From an uncultured Faecalicatena sp. (GTDB lineage Bacteria > Bacillota > Clostridia > Lachnospirales > Lachnospiraceae), in contig CAOKHZ010000032.1 of the NCBI GenBank assembly GCA_948468385.1, positions 1 through 43,447 on the forward strand: 43,447 nt of DNA. Direction: 5' to 3'. Positions within the stretch are counted from its first letter, which is position 1. Every line of letters begins with the position of its first letter. Positions 1 through 43,447 of this stretch are shown here, in pieces. Made by a program: the position numbers and the translations under genes. A model generated the notes under the pieces. The model made no database searches and was not told where the DNA came from. It saw only the letters and a list, made by a program, of their open reading frames with translations.

Positions 1-76
1 TATCATACAAGTTTGCTCTTGTTTTGTATAGGTACGTACTATCTACCGTTTACTAATGATGTATTCCTTTCTATCA

Positions 77-115
77 CAAAAAGGCAACAAACTCCCTTTC
101 GGGAATTCATCACCT
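77..115 (-). terminator. Intrinsic terminator after the zinc-ribbon gene pair
   Basis: Read on the minus strand, positions 115 to 82 form a 15-bp stem closed by a GAAA tetraloop, followed by five U. Several pairs are G-U wobbles, so the stem forms only in minus-strand RNA, which fixes the direction. It lies about 120 bp past the stop of the gene at 233-754. Its surroundings match the terminator at 3203-3240. Bases 1-76 and 116-232 hold nothing else recognisable. Confidence 0.75.
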
Positions 116-232
116 ATCACTCAGAAAACCACCACATTGAAATATCTCTTAATCCCTTCCAGTTGAATTTGTGAAGTATACAAAAAGAAAACACGATATT
201 TCCGCCGGAATCCTCATCATTAATTAAAATCA

Positions 233-754
233 TTACTTGATTTTTTCCCACCCACTTTCATCATTCGTTCCATTCATCGTCAAATTTAAAATCCAGTAAA
301 CATTATATGGATAAGCGACAACTCGTTGTGCACATTTTTGTTTCTCTTCATTGGTAACTGCATTATTAGATTGTTCTATATACTGATTATATATACTTTC
401 ATACCCGACTTTGTTATCATCCAAATACACACATGCAGTTTCTTTTATTCCGTTTCCATAAAATTCAACTACACAACCTTGTTGTTCTTCATTATAATAT
501 ATATTTATTACATCAATGGAATAACCTAAATCCGTTTCAATTATCTTAGTCGCTTTACCTGCAGGGCTTGTTCCAGACAATAATAATTTCACAACTAACA
601 ATATGACTACAAATGCAGCAACACCGCCAACAACGGCAAATATTTTCTTATCACGTTTCTTCATATGAGTAAATATAAATCCACAATTAGGACATGTCTT
701 TGCCGTATCAGATACATTCTCTTTTCCACATTCAGGACATTTAATAAGTGCCAT
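233..754 (-). CDS. Zinc-ribbon, single-pass membrane protein
   Basis: A 173-aa protein of unknown function. It opens with a zinc ribbon (residues about 5-24; CPECG, then CPNCG). A basic stretch (KKRDKK) and one strong hydrophobic helix (about 38-60) follow, then a mostly polar, probably extracytoplasmic domain of about 110 residues. I chose the ATG at 754 because the zinc ribbon begins right after it and a GGAGGAA site lies 8 nt upstream; a longer reading to 808 has no comparable site. It starts 16 bp after the stop of the next upstream gene, which has the same layout (N-terminal zinc ribbon plus membrane helices), so the two are probably one operon and may act together. The family resembles the many zinc-ribbon-plus-helix proteins of clostridia whose role is unknown. 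Confidence 0.8.
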   Translation of the reverse strand: MALIKCPECGKENVSDTAKTCPNCGFIFTHMKKRDKKIFAVVGGVAAFVVILLVVKLLLSGTSPAGKATKIIETDLGYSIDVINIYYNEEQQGCVVEFYGNGIKETACVYLDDNKVGYESIYNQYIEQSNNAVTNEEKQKCAQRVVAYPYNVYWILNLTMNGTNDESGWEKIK

Positions 755-770
755 CTTTTGTTCCTCCCAT

Positions 771-1229
771 TTAGATTTCTTTGTTCTTTCTAATATCCTT
801 GATTCCAAACACCATCAGAAAAACACCTACACCGCAAGAAGCGATTGATTTAATCCTATAAGACCAAATCGCTCTTTTTGCATCTTCTGCCATATCCTTA
901 TAACCAGAAGCAATTTGACTATATCCATTTCTGAATATTCCACTACTGTATTGACTTGCCGTATTTGCATTTTGTTCATACCCGGCAACATATATGTCAT
1001 AATTCTCAACATAAAACTTATATTTACTATTAGTAATATTTTTTAAGGCAAAAACAAACAACATACACGCAAATACACACATAACAATTCCAATATATCT
1101 TTTCTTTTTATTTGAAATATCAGATACTGCTGTAACTTCTTTTTTCAGTCCATAACCACAATGTGGACACTTTACTACTGTATCTGAAATTTCCCTCCCG
1201 CATTCAGGACACTTAATCATAGCCATCAT
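771..1229 (-). CDS. Zinc-ribbon membrane protein with two helices
   Basis: A 152-aa protein of unknown function. Residues about 6-25 form a zinc ribbon (CPECG, CPHCG). Hydrophobic helices lie at about 45-63 and 125-143, with a polar Tyr/Ser/Asn-rich loop between, so both ends are probably cytoplasmic. Three possible ATG codons lie within ten bases; the GGAGGAA site is 6 nt before the first (1229), which I used, and 9 nt before the second (1226). It is the first gene of a likely two-gene operon with the zinc-ribbon gene at 233-754. A promoter candidate lies at 1457-1485, giving a leader of about 220 nt in which no other gene is visible. Confidence 0.75.
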   Translation of the reverse strand: MMAMIKCPECGREISDTVVKCPHCGYGLKKEVTAVSDISNKKKRYIGIVMCVFACMLFVFALKNITNSKYKFYVENYDIYVAGYEQNANTASQYSSGIFRNGYSQIASGYKDMAEDAKRAIWSYRIKSIASCGVGVFLMVFGIKDIRKNKEI

Positions 1230-1456
1230 GCAATTCCTCCCATATTACACTTTACACAAACCCCGTTTTCCACATTTTTCTACACAAACTGAGAATCTTG
1301 TTCCATCAATAAGGTAAGCATTCATCATATTGTTTCTATCATCAACATTGTATCCTATCTTATCAAATTATCTATGTCATTTAATAAAAAATCTTTCCTT
1401 AAATTCTTTCCTTTCCATGGTTTATGTATTAAGTACCTATCACATTTTTATTATCT

Positions 1457-1485
1457 ATTATATAAAATAGTGAGAGAAAAGTAAA
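1457..1485 (-). promoter_or_regulatory. Sigma-A-type promoter for the zinc-ribbon pair
   Basis: On the minus strand TTTACT (1485-1480) and a perfect TATAAT (1462-1457) are separated by 17 bp. It lies upstream of the gene ending its start at 1229 and just downstream of a direct repeat. The region is AT-rich, so chance matches are easier here than in the core of the window. Confidence 0.5.
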
Positions 1486-1496
1486 GGAGAATCTTT

Positions 1497-1526
1497 TATA
1501 GATTATAGTATCTATAGATTATAGTA
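1497..1526. repeat. 14-bp direct repeat upstream of a promoter
   Basis: Two identical 14-bp copies (TATAGATTATAGTA) at 1497-1510 and 1513-1526 are separated by 2 bp, a 16-bp period. They lie just upstream of the -35 element at 1480-1485, where an activator could bind. A chance product of AT-rich sequence is possible. Confidence 0.6.
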
Positions 1527-1586
1527 ATGAAATATGTGCATCCAAGTAAATAATTCAAATTTAACATTCTAACTATAAGTACATAT

Positions 1587-1682
1587 TTATATACTTTCAA
1601 CAAGTTTTATTGTATAAACTCTACTTGTAGTAGATATTTTTTCAATATTAGTTGAGCCACACATCGGACACTTGGACGCATT
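1587..1682 (-). pseudogene. Zinc-ribbon tail remnant after an in-frame stop
   Basis: Directly after the TAA stop of the gene at 1683-2210, the same reading frame continues and encodes a recognisable half zinc ribbon (KCPMCGSTNIEKISTTSR) before the next stop at 1587-1589. This sequence is typical of C-terminal zinc ribbons in Firmicutes, which normally continue to a second Cys pair; that second half is missing. The likely history is a longer gene that lost its tail by a stop mutation and deletion. Readthrough of the UAA is a less likely alternative. Confidence 0.55.
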
Positions 1683-2210
1683 TTACAATTTATCCCACCT
1701 GGTTTCAAAATCATTTCTCACTATATTTATTAGATTTTCATCAAATACTTTTATTGCAGCCATCCCGCTAATTGATTTAAATGAAAAGATTAATTGTTTA
1801 CTTGACAATCCATGAAGTCTTATTTTAACGTTTTCGCTCTTTTTAGTTTCAGCCGTAATTATATTAGAAAACAACTCTATTAACTCATCATCACTATTGG
1901 AATTTACAATAACTTTAAACTTAACCCCCTCCATAGATTTTTTTAATAACAGTTCATATAAATTATCAAAATAATTACTACATCCTACACACTGACCCCA
2001 AATCGTATCATCTTTTTTCGCGTCATAATACATCTGCTGCAGTGCATGTTTTAAAGACTCCCTGGTGGTATATATCTCAAAAAAATTTCCAATCCTCAGT
2101 AAATTCTCCGTATCCTTTTTATATTGCTTCACTTGCAACCTTATTGCGATAATTGATAAAATGATGGTAGAAATTCCAAATATAATTGCCAGTATCGTAT
2201 CTATAGTCAT
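1683..2210 (-). CDS. Membrane-anchored PLD-like domain protein
   Basis: A 175-aa protein with an N-terminal hydrophobic helix (about 5-25), a basic juxtamembrane stretch, then a soluble domain. The soluble part (a CVGCS segment, a VKFKVIVNS strand, a hydrophobic strand, then a final FETRW) resembles the core of phospholipase-D-like proteins that lack the catalytic HKD motif. No HxK is visible, so an enzymatic role is doubtful. It overlaps the upstream gene by 4 bp (ATGA), so the two are translationally coupled. Immediately behind its stop the frame continues into a zinc-ribbon remnant, so the ancestral protein was probably longer. The PLD-like assignment is a fold-level guess. Confidence 0.6.
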   Translation of the reverse strand: MTIDTILAIIFGISTIILSIIAIRLQVKQYKKDTENLLRIGNFFEIYTTRESLKHALQQMYYDAKKDDTIWGQCVGCSNYFDNLYELLLKKSMEGVKFKVIVNSNSDDELIELFSNIITAETKKSENVKIRLHGLSSKQLIFSFKSISGMAAIKVFDENLINIVRNDFETRWDKL

Positions 2211-3082
2211 ATCTTGTCCTTCCTTAAACTTTCGTTTATTCCTTCTAATTGCGCAGTCGTACCATTTTTATAGTCTCGCAACTCACCAACCGAAGCATAC
2301 CTTGAATAAGAAATGAGGTTTTCATCCATTTTCCTCGTATGGCTCTTAAATTCATCTTTATTGTATACAGTCATTGTATATTGACCTATTTCCGTATTAA
2401 ATGCTATTTCTAACGTATCACTTGATTCAACAATCGAAAATTCTTTCGAGTTAACACTAACGTCCTGACATATGACATTTAACAATTTAACCTTTTCACC
2501 ATTACTTCCAACAAGGTAATAATATGTAACTGCATGATCTTTGTTTTGAAAATTACCCCACAGCCAATAATCATAACAATCATGTATCAACCAATTTCCC
2601 CAATTATGATCGTGATACGCCCATCCCTTTAATTGTATACTTTTGTTCGAATATTGTAGGACTCCACTGAACGTTGAATGAGGAACCACTAACAGCCAAC
2701 TGTTGCTCAACCCCTCAATTTTATTGCCAAGTACTACGGATTTCTCATCAAATAACTCCGGCACTACTATTTTACTAATATTTAATTTTACCTTAATATT
2801 CTTCAACGCTAATGTAACCAATATCTCCTCATTAACCTTTTCTATATAAAATTCATCATTTTTAATACATAAACCATGCTCAAACATGCTTGTTTCTTCC
2901 AAATCAAATGACTGCTTAAAATTAATTTTCTCGCCCGACTCTTCAAGTATTGAAACGGAAACATACGATGCTTTTCCCAAGCCATACATGTCCGTTGGAT
3001 GTATTATGATATTGAATTTTATATTAGAAATAAAATGAAAATACCACCACTCAAAATCTGCCCCCCTATACCCGTCATCCAT
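2207..3082 (-). CDS. CrtC/AttH-like lipocalin-fold protein
   Basis: A 291-aa protein with the signatures of the CrtC/AttH family (hydroxyneurosporene synthase-like, two lipocalin-like barrels): an N-terminal EWWYF near residues 11-15, a central WAYHDHNWGNW segment and a nearby YWLWG. Carotenoid hydratases and the A. tumefaciens AttH protein belong here, but most bacterial members have unknown lipid or polyketide substrates. No signal peptide is visible, so it should be cytosolic. The ATG at 3082 has AAGGAGA about 8 nt upstream. It is coupled by a 4-bp overlap to the membrane PLD-like gene. No carotenoid or terpenoid genes are nearby, so the substrate cannot be guessed from context. Confidence 0.7.
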   Translation of the reverse strand: MDDGYRGADFEWWYFHFISNIKFNIIIHPTDMYGLGKASYVSVSILEESGEKINFKQSFDLEETSMFEHGLCIKNDEFYIEKVNEEILVTLALKNIKVKLNISKIVVPELFDEKSVVLGNKIEGLSNSWLLVVPHSTFSGVLQYSNKSIQLKGWAYHDHNWGNWLIHDCYDYWLWGNFQNKDHAVTYYYLVGSNGEKVKLLNVICQDVSVNSKEFSIVESSDTLEIAFNTEIGQYTMTVYNKDEFKSHTRKMDENLISYSRYASVGELRDYKNGTTAQLEGINESLRKDKI

Positions 3083-3202
3083 ATGCTTTATCTCCTTAAA
3101 CCATTATTGTACCAAGTCATTGGCGCGACTTTCGTTTGAACAAAATATACTTTCCTTTTTTTAAAAATAGTAACAGTTTTTCAATGCAAAAAAACTCAAT
3201 CA

Positions 3203-3240
3203 CAAAAAGGTAACAAATTCTCTTCACGAATTTGTTACCT
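3203..3240 (-). terminator. Intrinsic terminator downstream of cotJC
   Basis: Positions 3240-3208 form a perfect 13-bp stem with a 7-nt loop on the minus strand, followed by five U and then UG. It lies about 130 bp beyond the cotJC stop. It matches the terminator at 77-115 with compensating base changes. Confidence 0.75.
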
Positions 3241-3267
3241 ACTACTAAGAAATACCACCACAGTAAA

Positions 3268-3296
3268 ATATTACCATGGTTTACAAATTTTTACAA
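3268..3296 (-). promoter_or_regulatory. Promoter candidate for a very short transcript
   Basis: TTGTAA (3296-3291) and TAATAT (3273-3268) are spaced by 17 bp on the minus strand, with a TG extended -10. Transcription would start near 3261 and meet the terminator at 3240-3203, giving an RNA of about 60 nt. It could instead feed the gene at 2207-3082 by readthrough. Between 3083 and 3200 no further gene is visible. Confidence 0.4.
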
Positions 3297-3367
3297 TATA
3301 ATTTCACAATATTTATATTCAACATGTTTTATATTGAAAATCAACTTTCTAAAAAATCGTAACCAAA

Positions 3368-3982
3368 TTAGCACCCACAATCCTGCCGCACGTCAAATTC
3401 CGGGTTAATCGCATAGAAATTCTTGCTGTCCAAGTGCTCCTGCACAATCCTCAGGCTTTCACCAAATCTTTGATAATGCACGATCTCCCTCTGACGCAGG
3501 AACCGAATCGGGTCGCATATTTCCGGGTCGTTCGTCAAACGCAGGATATTGTCATACGTCGTCCTGGCCTTCTGCTCTGCCGCCATGTTCTCATGCAAAT
3601 CCGTTATGGGATCGCCCTTCGACTGGAAATAAGTCGCCGTCCACGGCGCCCCGCTGGCCGCCTGTGGCCACAATGCCAAGGTGTGATCCACATAATATTT
3701 GTCAAACCCGGATGCCTTTAACTGTTCCGGCGTCAAGTCACGCGTGAGCTGGTGGACGATAGCGCACACGATTTCCATGTGGGCCAATTCTTCCGTGCCA
3801 ATGTCAGTCAATATCCCGGTCACCTCGTTATACGGCATGGTATACCTCTGCGACAAATATCTCATGGATGCCGCCAGTTCCCCGTCCGGACCACCAAACT
3901 GACTGATAATGACCTGGGCCAGCTTCGGGTTCGTCTCCGAAATTTTCACCGGATATTGCAATCTCTTTTCATACAACCACAT
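3368..3982 (-). CDS. cotJC: Spore coat protein CotJC (manganese-catalase family)
   Basis: A 204-aa protein matching CotJC, a spore-coat component related to manganese catalases with a four-helix ferritin-like bundle. Metal-ligand-type residues are visible in the EELAHME segment (about residues 64-70), in HENMAAEQKAR (about 129-139), and in the late REIVHYQRF. The protein starts with the family-typical MWLYEKRLQYPV. The length fits the family. It follows cotJB by 3 bp, so the coat genes form one operon, and a terminator at 3203-3240 closes it. The role is deposition in the spore coat and possibly peroxide detoxification. The last residues (DCGC) are Cys-rich, as seen elsewhere in this operon. 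Confidence 0.95.
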   Translation of the reverse strand: MWLYEKRLQYPVKISETNPKLAQVIISQFGGPDGELAASMRYLSQRYTMPYNEVTGILTDIGTEELAHMEIVCAIVHQLTRDLTPEQLKASGFDKYYVDHTLALWPQAASGAPWTATYFQSKGDPITDLHENMAAEQKARTTYDNILRLTNDPEICDPIRFLRQREIVHYQRFGESLRIVQEHLDSKNFYAINPEFDVRQDCGC

Positions 3983-3985
3983 ATA

Positions 3986-4255
3986 CTAACATCCCCCTTC
4001 CTGCCATGGCCACGGATCTTGAATCCAATTCCATTTGTCTGCCTCCGAACAAACGGCGGTATCCACCGTCAACGGTCCAAAATGCTTCGCATATTCCTTC
4101 AAGGCCTCATTTCGAAGCTGGCTGTACTCCTCGAAACACTCAAGTGCCTCATCGTCACACGGATGCGTATCCAGATACAATTTGATATCATCTACGGCAA
4201 AGCTTACCTCGTTAATATGATGAAACAATTCTTTTCTGTTTGGACACTCGCTCAT
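3986..4255 (-). CDS. cotJB: Spore coat protein CotJB
   Basis: An 89-aa protein with the CotJB pattern: an N-terminal helical segment (FHHINEVSFAVDDIKLYLDTHP), a central LECFEEY block, and the family-typical C-terminus with WNWIQDPWPWQ. It is a small structural or accessory coat protein that works with CotJA and CotJC. Its start overlaps the end of cotJA by 4 bp (ATGA) and cotJC follows after 3 bp, so the three are translationally coupled. Confidence 0.93.
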   Translation of the reverse strand: MSECPNRKELFHHINEVSFAVDDIKLYLDTHPCDDEALECFEEYSQLRNEALKEYAKHFGPLTVDTAVCSEADKWNWIQDPWPWQEGGC

Positions 4256-4749
4256 CGATTACAGCCTCCTCTCCCCAAAAATGGCATATCCAACTCCTCA
4301 AAGACCGTCCCGACCTGCAACGCCTTGTGGGCACAATACAAGTCGCCCCAATCCTGCCATGGCACATAAGCCATGGCAAGCGGCATGCCCTCTAATTGAT
4401 CCTTATGGTGACAACCACAATCATTCTTTTCCTGACGCTCGCAGCCACACTCCCTGCTCTCCTGGCGCTCACAGCCACACTCCCTGCTTTCCTGGCGTTC
4501 GCGGCCGCACTCTCTGCTTTCCTGGCGTTCGCAGCCGCACCTTTCTTCCTCGCGGCGTTCACGACCACACGAAGTCTCGATGGCCACACGGCCACGTTGC
4601 TCCTGCCGGTTTGTGGCACACGCCGTCACTTCTACCCTCACGCTGTTTGCATCGGAACGCGGTGACATTCCATATCCATTGCGCATGGGACGCTGCTGCC
4701 GGTTCATGTTCTGTTGCCCATAGCGCATTTGATTCTGACAATTTGCCAT
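4252..4749 (-). CDS. cotJA: Extended CotJA with Cys-rich decapeptide repeats
   Basis: A 165-aa protein whose last 50 residues are a standard CotJA domain (LAMAYVPWQDW, then YCAHKALQVGTVFEELDMPFLG). CotJA is usually about 80 aa. Here the N-terminal half adds a Gln/Asn/Arg-rich stretch and five tandem 10-residue units (about residues 63-112) of the type CERQESRECG, rich in Cys, Arg and Glu. Such a segment suits cross-linking or metal binding in a spore coat, but that is inference. I chose the ATG at 4749: AAGGAG lies 8 nt upstream, while the ATG at 4767 would lie upstream of that ribosome site. First gene of cotJABC; a sporulation-type promoter lies at 4781-4809. Confidence 0.88.
   Translation of the reverse strand: MANCQNQMRYGQQNMNRQQRPMRNGYGMSPRSDANSVRVEVTACATNRQEQRGRVAIETSCGRERREEERCGCERQESRECGRERQESRECGCERQESRECGCERQEKNDCGCHHKDQLEGMPLAMAYVPWQDWGDLYCAHKALQVGTVFEELDMPFLGRGGCNR
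4414..4563 (-). repeat. Five 30-bp tandem repeats inside cotJA
   Basis: Five in-frame 30-bp units encode the decapeptides RERREEERCG, CERQESRECG, RERQESRECG, CERQESRECG and CERQEKNDCG. The three middle units are nearly identical in DNA, so unit number may vary between strains; the outer two are diverged. Confidence 0.85.
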
Positions 4750-4780
4750 CAAAAAAACTCCTTCCATACATTTTACAATA

Positions 4781-4809
4781 TATAGTATGGAAGAAGTTTA
4801 AAAAGTGTG
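4781..4809 (-). promoter_or_regulatory. Sporulation (sigma-K/E-type) promoter of cotJ
   Basis: On the minus strand CACA (4809-4806) and CATACTATA (4789-4781) are separated by 16 bp. This fits the sigma-K consensus (AC, 16 bp, CATAnnnTA) and also resembles a sigma-E -10. Transcription would start near 4773, about 25 bp before the cotJA start. The -35 overlaps the foot of the htrA terminator hairpin. B. subtilis cotJ is sigma-E controlled, so which mother-cell sigma factor is used is open. Confidence 0.6.
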
Positions 4810-4851
4810 TTATAGTGGACGACAAAATAATTTGTCGTCCACTATAACACA
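4801..4851 (-). terminator. Strong terminator of htrA
   Basis: Positions 4806-4826 and 4831-4851 are perfect inverted repeats of 21 bp with a 4-nt loop, followed on the minus strand by CUUUUU. It begins about 60 bp after the htrA stop at 4910 and isolates htrA from cotJ. The stem is long for a terminator; no coding function is visible. Confidence 0.85.
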
Positions 4852-4909
4852 TCCAGAAAATGCGCAAAATTTTTGCAAGGAAGTATCCGCGTTTACCATA
4901 ATATTTCCC

Positions 4910-6301
4910 TTAATCCGTGCCATCTCCCAGCGTGACCTCCACGGTTTCTTTTCCGTACTCCCCGTCACTCTGCGGAATGGCAATCGTCACCTCGACCGTC
5001 TCTCCCTTGGCATAATACTCCAGTTCCTTCTTGAGAGCTGTCATGCTCTCCACCCTGGTTCCGCCAATCGCGGTGATGATGTTTCCCTTTTGAATGCCCG
5101 CTTTTTCCGCACCGCCGCCTTTTATGACCTCTGACACGTAAACTCCCGTGGGCATGTTGTACCTCTGCGAACTCTCGGCAATCACGTCATACCCACGAAT
5201 GCCCAGATACCCTTGCTCACCCTCTTCAACCTTATGCTTGGTCTTCTGGTTCATGAGACTATGAATAATGTCCGACACGTCGCTAATTGGAATCGCGTAT
5301 CCCATTCCCTCGACTTTGCTGCCCGCAATTTTGGAAGAATTGATGCCAATCACTTCCCCGTTGGCATTCACCAACGCGCCACCGCTGTTCCCCGGGTTAA
5401 TCGCCGCATCCGTCTGAATCAATTTGACCGCGTCCTCGTCCACCATGTCCGTCGCCACCATGCTCTGCTCTGAATTCACCGTGCTGCTATTTACGTCCAA
5501 CGCGCTGATGACCCCTGTCGTAACGGACTGCCCATACCCCAGGGCGTTCCCGATGGCAATAGCCGGTTCTCCAACCTTCAACTGGGTCGAATCCCCCAAC
5601 GTCGCGACCGCGATTTTTGACATCGTGTCACCCGAAACAGACTGAAGCGGCACGGCAATCACCGCGATGTCGTGCTCCGAATCGCTCCCCTTCACGTCAG
5701 CCTCGACACTGGTCTTGTCACAAAACGTGACTGTCAACGTCTCACTTCCGGCAATCACGTGATAATTCGTCACAATTAAAAGTTCCTCTTCCGTCTGCGC
5801 GATAATGATGCCGGTTCCGGCACTCGTGCTGTTGTACTGGGAAACTCTTCCAAAAAAGTTCTGGACTTGCTGCACGCTCATGTTCGTGATGGACACGACG
5901 GAGGGCATCACGTCCTCCACAATACCGGACACGTCCGAAGTCACCACGCTGGAAGACCTTGTCAACACCGCGTTGCCGGCAATGTCCCCCGGATTCGTGA
6001 TGCCTGGATTGGTCGAGTCATCATTCCCAAGCAACCTATTGCCAATCATGTTCACCCCGAAAAACACACCTCCGGACACCAAGCCAAACAATACCGCCAT
6101 GCCCACAAACCTTACTAACTTCGGAACATGCCTCTTCTTTTTGACCTCCGCCTGCCTCGGCGGAACATACTGAAAACTTCCATATGTGCCACCGTGATTT
6201 TCATCCCGCGCTGCAGCCTCCTCTACAACCTCGTCCCGAAAACTGTCCTCTCCCCGTTGTATCTCCGGACCATAGTAGTGATATCGTTCATCCATAATCA
6301 T
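4910..6301 (-). CDS. htrA: HtrA/DegP-type membrane serine protease
   Basis: A 463-aa trypsin-like protease of the HtrA family, which degrades misfolded envelope proteins and often responds to envelope stress. Order of parts: a cytoplasmic acidic N-terminus (1-52), a basic patch (KKKRH), one transmembrane helix (about 64-84), a linker, the protease domain (about 125-345) and a C-terminal PDZ domain (about 355-455). The catalytic triad is visible: His181 (TNYHV), Asp211 (SEHDIAV) and Ser306 (PGNSGGAL). AAAGGA lies 4 nt before the ATG at 6301; the ATG at 6295 is an alternative. It is transcribed alone: glmS ends 226 bp upstream with a structured region between, and a strong hairpin follows the gene. 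Its promoter shares a motif with the cohesin gene at 8550. Confidence 0.93.
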   Translation of the reverse strand: MIMDERYHYYGPEIQRGEDSFRDEVVEEAAARDENHGGTYGSFQYVPPRQAEVKKKRHVPKLVRFVGMAVLFGLVSGGVFFGVNMIGNRLLGNDDSTNPGITNPGDIAGNAVLTRSSSVVTSDVSGIVEDVMPSVVSITNMSVQQVQNFFGRVSQYNSTSAGTGIIIAQTEEELLIVTNYHVIAGSETLTVTFCDKTSVEADVKGSDSEHDIAVIAVPLQSVSGDTMSKIAVATLGDSTQLKVGEPAIAIGNALGYGQSVTTGVISALDVNSSTVNSEQSMVATDMVDEDAVKLIQTDAAINPGNSGGALVNANGEVIGINSSKIAGSKVEGMGYAIPISDVSDIIHSLMNQKTKHKVEEGEQGYLGIRGYDVIAESSQRYNMPTGVYVSEVIKGGGAEKAGIQKGNIITAIGGTRVESMTALKKELEYYAKGETVEVTIAIPQSDGEYGKETVEVTLGDGTD

Positions 6302-6318
6302 TTCATCCTTTCCATCTT

Positions 6319-6347
6319 ATTATGATACACGGATTGCTTTATCCCAA
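6319..6347 (-). promoter_or_regulatory. Promoter candidate of htrA
   Basis: TTGGGA (6347-6342) and CATAAT (6324-6319) are separated by 17 bp. The block from 6350 to about 6320 aligns without gaps to 10063-10033 upstream of the cohesin gene; shared parts include GCGTTGG, AATCC and TGTAT. The resulting leader would be only about 10-15 nt, so the true start may lie elsewhere and the motif may instead be an operator. Confidence 0.4.
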
Positions 6348-6424
6348 CGCACTCCCGCAACCCGAAGCATCATGTCTTGATGACATCATAGCCGTTTTTT
6401 GTGATGAAACTGTGTTTATTCCAT

Positions 6425-6501
6425 GAAAAAACGTCGATTCTCGCAAACGCGACATGCACGGCACGTCGCCCCGACCAGTCACGCTCCCGATTGGCCGGGG
6501 C
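6425..6501 (-). terminator. Structured region after glmS, possible terminator
   Basis: After the glmS stop the minus-strand RNA can form a GC-rich 10-bp stem (6501-6492 with 6477-6468), an overlapping 8-bp stem with a 3-nt loop (6468-6461 with 6457-6450), and a weak final stem before six U (6431-6426). No single hairpin sits directly on a U run, so termination is plausible but not clear-cut. Confidence 0.4.
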
Positions 6502-6527
6502 AATTCACATAAAAACCTGCGTTTACC

Positions 6528-8354
6528 TCATTCCACCGTCACCGACTTTGCCAAATTACGCGGCTTATCCACGTCGCACCCTTTCCCGACGGCAATATAG
6601 TATCCAAACAACTGCAAAGGCACGATGGCCAAGGAATTCGCAAAATGCGGATTGGTCCTTGGCACGTAAATCACGTAATCAGCTGCGCGCTCCACCTCGT
6701 CATTTCCCTCGTTCGTCACGGCCAACACGAACGCGCCCCTGGTACGAACCTCCACCATGTTGCTAATCATTTTCTTATACAAGTTCTCCTGCGTGAGCAC
6801 CGCGACCACGAGCGTTCCATCCTCAATCAGGGAGATCGTACCATGTTTCAACTCTCCGGCCGCGTACGCTTCCGAATGAATATAGGAAATCTCCTTCAAT
6901 TTCAGAGAACCTTCCAATGAGATCGCATAATCAATCCCGCGCCCGATGAAAAACACGTCAATTGCCGCCAGATAGCGGTTGGCAAATTTCTGGATACGGT
7001 TCTTGTTGTTCAAAAGCAACTCCACCTGGTCGGGAATCCGCTTCAAGTCATCCATATAGGCATCCAACTCCTGACGAGTCAGCGTCCCCCGCACCGCGCC
7101 AAATTTCATCGCCAACAAGTACAACGCGATCAACTGGCACGAGTACGCCTTCGTCGTGGCCACCGCGATTTCCGGTCCCGCCCAGGTATACATCACGTTG
7201 TCTGCCTCCCGGGCAATGGAACTCCCCACTACGTTGACGATTCCAAGCACTCTCGCGCCGCGCCCCTTCGATTCCCGCAACGCCGCCAATGAATCCGCCG
7301 TCTCGCCGGACTGGCTGATGATGATGACCAACGTATTTTCATCCAACAATGGATCCCGATAACGAAATTCGGAAGCCAAATCCACCTCGACCGGAATCCG
7401 CGCCATCCCTTCCAAGACGTATTTTCCTGTCACTCCCGCATGATATGCCGAACCACAAGCCACGATCATAATCTTTCCGACCTGCCGGATTTCCTCGTCC
7501 GTCATGCCCAACTCCTCGATGACGATGTCATGACCCTTGATTCTCGGGGAAATAGTGTCCGCAATCGCCTTTGGTTGCTCATACATCTCCTTTAGCATGA
7601 AATGCTCGTATCCGCCTTTTTCTGCCGCGTCCACGTCCCAGTCAATGTGAACCGGTTCCTTTTCAATCCGTTCCTCGTCCACGTTATAAAATTCCAACGA
7701 ATCCCGCCGAATGCAGACCACTTCCTCGTTTTCCATAAAGTACACGTCCCTTGTATACTTCAAAACCGCCGGCACGTCGGAGGCAATGATGTTTCCTCCG
7801 TCCGTATGTCCCACGATCAACGGGCTGTCCTTTCGCACCGCGAACAACTGATCTGGATGATCCTTGAACACAATGCCAAGCGCGTAAGACCCCTCCATGC
7901 GGTGCATCACCTTGATGATCGCCGCCAACGGATTGCCATCGTAATAACGATCCAAAAGATGCGCCACAACCTCGGTATCTGTGTCCGACATGAATTCATA
8001 CCCTTTATCCATCAGCCGCTTTTTCAATTTTAAATAATTTTCAATAATCCCATTGTGCACGACCGCGATGCTTCCATCCTTATTCATGTGCGGGTGCGCG
8101 TTGGCATCCGACGGCTCCCCGTGCGTGGCCCACCTGGTATGCCCGATCCCCAACGTCCCCGGCATCTTTTCCCCGTCGTGGGTCAATTCTCCCAACACCT
8201 TGAGACGTCCCTTGGACTTCGTCAAGTGAATCTGCTCCCCATCATATACCGCGATTCCTGCCGAATCATAACCACGATACTCCAATTTTGACAAGCCGTC
8301 CAACAAAATCGGAGCCGCCTGCCGCTCCCCGATATATCCTACAATTCCACACAT
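6528..8354 (-). CDS. glmS: Glutamine-fructose-6-phosphate aminotransferase
   Basis: A 608-aa GlmS, which makes glucosamine-6-phosphate from fructose-6-phosphate and glutamine, the first step to UDP-GlcNAc. The N-terminal glutaminase starts MCGIVGYIG with Cys as the residue after Met, the catalytic nucleophile; YRGYDSAGIA follows. Two SIS domains come next (SGETADS; the second in the SLKLKEISYIHSEAY region). The C-terminus DKPRNLAKSVTVE is exactly family-typical. I chose the ATG at 8354 because the nucleophile must follow Met and AAAGGAG precedes it; a longer reading to 8468 is not supported. No glmS ribozyme was recognised upstream; a terminator-like hairpin lies at 8447-8491. glmM lies about 35 kb upstream in the same window. 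Confidence 0.97.
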   Translation of the reverse strand: MCGIVGYIGERQAAPILLDGLSKLEYRGYDSAGIAVYDGEQIHLTKSKGRLKVLGELTHDGEKMPGTLGIGHTRWATHGEPSDANAHPHMNKDGSIAVVHNGIIENYLKLKKRLMDKGYEFMSDTDTEVVAHLLDRYYDGNPLAAIIKVMHRMEGSYALGIVFKDHPDQLFAVRKDSPLIVGHTDGGNIIASDVPAVLKYTRDVYFMENEEVVCIRRDSLEFYNVDEERIEKEPVHIDWDVDAAEKGGYEHFMLKEMYEQPKAIADTISPRIKGHDIVIEELGMTDEEIRQVGKIMIVACGSAYHAGVTGKYVLEGMARIPVEVDLASEFRYRDPLLDENTLVIIISQSGETADSLAALRESKGRGARVLGIVNVVGSSIAREADNVMYTWAGPEIAVATTKAYSCQLIALYLLAMKFGAVRGTLTRQELDAYMDDLKRIPDQVELLLNNKNRIQKFANRYLAAIDVFFIGRGIDYAISLEGSLKLKEISYIHSEAYAAGELKHGTISLIEDGTLVVAVLTQENLYKKMISNMVEVRTRGAFVLAVTNEGNDEVERAADYVIYVPRTNPHFANSLAIVPLQLFGYYIAVGKGCDVDKPRNLAKSVTVE

Positions 8355-8446
8355 CGTTTCTTCTCTCCTTTCAAACATCCTAAACATCTCAAATCCGCTC
8401 ATTTTCAAGGAAGCTTTCATTAAGCCGCTTTTGGTCAAAACGCCAG

Positions 8447-8491
8447 AAAACGGGACAGACTGCCGCAAGCCTCCTCGCCCATTCTATCCCG
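8447..8491 (-). terminator. Branched hairpin terminator between cohesin gene and glmS
   Basis: Minus-strand RNA from 8491 to 8451 forms an outer 9-bp GC-rich stem and an inner 5-bp stem with a 4-nt loop, followed by four U. It lies 59 bp after the cohesin-gene stop and about 93 bp before the glmS start, so it ends the upstream transcript or acts as a leader element for glmS. Confidence 0.65.
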
Positions 8492-8549
8492 CTTTCCATT
8501 CCTAAAAAAATCTTTGGCACACGCATTTACCAATGTCACGATGAACACG

Positions 8550-9995
8550 TCACAAGTCTATAAATTCCAAATCATAACCCTTTTTTCCTTTTCCAGACGC
8601 GGAACCTTTTTTCCCTTTTGAGCTTACGCGGGGCGGTTCCTCATACTCGTCCTCAAAATCGTCATAACCGTCATCCTCGTAGTCATCGTCAAAATCGTCA
8701 TCATACTCCGCATATTCGTCATCCTCGTACTCGTCGTAGCCGTCATCCTCATACCCGTCATCGTCATATTCATATTCATCATCATATGACCTGACGCGCC
8801 CCGACTTTCCTTTTTTCGAAGAATTTTTATCCCTTTTCTCTTCTTTTGGCGGGGCATCCTCGTCCGTAATTCCGTACTCGTCGTAAATGTCATCCAATTC
8901 CTGGTTCCTATGCAACAGCTTCACGGCCAGCACGATGATGACGATCAACATCACGAGGATTCCGGCTCCTCCGCCCAACAAGAACGGCATCATGTTCTTA
9001 TCGTCCTTGTTCGTATCTACTTCCGCGTCATTCGTAGTCGCTTGTGGCGCGATAAAACGCTGGTACGTGCCCTCCGCCGTGTCATAGCTATAAAGCTGCT
9101 TCGTCCCCGTATATACGTTCATCGCGTAAATCAAATAAAATCCCTCGTGCTGCATGTCCTGCCACGCCGTCAACTGGTAATTCGAAACAGTCAACGCCGC
9201 CTGCTGGTAACCTTCCGGCACACTTACCTCGCTCGAACCGTCCAAAAGCGCGATGGACGTGTTCTCTGAAATTCCCATCACGATATAGGGGGAGAATGTC
9301 GCGTTCTCCGCATTATAAATGAAAAATGCACCCGCGCCGGAAGCGTCCTTTAAATATCCAAGCGTCACCCCGTTCTCGTTGGCGACGAACCTGCGCTCGG
9401 CTCCATTATACGTCACCATCGTCTCGGAAAAGCCCTGCGGTATGGTAACCGGTATAAAGTCCTCCGCCAGAGAATAGGTCGTATCCCCTACCGTGACCGT
9501 CTCGCCCGGAAGCATCGCGCTCTGTCCGCCCGGCACGGAAGTCGTCCCGTCTGCTGCGGCAGAAACGGAAACGGTGGAAAATCCCTCCTGAAAATATAAT
9601 CCCTCGTCAGAAAACAGATATCCCGAACTGCTTTCCACCGTTACTTGCGGGCTTCCCGTCTGCAAGGCACGAAATACCAACGTCGCGGTAAGCTCCGCCT
9701 CCTCGCCGGTTCCCTTTCCCGTGAAATGGAGCTTCCCGTTCCCCTCGTTCGTAATATCGGAACCGCCGCTTATGAACTCCAACATCGTGGGGTCATAATT
9801 CAAAACGATGTCCGTATCACCGATGGCCTCGCCATTTCCTTTTACCTTGAAATCAATTTCCACGTTCTCCCCGACCCTGGTCTGCGGGTCGGAAAACCAA
9901 ATCGTCCCATCTGCCGCATGGCTCGTAAATACGGCGCAAGAAATGATGAAACATACGGATAAACATGTGGTTGCCAGCTTTTTTAACGTATTCAT
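8550..9995 (-). CDS. Membrane cohesin-domain protein with acidic tail
   Basis: A 481-aa predicted surface protein. It has a signal peptide (MNTLKKLATTCLSVCFI, ending near SHAADG), a cohesin-like beta-sandwich domain (about 28-145; VGENVEIDFKV, then DTDIVLNYDPTMLEF), a second extracellular beta-rich region (about 165-310), one transmembrane helix (about 336-358) and a cytoplasmic tail. The tail is remarkable: about 65 residues of nearly only Asp, Glu and Tyr, then a basic Lys/Gly stretch. The start at 9995 has AAAGGG 8 nt upstream and begins the signal peptide. Cohesins bind dockerins in cellulosomes, but cohesin folds also occur in other surface proteins; no dockerin is seen here. It is a single-gene unit with a terminator at 8447-8491. 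Confidence 0.8.
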   Translation of the reverse strand: MNTLKKLATTCLSVCFIISCAVFTSHAADGTIWFSDPQTRVGENVEIDFKVKGNGEAIGDTDIVLNYDPTMLEFISGGSDITNEGNGKLHFTGKGTGEEAELTATLVFRALQTGSPQVTVESSSGYLFSDEGLYFQEGFSTVSVSAAADGTTSVPGGQSAMLPGETVTVGDTTYSLAEDFIPVTIPQGFSETMVTYNGAERRFVANENGVTLGYLKDASGAGAFFIYNAENATFSPYIVMGISENTSIALLDGSSEVSVPEGYQQAALTVSNYQLTAWQDMQHEGFYLIYAMNVYTGTKQLYSYDTAEGTYQRFIAPQATTNDAEVDTNKDDKNMMPFLLGGGAGILVMLIVIIVLAVKLLHRNQELDDIYDEYGITDEDAPPKEEKRDKNSSKKGKSGRVRSYDDEYEYDDDGYEDDGYDEYEDDEYAEYDDDFDDDYEDDGYDDFEDEYEEPPRVSSKGKKGSASGKGKKGYDLEFIDL

Positions 9996-10031
9996 CAAAA
10001 CACCCTTTCTTTTGTTTTTTCGAATTAACCT

Positions 10032-10060
10032 CCTATAATACATGGATTACCCCATGCCAA
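10032..10060 (-). promoter_or_regulatory. Promoter candidate of the cohesin-domain gene
   Basis: TTGGCA (10060-10055) and TATAGG (10037-10032) are separated by 17 bp on the minus strand, with a CATGG-N6-CCATG inverted repeat between and around them. The block is closely related to the htrA upstream region, so a shared regulator or sigma factor is possible. Confidence 0.45.
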
Positions 10061-10128
10061 CGCTCTCTCGCATGACCTTTATCGCTTGTATCATCATACA
10101 CTCTTTTCCACCAAATGTCTACCATTTT

Positions 10129-11235
10129 TTAGTATCCCCTCGCGCTTCTCACCTTGGCCGTAATCTCCGAACTGATGGACTGCACCTCCGAAGAAGGCGT
10201 ATAATCTACCGTTCCGAATAGAAATTCATGCATCCTCGACACGTTGCTTGTAAGCGATCCGGGAATCACGATGCTTCCATACCCCGACACCGTGTCCGTC
10301 GAAAGCAAATCTGAATACGGGAACCCCGTATTTTCTCCCAACGTGTACTCCTTGTACGCCGTCGCGTACATCAAAATCTCCGGCAACGTGAAACTGGTCG
10401 AAACATGTGAAAACAGTTCGTTAATCATGGCATCGAGCGTCTGCAAGTCCGTCTTCTTTATCTTCTCCACGACCTTCTCTATGACAAGGCGCTGGCGCTC
10501 CGTCCTTGTAAAATCACCGCCCGCCGTGGAACGAATACGTGCGTAGGTCGTGGCCTGCATCCCGTTCAAATGCACCATCCCGGCATGCTGCACGAACGGA
10601 CTTTCCCGGCCAATCGCCATTGCAGTTCCCACCAGGTGGTAATTTAACTCCTTCAACTCTTCCTCCGTAATCTCGATGTCGATTCCGCCCAGCATGTCGA
10701 TTCCGTCCGCAATTGCCGAAAAGTCCACCGTCACGTAGTCCTCGATGTCCAAATCCAGGTTCATGTTTAACATGTTGATGGCCATCTGCGGGCCGCCATA
10801 ACTATATGCCGCGTTGCACTTCTGGTACGTCCCGTCCGACAAGTTCAAAAGCGTGTCCCGATAAATCGACACCATGCGGATTTCCTTCGTCTGGTTGTTC
10901 AGGCTGGCCACTATAATGCAATCGCTGCGCGACCCGGCTCCCAGATTACCCTCCCGGCTGTCCACCCCGAAAAGAGCGATGTTCGTAAACCCGTCCCCCA
11001 AATCCAGCTTTTCTTTCACATCCGAATTGATAATCAACTCGGATGTCTTAATTTCTTCCCTTCCCATCTTGTCCCATTTGGAATTGACGTACCCGTATGC
11101 CGCACCCACCACAAGAGCCAACGCCAACACCACTATCAAGATTACCCGAAGCCATATCGGCATCCTTGTAAACCAATTTTTCCTTTTTTTACGCGCCCTT
11201 CCATATCGTTTGTGTCTTCTTCGTTTATCTGACAT
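10129..11235 (-). CDS. LytR-CpsA-Psr family wall-polymer ligase
   Basis: A 368-aa LCP protein. LCP enzymes move undecaprenyl-linked glycopolymers onto peptidoglycan outside the cell. It has a very basic cytoplasmic N-terminus (RRRHKRYGRARKKRK), one transmembrane helix (about 28-48) and an LCP catalytic domain (about 85-310). Recognisable parts are NIALFGVDSREG, RSDCIIVASLN with the family Arg/Asp, IRMVSIYRDTL, and later ARIRSTAGGDFTRTERQR with the Arg cluster. I chose the ATG at 11235; the longer reading to 11313 adds a leader without family character. It has its own promoter (11304-11332) overlapping the end of the glycosyltransferase gene, so it can be expressed apart from the polysaccharide operon. 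Confidence 0.92.
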   Translation of the reverse strand: MSDKRRRHKRYGRARKKRKNWFTRMPIWLRVILIVVLALALVVGAAYGYVNSKWDKMGREEIKTSELIINSDVKEKLDLGDGFTNIALFGVDSREGNLGAGSRSDCIIVASLNNQTKEIRMVSIYRDTLLNLSDGTYQKCNAAYSYGGPQMAINMLNMNLDLDIEDYVTVDFSAIADGIDMLGGIDIEITEEELKELNYHLVGTAMAIGRESPFVQHAGMVHLNGMQATTYARIRSTAGGDFTRTERQRLVIEKVVEKIKKTDLQTLDAMINELFSHVSTSFTLPEILMYATAYKEYTLGENTGFPYSDLLSTDTVSGYGSIVIPGSLTSNVSRMHEFLFGTVDYTPSSEVQSISSEITAKVRSARGY

Positions 11236-11303
11236 CGTTTCCCTGCCCTCTCTTAAATACAAAACATCGTCGCAGACGAGACCATCGTATTTTCCCATGT
11301 GAA

Positions 11304-11332
11304 AATATAGCACACTTCAAGTCTTATTTCAA
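11304..11332 (-). promoter_or_regulatory. Sigma-A-type promoter of the LCP gene
   Basis: TTGAAA (11332-11327) and TATATT (11309-11304) are separated by exactly 17 bp, with a TG extended -10. The -35 overlaps the stop codon of the upstream glycosyltransferase gene. It would drive the LCP gene with a leader of about 65 nt. Confidence 0.7.
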
Positions 11333-12327
11333 TCTTGTTCTGTCTTCCAGAACGGCAATTTTAACAATCCCGCCAAACTGCCGACCCCGTAGCTGCCATG
11401 AAGCAGTAAAAAGACTCCCGGAAGCAAAATCTGCGACGGATGCTTTTCTTCTCCCCGTACCGCCAACACTGACATCGCGGTGGCCGCCAGTCCATAGCCC
11501 CCCCACAACAATTTCGCCGGCCAGGTCTTCCCACATACGGCCATCCCGCCGCTTCCCAGAACGGCCAACACAAAGAACAGGGGAACAAAATGATAAACGG
11601 ACATGCACCTCGGACAAACTTTCAAGGTCAAAACGACCCAGTACCCGTTCCCATATTTCTGCTTCATCATTCCCTTAAGCGTACTTCTCGTATATTGCCA
11701 GGAATGAATGGACGGATCATAACAAAGCCGGAAGCCACATTGGCGGATTCGATAATTCATCTCATTATCCTCCGTGCGTCCCAGACGCTCGTCATATTTT
11801 CCGGCCTTTTCAAACACCTCCCGCCGATAAGCCGGATGAAACATGGACTTCACGTACTTCTTCTTATTTTCCCGCCGAAACTGCGCGATTCCACTGCCAA
11901 ACATGGAAGACTCCGCCATCAAAAGCAACCTCTGCCACGGCGTGTCCTTCTCTGGAAGGTTCGGCCTGGGGCCGCCTGAAACGTCCTCGCCGCCCTCCAG
12001 ACATTCCATGTTCTTCCGCAAAAAATCAGCCGGAATCCGGGCATGGGCATCAATGCGCAAAATCACGTCCTCTTGAAACAACTTAAGTGCGACGTTCCAC
12101 CCCGCGGCCAGCGTGCGCTTTCGATTCTCCGCCACCGTCACTCGCAAATACTGCGGATTCTCGTCGGCAAACCGCCGCATCACCCGCATGGTCGCATCCT
12201 CCGAGCCGCTGTCAATCAAGAGAATCTCCGTCTTGCCAACCGGATAATCTTGCCTCTTAATATCCTCAAGCAAACGCGGCAACGTCTTTTCTTCATTATA
12301 AGCGATTACACAAACTGTAACTGTCAT
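11329..12327 (-). CDS. ExoA-like family 2 glycosyltransferase
   Basis: A 332-aa glycosyltransferase of the GT2 fold, similar in layout to succinoglycan ExoA. The GT-A domain (about 1-230) shows VCVIAYNEEKTLPRLL, LLIDSGSEDAT, the metal site in ILRIDAHARI and a later ERLGRTEDNEMNYRIR. The C-terminal 100 residues hold about three hydrophobic helices, so it is membrane-bound and acts on a lipid-linked acceptor at the cytoplasmic face. The donor sugar cannot be told from sequence. It follows the priming transferase gene by 5 bp and is the last gene of the long polysaccharide operon. Confidence 0.88.
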   Translation of the reverse strand: MTVTVCVIAYNEEKTLPRLLEDIKRQDYPVGKTEILLIDSGSEDATMRVMRRFADENPQYLRVTVAENRKRTLAAGWNVALKLFQEDVILRIDAHARIPADFLRKNMECLEGGEDVSGGPRPNLPEKDTPWQRLLLMAESSMFGSGIAQFRRENKKKYVKSMFHPAYRREVFEKAGKYDERLGRTEDNEMNYRIRQCGFRLCYDPSIHSWQYTRSTLKGMMKQKYGNGYWVVLTLKVCPRCMSVYHFVPLFFVLAVLGSGGMAVCGKTWPAKLLWGGYGLAATAMSVLAVRGEEKHPSQILLPGVFLLLHGSYGVGSLAGLLKLPFWKTEQD

Positions 12328-12332
12328 ATTCT

Positions 12333-13019
12333 CTACCTCAACACCGCCAACACGGTATCCACCATCGTCATCAATTCCCGCCCATAACCGAAATGCCGCA
12401 AATCATCGAGATTGTAACGCATCTTCTCTGGCAACACCTCGCGGATATATGCCTTGTCCACGTCCACGGCATCCTTCAAAAGCTCGCCCTCGTCCTTGTA
12501 ACAGATACTGGCACGGGAAGTAATGCCGGCCGGCAAGAGCAACGTCGCACGCATTTCCTTCGTGTAGCCTTTCACATATTTCACCACCTCCGGCCTCGTA
12601 CCCACAAACGACATCTCCCCGCGAAGGACGTTGACAAGTTGCGGAAACTCGTCAATTCGAAAATCACGGATAACTTTCCCCACGCGGGTCAGGCGGGCAT
12701 CGCCGCTGACCGTCACCTGGCTCCCAAAACGCTCCGCGTCCTGCACCATGGTACGGAACTTCCAAATATAAAACTTTTTCCCATATTGTGTCACCCGAAC
12801 CTGCCTGAAAATGACAGGACCCTTGGAATCCAGTTTGATTGCCGCGGCAATCAAAAGCATCGCCGGGGAAAGCACAAGCAACATTGAAGCCGCCAGTATG
12901 ACGTCCGTCAAACGCTTGAGCCGAAGTCCGCCCTCGTGCATCTTCAGAATGTCATAATATTCTTTTACCTCGTCCTGCCGCATAAATTTCGGCAGTTCAT
13001 CCCATTCTCTTAACTTCAT
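12333..13019 (-). CDS. Priming phosphoglycosyltransferase (bacterial sugar transferase)
   Basis: A 228-aa monotopic phosphoglycosyltransferase of the bacterial sugar transferase family, the type that moves a sugar phosphate from a UDP-sugar to undecaprenyl phosphate and starts glycan assembly. It has one N-terminal membrane hairpin (about 38-62), then the conserved RQVRVTQYGKKFYIWKFRTM block, RVGKVIRDFRIDEFPQL (catalytic Asp region) and VGTRPE. It lacks the four extra N-terminal helices of WbaP/WcaJ types, so it is the short PglC-like form. Together with the nearby aminotransferase and 4,6-dehydratase this suggests a 4-amino-4,6-dideoxy sugar as first residue, which is inference. AAAGGA lies 8 nt before the ATG. 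Confidence 0.92.
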   Translation of the reverse strand: MKLREWDELPKFMRQDEVKEYYDILKMHEGGLRLKRLTDVILAASMLLVLSPAMLLIAAAIKLDSKGPVIFRQVRVTQYGKKFYIWKFRTMVQDAERFGSQVTVSGDARLTRVGKVIRDFRIDEFPQLVNVLRGEMSFVGTRPEVVKYVKGYTKEMRATLLLPAGITSRASICYKDEGELLKDAVDVDKAYIREVLPEKMRYNLDDLRHFGYGRELMTMVDTVLAVLR

Positions 13020-13145
13020 GGCTTGTTCCTTTCATCACGACTCAATTTCTTCCATTTCATTCATCACGGCTTCATTTTTCTATTTCGTCACGATTCGATT
13101 TCTTTTCATTCATCACGACTTGGTTTCTTCTTTCCATCACTTTCG
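13020..13145 (-). repeat. Degenerate tandem repeats in an operon spacer
   Basis: The spacer between the aminotransferase and the priming transferase contains about five degenerate copies of a 26-31 bp unit with the core TCGTGATGAA on the minus strand. The last copy supplies the AAAGGA ribosome site of the downstream gene. A 21-codon open frame starting at an ATG inside the first copy is visible but has no family character, so I do not call it a gene. Confidence 0.6.
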
Positions 13146-13150
13146 TTCTT

Positions 13151-14350
13151 TTATAAGGAAGTTCGAAACGTTTCCACCACGTAGGCCACTTCCTCGTCCG
13201 TCAGCTTCGTGTGCAACGGCAACGTGATTTCATTCTCAAAAAGCGCGTGCGCGTTTGGATAGTCCTCGATGGAAAATCCCATGTTCTTATACGCGCTAAG
13301 AAGCGGCAACGGTTTGTAGTGCACGTTCGTGACCACGCCCCTTTCTTCCATCCGAACCATCACCTCGTTGCACTCCTTGCGGTTTTTTCCCACAAGCCGC
13401 ACCAGGTACAGATGCCCGCTGGAGCAATGATCCGCGCCAAAATGCATAAGCGTCGTCACCGGCAAATCCGAAAGCCCTTTGTCATACCATTCGATAATCT
13501 GCCTTCTCCGTTTCAAAATCTCCGGATAACGTTTCAATTGAACCAACCCGATGGAAGCCATGATGTCCGTCATGTTACATTTGTAATAAGGCGCGACGAC
13601 GTCATACTCCCATGCTCCAGGCTGCAATTTCGCCAGCGCGTCCTTCGACTGCCCATGCAGGGACAAAAGCATGTATTGCTTATAGATTTCCTCGTCCTCC
13701 ACGCCATCAATCGGCCTCCAAGTCACCGCTCCACCCTCGGCCGTCGTCAGGTTTTTCACCGCGTGAAACGAAAAGCTGGTAAAATCGGCAGCTTGTCCGC
13801 ACTTCGCCCCATGGCGGCTGGCCCCAAACGCGTGCGCCGCGTCTGCCAGCACCACCACCCTGCCAATCTTTTCCTGCAACGTATTCGCCGGGCAGAACAA
13901 CGCCTTTTTTTGTTCCACGATTTCAAAAATCGTATCATAGTCACACATCACGCCCGCCAAATCCACGGGAATGACGGCCTTCGTCCGCGTCGTGATGGCC
14001 GCGGCCAATTTCTCATAATCCATCTCGTAAGAGTCCGGCGCGGTATCCACCAGCACCAGTCTCGCCCCCACGTGCGCCACCACGCTGGCAGAAGCCGTGT
14101 ACGTATAAGCGGAGGTAATCACCTCGTCTCCCGCGCCGATGCCTAGCATCCGAAGCGTCATCTCCATGCAGGCGGTCGCGGAATTCAGGCACGCCACCCG
14201 GCTCGTTCCCATGTACGCTGCCAATTCCCGCTCAAATCGTTTCGTCTTCGGCCCCGTCGTAATCCATCCGCTACGCAAGGTATCCGCGACCTCGGCAATC
14301 TCCTCCTCCGTGATATCCGGCGGGGAAAAACCAATATGAACATTCTTCAT
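13151..14350 (-). CDS. DegT/DnrJ/EryC1-type sugar aminotransferase
   Basis: A 399-aa PLP-dependent aminotransferase of the DegT/DnrJ/EryC1/StrS family, which converts nucleotide-linked keto sugars to amino sugars. The PLP lysine is Lys199 in SFHAVKNLTTAEGG and the ring-nitrogen Asp is Asp170 in VVLADAAHAFGA. GWITTGP near residues 28-34 and the final LPLHTKLTDEEV are typical, as in PglE, PseC and ArnB. With the 4,6-dehydratase gene at 21849-23870 it could make a UDP-4-amino-4,6-dideoxy-HexNAc. The start overlaps the end of the upstream glycosyltransferase by 4 bp. Confidence 0.93.
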   Translation of the reverse strand: MKNVHIGFSPPDITEEEIAEVADTLRSGWITTGPKTKRFERELAAYMGTSRVACLNSATACMEMTLRMLGIGAGDEVITSAYTYTASASVVAHVGARLVLVDTAPDSYEMDYEKLAAAITTRTKAVIPVDLAGVMCDYDTIFEIVEQKKALFCPANTLQEKIGRVVVLADAAHAFGASRHGAKCGQAADFTSFSFHAVKNLTTAEGGAVTWRPIDGVEDEEIYKQYMLLSLHGQSKDALAKLQPGAWEYDVVAPYYKCNMTDIMASIGLVQLKRYPEILKRRRQIIEWYDKGLSDLPVTTLMHFGADHCSSGHLYLVRLVGKNRKECNEVMVRMEERGVVTNVHYKPLPLLSAYKNMGFSIEDYPNAHALFENEITLPLHTKLTDEEVAYVVETFRTSL

Positions 14351-15306
14351 TTTGCCATCTTCTCCAATTTTCTATACTTTTCCCACGTTTCGAAGCGTAC
14401 TTTCTTCTTATATGCTTTCAACCCGCACTCCTCGATATCCCGAAGGAGTTCCCGCGCCAATTGCTTCTGGTTTTGGGGATGGAACTGAATCAAGTCCAGA
14501 ACGAGGAAGTCAATCATCCACTCAAAGTACTCCGTCCCCCATCGTTTCAAATATCCGTTGTCCCGCCAGTACTCGGAAATGATGCGCACGTTCTTCACAT
14601 GCTGCGAAAGCTTCTTTCCTTTGTCCGCATTATAGCGATACATGGAAGATTGCGGACGGAAACACCGGTAATGGTGAAGCTTGTCATTGATAAACTGGAT
14701 TCCTTTCGCACGCGGCACGATTTCCAACAAGAAAATCATGTCCTCACCCAGGCTGATATTTTCCTCGAAGCGAAACTTTCCCCTCTCAATCAGTTTTCTA
14801 GAAAACGCGTGATTCCAGACGAAGGGGGTGGCGCTGCGCTCCCCGAACAGCGAATACGGCACGAACTCCGGATAATATGCGATCTCGCAATCCAATTTCC
14901 ACGGCACCCACTCCTCCGGCTCGGGAATTTCCGGAAACGGCTTGGAACCAAAAATAATAATGTCCGCATAATGACTGATATATTCTTCATAAATACGTTC
15001 GCAGGCGTTCAGTTCCAGATAATCGTCCGAGTCCAGAAAAATGATGACGTTCCCCTGCGCATGGTCGAGCCCTGCATTCCTGGCCGACGAGATGCCACCA
15101 TTTTTCTTGTCTACCAACACGATACGACTATCTCGCTCCATGTAAGCCTTCAAAATGTCCCGCGAGCCATCCGTTGTCCCGTCGTTGACGCACACGATCT
15201 CAATGTCGTACAACGTCTGTTTGACGACGCTGGTCAGGCAGCGGCTCAGATACGATTCCACGTTATAAATCGGTATAATCACCGAGATCTTGGGATTTCT
15301 TTCCAT
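14347..15306 (-). CDS. Family 2 glycosyltransferase
   Basis: A 319-aa soluble GT2 enzyme. It opens with SVIIPIYNVESYLSRCLTSV, followed by VCVNDGTTDGS, GGISSARNAGLDHAQG and the DSDDY metal-binding motif near residues 91-95. The C-terminal part (about 210-319) is helical and basic, probably binding acceptor or membrane. GGGGAGG lies 7 nt before the ATG at 15306, so the 28-bp overlap with the upstream gene is real. Donor and acceptor are unknown; context says surface polysaccharide. Confidence 0.9.
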   Translation of the reverse strand: MERNPKISVIIPIYNVESYLSRCLTSVVKQTLYDIEIVCVNDGTTDGSRDILKAYMERDSRIVLVDKKNGGISSARNAGLDHAQGNVIIFLDSDDYLELNACERIYEEYISHYADIIIFGSKPFPEIPEPEEWVPWKLDCEIAYYPEFVPYSLFGERSATPFVWNHAFSRKLIERGKFRFEENISLGEDMIFLLEIVPRAKGIQFINDKLHHYRCFRPQSSMYRYNADKGKKLSQHVKNVRIISEYWRDNGYLKRWGTEYFEWMIDFLVLDLIQFHPQNQKQLARELLRDIEECGLKAYKKKVRFETWEKYRKLEKMAK

Positions 15307-16481
15307 AATAGCCTCCCCATTATTTTTTTGCAGGCTAATTTAAACGTATATATCACTCCATCATCCTTGACGCTCTGTATCCCGCCCATGAACTTCCTTG
15401 GCAGAAACGTGACCGCACGTCCAATCCGATACGAATAGGACTGCTGGATTTGCAACAGTTCTTTCGTGGAATATCCCGGCTGGTTCAACGCCTTCTCCGT
15501 GTACCACCCAATCGGATCCTCCGTAAGCTTCTTTACGTCCTCCCACTTGTAAGTTTCAAAAAACTCACTGTCCATCGTCCCGTTCTCGAAAGCGTCCATG
15601 AATTCCCCTGAAATCCGTTCCACGAACAAGTAACGAAATTTCGGTGAAAGCCTGTCAAAATTCCACATGTACGTGTCGTACTTGATACGATTCGCGACGC
15701 ACTCAAGCATGCCCCTGTTAAACGGGTTCGTCTCTAAAAACCGTTGGATTTCCGCATATTCCTCGCACACGCAAAATACCTTGCTCTGCGAATTGATGGA
15801 CGAACCCTCGTTATCCTGACGGTAGTGCACGAAAGCCTCGCGAAGCGTCTGCACCCGCCCCGCCAGCGCCATCACCTTAAAATTGAACGAAGTGTCTTGA
15901 AAGGACGCCCCGGGAGTCTCCAAAAACCGGATTCCATTCCGCCTTATAAATTCCGCCTTATAAATGGCAGACCAAATACTCGGTTTCATGTTGAAGAACT
16001 CGACCATCTCCATTGGCGCGTCGAAATCCCATGCCGGACAAAACGTCCGCTTCTCCGTCCCCTTGGACGCGACCTCGTATTTCTCATTATACTGCTTCGG
16101 GGTTGAATAGTAAAACCAAAAACTGGATTTTACCACGTCCAACGCGTTCTCACGAGCCGTCTCGTACAATTTCTCGAACATGGCCGGCTCCGCAAAATCG
16201 TCGGACTCCAATATTCCGACATATTCCCCGCTCGCCATGTCAAACCCCTGGTTCATCGAGTTTCCGTACCCGCTGTTCTTCTCCTTGGCAATCATCTTGA
16301 CACGCGTGTCCTTTTGCATGTACTCACGGATGATTTCCTTCGAAGAATCCGTGGAACCGTCATCCACGCAGATGATTTCTATTTCTTTCAACGTCTGGCC
16401 AACCAGACTGTCCAAACATTCTCTCAAATATTTTTCCACATTATAAATCGGTACCACTACCGATACCTTCGGTGCGCTCAT
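15279..16481 (-). CDS. Family 2 glycosyltransferase with amphipathic tail
   Basis: A 400-aa GT2 enzyme. SVVVPIYNVEKYLRECLDSL, CVDDGSTDSS, KNSGYGNSMNQGFDMASGEY and a variant metal motif (ESDDF, where most family members have DADD/DSDD) define the GT-A domain (about 1-220). The remaining half is helical. Near the C-terminus it carries SYSYRIGRAVTFLPRKFMGG, closely similar to the tail of the glycosyltransferase at 19655. It overlaps the downstream gene by 28 bp and the upstream GlfT2-like gene by 4 bp. Confidence 0.9.
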   Translation of the reverse strand: MSAPKVSVVVPIYNVEKYLRECLDSLVGQTLKEIEIICVDDGSTDSSKEIIREYMQKDTRVKMIAKEKNSGYGNSMNQGFDMASGEYVGILESDDFAEPAMFEKLYETARENALDVVKSSFWFYYSTPKQYNEKYEVASKGTEKRTFCPAWDFDAPMEMVEFFNMKPSIWSAIYKAEFIRRNGIRFLETPGASFQDTSFNFKVMALAGRVQTLREAFVHYRQDNEGSSINSQSKVFCVCEEYAEIQRFLETNPFNRGMLECVANRIKYDTYMWNFDRLSPKFRYLFVERISGEFMDAFENGTMDSEFFETYKWEDVKKLTEDPIGWYTEKALNQPGYSTKELLQIQQSYSYRIGRAVTFLPRKFMGGIQSVKDDGVIYTFKLACKKIMGRLLWKEIPRSR

Positions 16482-18376
16482 CCTTCTTCGTCCTCCTTAG
16501 GCCCATCCTCTTTGTTCGCTTCCAATTCCAGATACCGTTCCCAGTAACCCCTTCCGGTCAGTCTTTCATAAAACTTACGGTAATCCGCACAGACCTTGTC
16601 GTAATGCTTGTCAATCAGGCGGCAGACCCGGAAAAATTTGACATAAGAACAAATCATTTCCTTGATGCTTCGCGTTGCAAGGAACGCCAAGCCCTGACCA
16701 TCCACGTAAATGACCTCGCGACAACGAAACAAGGTATAAATATTGGGGTATGGAATTGTGACCTTCGGTTTTCCGTTTTTGGCCGGAAGAAAATGCCCGT
16801 TCGTCGTGCCAATGATGAACAGCCGCCTCAATTTCCCCATTTTCGGCGGTTTTTCCTCTCCCTCGACATTCAAATCCTCTACCGTCAGTCCCCCATGACC
16901 GACAAAATGTTCTTTCGCCACCATCTTATAATTATATTTTGCCAGCTTTTTGTGAATCTCCTGCGCGTCCTGCTCATAAAACCATTTAAAGCCCCGCAGG
17001 AAATCCACGGCCCCGCACAAATTCAAATCCACATATTGGTAACGGAATTTACCAATGTTACTGCTAATTTGCTTGAACAGCATTTTCTTAAAATCCAATG
17101 CCGAAAATTCCGGCTCGTGCACTGCATTCAGTATTGCCAGATTTCGCACGTCGTAATACTCCGTGACTCCCGGACATTTCGTCTCAAACGGCTCATGCCA
17201 CACGCAGATTCCGTTAAGAAACAAAAACCTTCCATGGGCCCGCAGTCCATACTCAATGTCGTCCCGATGCAAGAATACCGGAAAAGGCAGTTTCTTCACC
17301 TTAATAAAGGAAACCGGAATACAGGCAAACCACCATCCCACGTAATCCTGCCTGCTTTCTTCCTCATTCGCGAGACAATAAGACAAATCCCGCATGTCCT
17401 GATTATGGTGGTTGGCAATCATGTCGCCATCGTTCCAAAGCGCCCCGCTTTCATACTGGATCCACGGAGTGTCCAGACGCATCAGCGCACCACCCAGCAT
17501 ATACTCAAAATACTTTGGTTTCAGCAATGTCAAATATACATATAGCCGCTCGATGGCGCTTGGCGGGATGACCACGTCGTCATCCATCAAAAGGACGTGC
17601 GTCAATTCCTCGTCCGACTCCATATGCTCGAGCATTCCCCTCGTGAACCCCCCGACACCGCCAAGATTCTTATTTTTCACGATTTTGACATTCTCATGCG
17701 CCATCCTTTTTCCGTCAAGCGTCCCCGCATTGTCGGAAATACAAATCGTCACCTTTCCATGGGCGGGCGATTTTTCATTGTCCAAAATGCTTTTCTTCAA
17801 AGACTTCATGTTTCGTTCCACGAAAGCTTCCCGCCGGTACGTACAAATACTGATTCCGATACGCACGTCCCGCGCCGTCAAGGCATCCTGCGTCTCATAG
17901 GCCCCTCCGTAAACATAAGCCTCTCCCTCCTTTGCCGTCAGGACGAGACCGATCATGCCCTCCGACGGCAATGGAAAGTCCGGCGTTCGGTGCACCGTCC
18001 GCTCCTCGCTTTTCAAATCACAAGTATACAGACGTTTCTCGTCCGTCCCGCAAAAATGTACGACGGCAAGCTTCATGTTACCACGATACTCCAACGCGAC
18101 ACCCACGTTTGACACCTTCGTGTGCTTCTTCCATTTCGCGGCGGAAAACGCGTTAAAATATGTCCGCAAATCCAGCTCGATTCCCGCCGGGAACATCACC
18201 CCGTCCATCGCTTGCATGCCCGACGAACCCTTGCCGCCGTCCATCACGTCCGAGCCCGACAAGTCCACATGGCCGCACGACCCTTCCGCAAACCGCGCCC
18301 GCCCATGCTTCACCTTATAATACAATTCTTCCGTCTTCTCCAATTGTCTTTCAAACACCAGTCTTTGTAAAATCAT
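16478..18376 (-). CDS. GlfT2-like galactofuranosyltransferase (paralogue 1)
   Basis: A 632-aa GT2 enzyme with the architecture of GlfT2, the mycobacterial polymerising galactofuranosyltransferase: an N-terminal beta-sandwich (about 60-165), a GT-A domain (about 170-420) and a helical C-terminus. Visible motifs are ICTYRREAFVERN, NKNLGGVGGFTRGM, the triple Asp 265-267 (LLMDDDV), HRDDIEYG (catalytic-base region) and a late VWHEPFETK. An extra Gly/Ser/Asp-rich piece lies at about 33-60. The C-terminus GYWERYLELE matches the ends of the two paralogues at 25146 and 26999. UDP-galactofuranose would come from Glf (23958). The start at 18376 has only a modest ribosome site (AAGGTG). Confidence 0.85.
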   Translation of the reverse strand: MILQRLVFERQLEKTEELYYKVKHGRARFAEGSCGHVDLSGSDVMDGGKGSSGMQAMDGVMFPAGIELDLRTYFNAFSAAKWKKHTKVSNVGVALEYRGNMKLAVVHFCGTDEKRLYTCDLKSEERTVHRTPDFPLPSEGMIGLVLTAKEGEAYVYGGAYETQDALTARDVRIGISICTYRREAFVERNMKSLKKSILDNEKSPAHGKVTICISDNAGTLDGKRMAHENVKIVKNKNLGGVGGFTRGMLEHMESDEELTHVLLMDDDVVIPPSAIERLYVYLTLLKPKYFEYMLGGALMRLDTPWIQYESGALWNDGDMIANHHNQDMRDLSYCLANEEESRQDYVGWWFACIPVSFIKVKKLPFPVFLHRDDIEYGLRAHGRFLFLNGICVWHEPFETKCPGVTEYYDVRNLAILNAVHEPEFSALDFKKMLFKQISSNIGKFRYQYVDLNLCGAVDFLRGFKWFYEQDAQEIHKKLAKYNYKMVAKEHFVGHGGLTVEDLNVEGEEKPPKMGKLRRLFIIGTTNGHFLPAKNGKPKVTIPYPNIYTLFRCREVIYVDGQGLAFLATRSIKEMICSYVKFFRVCRLIDKHYDKVCADYRKFYERLTGRGYWERYLELEANKEDGPKEDEEG

Positions 18377-18564
18377 CCCGTCACCTTGCCTTCAAGTCAT
18401 ACTCACGGCCGATGAAATCTGTCATGAGTATCGCGCCAACTGCAGCCGCAAAACGGCATGCTTCCTTATACGGCCGTGCACATCCTCGTATACTGCGGTG
18501 CAAATGTTTTTGCTCCGCTACATACCCATGTGCCGTCTCATCGGCACCATAAACCAAATCAACT
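18377..18564. other. Intergenic spacer, no gene seen
   Basis: A 188-bp spacer, long for this operon. No convincing open frame, promoter or terminator is visible. It contains GCGCCAACTGC (18433-18443) followed by GCTTCCT (18460-18466), a combination also present in the spacer at 25056-25145. Confidence 0.5.
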
Positions 18565-19590
18565 TCAAAACGAGCTTCTCCGTCCCTTAAACGCCGCCAC
18601 CACCAGCGGAAACGTAAAGTACCTGGTCTTTCGCATCAAAACCACCGCCGGATTTTTCACCAAGTCGAACGCTTCCCGATTATGCCTATAAAAATACGCC
18701 TCCAGCCGCATCGCCTGCCTGCGCATACCGCTTCCCAACGGAAAACTGACGTAAATCTTAATCTGACTGCTCAGCATGGAAGCGACGACCTTGTTGATAT
18801 AGGTCTTCTTGTCAGTCGAAAGCCACTCCTCCACCTGATGATAATATCGGTTTAACCGCATCAACACCCGCATGTGGTTTTTCATGTTCTTCTGCATCTT
18901 TTGAATGGACATACTCTGCCCCGGCAACCCAAGCCGATACTGATACACCGCGTCCTCAAAAAAGGCCACCGTCTCCACGTAAGGAATCGGAAAGGCGACG
19001 AACTCCATGTCCACATAAAATGTATGCTCGTCAATCGGCGTATTTGCCTTGCGAACCAAATCCGTCTTAATCGTCATGGCATGCATGTCGATAAAGACCT
19101 TGTCCACGATGTCCGAAAACGGATAAACACACCCATACTCAATATCCTCGTATGGGTACTCCTGCCGCTTCGTCGGCCGCTTCGTGGCGTGGTCAATCCA
19201 CGTATAATTTGAGGCCACGATGTCGGCCGGCTTTTCCTTCAAATACTCCACCAGCCTGGCAAAACATTTGGAATCCACCCAATCATCCCCGTCAACCACC
19301 TTGAAATAAATCCCGGCGGCTTGTGCCACCCCGGTATTGATGGTAGAACCATGCCCCCCGTTTTCTTTTGTAATCAGGCGAAACGTCTGCGGATATGCCT
19401 CCTCATAGCGCCTGGCAACATCCGCCGTGGCATCCGTGGAGCCATCATTTACAATCAGTACCTCGATGTCTTCCAACACCGTCTTACAAACGAAAGACTC
19501 CAAGCATTCCTCCAGGTAACCTTCCACGTTATAACTGGGTACCGTGACCGTTAATATTTTTTGTTTTCCTTCCTTTTCCATACCTTCCAT
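18565..19590 (-). CDS. Family 2 glycosyltransferase
   Basis: A 341-aa GT2 enzyme: LTVTVPSYNVEGYLEECLES, VLIVNDGSTDAT, ENGGHGSTINTGV and the metal motif DGDDW near residues 102-106. The C-terminal half is rich in Arg and Lys and probably helical. The ATG at 19590 was chosen; a TTG two codons earlier and an ATG at 19581 are possible alternatives, and no ribosome site is strong. It sits between two GT2 genes in the same direction. Confidence 0.85.
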   Translation of the reverse strand: MEGMEKEGKQKILTVTVPSYNVEGYLEECLESFVCKTVLEDIEVLIVNDGSTDATADVARRYEEAYPQTFRLITKENGGHGSTINTGVAQAAGIYFKVVDGDDWVDSKCFARLVEYLKEKPADIVASNYTWIDHATKRPTKRQEYPYEDIEYGCVYPFSDIVDKVFIDMHAMTIKTDLVRKANTPIDEHTFYVDMEFVAFPIPYVETVAFFEDAVYQYRLGLPGQSMSIQKMQKNMKNHMRVLMRLNRYYHQVEEWLSTDKKTYINKVVASMLSSQIKIYVSFPLGSGMRRQAMRLEAYFYRHNREAFDLVKNPAVVLMRKTRYFTFPLVVAAFKGRRSSF

Positions 19591-19654
19591 GTCCAAAGTC
19601 CCATTCTTTCCCTAATTCTCCACATGCCCGTAAGCCGCCATACGCCTTCACACC

Positions 19655-20866
19655 TTATTCTTTTCCCAGTATCTTGCACGGCAACCAGAGAATCTTCTCG
19701 CCCAGCCGATACGTGGTACTGCTTCTCACGGCCTCCACCTCCGCCTTGCTGTCCTTCAGCGCCTGCAAAAGTTCATCCCGCTCCTTGACAAGATTGTCCC
19801 TCTCGTTTTCCAGACGCTTGAACAACACGTCCGCGCAGTCCAACAAATCCTTTTCTTGCAGGAACTTGCAGAAATCATATTCATGCTTCATGTAGAAATA
19901 AGATTCCTCATGATCCATGATGCCAAAAAACTGGATTCCCTCCTCGTGCATCAGCTGGAACGCCTGCAGAAACACCTTCCGATCCTGAAACGTGAACATC
20001 TGCCACGTCGTAAACTCGGCCACCCAGTTGATGAAGCTCTTTTCCACCTCGGCATACACTCCAGCCGCCTGCAAGTCTTCTTTCATCTGCACCAACGCGG
20101 TATAAAAACATTTCCAAGACTTCTCGCGCGACGAAGAGACCGAAGTGTTCACATTGATCCTATGGTATGCCATCTCCTTGTTAATCACGTAAATACGGTT
20201 CGCGTGCACCAACGACATGTAGACGAACAACATGTCTTCCGAAGATTTTAAATCCTGAAACCGCAAATGGTTCTGTTCCACCATCGCGCGACGGAACAAC
20301 TTGTCCCACGCCCATCCCTTAAAGATGTTGAAAATGCAATCCGGCGCGTCATGATAGGAAAAGGGATTGTTCCCTGGTAAAAACGCTTCCTTGACGCTAA
20401 ACTTCATGTCGCTGCACTCACGAGTCCGCTCGTCGTACTCCCAGGAGCGCACCACGCCCACGTCCGCGTCTTGCTCCACACAAGATACGTACAACGCTTC
20501 TAACATTTCCGGCGAAAAAAAGTCATCGGCATCCAAAAAGGCCAAATATTCTCCCTTCGCCAACCCAAGCCCCGCATTGCGCGCCATGGCCGGCCCTTGG
20601 TTGTTTTGATCCACGATTTGAATCCGTGCATCCTTCTTTTGATAACTCTGCATCAACCGCAAGGAACCGTCCGTCGAGCCGTCGTTGACCAGAATAATTT
20701 CCAACTCCTTGAGCGTCTGGCCAGCCACGCTGTCCAGACACTGCGCCAAATACTTCTCCGCATTGTACACCGGTATGATGACCGATACCTTAATCACGTC
20801 TTCCTTCCTATTTCCCTTCTTATTCTCTTTCTTATTTTCCTTCTCATTTCCCGCCTTGTTTCCCAT
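19655..20866 (-). CDS. Family 2 glycosyltransferase with coiled-coil tail
   Basis: A 403-aa GT2 enzyme. After a low-complexity Asn/Lys/Glu N-terminus (residues 2-23) it shows VSVIIPVYNAEKYLAQCLDS, LVNDGSTDGS, GPAMARNAGLGLAKGEY and the metal motif DADDF near residue 114. A short coiled coil (about 350-380; LENERDNLVKERDELLQ) precedes the end, STTYRLGEKILWLPCKI, related to the tail of the glycosyltransferase at 15279. The tail probably forms an amphipathic membrane-contact helix. The ATG at 20866 has AGGGGG about 8 nt upstream. Confidence 0.9.
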   Translation of the reverse strand: MGNKAGNEKENKKENKKGNRKEDVIKVSVIIPVYNAEKYLAQCLDSVAGQTLKELEIILVNDGSTDGSLRLMQSYQKKDARIQIVDQNNQGPAMARNAGLGLAKGEYLAFLDADDFFSPEMLEALYVSCVEQDADVGVVRSWEYDERTRECSDMKFSVKEAFLPGNNPFSYHDAPDCIFNIFKGWAWDKLFRRAMVEQNHLRFQDLKSSEDMLFVYMSLVHANRIYVINKEMAYHRINVNTSVSSSREKSWKCFYTALVQMKEDLQAAGVYAEVEKSFINWVAEFTTWQMFTFQDRKVFLQAFQLMHEEGIQFFGIMDHEESYFYMKHEYDFCKFLQEKDLLDCADVLFKRLENERDNLVKERDELLQALKDSKAEVEAVRSSTTYRLGEKILWLPCKILGKE

Positions 20867-20935
20867 CTTTCACACCCCCTGCCGCACGTTCCCCAGCCCT
20901 ATATTTCACCGTCATTCCCTTGCCGTAGCTTTACG

Positions 20936-21856
20936 TTATTTTTCCGGATAAAGCCCCGCGGCCACCAATGCCCTCACCTCTTGCACGACGCTCTCCTTAT
21001 CCTCCTTGTAAGTAACCCCGAACCATTTGTCATGGGATTTCAACACCTTTACCGCCACCTTATGCTCCGTTAAAAGCCCCCCGATGATGGTCGGCAAAAG
21101 GTATTCACTTTTTAAATCATCCGAATCCAAGCCGGCAAGAAATTCAGTAAATCCCTTGTCCAATATTTCAAAAAACTCCGGCGTCAGCCCCCACATGTTC
21201 ATGGAAACCGGAGAATCCACGTCCACCGGCATCACTTTCCCGTCCCGCTCCACGGCCGCCCCGTCCGCGGTCTTGATGATGCCGGAAGTTTCCACGATTT
21301 TCGAAAGCATCCCGTTTTCGTCCACCTGGCAGATTCCCCTCGTCACGCCGCCATTTTCACTTAATGTGTTGGCGAGTACGAAGCCCACCATACTGATTTG
21401 CAACCTATCTGCCTTGCCAGCCGTCCCTGAAACACGTTCCAGTTCCTTATATGCCACTTGGTACGCTTCTTTGCCATAATAATCATCCGCGTTGATGACC
21501 AGGAACGGCTCGTGTACCACGTCCCTGCAACAAAGGATGGCCTGACCGGTTCCCCAAGGCTTGGTTCTTTCCACGAAAGTGGTCTTATAAGGCTTTGGGA
21601 TGTCATCCACCTCTTGGAACGCGTATTCTACCTGCACCTTTTTGGCAATCCTATTTCCAATAATCTCCTTAAAGTCCTTCTCCAAATCCTTGCGAATGAC
21701 AAATACTACCTTGTCAAACCCTGCCTCCATCGCATCGTAAACGGAGTAATCCATGATGATTTCCCCGTTCGGCCCAACCGGCTCTAACTGCTTGATCCCT
21801 CCGCCAAAACGACTGCCAATTCCCGCCGCCATCACGACCAATGCCGCCTTACTCAT
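20936..21856 (-). CDS. Sugar-phosphate nucleotidyltransferase
   Basis: A 306-aa nucleotidyltransferase. The N-terminus AALVVMAAGIGSRFGG is a variant of the NTP-binding GxGTRL signature, with KQLEPVGPNGEIIMDYSVYDA following. A VINADDYYG segment supplies the Asp for metal binding, and YLLPTIIGGLL matches the C-terminal part of the family. It is not RfbA (present separately at 38072) and lacks the hexapeptide-repeat acetyltransferase domain of GlmU. The sugar is unknown. I chose the ATG at 21856 (AAGGGGGAAG upstream); it overlaps the end of the upstream dehydratase gene by 8 bp. Confidence 0.87.
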   Translation of the reverse strand: MSKAALVVMAAGIGSRFGGGIKQLEPVGPNGEIIMDYSVYDAMEAGFDKVVFVIRKDLEKDFKEIIGNRIAKKVQVEYAFQEVDDIPKPYKTTFVERTKPWGTGQAILCCRDVVHEPFLVINADDYYGKEAYQVAYKELERVSGTAGKADRLQISMVGFVLANTLSENGGVTRGICQVDENGMLSKIVETSGIIKTADGAAVERDGKVMPVDVDSPVSMNMWGLTPEFFEILDKGFTEFLAGLDSDDLKSEYLLPTIIGGLLTEHKVAVKVLKSHDKWFGVTYKEDKESVVQEVRALVAAGLYPEK

Positions 21857-23870
21857 CTTCGCTTCCCCCTTCTGTTTCCTCTGTTTTATCCTCGGCTTCT
21901 CCCTTGTCGGCCCCGTCACTCTTTCCGGCTTCGTCAACCTCCACCACCAACCGCTCGTGGCTGGCCTTTCCCAAACTGATTAATTTTTCAAACGCTTCCT
22001 CGTCCCGCTTCTTGTCCTCCGGCCGGATATGGTACGTCGGCACGATACGGGACACGATTTCTTTGATGTCGCACTCCTCGTCGCTGGCCGCCTCCTCCAA
22101 CTCCCGAAGCTGGCTTAAAAAATGCACCTCGTCAAACTCCAACGGCTTCCCTATGAAAATCAGGTTGTTGTTCGTCTTTTTCAACCCCTCGTCCGCCATC
22201 AAAAGCTCTTCTTGTAACTTTTCTCCCGGCCTTAACCCGGTATACTTGATTTCCATGTCCACGCCCAGCGTATAGCCCGACAACCGAATCAGGTTCTTCG
22301 CCAAGTCCGCGATCCTGACCGGCTCGCCCATGTCCAAGACGAAGATTTCCCCGCCGCGCGCATAAGCCCCCGCCTGCAAGACCAACGAGACCGCCTCCGG
22401 TATCGTCATGAAATAGCGAATGATGTCCGGATGCGTCACCGTTACCGGCCCTCCCGCCTCCATCTGTTTCTTAAACAGCGGAATCACGCTCCCGTTACTG
22501 CCAAGGACGTTTCCAAACCGAACCGCCACGTACTCCGTGGAAGAATACCTACTGAACGTCTGAATGATCATCTCGCACAATCGCTTGGACGCGCCCATGA
22601 TATTGGTCGGGTTGACCGCCTTGTCCGTGGAAATCAACACGAATTTCTTCACATGGAACTTGTCCGCCGCCCGCGCGGTCTTGTAAGTTCCCAACACGTT
22701 ATTCTTGATGGCCTCGTTGGGACTGTCCTCCATCAACGGCACGTGCTTGTGCGCCGCCGCATGGAATACCACGTCCGGCCGATACCGCTCCATCACGCCC
22801 TCAATTCGCTTTGTATTACGAACAGATCCAATCAACGTCTCCAGCCGAAGTCCCGGATACCTCCTCTTCAATTCCTGCTGAATGTCATACGCATTATTTT
22901 CGTAAATGTCAAAAATAATCAACTGGCGCGGCTGGTGCGCGGCAATCTGACGACAGAGTTCGCTTCCGATGGAACCGCCGCCCCCGGTTACCAGCACGCA
23001 CTTGTTGTGCACGTACTCGCCAACACTCTCCATGTCAATCTCAATCGTGTCGCGCCCAAGCAAGTCGTCGATGGACACCTCGCGCAACTTGGATACGCCG
23101 ATGTCCTCGTTAATCAACTGATACATCCCCGGCAAAACCTTCAGCTTGCACTCCGTCCGATTACAAATGCGCAAAATGTCCCTTGTCTCTTTCGTACTCG
23201 CAGACGGAATCGCCAGAATAATTTCTTTTACATTGTACTTCTTCGCATACTCCTCAATTACGTCCCTGCCGCCGACTATCTTGATGCCATGTAGGTACTT
23301 GCCCTTTTTCGACGGATTGTCGTCAATCACGCAGACCACTCTTTGATTCAAATACCTGCTCGTCTTCAGCTCCGTGATAATCATGCTACCGGCCTCGCCC
23401 GCGCCAATCACGATGGTATTGCGCTCGCGCCGCTTCGAACGCGCCATCCCCTGCTCCATGATATGCAGCATCCGATAGGAAAACCGCGTAATCAGCGTCG
23501 TCATCGTCAACAACAAAAAGTAAATAATTGGGTAACTGCGCGGCTCGCCAATGGAAATCAAGGTCATCCCCAACGCCTGCAAGGCCGTTGACAAAAGGCA
23601 CGCGCCAATGACGGATATCGCCTCGTGCGCGCTGGCATAAGACCACACCCGGTTGTACAAATTCAACACCAAAAAAATCACCAACGTCGTGACCACGTTA
23701 ATCAACACGTACTTATGAATGCCCGGCAAATACAGCCGAAGCTCCCGCACGTCATCCATCACCCGCAAAAACAATGCCAGATACGAGCTTGCCACTATCA
23801 TAATAACGTCCACGACACTCAATGCGATCATGCGCGTTCTTGAACTTTTAAGTGTGAAGAAACTTCCCAT
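21849..23870 (-). CDS. Membrane UDP-HexNAc 4,6-dehydratase (CapD/PglF type)
   Basis: A 673-aa polysaccharide-biosynthesis dehydratase of the large membrane-bound CapD/WbpM/PglF class. It has four to five N-terminal transmembrane helices (about 13-130), a CoA-binding-like Rossmann domain (VIGAGEAGSMI, about 152), then the SDR dehydratase domain (VTGGGGSIGSELC near 293; FHAAAHKHVPLME; STDKAVNPTNIMGASKR). As usual in this class the catalytic Tyr of YxxxK is replaced by Met. The product would be a UDP-4-keto-6-deoxy-HexNAc, a substrate for the aminotransferase at 13151. The last 60 residues are very acidic and low in complexity, an unusual extension. Confidence 0.93.
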   Translation of the reverse strand: MGSFFTLKSSRTRMIALSVVDVIMIVASSYLALFLRVMDDVRELRLYLPGIHKYVLINVVTTLVIFLVLNLYNRVWSYASAHEAISVIGACLLSTALQALGMTLISIGEPRSYPIIYFLLLTMTTLITRFSYRMLHIMEQGMARSKRRERNTIVIGAGEAGSMIITELKTSRYLNQRVVCVIDDNPSKKGKYLHGIKIVGGRDVIEEYAKKYNVKEIILAIPSASTKETRDILRICNRTECKLKVLPGMYQLINEDIGVSKLREVSIDDLLGRDTIEIDMESVGEYVHNKCVLVTGGGGSIGSELCRQIAAHQPRQLIIFDIYENNAYDIQQELKRRYPGLRLETLIGSVRNTKRIEGVMERYRPDVVFHAAAHKHVPLMEDSPNEAIKNNVLGTYKTARAADKFHVKKFVLISTDKAVNPTNIMGASKRLCEMIIQTFSRYSSTEYVAVRFGNVLGSNGSVIPLFKKQMEAGGPVTVTHPDIIRYFMTIPEAVSLVLQAGAYARGGEIFVLDMGEPVRIADLAKNLIRLSGYTLGVDMEIKYTGLRPGEKLQEELLMADEGLKKTNNNLIFIGKPLEFDEVHFLSQLRELEEAASDEECDIKEIVSRIVPTYHIRPEDKKRDEEAFEKLISLGKASHERLVVEVDEAGKSDGADKGEAEDKTEETEGGSEDE

Positions 23871-23957
23871 ACCCTAATCCTCTGTTTCCTAGCCCCCTTA
23901 TTCCCCGGGCCACCATTTTTTAGCACTTTTTTACCAACCGCAAATCCGCCCCGATTC

Positions 23958-25055
23958 TCAAAGCAATTCCTCTACCTTTTGCAAGGCCGCCTCGATGACC
24001 TTGTCCATGTCATAATATTTATAGTTGCCCAATCTTCCGCCAAAAATAACATGTCCTTCCTGCTCCGCCAGTTTTTTGTATTCCCCGAACAACGCGTCGT
24101 TCTGCTCGTTGTTCACTGGATAGTACGGCTCCATGCCAACCTTCCATTCCGAAGAGTACTCTCTGGAAATCACGGTCTTCTCTTGTTGTCCGAACTCAAA
24201 GTGCTTGTGCTCGATAATTCGCGTGTAAGGCACCTCGCGCTCCGTATAATTGACCACGGCGTTCCCCTGATAATTGTCCGTATCCAGCACCTCCGTCTCA
24301 AACCGCACGGAACGATACTCCAACGCCCCCAGCTTGTATCCGAAATACTCGTCAATCATGCCGGTAAACAGAATCTTGTCCGCAACGCTTTCGTTCTCCT
24401 TGATAAACTCAAAATAATCCGTGTTCGTCATCACGTCGATGCCTTCCAGCATCTTCTCGATAATCTTCGTATAACCGCCAATCGGGATGCCCTGATAACG
24501 GTCGTTAAAATAATTGTTGTCATACGTGAAGCGAACCGGGAGGCGCTTGATGATAAACGCCGGCAAATCTTTGCAATCCCTCCCCCACTGCTTCTCCGTG
24601 TACCCCTTCACCAACTTCTCGAAAACGTCCTTCCCAACCAAAGACAATCCTTGCTCCTCCAAGTTTTTCGGCTCCGTGATGCCCGTCTCGGCCACCTGCG
24701 CGGCAATTTTCCCTTTCGCCTCCTGCGGGGTACGGATGTTCCACATCTTGCTGAACGTATTCATGTTAAACGGTAAATTGTACAACTCATCCTTGTACAC
24801 GGCCACCGGGGAGTTGATGTAATTGTTAAACTCCGCGAACTGGTTTACATATTCCCACACCGCCTTGTTCGAGGTATGGAAAATGTGCGCGCCATACTTG
24901 TGCACATGGATACCTTCCATTTCCTCACAATAAATGTTGCCGCCAATATGCCCGCGCTTGTCAATCACCAGGCACTTCTTGCCCCTCTTGTTCGCCTCGT
25001 AGGCAAACACGGAACCATATAGTCCCGAACCCACAATCAAATAATCGTATTTCAT
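23958..25055 (-). CDS. glf: UDP-galactopyranose mutase
   Basis: A 365-aa Glf, the flavoenzyme that converts UDP-galactopyranose to UDP-galactofuranose. The FAD-binding start MKYDYLIVGSGLYGSVFA is clear, followed by VIDKRGHIGGN, YGAHIFHTSN and later FGGRLGNYKYYDMDKVI. The ATG at 25055 has AAAAGGAG about 6 nt upstream; the neighbouring ATG at 25058 is an alternative. It lies next to two GlfT2-like transferase genes, so a galactofuranose-containing polymer is strongly suggested. Confidence 0.97.
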   Translation of the reverse strand: MKYDYLIVGSGLYGSVFAYEANKRGKKCLVIDKRGHIGGNIYCEEMEGIHVHKYGAHIFHTSNKAVWEYVNQFAEFNNYINSPVAVYKDELYNLPFNMNTFSKMWNIRTPQEAKGKIAAQVAETGITEPKNLEEQGLSLVGKDVFEKLVKGYTEKQWGRDCKDLPAFIIKRLPVRFTYDNNYFNDRYQGIPIGGYTKIIEKMLEGIDVMTNTDYFEFIKENESVADKILFTGMIDEYFGYKLGALEYRSVRFETEVLDTDNYQGNAVVNYTEREVPYTRIIEHKHFEFGQQEKTVISREYSSEWKVGMEPYYPVNNEQNDALFGEYKKLAEQEGHVIFGGRLGNYKYYDMDKVIEAALQKVEELL

Positions 25056-25145
25056 CATCTGCTCCTTTTCCAATCTGCCTATTCCTTCACCACAAGCAAC
25101 GCGCCAACTGCCTGCTTCCTCGCGCTACCGCTTTCACGGCGCACC
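25056..25145. other. Intergenic spacer with ops-like sequence
   Basis: A 90-bp spacer with no gene. It holds GCGCCAACTGC (25101-25111) and GCTTCCT (25114-25120), as in the spacer at 18377, and on the coding (minus) strand GCGGTAGCG (25131-25123), identical to the core of the RfaH ops pause site of Proteobacteria. Whether this means anything in a Firmicute is unknown. Confidence 0.45.
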
Positions 25146-26978
25146 CTACTGGTACTTCTCAATTTCCAGGTACCTCGCCCAGAACTCATAGGAGGTGAGG
25201 TATTTCTTCCTTCTTTTGTAAGCTTCTTTGATTCGGCCTTGGTACTTCGCATACTTCTTTCTTATTGCCTTATGATACGCACGTATCCTTTTGTACTCGG
25301 CCTTGTTCATTGACCTTAATTCACCCTGCATCTCAAAGAGATTCACCGCCAGCAAATTTTCATGAAACGTCTGCCTCTGCGGATTAAAGAACTCATCATA
25401 GGAAATCACGGCCACCTCTTTCTCCATCCACCGTCTCGGCCAGAAACGCTGTCCATTTGCCGTAAGCCTATAAAAAACTTTCTGCAGGAAATTGGTCGGA
25501 TCCATGCGATAAACATCATCTGGGTTTACACTAAATCCAAGCTCCTCCACATCCTTTAACTTGGCATTTAACGCCCCCTTTTCCATCATGAGACTTTCTC
25601 CTGACACCGTTTCAATAAACTTCGGTCCCTTCATATAATCATTCCATGCATCCAGAATCAGTTGCGCCGCATTATAATTAAATCGATGCAATTCTTCTAA
25701 CAAGCGATCTTCATAATGAGCGACGATCTCATCCTCCTTATCATAATCATCACAAGCGTTCATAATCATTGCATTGCGAAACGTCTGATAATAGTTCATT
25801 GACGCACTGTATTTTGTAACAAATCCCATATGCCATAGGCAAATCCCGTTCATGGTAATCGTCTTGACCTGGTTGCGTACCCCGAATTCAATGTCGTCCC
25901 CACGGATAAATAATGGAAGCGGAAGTCCGTTCTCTTTAATCAGTTCCATAGGAATACAACAATACCACCACGCCGCATAACCGGCCTCCATCTCCGTGTT
26001 CACATTTTCATTAATCAGCATATTGGTAATGGAACACATATAACGTGGCACCTTGATGGGACGGTGCACGCCATTGTACATGTATCCCGCATCCTCATGA
26101 AACCATGCCATTCTCTCATAATACAACATGGCTCCGCTGATAACGTGCCTGCAATACTTCTCCTTGGCAAGGCTCAGCAAATGATAGGTGCGGAACAAGC
26201 TTTCCGGTAAAAGCAACACGTCATCGTCCATCAACAACACGTGCGTCAAATCCTCGCGTTCCTTCATGGACTCTATCATGCCACGGGCAAATCCGCCCGC
26301 CCCGCCGACGTTTTTATTCGGATGCAAAAATACGCCGTCGCCCTCTATCTCTTCCTTTGACAGCGTTCTTCCATTGTCCACTACGTGCACGCTCCAATGA
26401 AACCGCATCTCCTCATCCGCGAGCAACTGTTCTTTCAACATCTCGACATTTTTTTTAATGTACGCTTCCTTTTTGAATGTCGTGGTCGCAATGCCAATGT
26501 GCAGGTCCCTTATTTCTCCCTCCTCGACCAATGCCTCATAGGAACCGCCATAAAATTCACAATCACCATACGTCTTGATGGAAAAGCCAAAAATCTGTTC
26601 CTTCACGTCCAACGGGATTTCCAACTCCAACACGGTTCGCTCTGCAAAATCATACTTTTCTCTTACATAAACCTTGCGTTGCTTGGATTCGGCTACCAAA
26701 TGATACCCTTCGATTCCGACCTCGAACCTTCCCGTCATTTCCAGTTTTATGAATAATCGCTCAATATTGGTATATCTCTTCCATTTTGCCACGGAAATCC
26801 CATTAAAGTAGGAACAAAAGTTATAATCCTTATAATGTGACAAAAGCAACCGCCCGGTTCCATCTTCCAACACCTCGCAAACATTTTCCGCACCCTGATA
26901 ATATAGCCCCCATGGTGCCGACTGCGGTCCTTGGTTTGGAAGCAAAATGTTCTGAATCTTGATCCTCTTCTTTCCCAT
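25146..26978 (-). CDS. GlfT2-like galactofuranosyltransferase (paralogue 2)
   Basis: A 610-aa GlfT2-like GT2 enzyme. The N-terminal KIQNILLPN and beta-sandwich (about 45-155) precede the GT-A domain: IATTTFKKEAYIKKN, HPNKNVGGAGGFARGM, triple Asp at 251-253 (LLMDDDV), RGDDIEFG near 359-366 and LWHMGFVTK near 381. The helical C-terminus ends FWARYLEIEKYQ. It is a close paralogue of the next gene (26999-28819), with which it shares the N-terminal, active-site and C-terminal motifs. The ATG at 26978 was preferred to a TTG at 26984 because AGGAAAGG lies 6 nt upstream. It follows glf's partner genes in the same operon. Confidence 0.9.
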   Translation of the reverse strand: MGKKRIKIQNILLPNQGPQSAPWGLYYQGAENVCEVLEDGTGRLLLSHYKDYNFCSYFNGISVAKWKRYTNIERLFIKLEMTGRFEVGIEGYHLVAESKQRKVYVREKYDFAERTVLELEIPLDVKEQIFGFSIKTYGDCEFYGGSYEALVEEGEIRDLHIGIATTTFKKEAYIKKNVEMLKEQLLADEEMRFHWSVHVVDNGRTLSKEEIEGDGVFLHPNKNVGGAGGFARGMIESMKEREDLTHVLLMDDDVLLLPESLFRTYHLLSLAKEKYCRHVISGAMLYYERMAWFHEDAGYMYNGVHRPIKVPRYMCSITNMLINENVNTEMEAGYAAWWYCCIPMELIKENGLPLPLFIRGDDIEFGVRNQVKTITMNGICLWHMGFVTKYSASMNYYQTFRNAMIMNACDDYDKEDEIVAHYEDRLLEELHRFNYNAAQLILDAWNDYMKGPKFIETVSGESLMMEKGALNAKLKDVEELGFSVNPDDVYRMDPTNFLQKVFYRLTANGQRFWPRRWMEKEVAVISYDEFFNPQRQTFHENLLAVNLFEMQGELRSMNKAEYKRIRAYHKAIRKKYAKYQGRIKEAYKRRKKYLTSYEFWARYLEIEKYQ

Positions 26979-26998
26979 TTTCAACCTTTCCTCTCACT

Positions 26999-28819
26999 TT
27001 ATTGGTATTTATCAAGTTCGAGATACCTTTCCCAGAATTCATCTGACACAAGATAATTCCGTTTTTGAAAATACTCCTTATTGACCTTGTTTCTCCTTCT
27101 CTTATACTTCATATAAACTTGTATGGCCTCCCACATGACCTTGCGGAAACGCTTTCTGTCCTGAACTCGGATTTCCCCCTCTTTCGTATATGGATTCACA
27201 GAAATCAGAGATTCCCGAAACGCCTGCCGTTGCGGGTTGTAAAACCAGTCAAAGGCAATTACCGCAGGTTCTTTTTTCAATTTCCTTTTTGGCCAGAATA
27301 CTTGCCCGTTAAACGTCAGCTTATATAAAATCGAGTCGATAAATCTTCTGTCATCCAACACATAGACCCTTGTCAAGTCAACCGGTCGATCCGTCAATTT
27401 TTCAAGATCCATAAGTGCCGCGTTCCGGCTGCTCATGGCCGCAAGCCGCTCCTGGCATCGCTCTTCCTCTATAAAGGAAGGGCCTTTCAGAAAATCCTTT
27501 ACCGCATCCACGAAAAATTCCGTAGCCCTATAATTATAACGAAGTATCTCCGTCAAGAACTGCCCCACGAAATGTTTCATGATATGCTCCTGCATTTTCA
27601 TGTTCCCATTACATGCCGTGGCAATCAGGAAATTACGAAACACCTGGTAATACTCCATAAAGTAATTGAACTTTGTCACGAACCCTAAATGCCAGACACA
27701 AATCCCATTCATGGTGATAAATTTCGCATGGTTACGCAAACTGTACTCCGTGTCATCCCCACGAATAAACACGGGAAGAGCATACCCACTTCGCTCAATC
27801 ACCGAAGTCGGAATACAACAATACCACCATCCCGCATACGTATCCGGCTGATTCGTGTCATACTCCTCATTGTACAAAATACGCTCCTTCTTATTTAAGG
27901 TCCTCCGTCCCTTTAACGTCAATTGATATCCGTCCCTCACCACGAAGCCGACATCCTCGTGAAACTCATCCATATTTTCAAAGCGCAACATGGCGCCACT
28001 GATAAAATGCTCCTTGTATTTTTCCTTTTGCAGCAACAACAACATATACGTCCTGCGAATGCTCTCAGAAAGAATCTCGACGTCGTCATCCATCAATAGC
28101 ACGTTCGTCGCCTTTGGGGTCTGTCGCAGCGACTCCATCATGCCTCGTGTAAAGCCTCCCGAACCGCCCACGTTCTTATTGGGATGATAAAAGATGTGGT
28201 TCGTCTCAACCTCCGCCCGTTCAAGAGTCCGACCATTATCAATCACATGTATATATAAATTCGGCCCGATCGTTTCATCCGTTAAAAGTTCCTCACGAAT
28301 CAATTGTAAATTTTTCCGGATAAACTCCTCTTTCTGAAACGTGACCGTGGCGATTGAGAGTACCACGTCGTTCCATTCTCCCGCATCCACGTCGGTATAA
28401 TACGCGCCGCTGTAAATATGGCAATCCGATTTCGTATTCACCTCGAAAGCAACAAGGGTCTCTTTCGAATCTGGAACCTCGATTTCTATTACCGTCCGCT
28501 CCCCACACGCAAACTTCTGGGAACTATACACTTTTTCCCGCGTTGCGTTTTGCAACAGATGGTATCCCTTTATCATGAGCGTGAAATCTCCCTCCACCTC
28601 CAAACGAAGGAAGAACCGTTCCGCTTTCGTATATTCTTTCCATTTTTTTAAAGAAAAGGCGTTCAGATACGTCATAAAATCACAAACGTTGTACCCTGCC
28701 ACAGAAAGACAACGTTTTTTCTCATCATATACCGTCTGAATGCTTTTAAAAAAGAGTTTGTCATAATTACAATATCTATCCTTGTCTGGAAACAAGATAT
28801 TTTGCAGTTTTAATTCCAT
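26999..28819 (-). CDS. GlfT2-like galactofuranosyltransferase (paralogue 3)
   Basis: A 606-aa GlfT2-like GT2 enzyme: N-terminal KLQNILFPD, beta-sandwich (about 40-145), IATVTFQKEEFIRKN, HPNKNVGGSGGFTRGM, triple Asp at 244-246, RGDDTEYS (catalytic-base region; Thr where the paralogues have Ile) and VWHLGFVTK. It ends FWERYLELDKYQ. In mycobacteria one GlfT2 makes alternating linkages and GlfT1 starts the chain; here three related enzymes could divide initiation, extension and side-branching, but this is inference. It starts 9 bp after the ABC ATPase gene. Confidence 0.9.
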   Translation of the reverse strand: MELKLQNILFPDKDRYCNYDKLFFKSIQTVYDEKKRCLSVAGYNVCDFMTYLNAFSLKKWKEYTKAERFFLRLEVEGDFTLMIKGYHLLQNATREKVYSSQKFACGERTVIEIEVPDSKETLVAFEVNTKSDCHIYSGAYYTDVDAGEWNDVVLSIATVTFQKEEFIRKNLQLIREELLTDETIGPNLYIHVIDNGRTLERAEVETNHIFYHPNKNVGGSGGFTRGMMESLRQTPKATNVLLMDDDVEILSESIRRTYMLLLLQKEKYKEHFISGAMLRFENMDEFHEDVGFVVRDGYQLTLKGRRTLNKKERILYNEEYDTNQPDTYAGWWYCCIPTSVIERSGYALPVFIRGDDTEYSLRNHAKFITMNGICVWHLGFVTKFNYFMEYYQVFRNFLIATACNGNMKMQEHIMKHFVGQFLTEILRYNYRATEFFVDAVKDFLKGPSFIEEERCQERLAAMSSRNAALMDLEKLTDRPVDLTRVYVLDDRRFIDSILYKLTFNGQVFWPKRKLKKEPAVIAFDWFYNPQRQAFRESLISVNPYTKEGEIRVQDRKRFRKVMWEAIQVYMKYKRRRNKVNKEYFQKRNYLVSDEFWERYLELDKYQ

Positions 28820-28828
28820 AATTTTGCC

Positions 28829-29569
28829 CTACCGATTCTCATTCATGTATTCCGCCGCCACTTCTTCCACCAATCCGCTCTTTTTCACCACGCCGTGATC
28901 CAACCAAATGGCATGGTCGCACAAATCCTTGACCGAATTGATGTCATGGGAGACATAAAGCAACGTGGTTCCCCCCTGCAGCATCTCGTTCATGCGCCCA
29001 TAACACTTCTGCTGAAACTGATAATCTCCCACCGACAAAATCTCGTCCACGACGAGGATATCCGGCTTGACCATCGTGGCGATGGCAAACCCCAACCTGG
29101 CCTGCATGCCCGAAGAAAAATTCTTGATTGGCACGTCCTGAAAATTCTCCAACTCCGCAAACCCGATGATTTCGTCATAATGCTCCTGCATGAACTTGCG
29201 CGAATGTCCCAGCACCGTGCCATTTAAAAACACGTTCTCACGTGCCGTCATGTTCATGTCAAACCCCGCTCCCAACTCAATCAGAGGTGCAATCGTCCCC
29301 ACGGTACGTATCGTTCCCTTATACGGCTTTAATATACCGCAGATTGCCTTCAGCAAGGTGGACTTGCCGGAACCATTGATTCCAATCAATCCCCACGCCT
29401 CCCCTGCCTTGACTTTCAAATTGACATCCTTGAGCGCCAAAAATTCCTGAAACATCAGCTCGTGCTTAATCAACTTTATAAAATATTCTTTCAGGTTGTC
29501 CACCTTTTCCGAGGCCAGGTTGAACCGTATCGTCATATTTTCCACGTCAACAATATACTCTTCACTCAT
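28829..29569 (-). CDS. ABC exporter ATPase (polysaccharide)
   Basis: A 246-aa ATPase of the Wzt/KpsT/TagH class. Walker A is GINGSGKST near residues 63-71, the signature is FSSGMQARL, Walker B is ILVVDE, and the switch His lies in YVSHD. It has the insertion of MTARENV typical for exporters of surface glycans. It ends shortly after the ATPase core and lacks the C-terminal carbohydrate-binding domain of long Wzt proteins, so chain-end recognition by this subunit is not expected. It pairs with the permease gene 12 bp upstream. Confidence 0.93.
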   Translation of the reverse strand: MSEEYIVDVENMTIRFNLASEKVDNLKEYFIKLIKHELMFQEFLALKDVNLKVKAGEAWGLIGINGSGKSTLLKAICGILKPYKGTIRTVGTIAPLIELGAGFDMNMTARENVFLNGTVLGHSRKFMQEHYDEIIGFAELENFQDVPIKNFSSGMQARLGFAIATMVKPDILVVDEILSVGDYQFQQKCYGRMNEMLQGGTTLLYVSHDINSVKDLCDHAIWLDHGVVKKSGLVEEVAAEYMNENR

Positions 29570-29581
29570 CTTCCCATGCTC

Positions 29582-30376
29582 CTATACATATAGTATGAAC
29601 TTATCCTGCGTCTTTTTAAACACGAACAGCCCAATAAACAACACGACAAACGAAAACAGCCAGCCGCCCCAGAAAATGGCCGCGTCCGTAAAACGGCCAT
29701 ACAAGACAAGGTCACGGAAGTGCTGGATATAATAATACATCGGGTTCAAATGCGTGATAATCCAACGCACCCACTCCATCTTGTCCAACATCTCAATCGG
29801 ATAGAAAATCGGGGTCAAGTACATCCACGCCGTCGTGAACGCATTATAAATATACTGCACGTCACGGAAAAACACGTTTGCCGCAGACAACAAGAATCCC
29901 AAACCACAAGCAAACAAATAGATTTGTATGACGACCACCGGAATCAACAACATATACAAACTGAAATGCGCCCGCGTGACCAACATGACCAAAAACAGCG
30001 CTCCCATGGAGAATACAAGATCCACCACCGAGCTCGTAATCTTGGCCAAGGTAAAAATGTACTTGGGCACATATATTTTCTTTAGCAAGGCCGAATTGTC
30101 CAGAACGGAATACATGGCCATGTGGGTAGAACTGTTTACAAATTCAAACAACGCGCTTCCCGTCAGCAAGTACACCGGAAAATTGTCAATTCCCCGGTCA
30201 AACATCTGCGAAAACACGATGGTCATGACAATCATGATAAGGAGCGGACTCAATATACTCCATAAATATCCCAGAAAACTCCTCCTATACTTTAACTTGA
30301 CATCCCGCACCACCAGCTCACGCAACAAATCCTTGTACTGGATTAAAACATTAATTCGCTCAATCATCGCCGCCAT
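29582..30376 (-). CDS. ABC-2 type polysaccharide permease
   Basis: A 264-aa permease of the Wzm/KpsM/TagG type with about six transmembrane helices. The amphipathic N-terminus (ELVVRDVKLKYRRSFLGYLWSIL) is the family hallmark. With the ATPase it should export an undecaprenyl-linked glycan to the outer face. I chose the ATG at 30376 (GGGAGG 10 nt upstream); the reading to 30475 would run through the leader hairpin. First gene of the long operon, about 180 nt from its promoter. Confidence 0.92.
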   Translation of the reverse strand: MAAMIERINVLIQYKDLLRELVVRDVKLKYRRSFLGYLWSILSPLLIMIVMTIVFSQMFDRGIDNFPVYLLTGSALFEFVNSSTHMAMYSVLDNSALLKKIYVPKYIFTLAKITSSVVDLVFSMGALFLVMLVTRAHFSLYMLLIPVVVIQIYLFACGLGFLLSAANVFFRDVQYIYNAFTTAWMYLTPIFYPIEMLDKMEWVRWIITHLNPMYYYIQHFRDLVLYGRFTDAAIFWGGWLFSFVVLFIGLFVFKKTQDKFILYV

Positions 30377-30433
30377 CTCACAACATCCTCCCAATATGGC
30401 CTTCCCGCTGCCGCTCCTGGCAACCTTTCCTTT

Positions 30434-30487
30434 AAAAAAAGTTGGTTTTTTCGATTGACGAAACCGATCAATCATTTAGACCAACTT
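30434..30487 (-). terminator. Terminator-like hairpin in the exporter-operon leader
   Basis: On the minus strand AAGUUGGU (30487-30480) pairs with ACCAACUU (30446-30439), enclosing a second stem (GAUUGA with UCAAUC), and is followed by five more U. It lies downstream of the promoter at 30562-30590 and upstream of the permease start at 30376. It is therefore inside the operon leader and could attenuate transcription, or it could end the acyltransferase transcript. Confidence 0.7.
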
Positions 30488-30561
30488 AATTTTCCCACTC
30501 CATAATTTTAGTAACTCGCACAATTCAAGCAACTCATTCTATTATACCCATCATCAGACTG

Positions 30562-30590
30562 ATTATAGCAAAAGACTCCAAGAATGTCAA
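30562..30590 (-). promoter_or_regulatory. Perfect consensus promoter of the exporter operon
   Basis: TTGACA (30590-30585) and TATAAT (30567-30562) with exactly 17 bp between: both hexamers match the sigma-A consensus at every base. It begins just after the acyltransferase stop (30597) and points at the ABC permease gene. Confidence 0.85.
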
Positions 30591-30596
30591 ATCTTG

Positions 30597-31640
30597 TTAT
30601 TTTTCGACTTGATTTTCATCACTTTTCGCAAATAATCGACGAACCAGCCGAGGAAAACAACGGATTTTCAAAACAACCCAAGTCCCCGCCGCACAAAATA
30701 CAATCTTTGCCGCCAAGTACACGACAACGTCAGGTACCCCGTGTCCCACAAGCCCCTTCAAAATCCCGTCCCACGGCACCCCCTTCAACTCCACCGCATG
30801 AACGCACAACACGATTAACGAATTCCGGCCAAAGAACAGTAACGCCTTGGAAACCCACCTCGTTTTTTCTTCCAACACTTTCGAGAAACACAATACCACG
30901 TAACTCCCTGCCAACGCCCCGGCATAATCAAGCAATCCATGGTTAAAGCGGTTTTCAACCAAATACATCTCCCCGCAAAACAAAATACAAAACACCCACA
31001 ACGCCACGATTCCCACCGAAATTTCCTTCGGAAGCTTCTTTTCCATCACCCCATACTTGTGTGCGAGCATCCCTAAATACACAAAACTCGACGCGACCAT
31101 GCCAGACTGAATGCTAAGAGGCATCCACGCCGCCCCGCTGCTTGTAAACCCCAGCAGGGCGACAAAAAAGATACACGCGCCACAATGCTTCCACCGCATG
31201 AAATAACGTACGATGACCAACGCGAAAAACAATGCCGGCAGAAACCAGATTGCCCCGACCGTGGGCACACAAAACCCTTCCCCAATCCAAATCTCATGTA
31301 TCTCTGATCCATTTCCATACAATCCGGCCAAAATCTGATTCACAACCGTTTTCCAAGCAGCCTCGAACGTACCTAGCCACTGATACGCGCCATGCACCGC
31401 CCTCGGCATAATGAATCCCCACGCAATCACATACGGTGCCATCAACTGCTTTGCCTTATTTTTCGCATACTCCTTCACCGGCAAGCGGTCATTCAGAAAA
31501 TACCCGCTTATCAGGAAAAAAACCGGTACATGAAACGTGAACACAAATTGATTAATTCTGACTGATCCCAAATGCCCGGCTATGATACACAATATCGCAA
31601 TTCCCTTGGCAATGTCAAAATATTCGATTCTTTTGTTCAT
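30597..31640 (-). CDS. Membrane acyltransferase family 3 (O-acetyltransferase)
   Basis: A 347-aa membrane protein of the acyltransferase 3 family (about ten helices), which acetylates sugars of surface polymers using cytoplasmic acyl donors. The N-terminus MNKRIEYFDIAKGIAILCIIAGHLG and the FTFHVPVFFLISGYFL block are family signatures. It follows the LCP gene by 14 bp, so both belong to the promoter at 33413-33441. The modified sugar is unknown. Confidence 0.9.
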   Translation of the reverse strand: MNKRIEYFDIAKGIAILCIIAGHLGSVRINQFVFTFHVPVFFLISGYFLNDRLPVKEYAKNKAKQLMAPYVIAWGFIMPRAVHGAYQWLGTFEAAWKTVVNQILAGLYGNGSEIHEIWIGEGFCVPTVGAIWFLPALFFALVIVRYFMRWKHCGACIFFVALLGFTSSGAAWMPLSIQSGMVASSFVYLGMLAHKYGVMEKKLPKEISVGIVALWVFCILFCGEMYLVENRFNHGLLDYAGALAGSYVVLCFSKVLEEKTRWVSKALLFFGRNSLIVLCVHAVELKGVPWDGILKGLVGHGVPDVVVYLAAKIVFCAAGTWVVLKIRCFPRLVRRLFAKSDENQVEK

Positions 31641-31654
31641 ACTATTCTTTATCC

Positions 31655-33295
31655 TTATTCTACGACTTCTCCACGCTTCACGGCCGCGATTTTTTCACGT
31701 ATGGCGGCAACCGATTCCTCGTTCGGCCACGCCACGGACAATGGCGCACCCGAATATGAATAGCAATACTGCATGTCACCGGTTCCTTCCGCCGCCACGG
31801 ACACGATGTTCCATCCCTGCCCGCTGTCCAGCTGGCTCTTAATCAAGCTCTGAATCTGCTCCGCGCTCATGTTGGTATCCACGTTCCCGCTGACACTCTC
31901 CAAAATCCCGTTCGCCCCCGCCAAAATCGCCGGAGAAATCGCCTTCTCAATCATCGCCTTGATAACGGCCTGCTGGTTTTTCCCTCGCTGATAATCGCCG
32001 CTCGCCAGATGTTGCCGCTCCCTGGAGAAAGCCAACGCCTCTTTTCCGTCAAAATGATTTACACCTTGTACCACGTCCATCACTAGACCAGAATCCGAGG
32101 ACGTCGTAAACGCGAACTCGGAATACACGTCAACGCCGCCCAAAGCGTCCACCATCTGAATCAGGGACGTGAAATTCACCCGGGCATAAAATTGAATTTC
32201 CGTATCATACAGTTCACCAAGCGTCGCCATGGACGTGTCCACGCCATAAATGCCGGCATGCGTCAGTTTGTCCCTCGCCCCGCCGGTAATTCCAGGAAAC
32301 GCCACGTAATAATCTCTCGGTGTCGTCACCAGTAGCACCTGATGCGTTTCTGGATTGACCACGGCCAAAATGTTCACGTCACTCCGGCTGTTCGTCTCAA
32401 TCGCACCATATACGTCAATACCGCTGATATAGACCACGAATGGCTCTTCCCTCACCTTCACGTCAATCGCGATATTCTTAATCTCGCTTTCCACCTCATG
32501 GGAATATATAATCTTCACACTGTCCGAATACCCCTCGAACGCCTCCTCCAAAACCGCCATATACGCCTCATTATATATAATGGCATCCACCTCGCCAGAT
32601 TGCAAGGCCGCCGCCTGCTCACTAAGCCCATTATACTCCACGGTGGCAATCTCTAAACCAAGTTTCGTATTAATCTCCGAAATCGTCCCCCGAATCTCGT
32701 CGCCTTTCATCGCGTACTGCACACCAAAGCTATAGCTCGCGGCATCCTCAATCGTCTCTGCCGGATTATCCTTGAGTACCGCCACCACAACCTTGTCGAC
32801 CTTCTTGTCACCACCACTGATGGCCGCCACCATGGTATTCGCCTTCACCACGTAATATGAGCCAAACACTAGAACGGCCGACATGAATACGCTAATCAGC
32901 TTCCCTGCAATGCCATGCCCCTCTGCTTTCAACTGGGTCAGCAAAATCAACAAGAATACAATCAGAAGCACCAATGAAAACACTGCCAAGTACTTCCCGG
33001 GCAGCATGTTCAAAAACAATACCGATATGATAAAGCCAATACTGGCCACCAGTTCAATCCCAGCCAACACCAGACCGACGTTACGGCTTACTCTATAGGT
33101 ATCGATTTTTCCCGACTGGCTTCTCCTGCCCCTCGCCCCATGTCCGCCACTCTGGGCACCCCGAGTGCCCTGCGCACCGGTTCTTTGCACTCCCTGCGAA
33201 CTTGTCCTCTGTGTACTCGGCCTTCTTGTGCCCGTCCCCCGTGCTCCTGCATTCCTTCCCCTTGACTGAACTGATTTGTTGCTCCCCTTTTCCAT
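31655..33295 (-). CDS. LCP ligase of CpsA type with accessory domain
   Basis: A 546-aa LytR-CpsA-Psr protein. The first 65 residues are a basic Arg/Gly/Ser/Thr/Gln-rich disordered tail, then three transmembrane helices (about 72-155). An extracellular accessory domain (about 165-275; VVVAVLKDNPAETIED, then ALQSGEVDAIIYNEAYM) resembles a periplasmic-binding-protein lobe. The LCP domain follows (about 285-470; YISGIDVYGAIETNSRSDVNILAVVN, VTTPRDYYV, FSRERQHLASGDYQRG). It is expected to attach polymers to peptidoglycan. The three-helix plus accessory-domain layout is that of capsule-type CpsA. GGAGGAA lies 10 nt upstream of the ATG. First gene of a two-gene unit with the acyltransferase. Confidence 0.92.
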   Translation of the reverse strand: MEKGSNKSVQSRGRNAGARGTGTRRPSTQRTSSQGVQRTGAQGTRGAQSGGHGARGRRSQSGKIDTYRVSRNVGLVLAGIELVASIGFIISVLFLNMLPGKYLAVFSLVLLIVFLLILLTQLKAEGHGIAGKLISVFMSAVLVFGSYYVVKANTMVAAISGGDKKVDKVVVAVLKDNPAETIEDAASYSFGVQYAMKGDEIRGTISEINTKLGLEIATVEYNGLSEQAAALQSGEVDAIIYNEAYMAVLEEAFEGYSDSVKIIYSHEVESEIKNIAIDVKVREEPFVVYISGIDVYGAIETNSRSDVNILAVVNPETHQVLLVTTPRDYYVAFPGITGGARDKLTHAGIYGVDTSMATLGELYDTEIQFYARVNFTSLIQMVDALGGVDVYSEFAFTTSSDSGLVMDVVQGVNHFDGKEALAFSRERQHLASGDYQRGKNQQAVIKAMIEKAISPAILAGANGILESVSGNVDTNMSAEQIQSLIKSQLDSGQGWNIVSVAAEGTGDMQYCYSYSGAPLSVAWPNEESVAAIREKIAAVKRGEVVE

Positions 33296-33412
33296 CTATG
33301 AGCTTCCTCCCTAAACTGACATGCCTATAATTGCAATCCACTCCATGGATACAAACCGACCGCCCCATGCTTTTACACTCTCGCAATCACCATAATAAAT
33401 ACGCACCGTTAC

Positions 33413-33441
33413 ATTATAAACATTCCCCCGACAAAATTCAA
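33413..33441 (-). promoter_or_regulatory. Sigma-A-type promoter of the LCP-acyltransferase unit
   Basis: TTGAAT (33441-33436) and a perfect TATAAT (33418-33413) are separated by 17 bp, about 110 bp before the LCP start at 33295. The remaining spacer (33296-33510) has no gene. Confidence 0.7.
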
Positions 33442-33510
33442 CCTGTTATATCATACAAAATTTATCGGGCGAAGCAAAAATTTGCTCCAATTTTGTCAGA
33501 AAAGTACGAC

Positions 33511-33548
33511 AAAAAACGAGAGACCTCCAAATACTTGGAAATCTCCCG
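33511..33548 (-). terminator. Terminator of the GH43-like gene
   Basis: A 14-bp stem (33548-33535 with 33530-33517; three G-U pairs) with a 4-nt loop is followed by six U on the minus strand. It begins 11 bp after the stop at 33559 and separates the rhamnose/GH43 block from the LCP unit. Confidence 0.88.
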
Positions 33549-33558
33549 CCTCATTCCG

Positions 33559-35298
33559 CTATTGCAAGATGCCGGTCGTTTCATCAAAATAATAAATTCT
33601 TCCGTCAATCCAGTTCCACCCTTTGGCCATCGCACCCGTAGTCAAGTCAAAGTAGTATGTGCCATGATTCGTATAATCCCAGCCCTTGACCATGCCACCA
33701 TAGGCATCATAGCGTACCCACTTGCCACCACTGCTGAACTGGTACACATCCTTTCCTACCGCCACCGTGCCGTCCCGATCAAACCAACGCCAGTAACCGT
33801 CAAGAAAAACTTCCTTGCCACTCTCTACCACTTGAATTCCCGTCGTTTGGTCGAAATAGTAATATCCCTTGTCTGTCTCTTTAACCCCTTTCGACATTGC
33901 ACCGGTAATCGGATCAAAATAATACGCTCCCTGACTCGTATAATCCCAGCCTTTCACCATTTCTCCCCGAGCATTATAACGCACCCACTTGCCGCCGCTG
34001 CTACGCATATATACATCCTTGCCTGCCGCCATCGTGCCATCCGCGTCAAACCAACGCCATGCATTGTCCACAACGGCCTCCTTGCTCGTGGCCTTGATAC
34101 CGCCCTCGTAAAAATATCTCTGGCCGTTTTCAGTCACCCAACCGTTTTTACTTCCATCATAGCTGCCATATCCAGCCGCCTCGCGCGCTTTCCACACCAG
34201 CTCCTTTGCCGCCGGATCCTTGACCACCATCACGGATCCATGCCGGTTCGGGATAGAATTGCCATACGCGTCCTGCGTCGTGATTCTGGCGGGTGCGCAC
34301 CATAAATCTCCCAACCCATTACTCTCCGTCACGAAAATCCCGTTCGTTCGGTCGGTCGTCCCATACGGATAATCTTCCAACTTGTCCGTAAAGCAATAAT
34401 ATTTTCCTCTATACTTCACGGTACTTGGGCCTTCGTATCCGGTCACGACATCATTGCAAACCTTCTGCCACTTCGACTGGTCCGATGCCTGGTTCAAATC
34501 CGCAATGCTCCAGATTTCGTTTGTCACGCCATCCTTCTTAATCGTCAGGTAATATCTGCCATCTTCTTTGTACAAAGAGCCATCAATCCGATTGTTAGAA
34601 TACTCTGGCAGGTTAATCGGAAACGCGTCGCTGTAGCTTACCCTCGGCTGTGCACCTGGATCCTGCGCCGGATCCGCCCCCGGTGCGAGCCCGGTCGCCT
34701 TAATCAGGTACGGCTTCATCTCATCTCTCTGCGCCTCCCCATGGAACTGTCCATAGTACCCAAGACTGGCCACGATCCAGACCGTGCCGTCATCATCCAC
34801 CATCATGTCCGGTGCCACCATGTCAAAATCCCATCCCAATTTTCCCGGTGGAAGTTCCGTCACGCCAACATTCGTCGCGCTGCCGCTGTTCGGATAACTC
34901 CAGTTTACCAAGTCCTTCGAGCATCCCAACATCGGCGTAATCCGCTTGGAACTGCCCTGCCACTGCGTATATCCGGAAAGCATCCAAAAATACCCATCCT
35001 TATAAATAATGGCCGGGTCGTGCAAGGTAGAGACGTTATACGGTGTGTTGGGAATCCATGCCGTTGACGCGTCTCCTGGTGTCGCGTCCTGATAAGCCAC
35101 CCCTATCTTAAAAAAATTATAACCGTCCGTAGACACGTACAACGTATCCGTCTGATCCTCCTGACTGTTAAAGAACACACCCAACATAATCTCCGGGTAA
35201 TCCGCCGCCTGAACATGGCTGTCTTTCAAAAATAAGATCGACAACGCGAGTAAAAGCGGGCAGACATACCACCTTACTTTTTGTTTCATTAACTGCAT
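33559..35298 (-). CDS. Secreted GH43-like protein with wall-binding repeats
   Basis: A 579-aa secreted protein. It has a signal peptide (KQKVRWYVCPLLLALSILFL, cleavage near VQAA), then a five-bladed glycoside hydrolase family 43-like domain (about 34-370). GH43 catalytic residues are visible: Asp in LHDPAIIYKDG (near 94), Asp in DMVAPDMMVDDDG (near 164) and Glu in GYEGPSTVKY (near 289). The last 190 residues are choline-binding-type repeats (GWVTENGQRYFYEGG, MVKGWDYTSQGAYYFD, MAKGWNWIDGRIYYFDE). It probably trims or remodels an arabinofuranose- or galactofuranose-type side chain on the cell surface; substrate is inference. The ATG at 35298 was chosen because AAGGAG is 9 nt upstream. An extended -10 candidate (TGGTATGAT, 35335-35343) lies upstream. 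Confidence 0.87.
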   Translation of the reverse strand: MQLMKQKVRWYVCPLLLALSILFLKDSHVQAADYPEIMLGVFFNSQEDQTDTLYVSTDGYNFFKIGVAYQDATPGDASTAWIPNTPYNVSTLHDPAIIYKDGYFWMLSGYTQWQGSSKRITPMLGCSKDLVNWSYPNSGSATNVGVTELPPGKLGWDFDMVAPDMMVDDDGTVWIVASLGYYGQFHGEAQRDEMKPYLIKATGLAPGADPAQDPGAQPRVSYSDAFPINLPEYSNNRIDGSLYKEDGRYYLTIKKDGVTNEIWSIADLNQASDQSKWQKVCNDVVTGYEGPSTVKYRGKYYCFTDKLEDYPYGTTDRTNGIFVTESNGLGDLWCAPARITTQDAYGNSIPNRHGSVMVVKDPAAKELVWKAREAAGYGSYDGSKNGWVTENGQRYFYEGGIKATSKEAVVDNAWRWFDADGTMAAGKDVYMRSSGGKWVRYNARGEMVKGWDYTSQGAYYFDPITGAMSKGVKETDKGYYYFDQTTGIQVVESGKEVFLDGYWRWFDRDGTVAVGKDVYQFSSGGKWVRYDAYGGMVKGWDYTNHGTYYFDLTTGAMAKGWNWIDGRIYYFDETTGILQ

Positions 35299-35362
35299 CT
35301 CACTCATCTCCTTCTTGATTTCTATGTTTTAACCATCATACCATATCTGTCGGCACTTTGCA

Positions 35363-35956
35363 CTATGTATTTTTTAATCCGTCCCACTTCTGATCCTTCT
35401 CGCTCAGGTTCAAGCTCGTTCCGTCAGCCAAACGATACCCCGCCGCGGACGCGCTTCCCTGATACTTACCTACCAGTTCCGGCCATTCAATACCAATTTC
35501 CGGGTCATTCCATGCCAAACCGCCCTCGTCTCCTGGGTGATAAAAGTCCGTACATTTATAACAGAACTCAGCCACGTCGGACAACACCAAAAATCCATGC
35601 GCAAACCCCTCAGAAATGTAAAACTGCTTCTTGTTCTCCTCCGTCAGTTCCACGCCGTACCATTTCCCATACGTCTCACTACCCGAACGCAAGTCAACCG
35701 CCACGTCAAACACCCTGCCCTTGATCACGCGTACCAACTTTCCCTGCGGATGCTGCTTCTGGAAATGCAAACCACGCAGAACCCCCTTCACACTCATGCT
35801 CTGGTTATCCTGCACGAACACCATGTCAAGTCCCGCCTCGTGCATGTCCTTTTGATTGTAAGTTTCCACAAAATAGCCACGGCTGTCGCCGTGCACGGTC
35901 GGTTCAATCACGTAAAGCCCTTCAATCGAAGCCTTTGTCACCTTAATCTGTCCCAT
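35363..35956 (-). CDS. rfbC: dTDP-4-dehydrorhamnose 3,5-epimerase
   Basis: A 197-aa RmlC/RfbC, third enzyme of dTDP-L-rhamnose synthesis. Signatures: GDSRGYFVETYNQKD, VQDNQSMSVKGVLRGLHFQ with the catalytic His, KLVRVIKGRVFDVAVDLR, and FYISEGFAHGFLVLSD. The cupin fold and length fit. GGGGGAAG lies 8 nt before the ATG. A terminator-like hairpin separates it from rfbD, so it may be less expressed than the other rhamnose genes or need another start. Confidence 0.96.
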   Translation of the reverse strand: MGQIKVTKASIEGLYVIEPTVHGDSRGYFVETYNQKDMHEAGLDMVFVQDNQSMSVKGVLRGLHFQKQHPQGKLVRVIKGRVFDVAVDLRSGSETYGKWYGVELTEENKKQFYISEGFAHGFLVLSDVAEFCYKCTDFYHPGDEGGLAWNDPEIGIEWPELVGKYQGSASAAGYRLADGTSLNLSEKDQKWDGLKNT

Positions 35957-36025
35957 CTGTCACTTCCCCCAAATTTCTTCTAATCTTTGCCGCATCGCCG
36001 CTTGACCCAATAATCATTCTTCAGT

Positions 36026-36051
36026 AAAAAACGCGACTTCCAGAGTCAACG
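36026..36051 (-). terminator. Possible terminator between rfbD and rfbC
   Basis: On the minus strand a 7-bp stem with one bulge (36051-36032) is followed by six U. A second GC-rich 5-bp hairpin (36072-36068 with 36060-36056) lies just before it. The stem is weak, so partial termination is more likely than a full stop. Confidence 0.5.
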
Positions 36052-36074
36052 CCTCCCCCGCAAGCAACGGGGCA

Positions 36075-36989
36075 TCAATATCCAAGTTCCTTCAAATATC
36101 GACCCAGCGCGTTCTGCCATGTCGGCAACGGTTCAAACCCAGCCTCCACAAGCTTTGCCTTGGAAAGCCTGCTGTTAAACGGACGCGCCGCCTTGGAAAG
36201 TCCATATTCTTCCGTGGTCACGGGAACGACCCTCGTCGCATACCCCGCCTTATTAAATATTTCGCAAGCAAACTCATACCAGCTGATATAACCACCCTCG
36301 TTCGTGGCATGATAATAACCATATTTGTCCGTTTCCATCATGTCGACCAACAAACGCGCCAAATCATATGTATAAGTCGGCGTACCTACCTGGTCATTCA
36401 CCACGCGCAAGGTGTCATGCTTTTTGCCAATATCCAACATCGTCTTGATGAAATTCTTACCATTCAGACCGAATACCCACGCGATACGGACAATAAAAAA
36501 CTTCTCCAGGTTTTCCGAAACGGACAGTTCGCCTTCCAATTTGGTCTGCCCGTACACGTTGAGCGGCTTATAGTCCTTGCAGTCCGGTTGCCAAGCCTCG
36601 CTTCCCTGCCCGTCAAACACGTAATCCGTGGAAAGATAAATCATCTTACTGTCAAGCTTCTTACACGCCCGGACAATGTTCTTCGTCCCGCCCGCGTTAA
36701 TCGCCCTTACCTTTTCCACCTTGTCCTCGTCCTCCGCCAAATCGACGGCGGTCCATGCGGCACAATGAACAACCGCATCCGGACAAACCTCATCCATCAC
36801 CCGTTCCACCGCATCCGCGTCCGTGATGTCAAGGGAAACATATGGCATCCTGGTCACGGCCGTTTTATCCTGCACGCCGGAATACTCCGACGCGACGTCC
36901 GACCCAATCCCCTCGTGGCCACGTCTCGCCAGTTCGTTCATCACGTCATGTCCAAGCTGCCCGGCCACGCCGGTTACAAATACCTTCAT
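36075..36989 (-). CDS. rfbD: dTDP-4-dehydrorhamnose reductase
   Basis: A 304-aa RmlD/RfbD, last step of dTDP-L-rhamnose synthesis. The Rossmann start MKVFVTGVAGQLGHDVMNEL is clear; VVHCAAWTAVDLAEDE, YLSTDYVFDGQ and YGQTKLEGE (YxxxK) follow. I chose the ATG at 36989 with GGGAGG 8 nt upstream rather than the in-frame ATG at 37004. It starts 17 bp after rfbB. Confidence 0.96.
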   Translation of the reverse strand: MKVFVTGVAGQLGHDVMNELARRGHEGIGSDVASEYSGVQDKTAVTRMPYVSLDITDADAVERVMDEVCPDAVVHCAAWTAVDLAEDEDKVEKVRAINAGGTKNIVRACKKLDSKMIYLSTDYVFDGQGSEAWQPDCKDYKPLNVYGQTKLEGELSVSENLEKFFIVRIAWVFGLNGKNFIKTMLDIGKKHDTLRVVNDQVGTPTYTYDLARLLVDMMETDKYGYYHATNEGGYISWYEFACEIFNKAGYATRVVPVTTEEYGLSKAARPFNSRLSKAKLVEAGFEPLPTWQNALGRYLKELGY

Positions 36990-37006
36990 ATGCAATCCTC
37001 CCATGT

Positions 37007-38026
37007 CTACCGATTCGCATACATCCTCTCATAATAATTCTGATACTCACCGGAAATAATCGTCTCCCACCAGTCGCGATTGTCCAGATACCACCGTATC
37101 GTCTTCTTGATGCCATCCTCGAACTTCGTCTCCGGCAGCCACCCCAACTCTCGATGAATCTTGGCCGGATCGATGGCGTAACGCATGTCGTGCCCCTTAC
37201 GGTCTGCCACGTACGTAATCAGACTCTCCGGCTTGCAAAGCTCCTTGCAAATCATTTTTACAATATCAATGTTTTTCATCTCGTTATGCCCGCCGACATT
37301 GTAGACCTCCCCGACCTTGCCATTATGGATAATCAAATCAATGGCCCGGCAATGATCCTCCACATAGAGCCAGTCACGGACGTTTAACCCTTCCCCGTAC
37401 ACCGGCAACGGTTTGTCGGCCAACGCATTGACAATCATCAGCGGAATCAACTTCTCCGGGAAATGGTACGGCCCATAATTGTTCGAGCAACGACTAATGG
37501 TCACCGGCAAGCCATACGTACGATAATACGCAAGAACCAGCAAGTCGGCTCCTGCCTTGGAACTACTGTAAGGAGAACTCGTATGAAGCGGGGTTTCCTC
37601 CGTAAAGAACAAGTCCAGGCGGTCAAGCGGCAAGTCCCCGTACACCTCGTCCGTTGAAACCTGGTGATACCGCGTGATGCCATATTTCCGGCACGCGTCC
37701 ATCAAAGTCGCCGTACCGATAATGTTCGTCTGTAAAAAGATTCCCGGGTCTTCAATGGAACGGTCAACATGGCTTTCCGCCGCAAAATTGACCACGATGT
37801 CTGGATGTTCCTCCTCAAACAAACGCTCCACCATCTCGCGGTTACAAATGTCAGCCCGCACGAACCGAAAATTCGGATTGTCCATCACGGGTTCCAACGT
37901 GGACAAATTTCCCGCATAAGTCAGCTTGTCCAGACAGATGATACGGTAATCCGGATGCTTCTCCAACATGTGAAATACAAAGTTGCTGCCAATAAACCCG
38001 GCCCCGCCGGTCACAATAATTGTCAT
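37007..38026 (-). CDS. rfbB: dTDP-glucose 4,6-dehydratase
   Basis: A 339-aa RmlB/RfbB, second step of dTDP-L-rhamnose synthesis. [17 protein letters not shown] binds NAD; the active site STDEVYGDL (Thr, Asp, Glu) and [11 protein letters not shown] (YxxxK) are intact, followed by [18 protein letters not shown]. The ATG at 38026 has GGGAGG 7 nt upstream. Confidence 0.97.
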
Positions 38027-38071
38027 AATATACCTCCCTGCTATGAGCACTTAGCGTAGCTTCCTTATTAA

Positions 38072-38968
38072 TTAATATAGATGCTCCTGATATTTTCCGT
38101 CCAGTACGTCCTTCAAATACTGCCCGTACTGGTTCTTCTTCAAGCCTTCATAAACCGCCAAAACATCTTCCCTTGAAATCCATCCATTCAAATACGCAAT
38201 CTCCTCCAGACATGCAATCTTACGATGTTGGTGCGTCTCCATGGTCTTGACAAAATTTGTCGCATCCGCCAAAGATTCGTGCGTTCCCGTATCCAGCCAA
38301 GTAAATCCCTGACCAAGTAGCTCCACATTCAGTTCGCCGTTTTCCAAATACATCTGGTTCAAATCCGTAATCTCATACTCTCCACGAGCCGAGGGCGTTA
38401 AGTCTTTCGCGTACCCGACCACGCGGTTGTCATAAAAATACAATCCCGTCACACAATAATTGCTCTTTGGCTTCTCCGGCTTTTCCTCAATAGATATCGC
38501 CCGTCCCTCTTTGTCAAACTCCACGATACCGAAACGCTCTGGATCGTCCACGTAATAACCAAATACCGTGGCACCCCTGCCTTCCTCCGCATTCTTCACC
38601 GCGGTCATCAACCGCTTCTTTAATCCGTGACCCGCAAAAATATTGTCCCCCAAAACCATGGCCACCGTGTCATCCCCGATAAAATCCGCACCGATAACAA
38701 ATGCTTGAGCCAATCCGTTTGGAGCCGGTTGAACGGCATATGTAAGATTCAAGCCAAACGGATGCCCGTCCCCGAGCAAATCCTCGAAACGCGGCGTGTC
38801 CTGCGGCGTGGAAATAATCAAAATGTCCCGAATGCCGGCATTCATCAACACGGACATCGGATAATAGATCATCGGTTTGTCATAAATCGGCAACAACTGC
38901 TTCGAAGTCACCCGCGTGAGCGGGTACAAGCGCGTGCCAGAACCCCCAGCAAGAATAATTCCCTTCAT
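38072..38968 (-). CDS. rfbA: Glucose-1-phosphate thymidylyltransferase
   Basis: A 298-aa RmlA/RfbA, first step of dTDP-L-rhamnose synthesis. [43 protein letters not shown] (metal Asp) and [13 protein letters not shown] are diagnostic. It starts 16 bp after the stop of the AAA/PD-(D/E)XK gene, so those may share a transcript. rfbB follows 45 bp downstream. Confidence 0.97.
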
Positions 38969-38984
38969 CTTTCAGTACCTCTCT

Positions 38985-40706
38985 TTATCGTTTTTTCTTA
39001 TTCAATTTCCCTGCTTCCTCTAATTTTATCATGCAATACTTATCACAAAAACACATTCCATAACACGTAACCTTTTCGTACCCTTCATGAATGAATTCCG
39101 TAGCATACCCTTTCTCCTCTATCTGCTTTAATGCCTTATCACACCCTTCACTCTGCTTTGCAAAGTGCTTGACTCTTTTAAGCTCTATCACAAACGCCTG
39201 GTGATGCGGATTGTGCGGCCGTAAAAGAATATCCGGCCGCCCTTCCCCTTGCTCTCTATTGGACAAAATCCGATATCCGCCGAAGCCGCTCAAAATTCCT
39301 AACAAATAGCCATGGTAAAACTTCTCGCCCTCGTCATAATAACTAATACTAAAGCTTAACTGCCCATTAATAGATTCCTCCATCTTTCTCGCGTCTTGTT
39401 CTCGCATTGCCTGATAAAACGGCTGAAAGTCCACCTTGCGAACACTTTCATCAAACCAAGTTCGAATTGTATTTTTATAAATATAATTTACTTCCTTGTT
39501 CGGAACCGTCATGGTCAGATAAATCGTTTCCTCCTCAAGCCTCTGCGATACCGCTTTCAGATATCCAGTAAAAAATAGGAAATTCCATAAATTGTCCTGA
39601 TTCTCATAAATTTCTCCATACGTAACATCTTCATGAATCGGCTTTTCCACCGCTCCCCCGGAAATCAACTCTTCAATCTCTCCCTTTGCAGCCTCGTCTG
39701 CCTTTTCTATCAGTTCACGGACAGCAGTATTGGAAGAAGTGTTCGACCAATATGGACAAGGCAACGCCACAGTATTCGTAATAGCCATGCTTACATAATT
39801 AATAATACTCCAGGGATTGTATACCTGCGTTTCTCCAAACAAATATCCATTATACCATTCCTTCGCCTCATCAATCTTATCGCACAAATCATAGAATGCT
39901 AACATTTCTTCGACTTCTATCTGTGTGAATCCAAAATACTCCGCATACCCATTATCTAAAATAAAATTCATTTTTAAATTGTTCAAACCCGCAAAAATGC
40001 TTTCCCTACTGATACGCAAGCACCCCGTAACAACTGCAAACTTCAAACAATTGTTGGTTTTTAATGCCGACTCAAACAAAGAACGGATAAAGTCAACCAT
40101 CTGCTCGTAAAATCCCTTGAAAAAGGCATTCTCCAATGGCACATCATATTCATCAAGCAAAATGATCACATTGGTTCCATGGTACTTTTTCAGGCACTCC
40201 GATAAAAAGGCCAATGCCTTCGCATAAGCAATTGGCTCTGCCCGCCGATTCATAATGGCATCATACTTCTCGCGATACGCTTCCGTAAGGCAGTTTGCAT
40301 CCAAAATATAATTATGCCGAACATATTCCTTGATAATCTCATCTATCAAGCTTTCATGAGCCATATAAAAATCCGGCTGCTTGGCAGATTTTAACGACAT
40401 AGAAATAACCGGATACTTTCCCATATGTTCCAGATACCTATCCCCTTCGTCCATAATCTTCCTGCTGTCAAAATAATGACGGTTGTCCACAACACTACCG
40501 TCTGATGCAAGCTCCCTTTCAAAAAACGTCCTTATCATACTAAGTGTAAGCGTCTTGCCGAAACGGCACGGACGGATGAAAAGCTCCACCTTCGAACCAT
40601 AATCCAACAAGTCCTTTATCATCAAGGTCTTATCCACATAGTAGTAAGCCCCATCTATCATGTCCTTATAGCTCTCGATACCAATCCCGATTGGTTTCTT
40701 CAACAT
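38985..40706 (-). CDS. AAA-ATPase-like / PD-(D/E)XK nuclease-family protein
   Basis: A 573-aa member of a large clostridial and Bacteroidetes family that pairs an N-terminal AAA-ATPase-like domain with a C-terminal PD-(D/E)XK nuclease-like domain. Visible: YYVDKTLMIKDLL and RPCRFGKTLTLSMI (P-loop variant), VIILLDEYDVPLENA (Walker B and beyond), and near the end GRPDILLRPHNPHHQAFVIELKRVK, the nuclease core with Asp and ExK. Biological function is unknown; many copies sit in variable genome regions. GAGGTG lies 6 nt before the ATG at 40706; a GTG nine bases earlier is possible. It lies directly before rfbA, an odd place, and its base composition is AT-richer than the rfb genes, suggesting insertion. 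Confidence 0.85.
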   Translation of the reverse strand: MLKKPIGIGIESYKDMIDGAYYYVDKTLMIKDLLDYGSKVELFIRPCRFGKTLTLSMIRTFFERELASDGSVVDNRHYFDSRKIMDEGDRYLEHMGKYPVISMSLKSAKQPDFYMAHESLIDEIIKEYVRHNYILDANCLTEAYREKYDAIMNRRAEPIAYAKALAFLSECLKKYHGTNVIILLDEYDVPLENAFFKGFYEQMVDFIRSLFESALKTNNCLKFAVVTGCLRISRESIFAGLNNLKMNFILDNGYAEYFGFTQIEVEEMLAFYDLCDKIDEAKEWYNGYLFGETQVYNPWSIINYVSMAITNTVALPCPYWSNTSSNTAVRELIEKADEAAKGEIEELISGGAVEKPIHEDVTYGEIYENQDNLWNFLFFTGYLKAVSQRLEEETIYLTMTVPNKEVNYIYKNTIRTWFDESVRKVDFQPFYQAMREQDARKMEESINGQLSFSISYYDEGEKFYHGYLLGILSGFGGYRILSNREQGEGRPDILLRPHNPHHQAFVIELKRVKHFAKQSEGCDKALKQIEEKGYATEFIHEGYEKVTCYGMCFCDKYCMIKLEEAGKLNKKKR

Positions 40707-40808
40707 GTACAGCACCTCGCTTCCTATTTTTCATTTTAGCATAGGAAACACGGTTTAGAAACAAGAAAATCATCGATGAACAAATACAAAACAAATCCAT
40801 CAAGTGTG

Positions 40809-40843
40809 TTCAAAGAAAATGGAGTTCTCCAGAACCCCATTTT
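40809..40843 (-). terminator. Terminator of the alarmone-synthetase operon
   Basis: A 12-bp stem (40843-40832 with 40827-40816; one G-U pair) with a 4-nt loop is followed on the minus strand by CUUUG; a U-rich arm makes it terminator-like. It lies about 120 bp after the stop at 40963. The rest of the 40707-40962 spacer holds only a weak extended -10 for the downstream gene. Confidence 0.55.
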
Positions 40844-40962
40844 GAACCATCCTCTTCAAATTTGCCGAGAATAATCTGTTCGTCTCTATCGTTTCCTATT
40901 TCTTCTATTTTATCTATACCCCCACACACAAGATTTTAGCTCAACTGTTGAAAAAACGCTCT

Positions 40963-41505
40963 TTACTTTAGTACCAGCATTCCCATTTTAAAAGACTCCA
41001 TTGCCAACTCAATAACCTGGGGATTGCATTCTCGGTATTTGAAATAGTAAAGCAACATCTTTATGTATTCCTCTAGTTTAAGTTTACTCTCTCTAGATAC
41101 AAACTTCTTTTCTCCACACAACAAGCACTCATTCAACATCAAATACGTTGCAAAACGTTCATTCACATAAATATCTTTTTCCTCATCCGTATAGCCTTTA
41201 AACTGCAATGGCTTACGCCTAATAATCCAAGCAATCGTGTACGCAAATATCTTTTCCGTACGGACTTTTTCAATAGAATGAAACTCTTTTAATCTGAAAA
41301 TATCTGCATAATAATCTAACAGCACCGCCAACATGATACGCTCATTACAATATACATAAGATTCATACCCCGCTTCACGTATAAAATCATCTGCCGTATC
41401 ACGCAATTCTTCCAAACGCTGCCGAAACTTTTCTGGTGTAACTTTTTGTATAATGTCGTCATAACTCCCAATTTGGGGGTTTTGATTTATTTCACTCATT
41501 TCCAT
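40963..41505 (-). CDS. Unknown all-helical protein of the synthetase operon
   Basis: A 180-aa protein I do not recognise. It looks mostly alpha-helical and soluble, with aromatic-rich helices (LLDYYADIFRLKEF, ATYLMLNECLLCGEKKF, YIKMLLYYFKYRECNP). There is no signal peptide or membrane helix. It overlaps the end of the upstream 86-aa gene by 14 bp and is the last gene of the operon. AAGGA lies 4 nt before the ATG at 41505; the ATG at 41499 is also possible. By position it is a candidate antitoxin, cofactor or effector for the alarmone synthetase, but nothing in the sequence proves this. It does not show the Panacea antitoxin pattern found with other toxic synthetases. Confidence 0.7.
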   Translation of the reverse strand: MEMSEINQNPQIGSYDDIIQKVTPEKFRQRLEELRDTADDFIREAGYESYVYCNERIMLAVLLDYYADIFRLKEFHSIEKVRTEKIFAYTIAWIIRRKPLQFKGYTDEEKDIYVNERFATYLMLNECLLCGEKKFVSRESKLKLEEYIKMLLYYFKYRECNPQVIELAMESFKMGMLVLK

Positions 41506-41752
41506 CAATTCCTTTTATCGCTCTTAATAACCTCAATTCCTTTAAGTCTAAATTCTCACTAAAAACACTGTATGCCATATCCGAATGCAGATTGCTCCTG
41601 GTATTTGAAAAATAACTTGCCACCATTTCACCAGAAAACTCATAAGACGAGTTTACCAATGTATCTTTTTTGTGCTCCCCTCTGAGTAATTCCTTCATCA
41701 ATGTGCCAATCCGCCTTGATTTCTCAACTAACATCCTCTGATTCTTCATCAT
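41492..41752 (-). CDS. Small unknown protein of the synthetase operon
   Basis: An 86-aa protein of unknown function with a basic N-terminal half (MLVEKSRRIGTLMKELLRGEHKKD) and a polar C-terminal half (SYEFSGEMVASYFSNTRSNLH). Its ATG directly follows the TGA of the alarmone-synthetase gene (a second ATG at 41749 is also possible), with GGAAGGG 4 to 7 nt upstream. Its end overlaps the next gene, so all three genes are translationally coupled. The small size and position fit an antitoxin, which is inference only. Confidence 0.7.
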   Translation of the reverse strand: MMKNQRMLVEKSRRIGTLMKELLRGEHKKDTLVNSSYEFSGEMVASYFSNTRSNLHSDMAYSVFSENLDLKELRLLRAIKGIDGNE

Positions 41753-42652
41753 TCATCCCTTCCTTAATATAGTATTATTACCATATTCCGCAACATCGAT
41801 TCTTTTACTCAACTCTGTCTTCTCTGGAACTTCATCAGTTAATTGAGCAGAAACTACCCATTGTGAAATGTTCTTCCAATCTATGTACGTATCTTCTTTA
41901 CAAAAAGATTCACAATCTTTCCAGCCTTCCTCGCCAAGTTGAAAACATGTTGAAATGATTTCATCCACAGAATTAAGCAGTTGCGAAACAATACTCGTGT
42001 AACGCTTCAAAAATCGATTGTTCTCACGATAAGGATATTTTACTTTATGATCAAATTCCCCATATACTTCTTCTGCCAGAGTTCGGACTTGTATTTCGCA
42101 ATAAAGCCTCTTAAACTCAACAACATAATGTTGAGAACGGTATCCCTTATTCGTATGTTCTCTATGAATCTTATTATGGAAAATATCACGGTCACCATAT
42201 CGCGTGTAAGCTTTGGGTTGCTCAACTATTCTACATTCTTCTTTTGAACTCTCTGGAAACTTCATCATCAACCAATCAAATACTTCTTCCCATTGTTCTT
42301 TCGCTAAAATCAAGATACGAACCCCTACCAAATCACGGACAATCTCATGATAATTCATAACATTTATCCCCTCATATTTCTGGCTTTGCTCATTTCCTCT
42401 CTTACGAATAATTTTCTCAATCAAATGTTCAGGATTTTTAACTCGAGAACAAATAGAATGAATGACAATATTTCCTCCATCCGATATATCCTTTAAAATA
42501 TACTCCTTAATATCTTGAGCGCAACTTTTAAAATCTTTGTCACGTTTCTGATAATCCTCGTGTATCTCCTGAAGAACTTCCCATTTCAAATCAGATTTCA
42601 CAAAATCATCCCATACCGGATAATCCTTAAAGAATTGCTCCTTATCCAACAT
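41753..42652 (-). CDS. RelA/SpoT-type small alarmone synthetase
   Basis: A 299-aa protein with a RelA/SpoT synthetase domain and no hydrolase (HD) domain. These enzymes move pyrophosphate from ATP to GTP/GDP or, in toxic members, to other nucleotides or the tRNA CCA end. Domain signatures in order: HSICSRVKNPEHLIEKIIRK (about 65-84), RDLVGVRIL (about 106-114), KGYRSQHYVVEF (about 168-179), and EIQVRTLAEEVYGEFDHKVKY (about 185-205) including the catalytic Glu. All key residues appear intact. Flanking helical extensions (1-60, 215-299) lack TGS/ACT domains, so it is not the housekeeping Rel. AAAGGTG lies 7 nt before the ATG. First gene of a tightly coupled AT-rich operon between glmM and the rhamnose genes, arranged like a toxSAS toxin-antitoxin locus. 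Confidence 0.85.
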   Translation of the reverse strand: MLDKEQFFKDYPVWDDFVKSDLKWEVLQEIHEDYQKRDKDFKSCAQDIKEYILKDISDGGNIVIHSICSRVKNPEHLIEKIIRKRGNEQSQKYEGINVMNYHEIVRDLVGVRILILAKEQWEEVFDWLMMKFPESSKEECRIVEQPKAYTRYGDRDIFHNKIHREHTNKGYRSQHYVVEFKRLYCEIQVRTLAEEVYGEFDHKVKYPYRENNRFLKRYTSIVSQLLNSVDEIISTCFQLGEEGWKDCESFCKEDTYIDWKNISQWVVSAQLTDEVPEKTELSKRIDVAEYGNNTILRKG

Positions 42653-42866
42653 ATAAACACCTTTAAAAATTCCTTTTTACAAATCCTTTTATCCCCATTG
42701 TTCAAAGCAACAATATAAACGTATAGAATATGTAAAGTATACTATTTAAGTTAAGAAATTACAAGTAGCAAATAAAAATTTCCCACACCTCTTCGACTTA
42801 TTTTAACCCTTTTTCAACATATCTCACGCCATATCACTTTCCATAACATCTTCCTCATCTTCTTTA
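42653..42866. other. Spacer between glmM and the accessory operon
   Basis: A 214-bp spacer where composition shifts from moderate GC at glmM to AT-rich. No gene or clear terminator of glmM is visible. Weak promoter-like hexamers occur upstream of 42652 but none is convincing; the junction may be an insertion boundary. Confidence 0.45.
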
Positions 42867-43447
42867 TCATGCCACGACCAACCCTTCCGCCTTGATTACG
42901 TCCACGACCTGCTGCACGTATTTCGCGCACAACTCATCGGTGGTCGCCTCCACCATCACACGAATGACCGGCTCCGTACCGCTTTCGCGCACGAGAATCC
43001 TGCCGTCACTGCCAAGCGCCTCCTTGACATCCGCCACGGCGCGCTGCACGGCCGCGTTTTCCTGCGCCTCTTTCTTATCCTTCACCCGCACGTTTTTCAA
43101 AAGTTGCGGATAAATCTTCACTTCCTCACAAAGCTTAGAAAGGGACTGCTTCTTTTCCAGCATTACCTCCATCACCATCAGGGAGGTCACTATGCCGTCG
43201 CCGGTTCTCGCGTGCTTGCTGAAAATAATGTGGCCGGACTGTTCGCCGCCGAGCAGGAAACCGTTCTGCTGCATATTTTCATATACATACTTATCTCCCA
43301 CGGCCGTCTGCTCGTACTTCATGCCAATCTTGTCACACGCCTTATACAGTCCCAGATTGGACATGACCGTGGTGACGATGGTATTCCCATATAGCCTTCC
43401 TTGCTCCATCAAATATTTTCCGCAAACGTAAAGAATGAAGTCACCGT
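42867..43447 (-). CDS. glmM: Phosphoglucosamine mutase, 3' part (cut by window)
   Basis: The C-terminal about 193 residues of GlmM, which converts glucosamine-6-phosphate to glucosamine-1-phosphate for UDP-GlcNAc. The reading frame stays open to the window edge with GDFILYVCGKYL, so the ATG at 43412 is internal. Family signatures: TVMSNLGLYKA, NGFLLGGEQSGHIIFSKHARTGDG (substrate-binding GGEQSGH), and RESGTEPVIRVMVEA, the phosphate-binding loop. The gene start, active-site serine and metal loop lie outside the window. Confidence 0.96.
   Translation of the reverse strand, partial: GDFILYVCGKYLMEQGRLYGNTIVTTVMSNLGLYKACDKIGMKYEQTAVGDKYVYENMQQNGFLLGGEQSGHIIFSKHARTGDGIVTSLMVMEVMLEKKQSLSKLCEEVKIYPQLLKNVRVKDKKEAQENAAVQRAVADVKEALGSDGRILVRESGTEPVIRVMVEATTDELCAKYVQQVVDVIKAEGLVVA

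Follow-up and report, generated by a model that had tools for sequence, protein, structure and literature searches.

A RelA/SpoT synthetase locus of Lachnospiraceae with two partner proteins outside named families: a candidate toxin-antitoxin or defence module

Synthetases of the RelA/SpoT type kill in other systems. The toxic alarmone synthetase (toxSAS) FaRel of Cellulomonas marina is encoded by a three-gene locus with the order aTfaRel - faRel - aT2faRel; one of its partners is an alarmone hydrolase and the other a Tis1-like/pseudo-zinc-finger antitoxin, and a toxSAS partner blocks its enzyme at the donor or the acceptor site (PMC11782079). Panacea antitoxins pair both with toxSAS enzymes and with membrane-disrupting toxins (PMC8832971, PMC10440598). 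In this study, we analyzed a three-gene locus, A3-A2-A1, in a stretch of 43,447 nucleotides, the whole of which is referred to below as the window. The present module resembles the FaRel locus in joining a single-domain synthetase to two partners in a tight operon, and it has an accessory distribution, whereas it differs in that neither A1 nor A2 reaches a Pfam cut-off and that the effector role of A3 is presumed. No description of the A3-A2-A1 trio was found in the literature, as covered by titles and the openings of abstracts, with most subscription papers and all preprints outside this coverage.

The three genes and their setting

All three genes are located on the minus strand. A3 (41753..42652) starts with ATG and encodes a 299-aa protein with a RelA/SpoT (SYNTH) domain, the presumed effector (a pyrophosphokinase). 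The ATG of A2 (41492..41752), an 86-aa small protein presumed to be the partner of A1, directly follows the stop codon of A3, and A1 (40963..41508) overlaps A2. The product of A1 has about 178-181 aa depending on the start, since the mechanically assigned TTG at 41508 gives 181 aa and ATGs at 41505 and 41499 also overlap the end of A2. These open reading frames confirmed the tight block, with A2 abutting A3 and A1 overlapping A2, that a preliminary description of the locus had reported. The same description placed a hairpin at the end of the block, and a possible terminator is indeed present about 120 nt beyond A1 (40816..40843; arms 40816-40828 and 40831-40843), with 13-nt arms that are 92% complementary around a 2-nt loop; however, this hairpin was absent from the output of a terminator scan, which gave no more than shuffled sequence did (a total of 1 vs. 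a shuffle mean of 1.0). The AT-richness ascribed to the block was likewise found, with a G+C content of 0.36-0.37 at 41001-43000 and of 0.48-0.55 in 29 of the 35 kilobases between 4 and 39 kb, yet the first 3 kb of the window is equally AT-rich. No RNA element was detected with Rfam at gathering scores.

Named by eye, the surroundings are biosynthetic in appearance, including rhamnose-type genes and glmM, which agrees with the idea that the module interrupts a biosynthetic locus; but sister modules adjoin genes of other kinds (also judged by eye), and the biosynthetic setting is therefore probably incidental. The window ends within a glmM-like gene (42867-43445). Another contig of the same genome starts within a second glmM-like 3′ end (G000:C33:3-578), whose DNA is 94.7% identical to that of the window and downstream of which the gene order resembles that of the siblings G001 and G008; this could mean that a gene end next to the island was duplicated or acquired, or that the assembly contains two strains. 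A gene of the AAA-ATPase_like/PDDEXK_9 type (38985-40715) adjoins the module as well. It was rejected as a fourth component, a relative being present in only 3 of the 20 other loci (L036, L147 and, weakly, L140).

A3 matched the Pfam family RelA_SpoT (PF04607) with 53.9 bits (cut-off 27, E = 2.7e-14), and its translation contains the motifs SRVK, DLVGVR, KGYRSQH and EIQVRT, which bears out the earlier identification of a RelA/SpoT synthetase with intact motifs. Residues D107, Y171 and E186, which we take to be catalytic, are invariant across 15 aligned module synthetases, and 11 of 13 inspected positions in the active-site region do not vary among 19 rows, 15 of them from modules and 4 solo. 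The module synthetases have 91-126 residues after the EIQVRT motif vs. 63-82 in six solo relatives. As a mark of the module this tail is weakened by the ranges in 59 viral relatives (56-316, median 186) and five housekeeping rows (66-131), and its sequence is unlike between subgroups of the module synthetases. Because the viral and housekeeping lengths overlap, a docking function of the C-terminal extension of A3 is put forward as an idea only. The A3 profile matched RelP and RelQ chains in the PDB, and PHROG 2211 matched A3 at 7.9e-25. Three more genes in the genome of the window, a long one and two short ones, pass the RelA_SpoT cut-off.

The search for named families of A1 and A2 yielded none over the cut-off in Pfam and none at E up to 1 in NCBIfam or PADLOC, and for A3 of the window PADLOC likewise gave no family at E up to 1. 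The Pfam matches of A1 and A2 were scattered and weak, the best being 0.0043 in one of six A1 rows, and the Panacea (DUF4065) domain gave no Pfam match in six aligned A1 rows including that of the window. A1 is marked by a pattern of K / W / P / N-E / Y that is kept in 25 aligned family members, and the core of A2 is loosely conserved around G-x-x-K-K-D-x-L-x-N. The 86-aa protein had been described as basic, which is true of A2 in the window (pI 9.0) but not of the family, where the pI ranges from 4.4 to 10.0 over 20 sequences.

Conservation of the trio and position of the synthetase

A profile of six A1 rows was searched against 397 genomes of the family, including that of the window, with at most eight candidates scored in each, so that the counts are lower bounds. 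It matched in at least 20 of the 397 genomes, at no fewer than 21 loci, and a RelA/SpoT gene or remnant was adjacent in 18 of the 21 A1 loci found. Of the three loci lacking an adjacent synthetase, that of G406 has a truncated A1 and that of G125 consists of a fragment at the end of a contig; in G289, a small ORF occupies the position of A2 beside A1. Fourteen of the 18 adjacent synthetases are uninterrupted, and the fifteenth module synthetase comes from an Oscillospiraceae MAG (L037). The order A3-A2-A1 is the usual one, A2-A1-A3 occurs in L149 and L143 and A2-A3-A1 in L144 and L145, and in L148, by eye, a single reading frame comprises an A2-like first half followed by A1. A profile detected A2 in some of the loci; in L133, L135, L136, L137, L139, L140, L145, and L146, the gene was assigned by position and alignment. 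Its recurrence at 18 of the 21 loci collected through A1 in the family shows that the arrangement of the module is not due to chance. Moreover, the distances among A1 proteins and among A3 proteins are correlated across 15 loci (r = 0.885, with 0 of 5000 permutations as high), a value that ignores host kinship; this co-divergence does not show binding of A1 to A3. Broken copies of the module occur in L149, L138, L141, and L143, and because the loci were collected through A1, they give a biased view of broken synthetases beside intact A1. L149 is a second, diverged module in the genome of the window itself (G000:C31, oriented 5619-7085), with the order A2-A1-A3, its synthetase in pieces of 142 aa and 68 aa, and its A2 and A1 open.

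In a tree of 104 RelA/SpoT proteins, from which long Rel-type rows were left out, 18 rows taken as housekeeping RelQ/RelP-like split from the 86 others at 100/100. The preliminary description had named a grouping of A3 with RelP/RelQ as an outcome that would speak against its reading; this branch separates A3 from the rows taken as such, and a housekeeping RelP/RelQ identity is rejected on the basis of this tree. Three solo rows (L009-L011) cluster with the 15 module synthetases (88/76, not starred), and a starred branch (96/88) unites 16 of these 18 rows. The three solo proteins sit within the module clade with their catalytic residues kept, and an enzyme of this type is therefore not necessarily lethal on its own.

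The search from the synthetase side covered 97 relatives, 11 of them of the same genus, with E below 1e-18 defining a strong homologue. The synthetase was found in none of the 11 same-genus genomes. Seven strong homologues were found in the 97 relatives, with the partners present in three (G039, G043, and G053), while A1 and A2 were not found within the examined stretches of up to 1.5 kb on each side of the other four (G014, G048, G044, and G084). Three of these four are the solo rows L009-L011, and the enzyme thus also exists by itself. Conservation of the small genes beside the synthetase, on which the earlier reading depended, therefore holds in the module clade but extends to just three of the seven strong homologues. 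Neither A1 nor A2 was found in the stretches examined around 63 viral RelA/SpoT loci. With a SYNTH domain bearing the catalytic residues and with conserved small neighbours in a tight operon (18 of 21 A1 loci; three of seven from the synthetase side), the module shares two traits of toxSAS systems and, judged from sequence, may be called toxSAS-like. We assign it to no named toxSAS family, the sequence comparison covering CapRel SJ46.

Exchange of the partners of A1 and occurrence on viral contigs

Wider searches with A1 alignments enlarged step by step revealed A1 in 12 genomes outside the family in total. These are G649 (2 of 398 genomes in one search, including that of the window, and 1 of 46 in a later one), G1109, G1166, and G075 (5 of 391, including G000 and G033), G1271, G1261, and G1255 (4 of 95, including G1109), and G1432, G1419, G1337, G1507, and G1637 (6 of 394, including G1166). 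No RelA/SpoT gene was found beside these A1 genes at 1e-3 in the scanned stretches (for L188, beyond 1.5 kb by eye). Small membrane proteins, with segments assigned by hydropathy only, accompany A1 in 9 of the 12 genomes. In G649, G1255, G1432, G1507, and G1637, two proteins are encoded upstream of A1, of which one has 3-4 hydrophobic segments and the other a segment close to the N-terminus, the multi-segment gene being the second neighbour of A1; in G1109, G1166, G1271, and G1261, a protein with two hydrophobic segments is encoded directly after A1. G1419 has A1 and a small ORF taken as A2 by position and alignment, seemingly an A2-A1 pair alone; in G075 and G1337, the locus is broken. At a distance of up to 60 nt, a small neighbour with two segments was recorded for 14 of 96 genes in the nine loci vs. 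16 of 928 in background loci.

The kinship of the membrane-linked A1s to the synthetase-linked A1s is solid: a profile of 16 synthetase-linked rows recovered all nine membrane-linked A1s at 7e-52 to 7.3e-7, and the best of 2304 shuffled ORFs reached 0.11. In an A1 tree of 32 rows, both membrane classes need at least two changes each on starred branches; when all four classes are taken together, six changes are required, the least possible being three, and long branches (L204, L218) blur the details. BLASTP among the membrane partners related L188 to L214, L196 clearly to L197, and L204 weakly (0.024), and because the remaining partners show no mutual likeness, the membrane partners represent several families. 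Those of L196, L197, L204, and L205 each consist of two hydrophobic segments and a polar tail. In a SLATT scan of 4 of 14 partners, those of L196 and L197 reached 16.1 and 14.1 bits vs. a cut-off of 29.5 (Pfam E 0.007 and 0.03), and two L188 proteins gave no match; the L196 and L197 partners also scored 0.001-0.016 in PADLOC, below cut-offs, and unrelated membrane families score as high for them as SLATT does. Across the loci, A1 is the constant component and the presumed effector varies, much as it does in the case of Panacea antitoxins. The earlier proposal, in which the locus is toxSAS-like and its pair of partners undescribed, is thereby just partly supported: it is still the best reading of a trio that is conserved and stands apart from RelQ/RelP, but its larger partner is not synthetase-specific, having membrane partners elsewhere.

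In IMG/VR, A1 was found on four viral contigs, three with a complete A2-A1 pair and one with a fragment. The viral A2s were detected by profile (2e-7 to 2e-3), and that of contig L060 corresponds to PHROG 38756. No RelA/SpoT gene was found on the four viral A1 records, which may be fragments and were searched without a positive control. The A1s of L060 and L061 had no match among phages, the A1 of the window had none among plasmids, and a viral scan with the membrane-class A1 gave no match. The contig L155 (4776-5591) and the related viral contig L158 differ at the A2-A1 site, one carrying the complete pair and the other an intact membrane gene together with a short A1 remnant joined to the neighbouring gene, as if the site had been exchanged.

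Several viral and plasmid synthetases showed arrangements of their own. In 8 of the 63 viral RelA/SpoT loci (L115-L120, L124, and L125), a short form of the synthetase is closely preceded by a related gene, which encodes 366-369 aa in seven of the eight; the L117 member codes for a ParA-like ATPase (AAA_31) and overlaps the gene of a 229-aa synthetase. This pair is possibly a separate two-gene module. A 12.1 kb Vibrio phage (Tectiliviricetes; L127, 10570-12106) has RelA/SpoT matches in two overlapping frames, the larger of which lacks an annotation on its strand. The longer, solitary form of the synthetase occurs on a Geobacillus plasmid (48.7 kb) and a Paracoccus plasmid (5.1 kb) (L128/L129), where the Paracoccus gene adjoins a BrnT/BrnA pair.

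Proposed role and comparison with known systems

Based on what was observed, namely the conservation of the trio, the co-divergence of A1 and A3, the kept catalytic residues, the exchange of partners, and the viral A2-A1 pairs, we lean towards the trio being a module of the toxin-antitoxin or abortive-infection/defence type with an undescribed control protein. An accessory distribution, tight operons of variable order, a constant A1, exchanged effectors, an enzyme of a type that kills, and lone viral pairs all fit a module in which A1 and A2 restrain A3. A3 would then be the effector, a pyrophosphokinase which, when free, would modify nucleotides or tRNA ends and stop growth. A1 together with A2 would form a control complex that keeps A3 inactive, perhaps through the C-terminal extension of the enzyme, and a disturbance by a phage or mobile element would release A3. 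Elsewhere, A1 would serve as a general control protein paired with small membrane proteins as pore-type effectors. For this module, we infer the toxicity, the direct binding, the neutralisation, the docking site, the trigger, and the chemistry. The main fact contrary to this explanation is the existence of solo synthetases with kept residues, in view of which the enzyme need not be lethal.

On a wider reading, which we regard as evenly balanced, A1 would be an undescribed, widely exchanged, Panacea-like control domain of conflict modules with A2 as its co-factor, holding in check a RelA/SpoT pyrophosphokinase and at least two small membrane architectures, and phages would carry the effector-less pair as a counter-measure. 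If this is right, a new control-protein family joins those that pair in turn with toxic alarmone synthetases or with membrane effectors, and Lachnospiraceae and other Clostridia offer concrete test objects. It also becomes testable whether one family can neutralise (or activate) chemically unrelated effectors, and whether phages carry the same pair to escape.

An opposite sign of control is conceivable at a clearly lower probability: A1, with A2, might be a sensor or adaptor that switches a quiet effector on at a phage product or signal, like effector-swapping CBASS. The exchange between enzyme and membrane-protein partners is equally expected under such an arrangement, the weak resemblance, below threshold, of two membrane partners to SLATT and to CBASS 2TM/4TM effector models is in line with it, and the intact solo synthetases point to an enzyme that does not kill by default. 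However, the effector-less viral A2-A1 pairs are easier to understand as neutralisers than as sensors lacking an output, and no signal-making enzyme was conspicuous by eye near the loci with membrane partners. It is unlikely that A3 is a regulated alarmone synthetase of ordinary physiology whose (p)ppGpp output A1 and A2 tune, e.g., for the synthesis of cell-envelope polysaccharide. Its intact motifs, its solo relatives, and the polysaccharide-looking genes near the copies of the window and of Blautia L036 (by eye) would suit such a role, but other copies lie beside different genes (by eye), the synthetase is missing from all 11 same-genus genomes searched, several copies (L149, L138, L141, and L143) are broken, and A1 recurs with membrane proteins and no synthetase. 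That the genes of A1 and A2 are chance neighbours of a stand-alone synthetase can practically be dismissed, for although they were not found in the examined stretches of the 63 viral loci or at four of the seven strong homologues, a synthetase gene or its remnant accompanies 18 of 21 A1 loci in three gene orders and with a co-divergence of r = 0.885.

The preferred explanation, an effector restrained by A1 and A2, can be set against further described systems. CapRel SJ46 is reportedly a toxSAS fused to its antitoxin and carried on a Salmonella phage. It shares the RelA/SpoT core, and phages likewise carry members of the wider enzyme family to which A3 belongs, whereas the genes of the present module are separate. 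The A3 profile missed CapRel SJ46 at E 1e-3, but since it missed the long Rel of the genome itself (L003) too, this comparison is weak. RelP and RelQ are by sequence the nearest solved structures to A3, from which the 100/100 branch sets it apart (rows taken as housekeeping), and we know of no description of housekeeping RelP/RelQ with partners such as A1 and A2. The solitary prophage RelA/SpoT proteins (PHROG 2211/9640) belong to the enzyme branch of A3; unlike A3, they are mostly 330-500 aa with long tails and have no A1 or A2 in the stretches examined. The SLATT and CBASS 2TM effectors resemble the partners of L196, L197, L204, and L205 in their two hydrophobic segments and polar tail, while the L196 and L197 partners score below the cut-offs. 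Panacea (PanA, DUF4065) offers a parallel in one control family that serves toxSAS enzymes as well as membrane-type effectors in variable gene orders; A1 differs from it in having no Panacea match in Pfam and a K-W-P-NE-Y pattern of its own. By analogy with these systems, the A3-A2-A1 module likely works like the toxSAS or Panacea-type modules.
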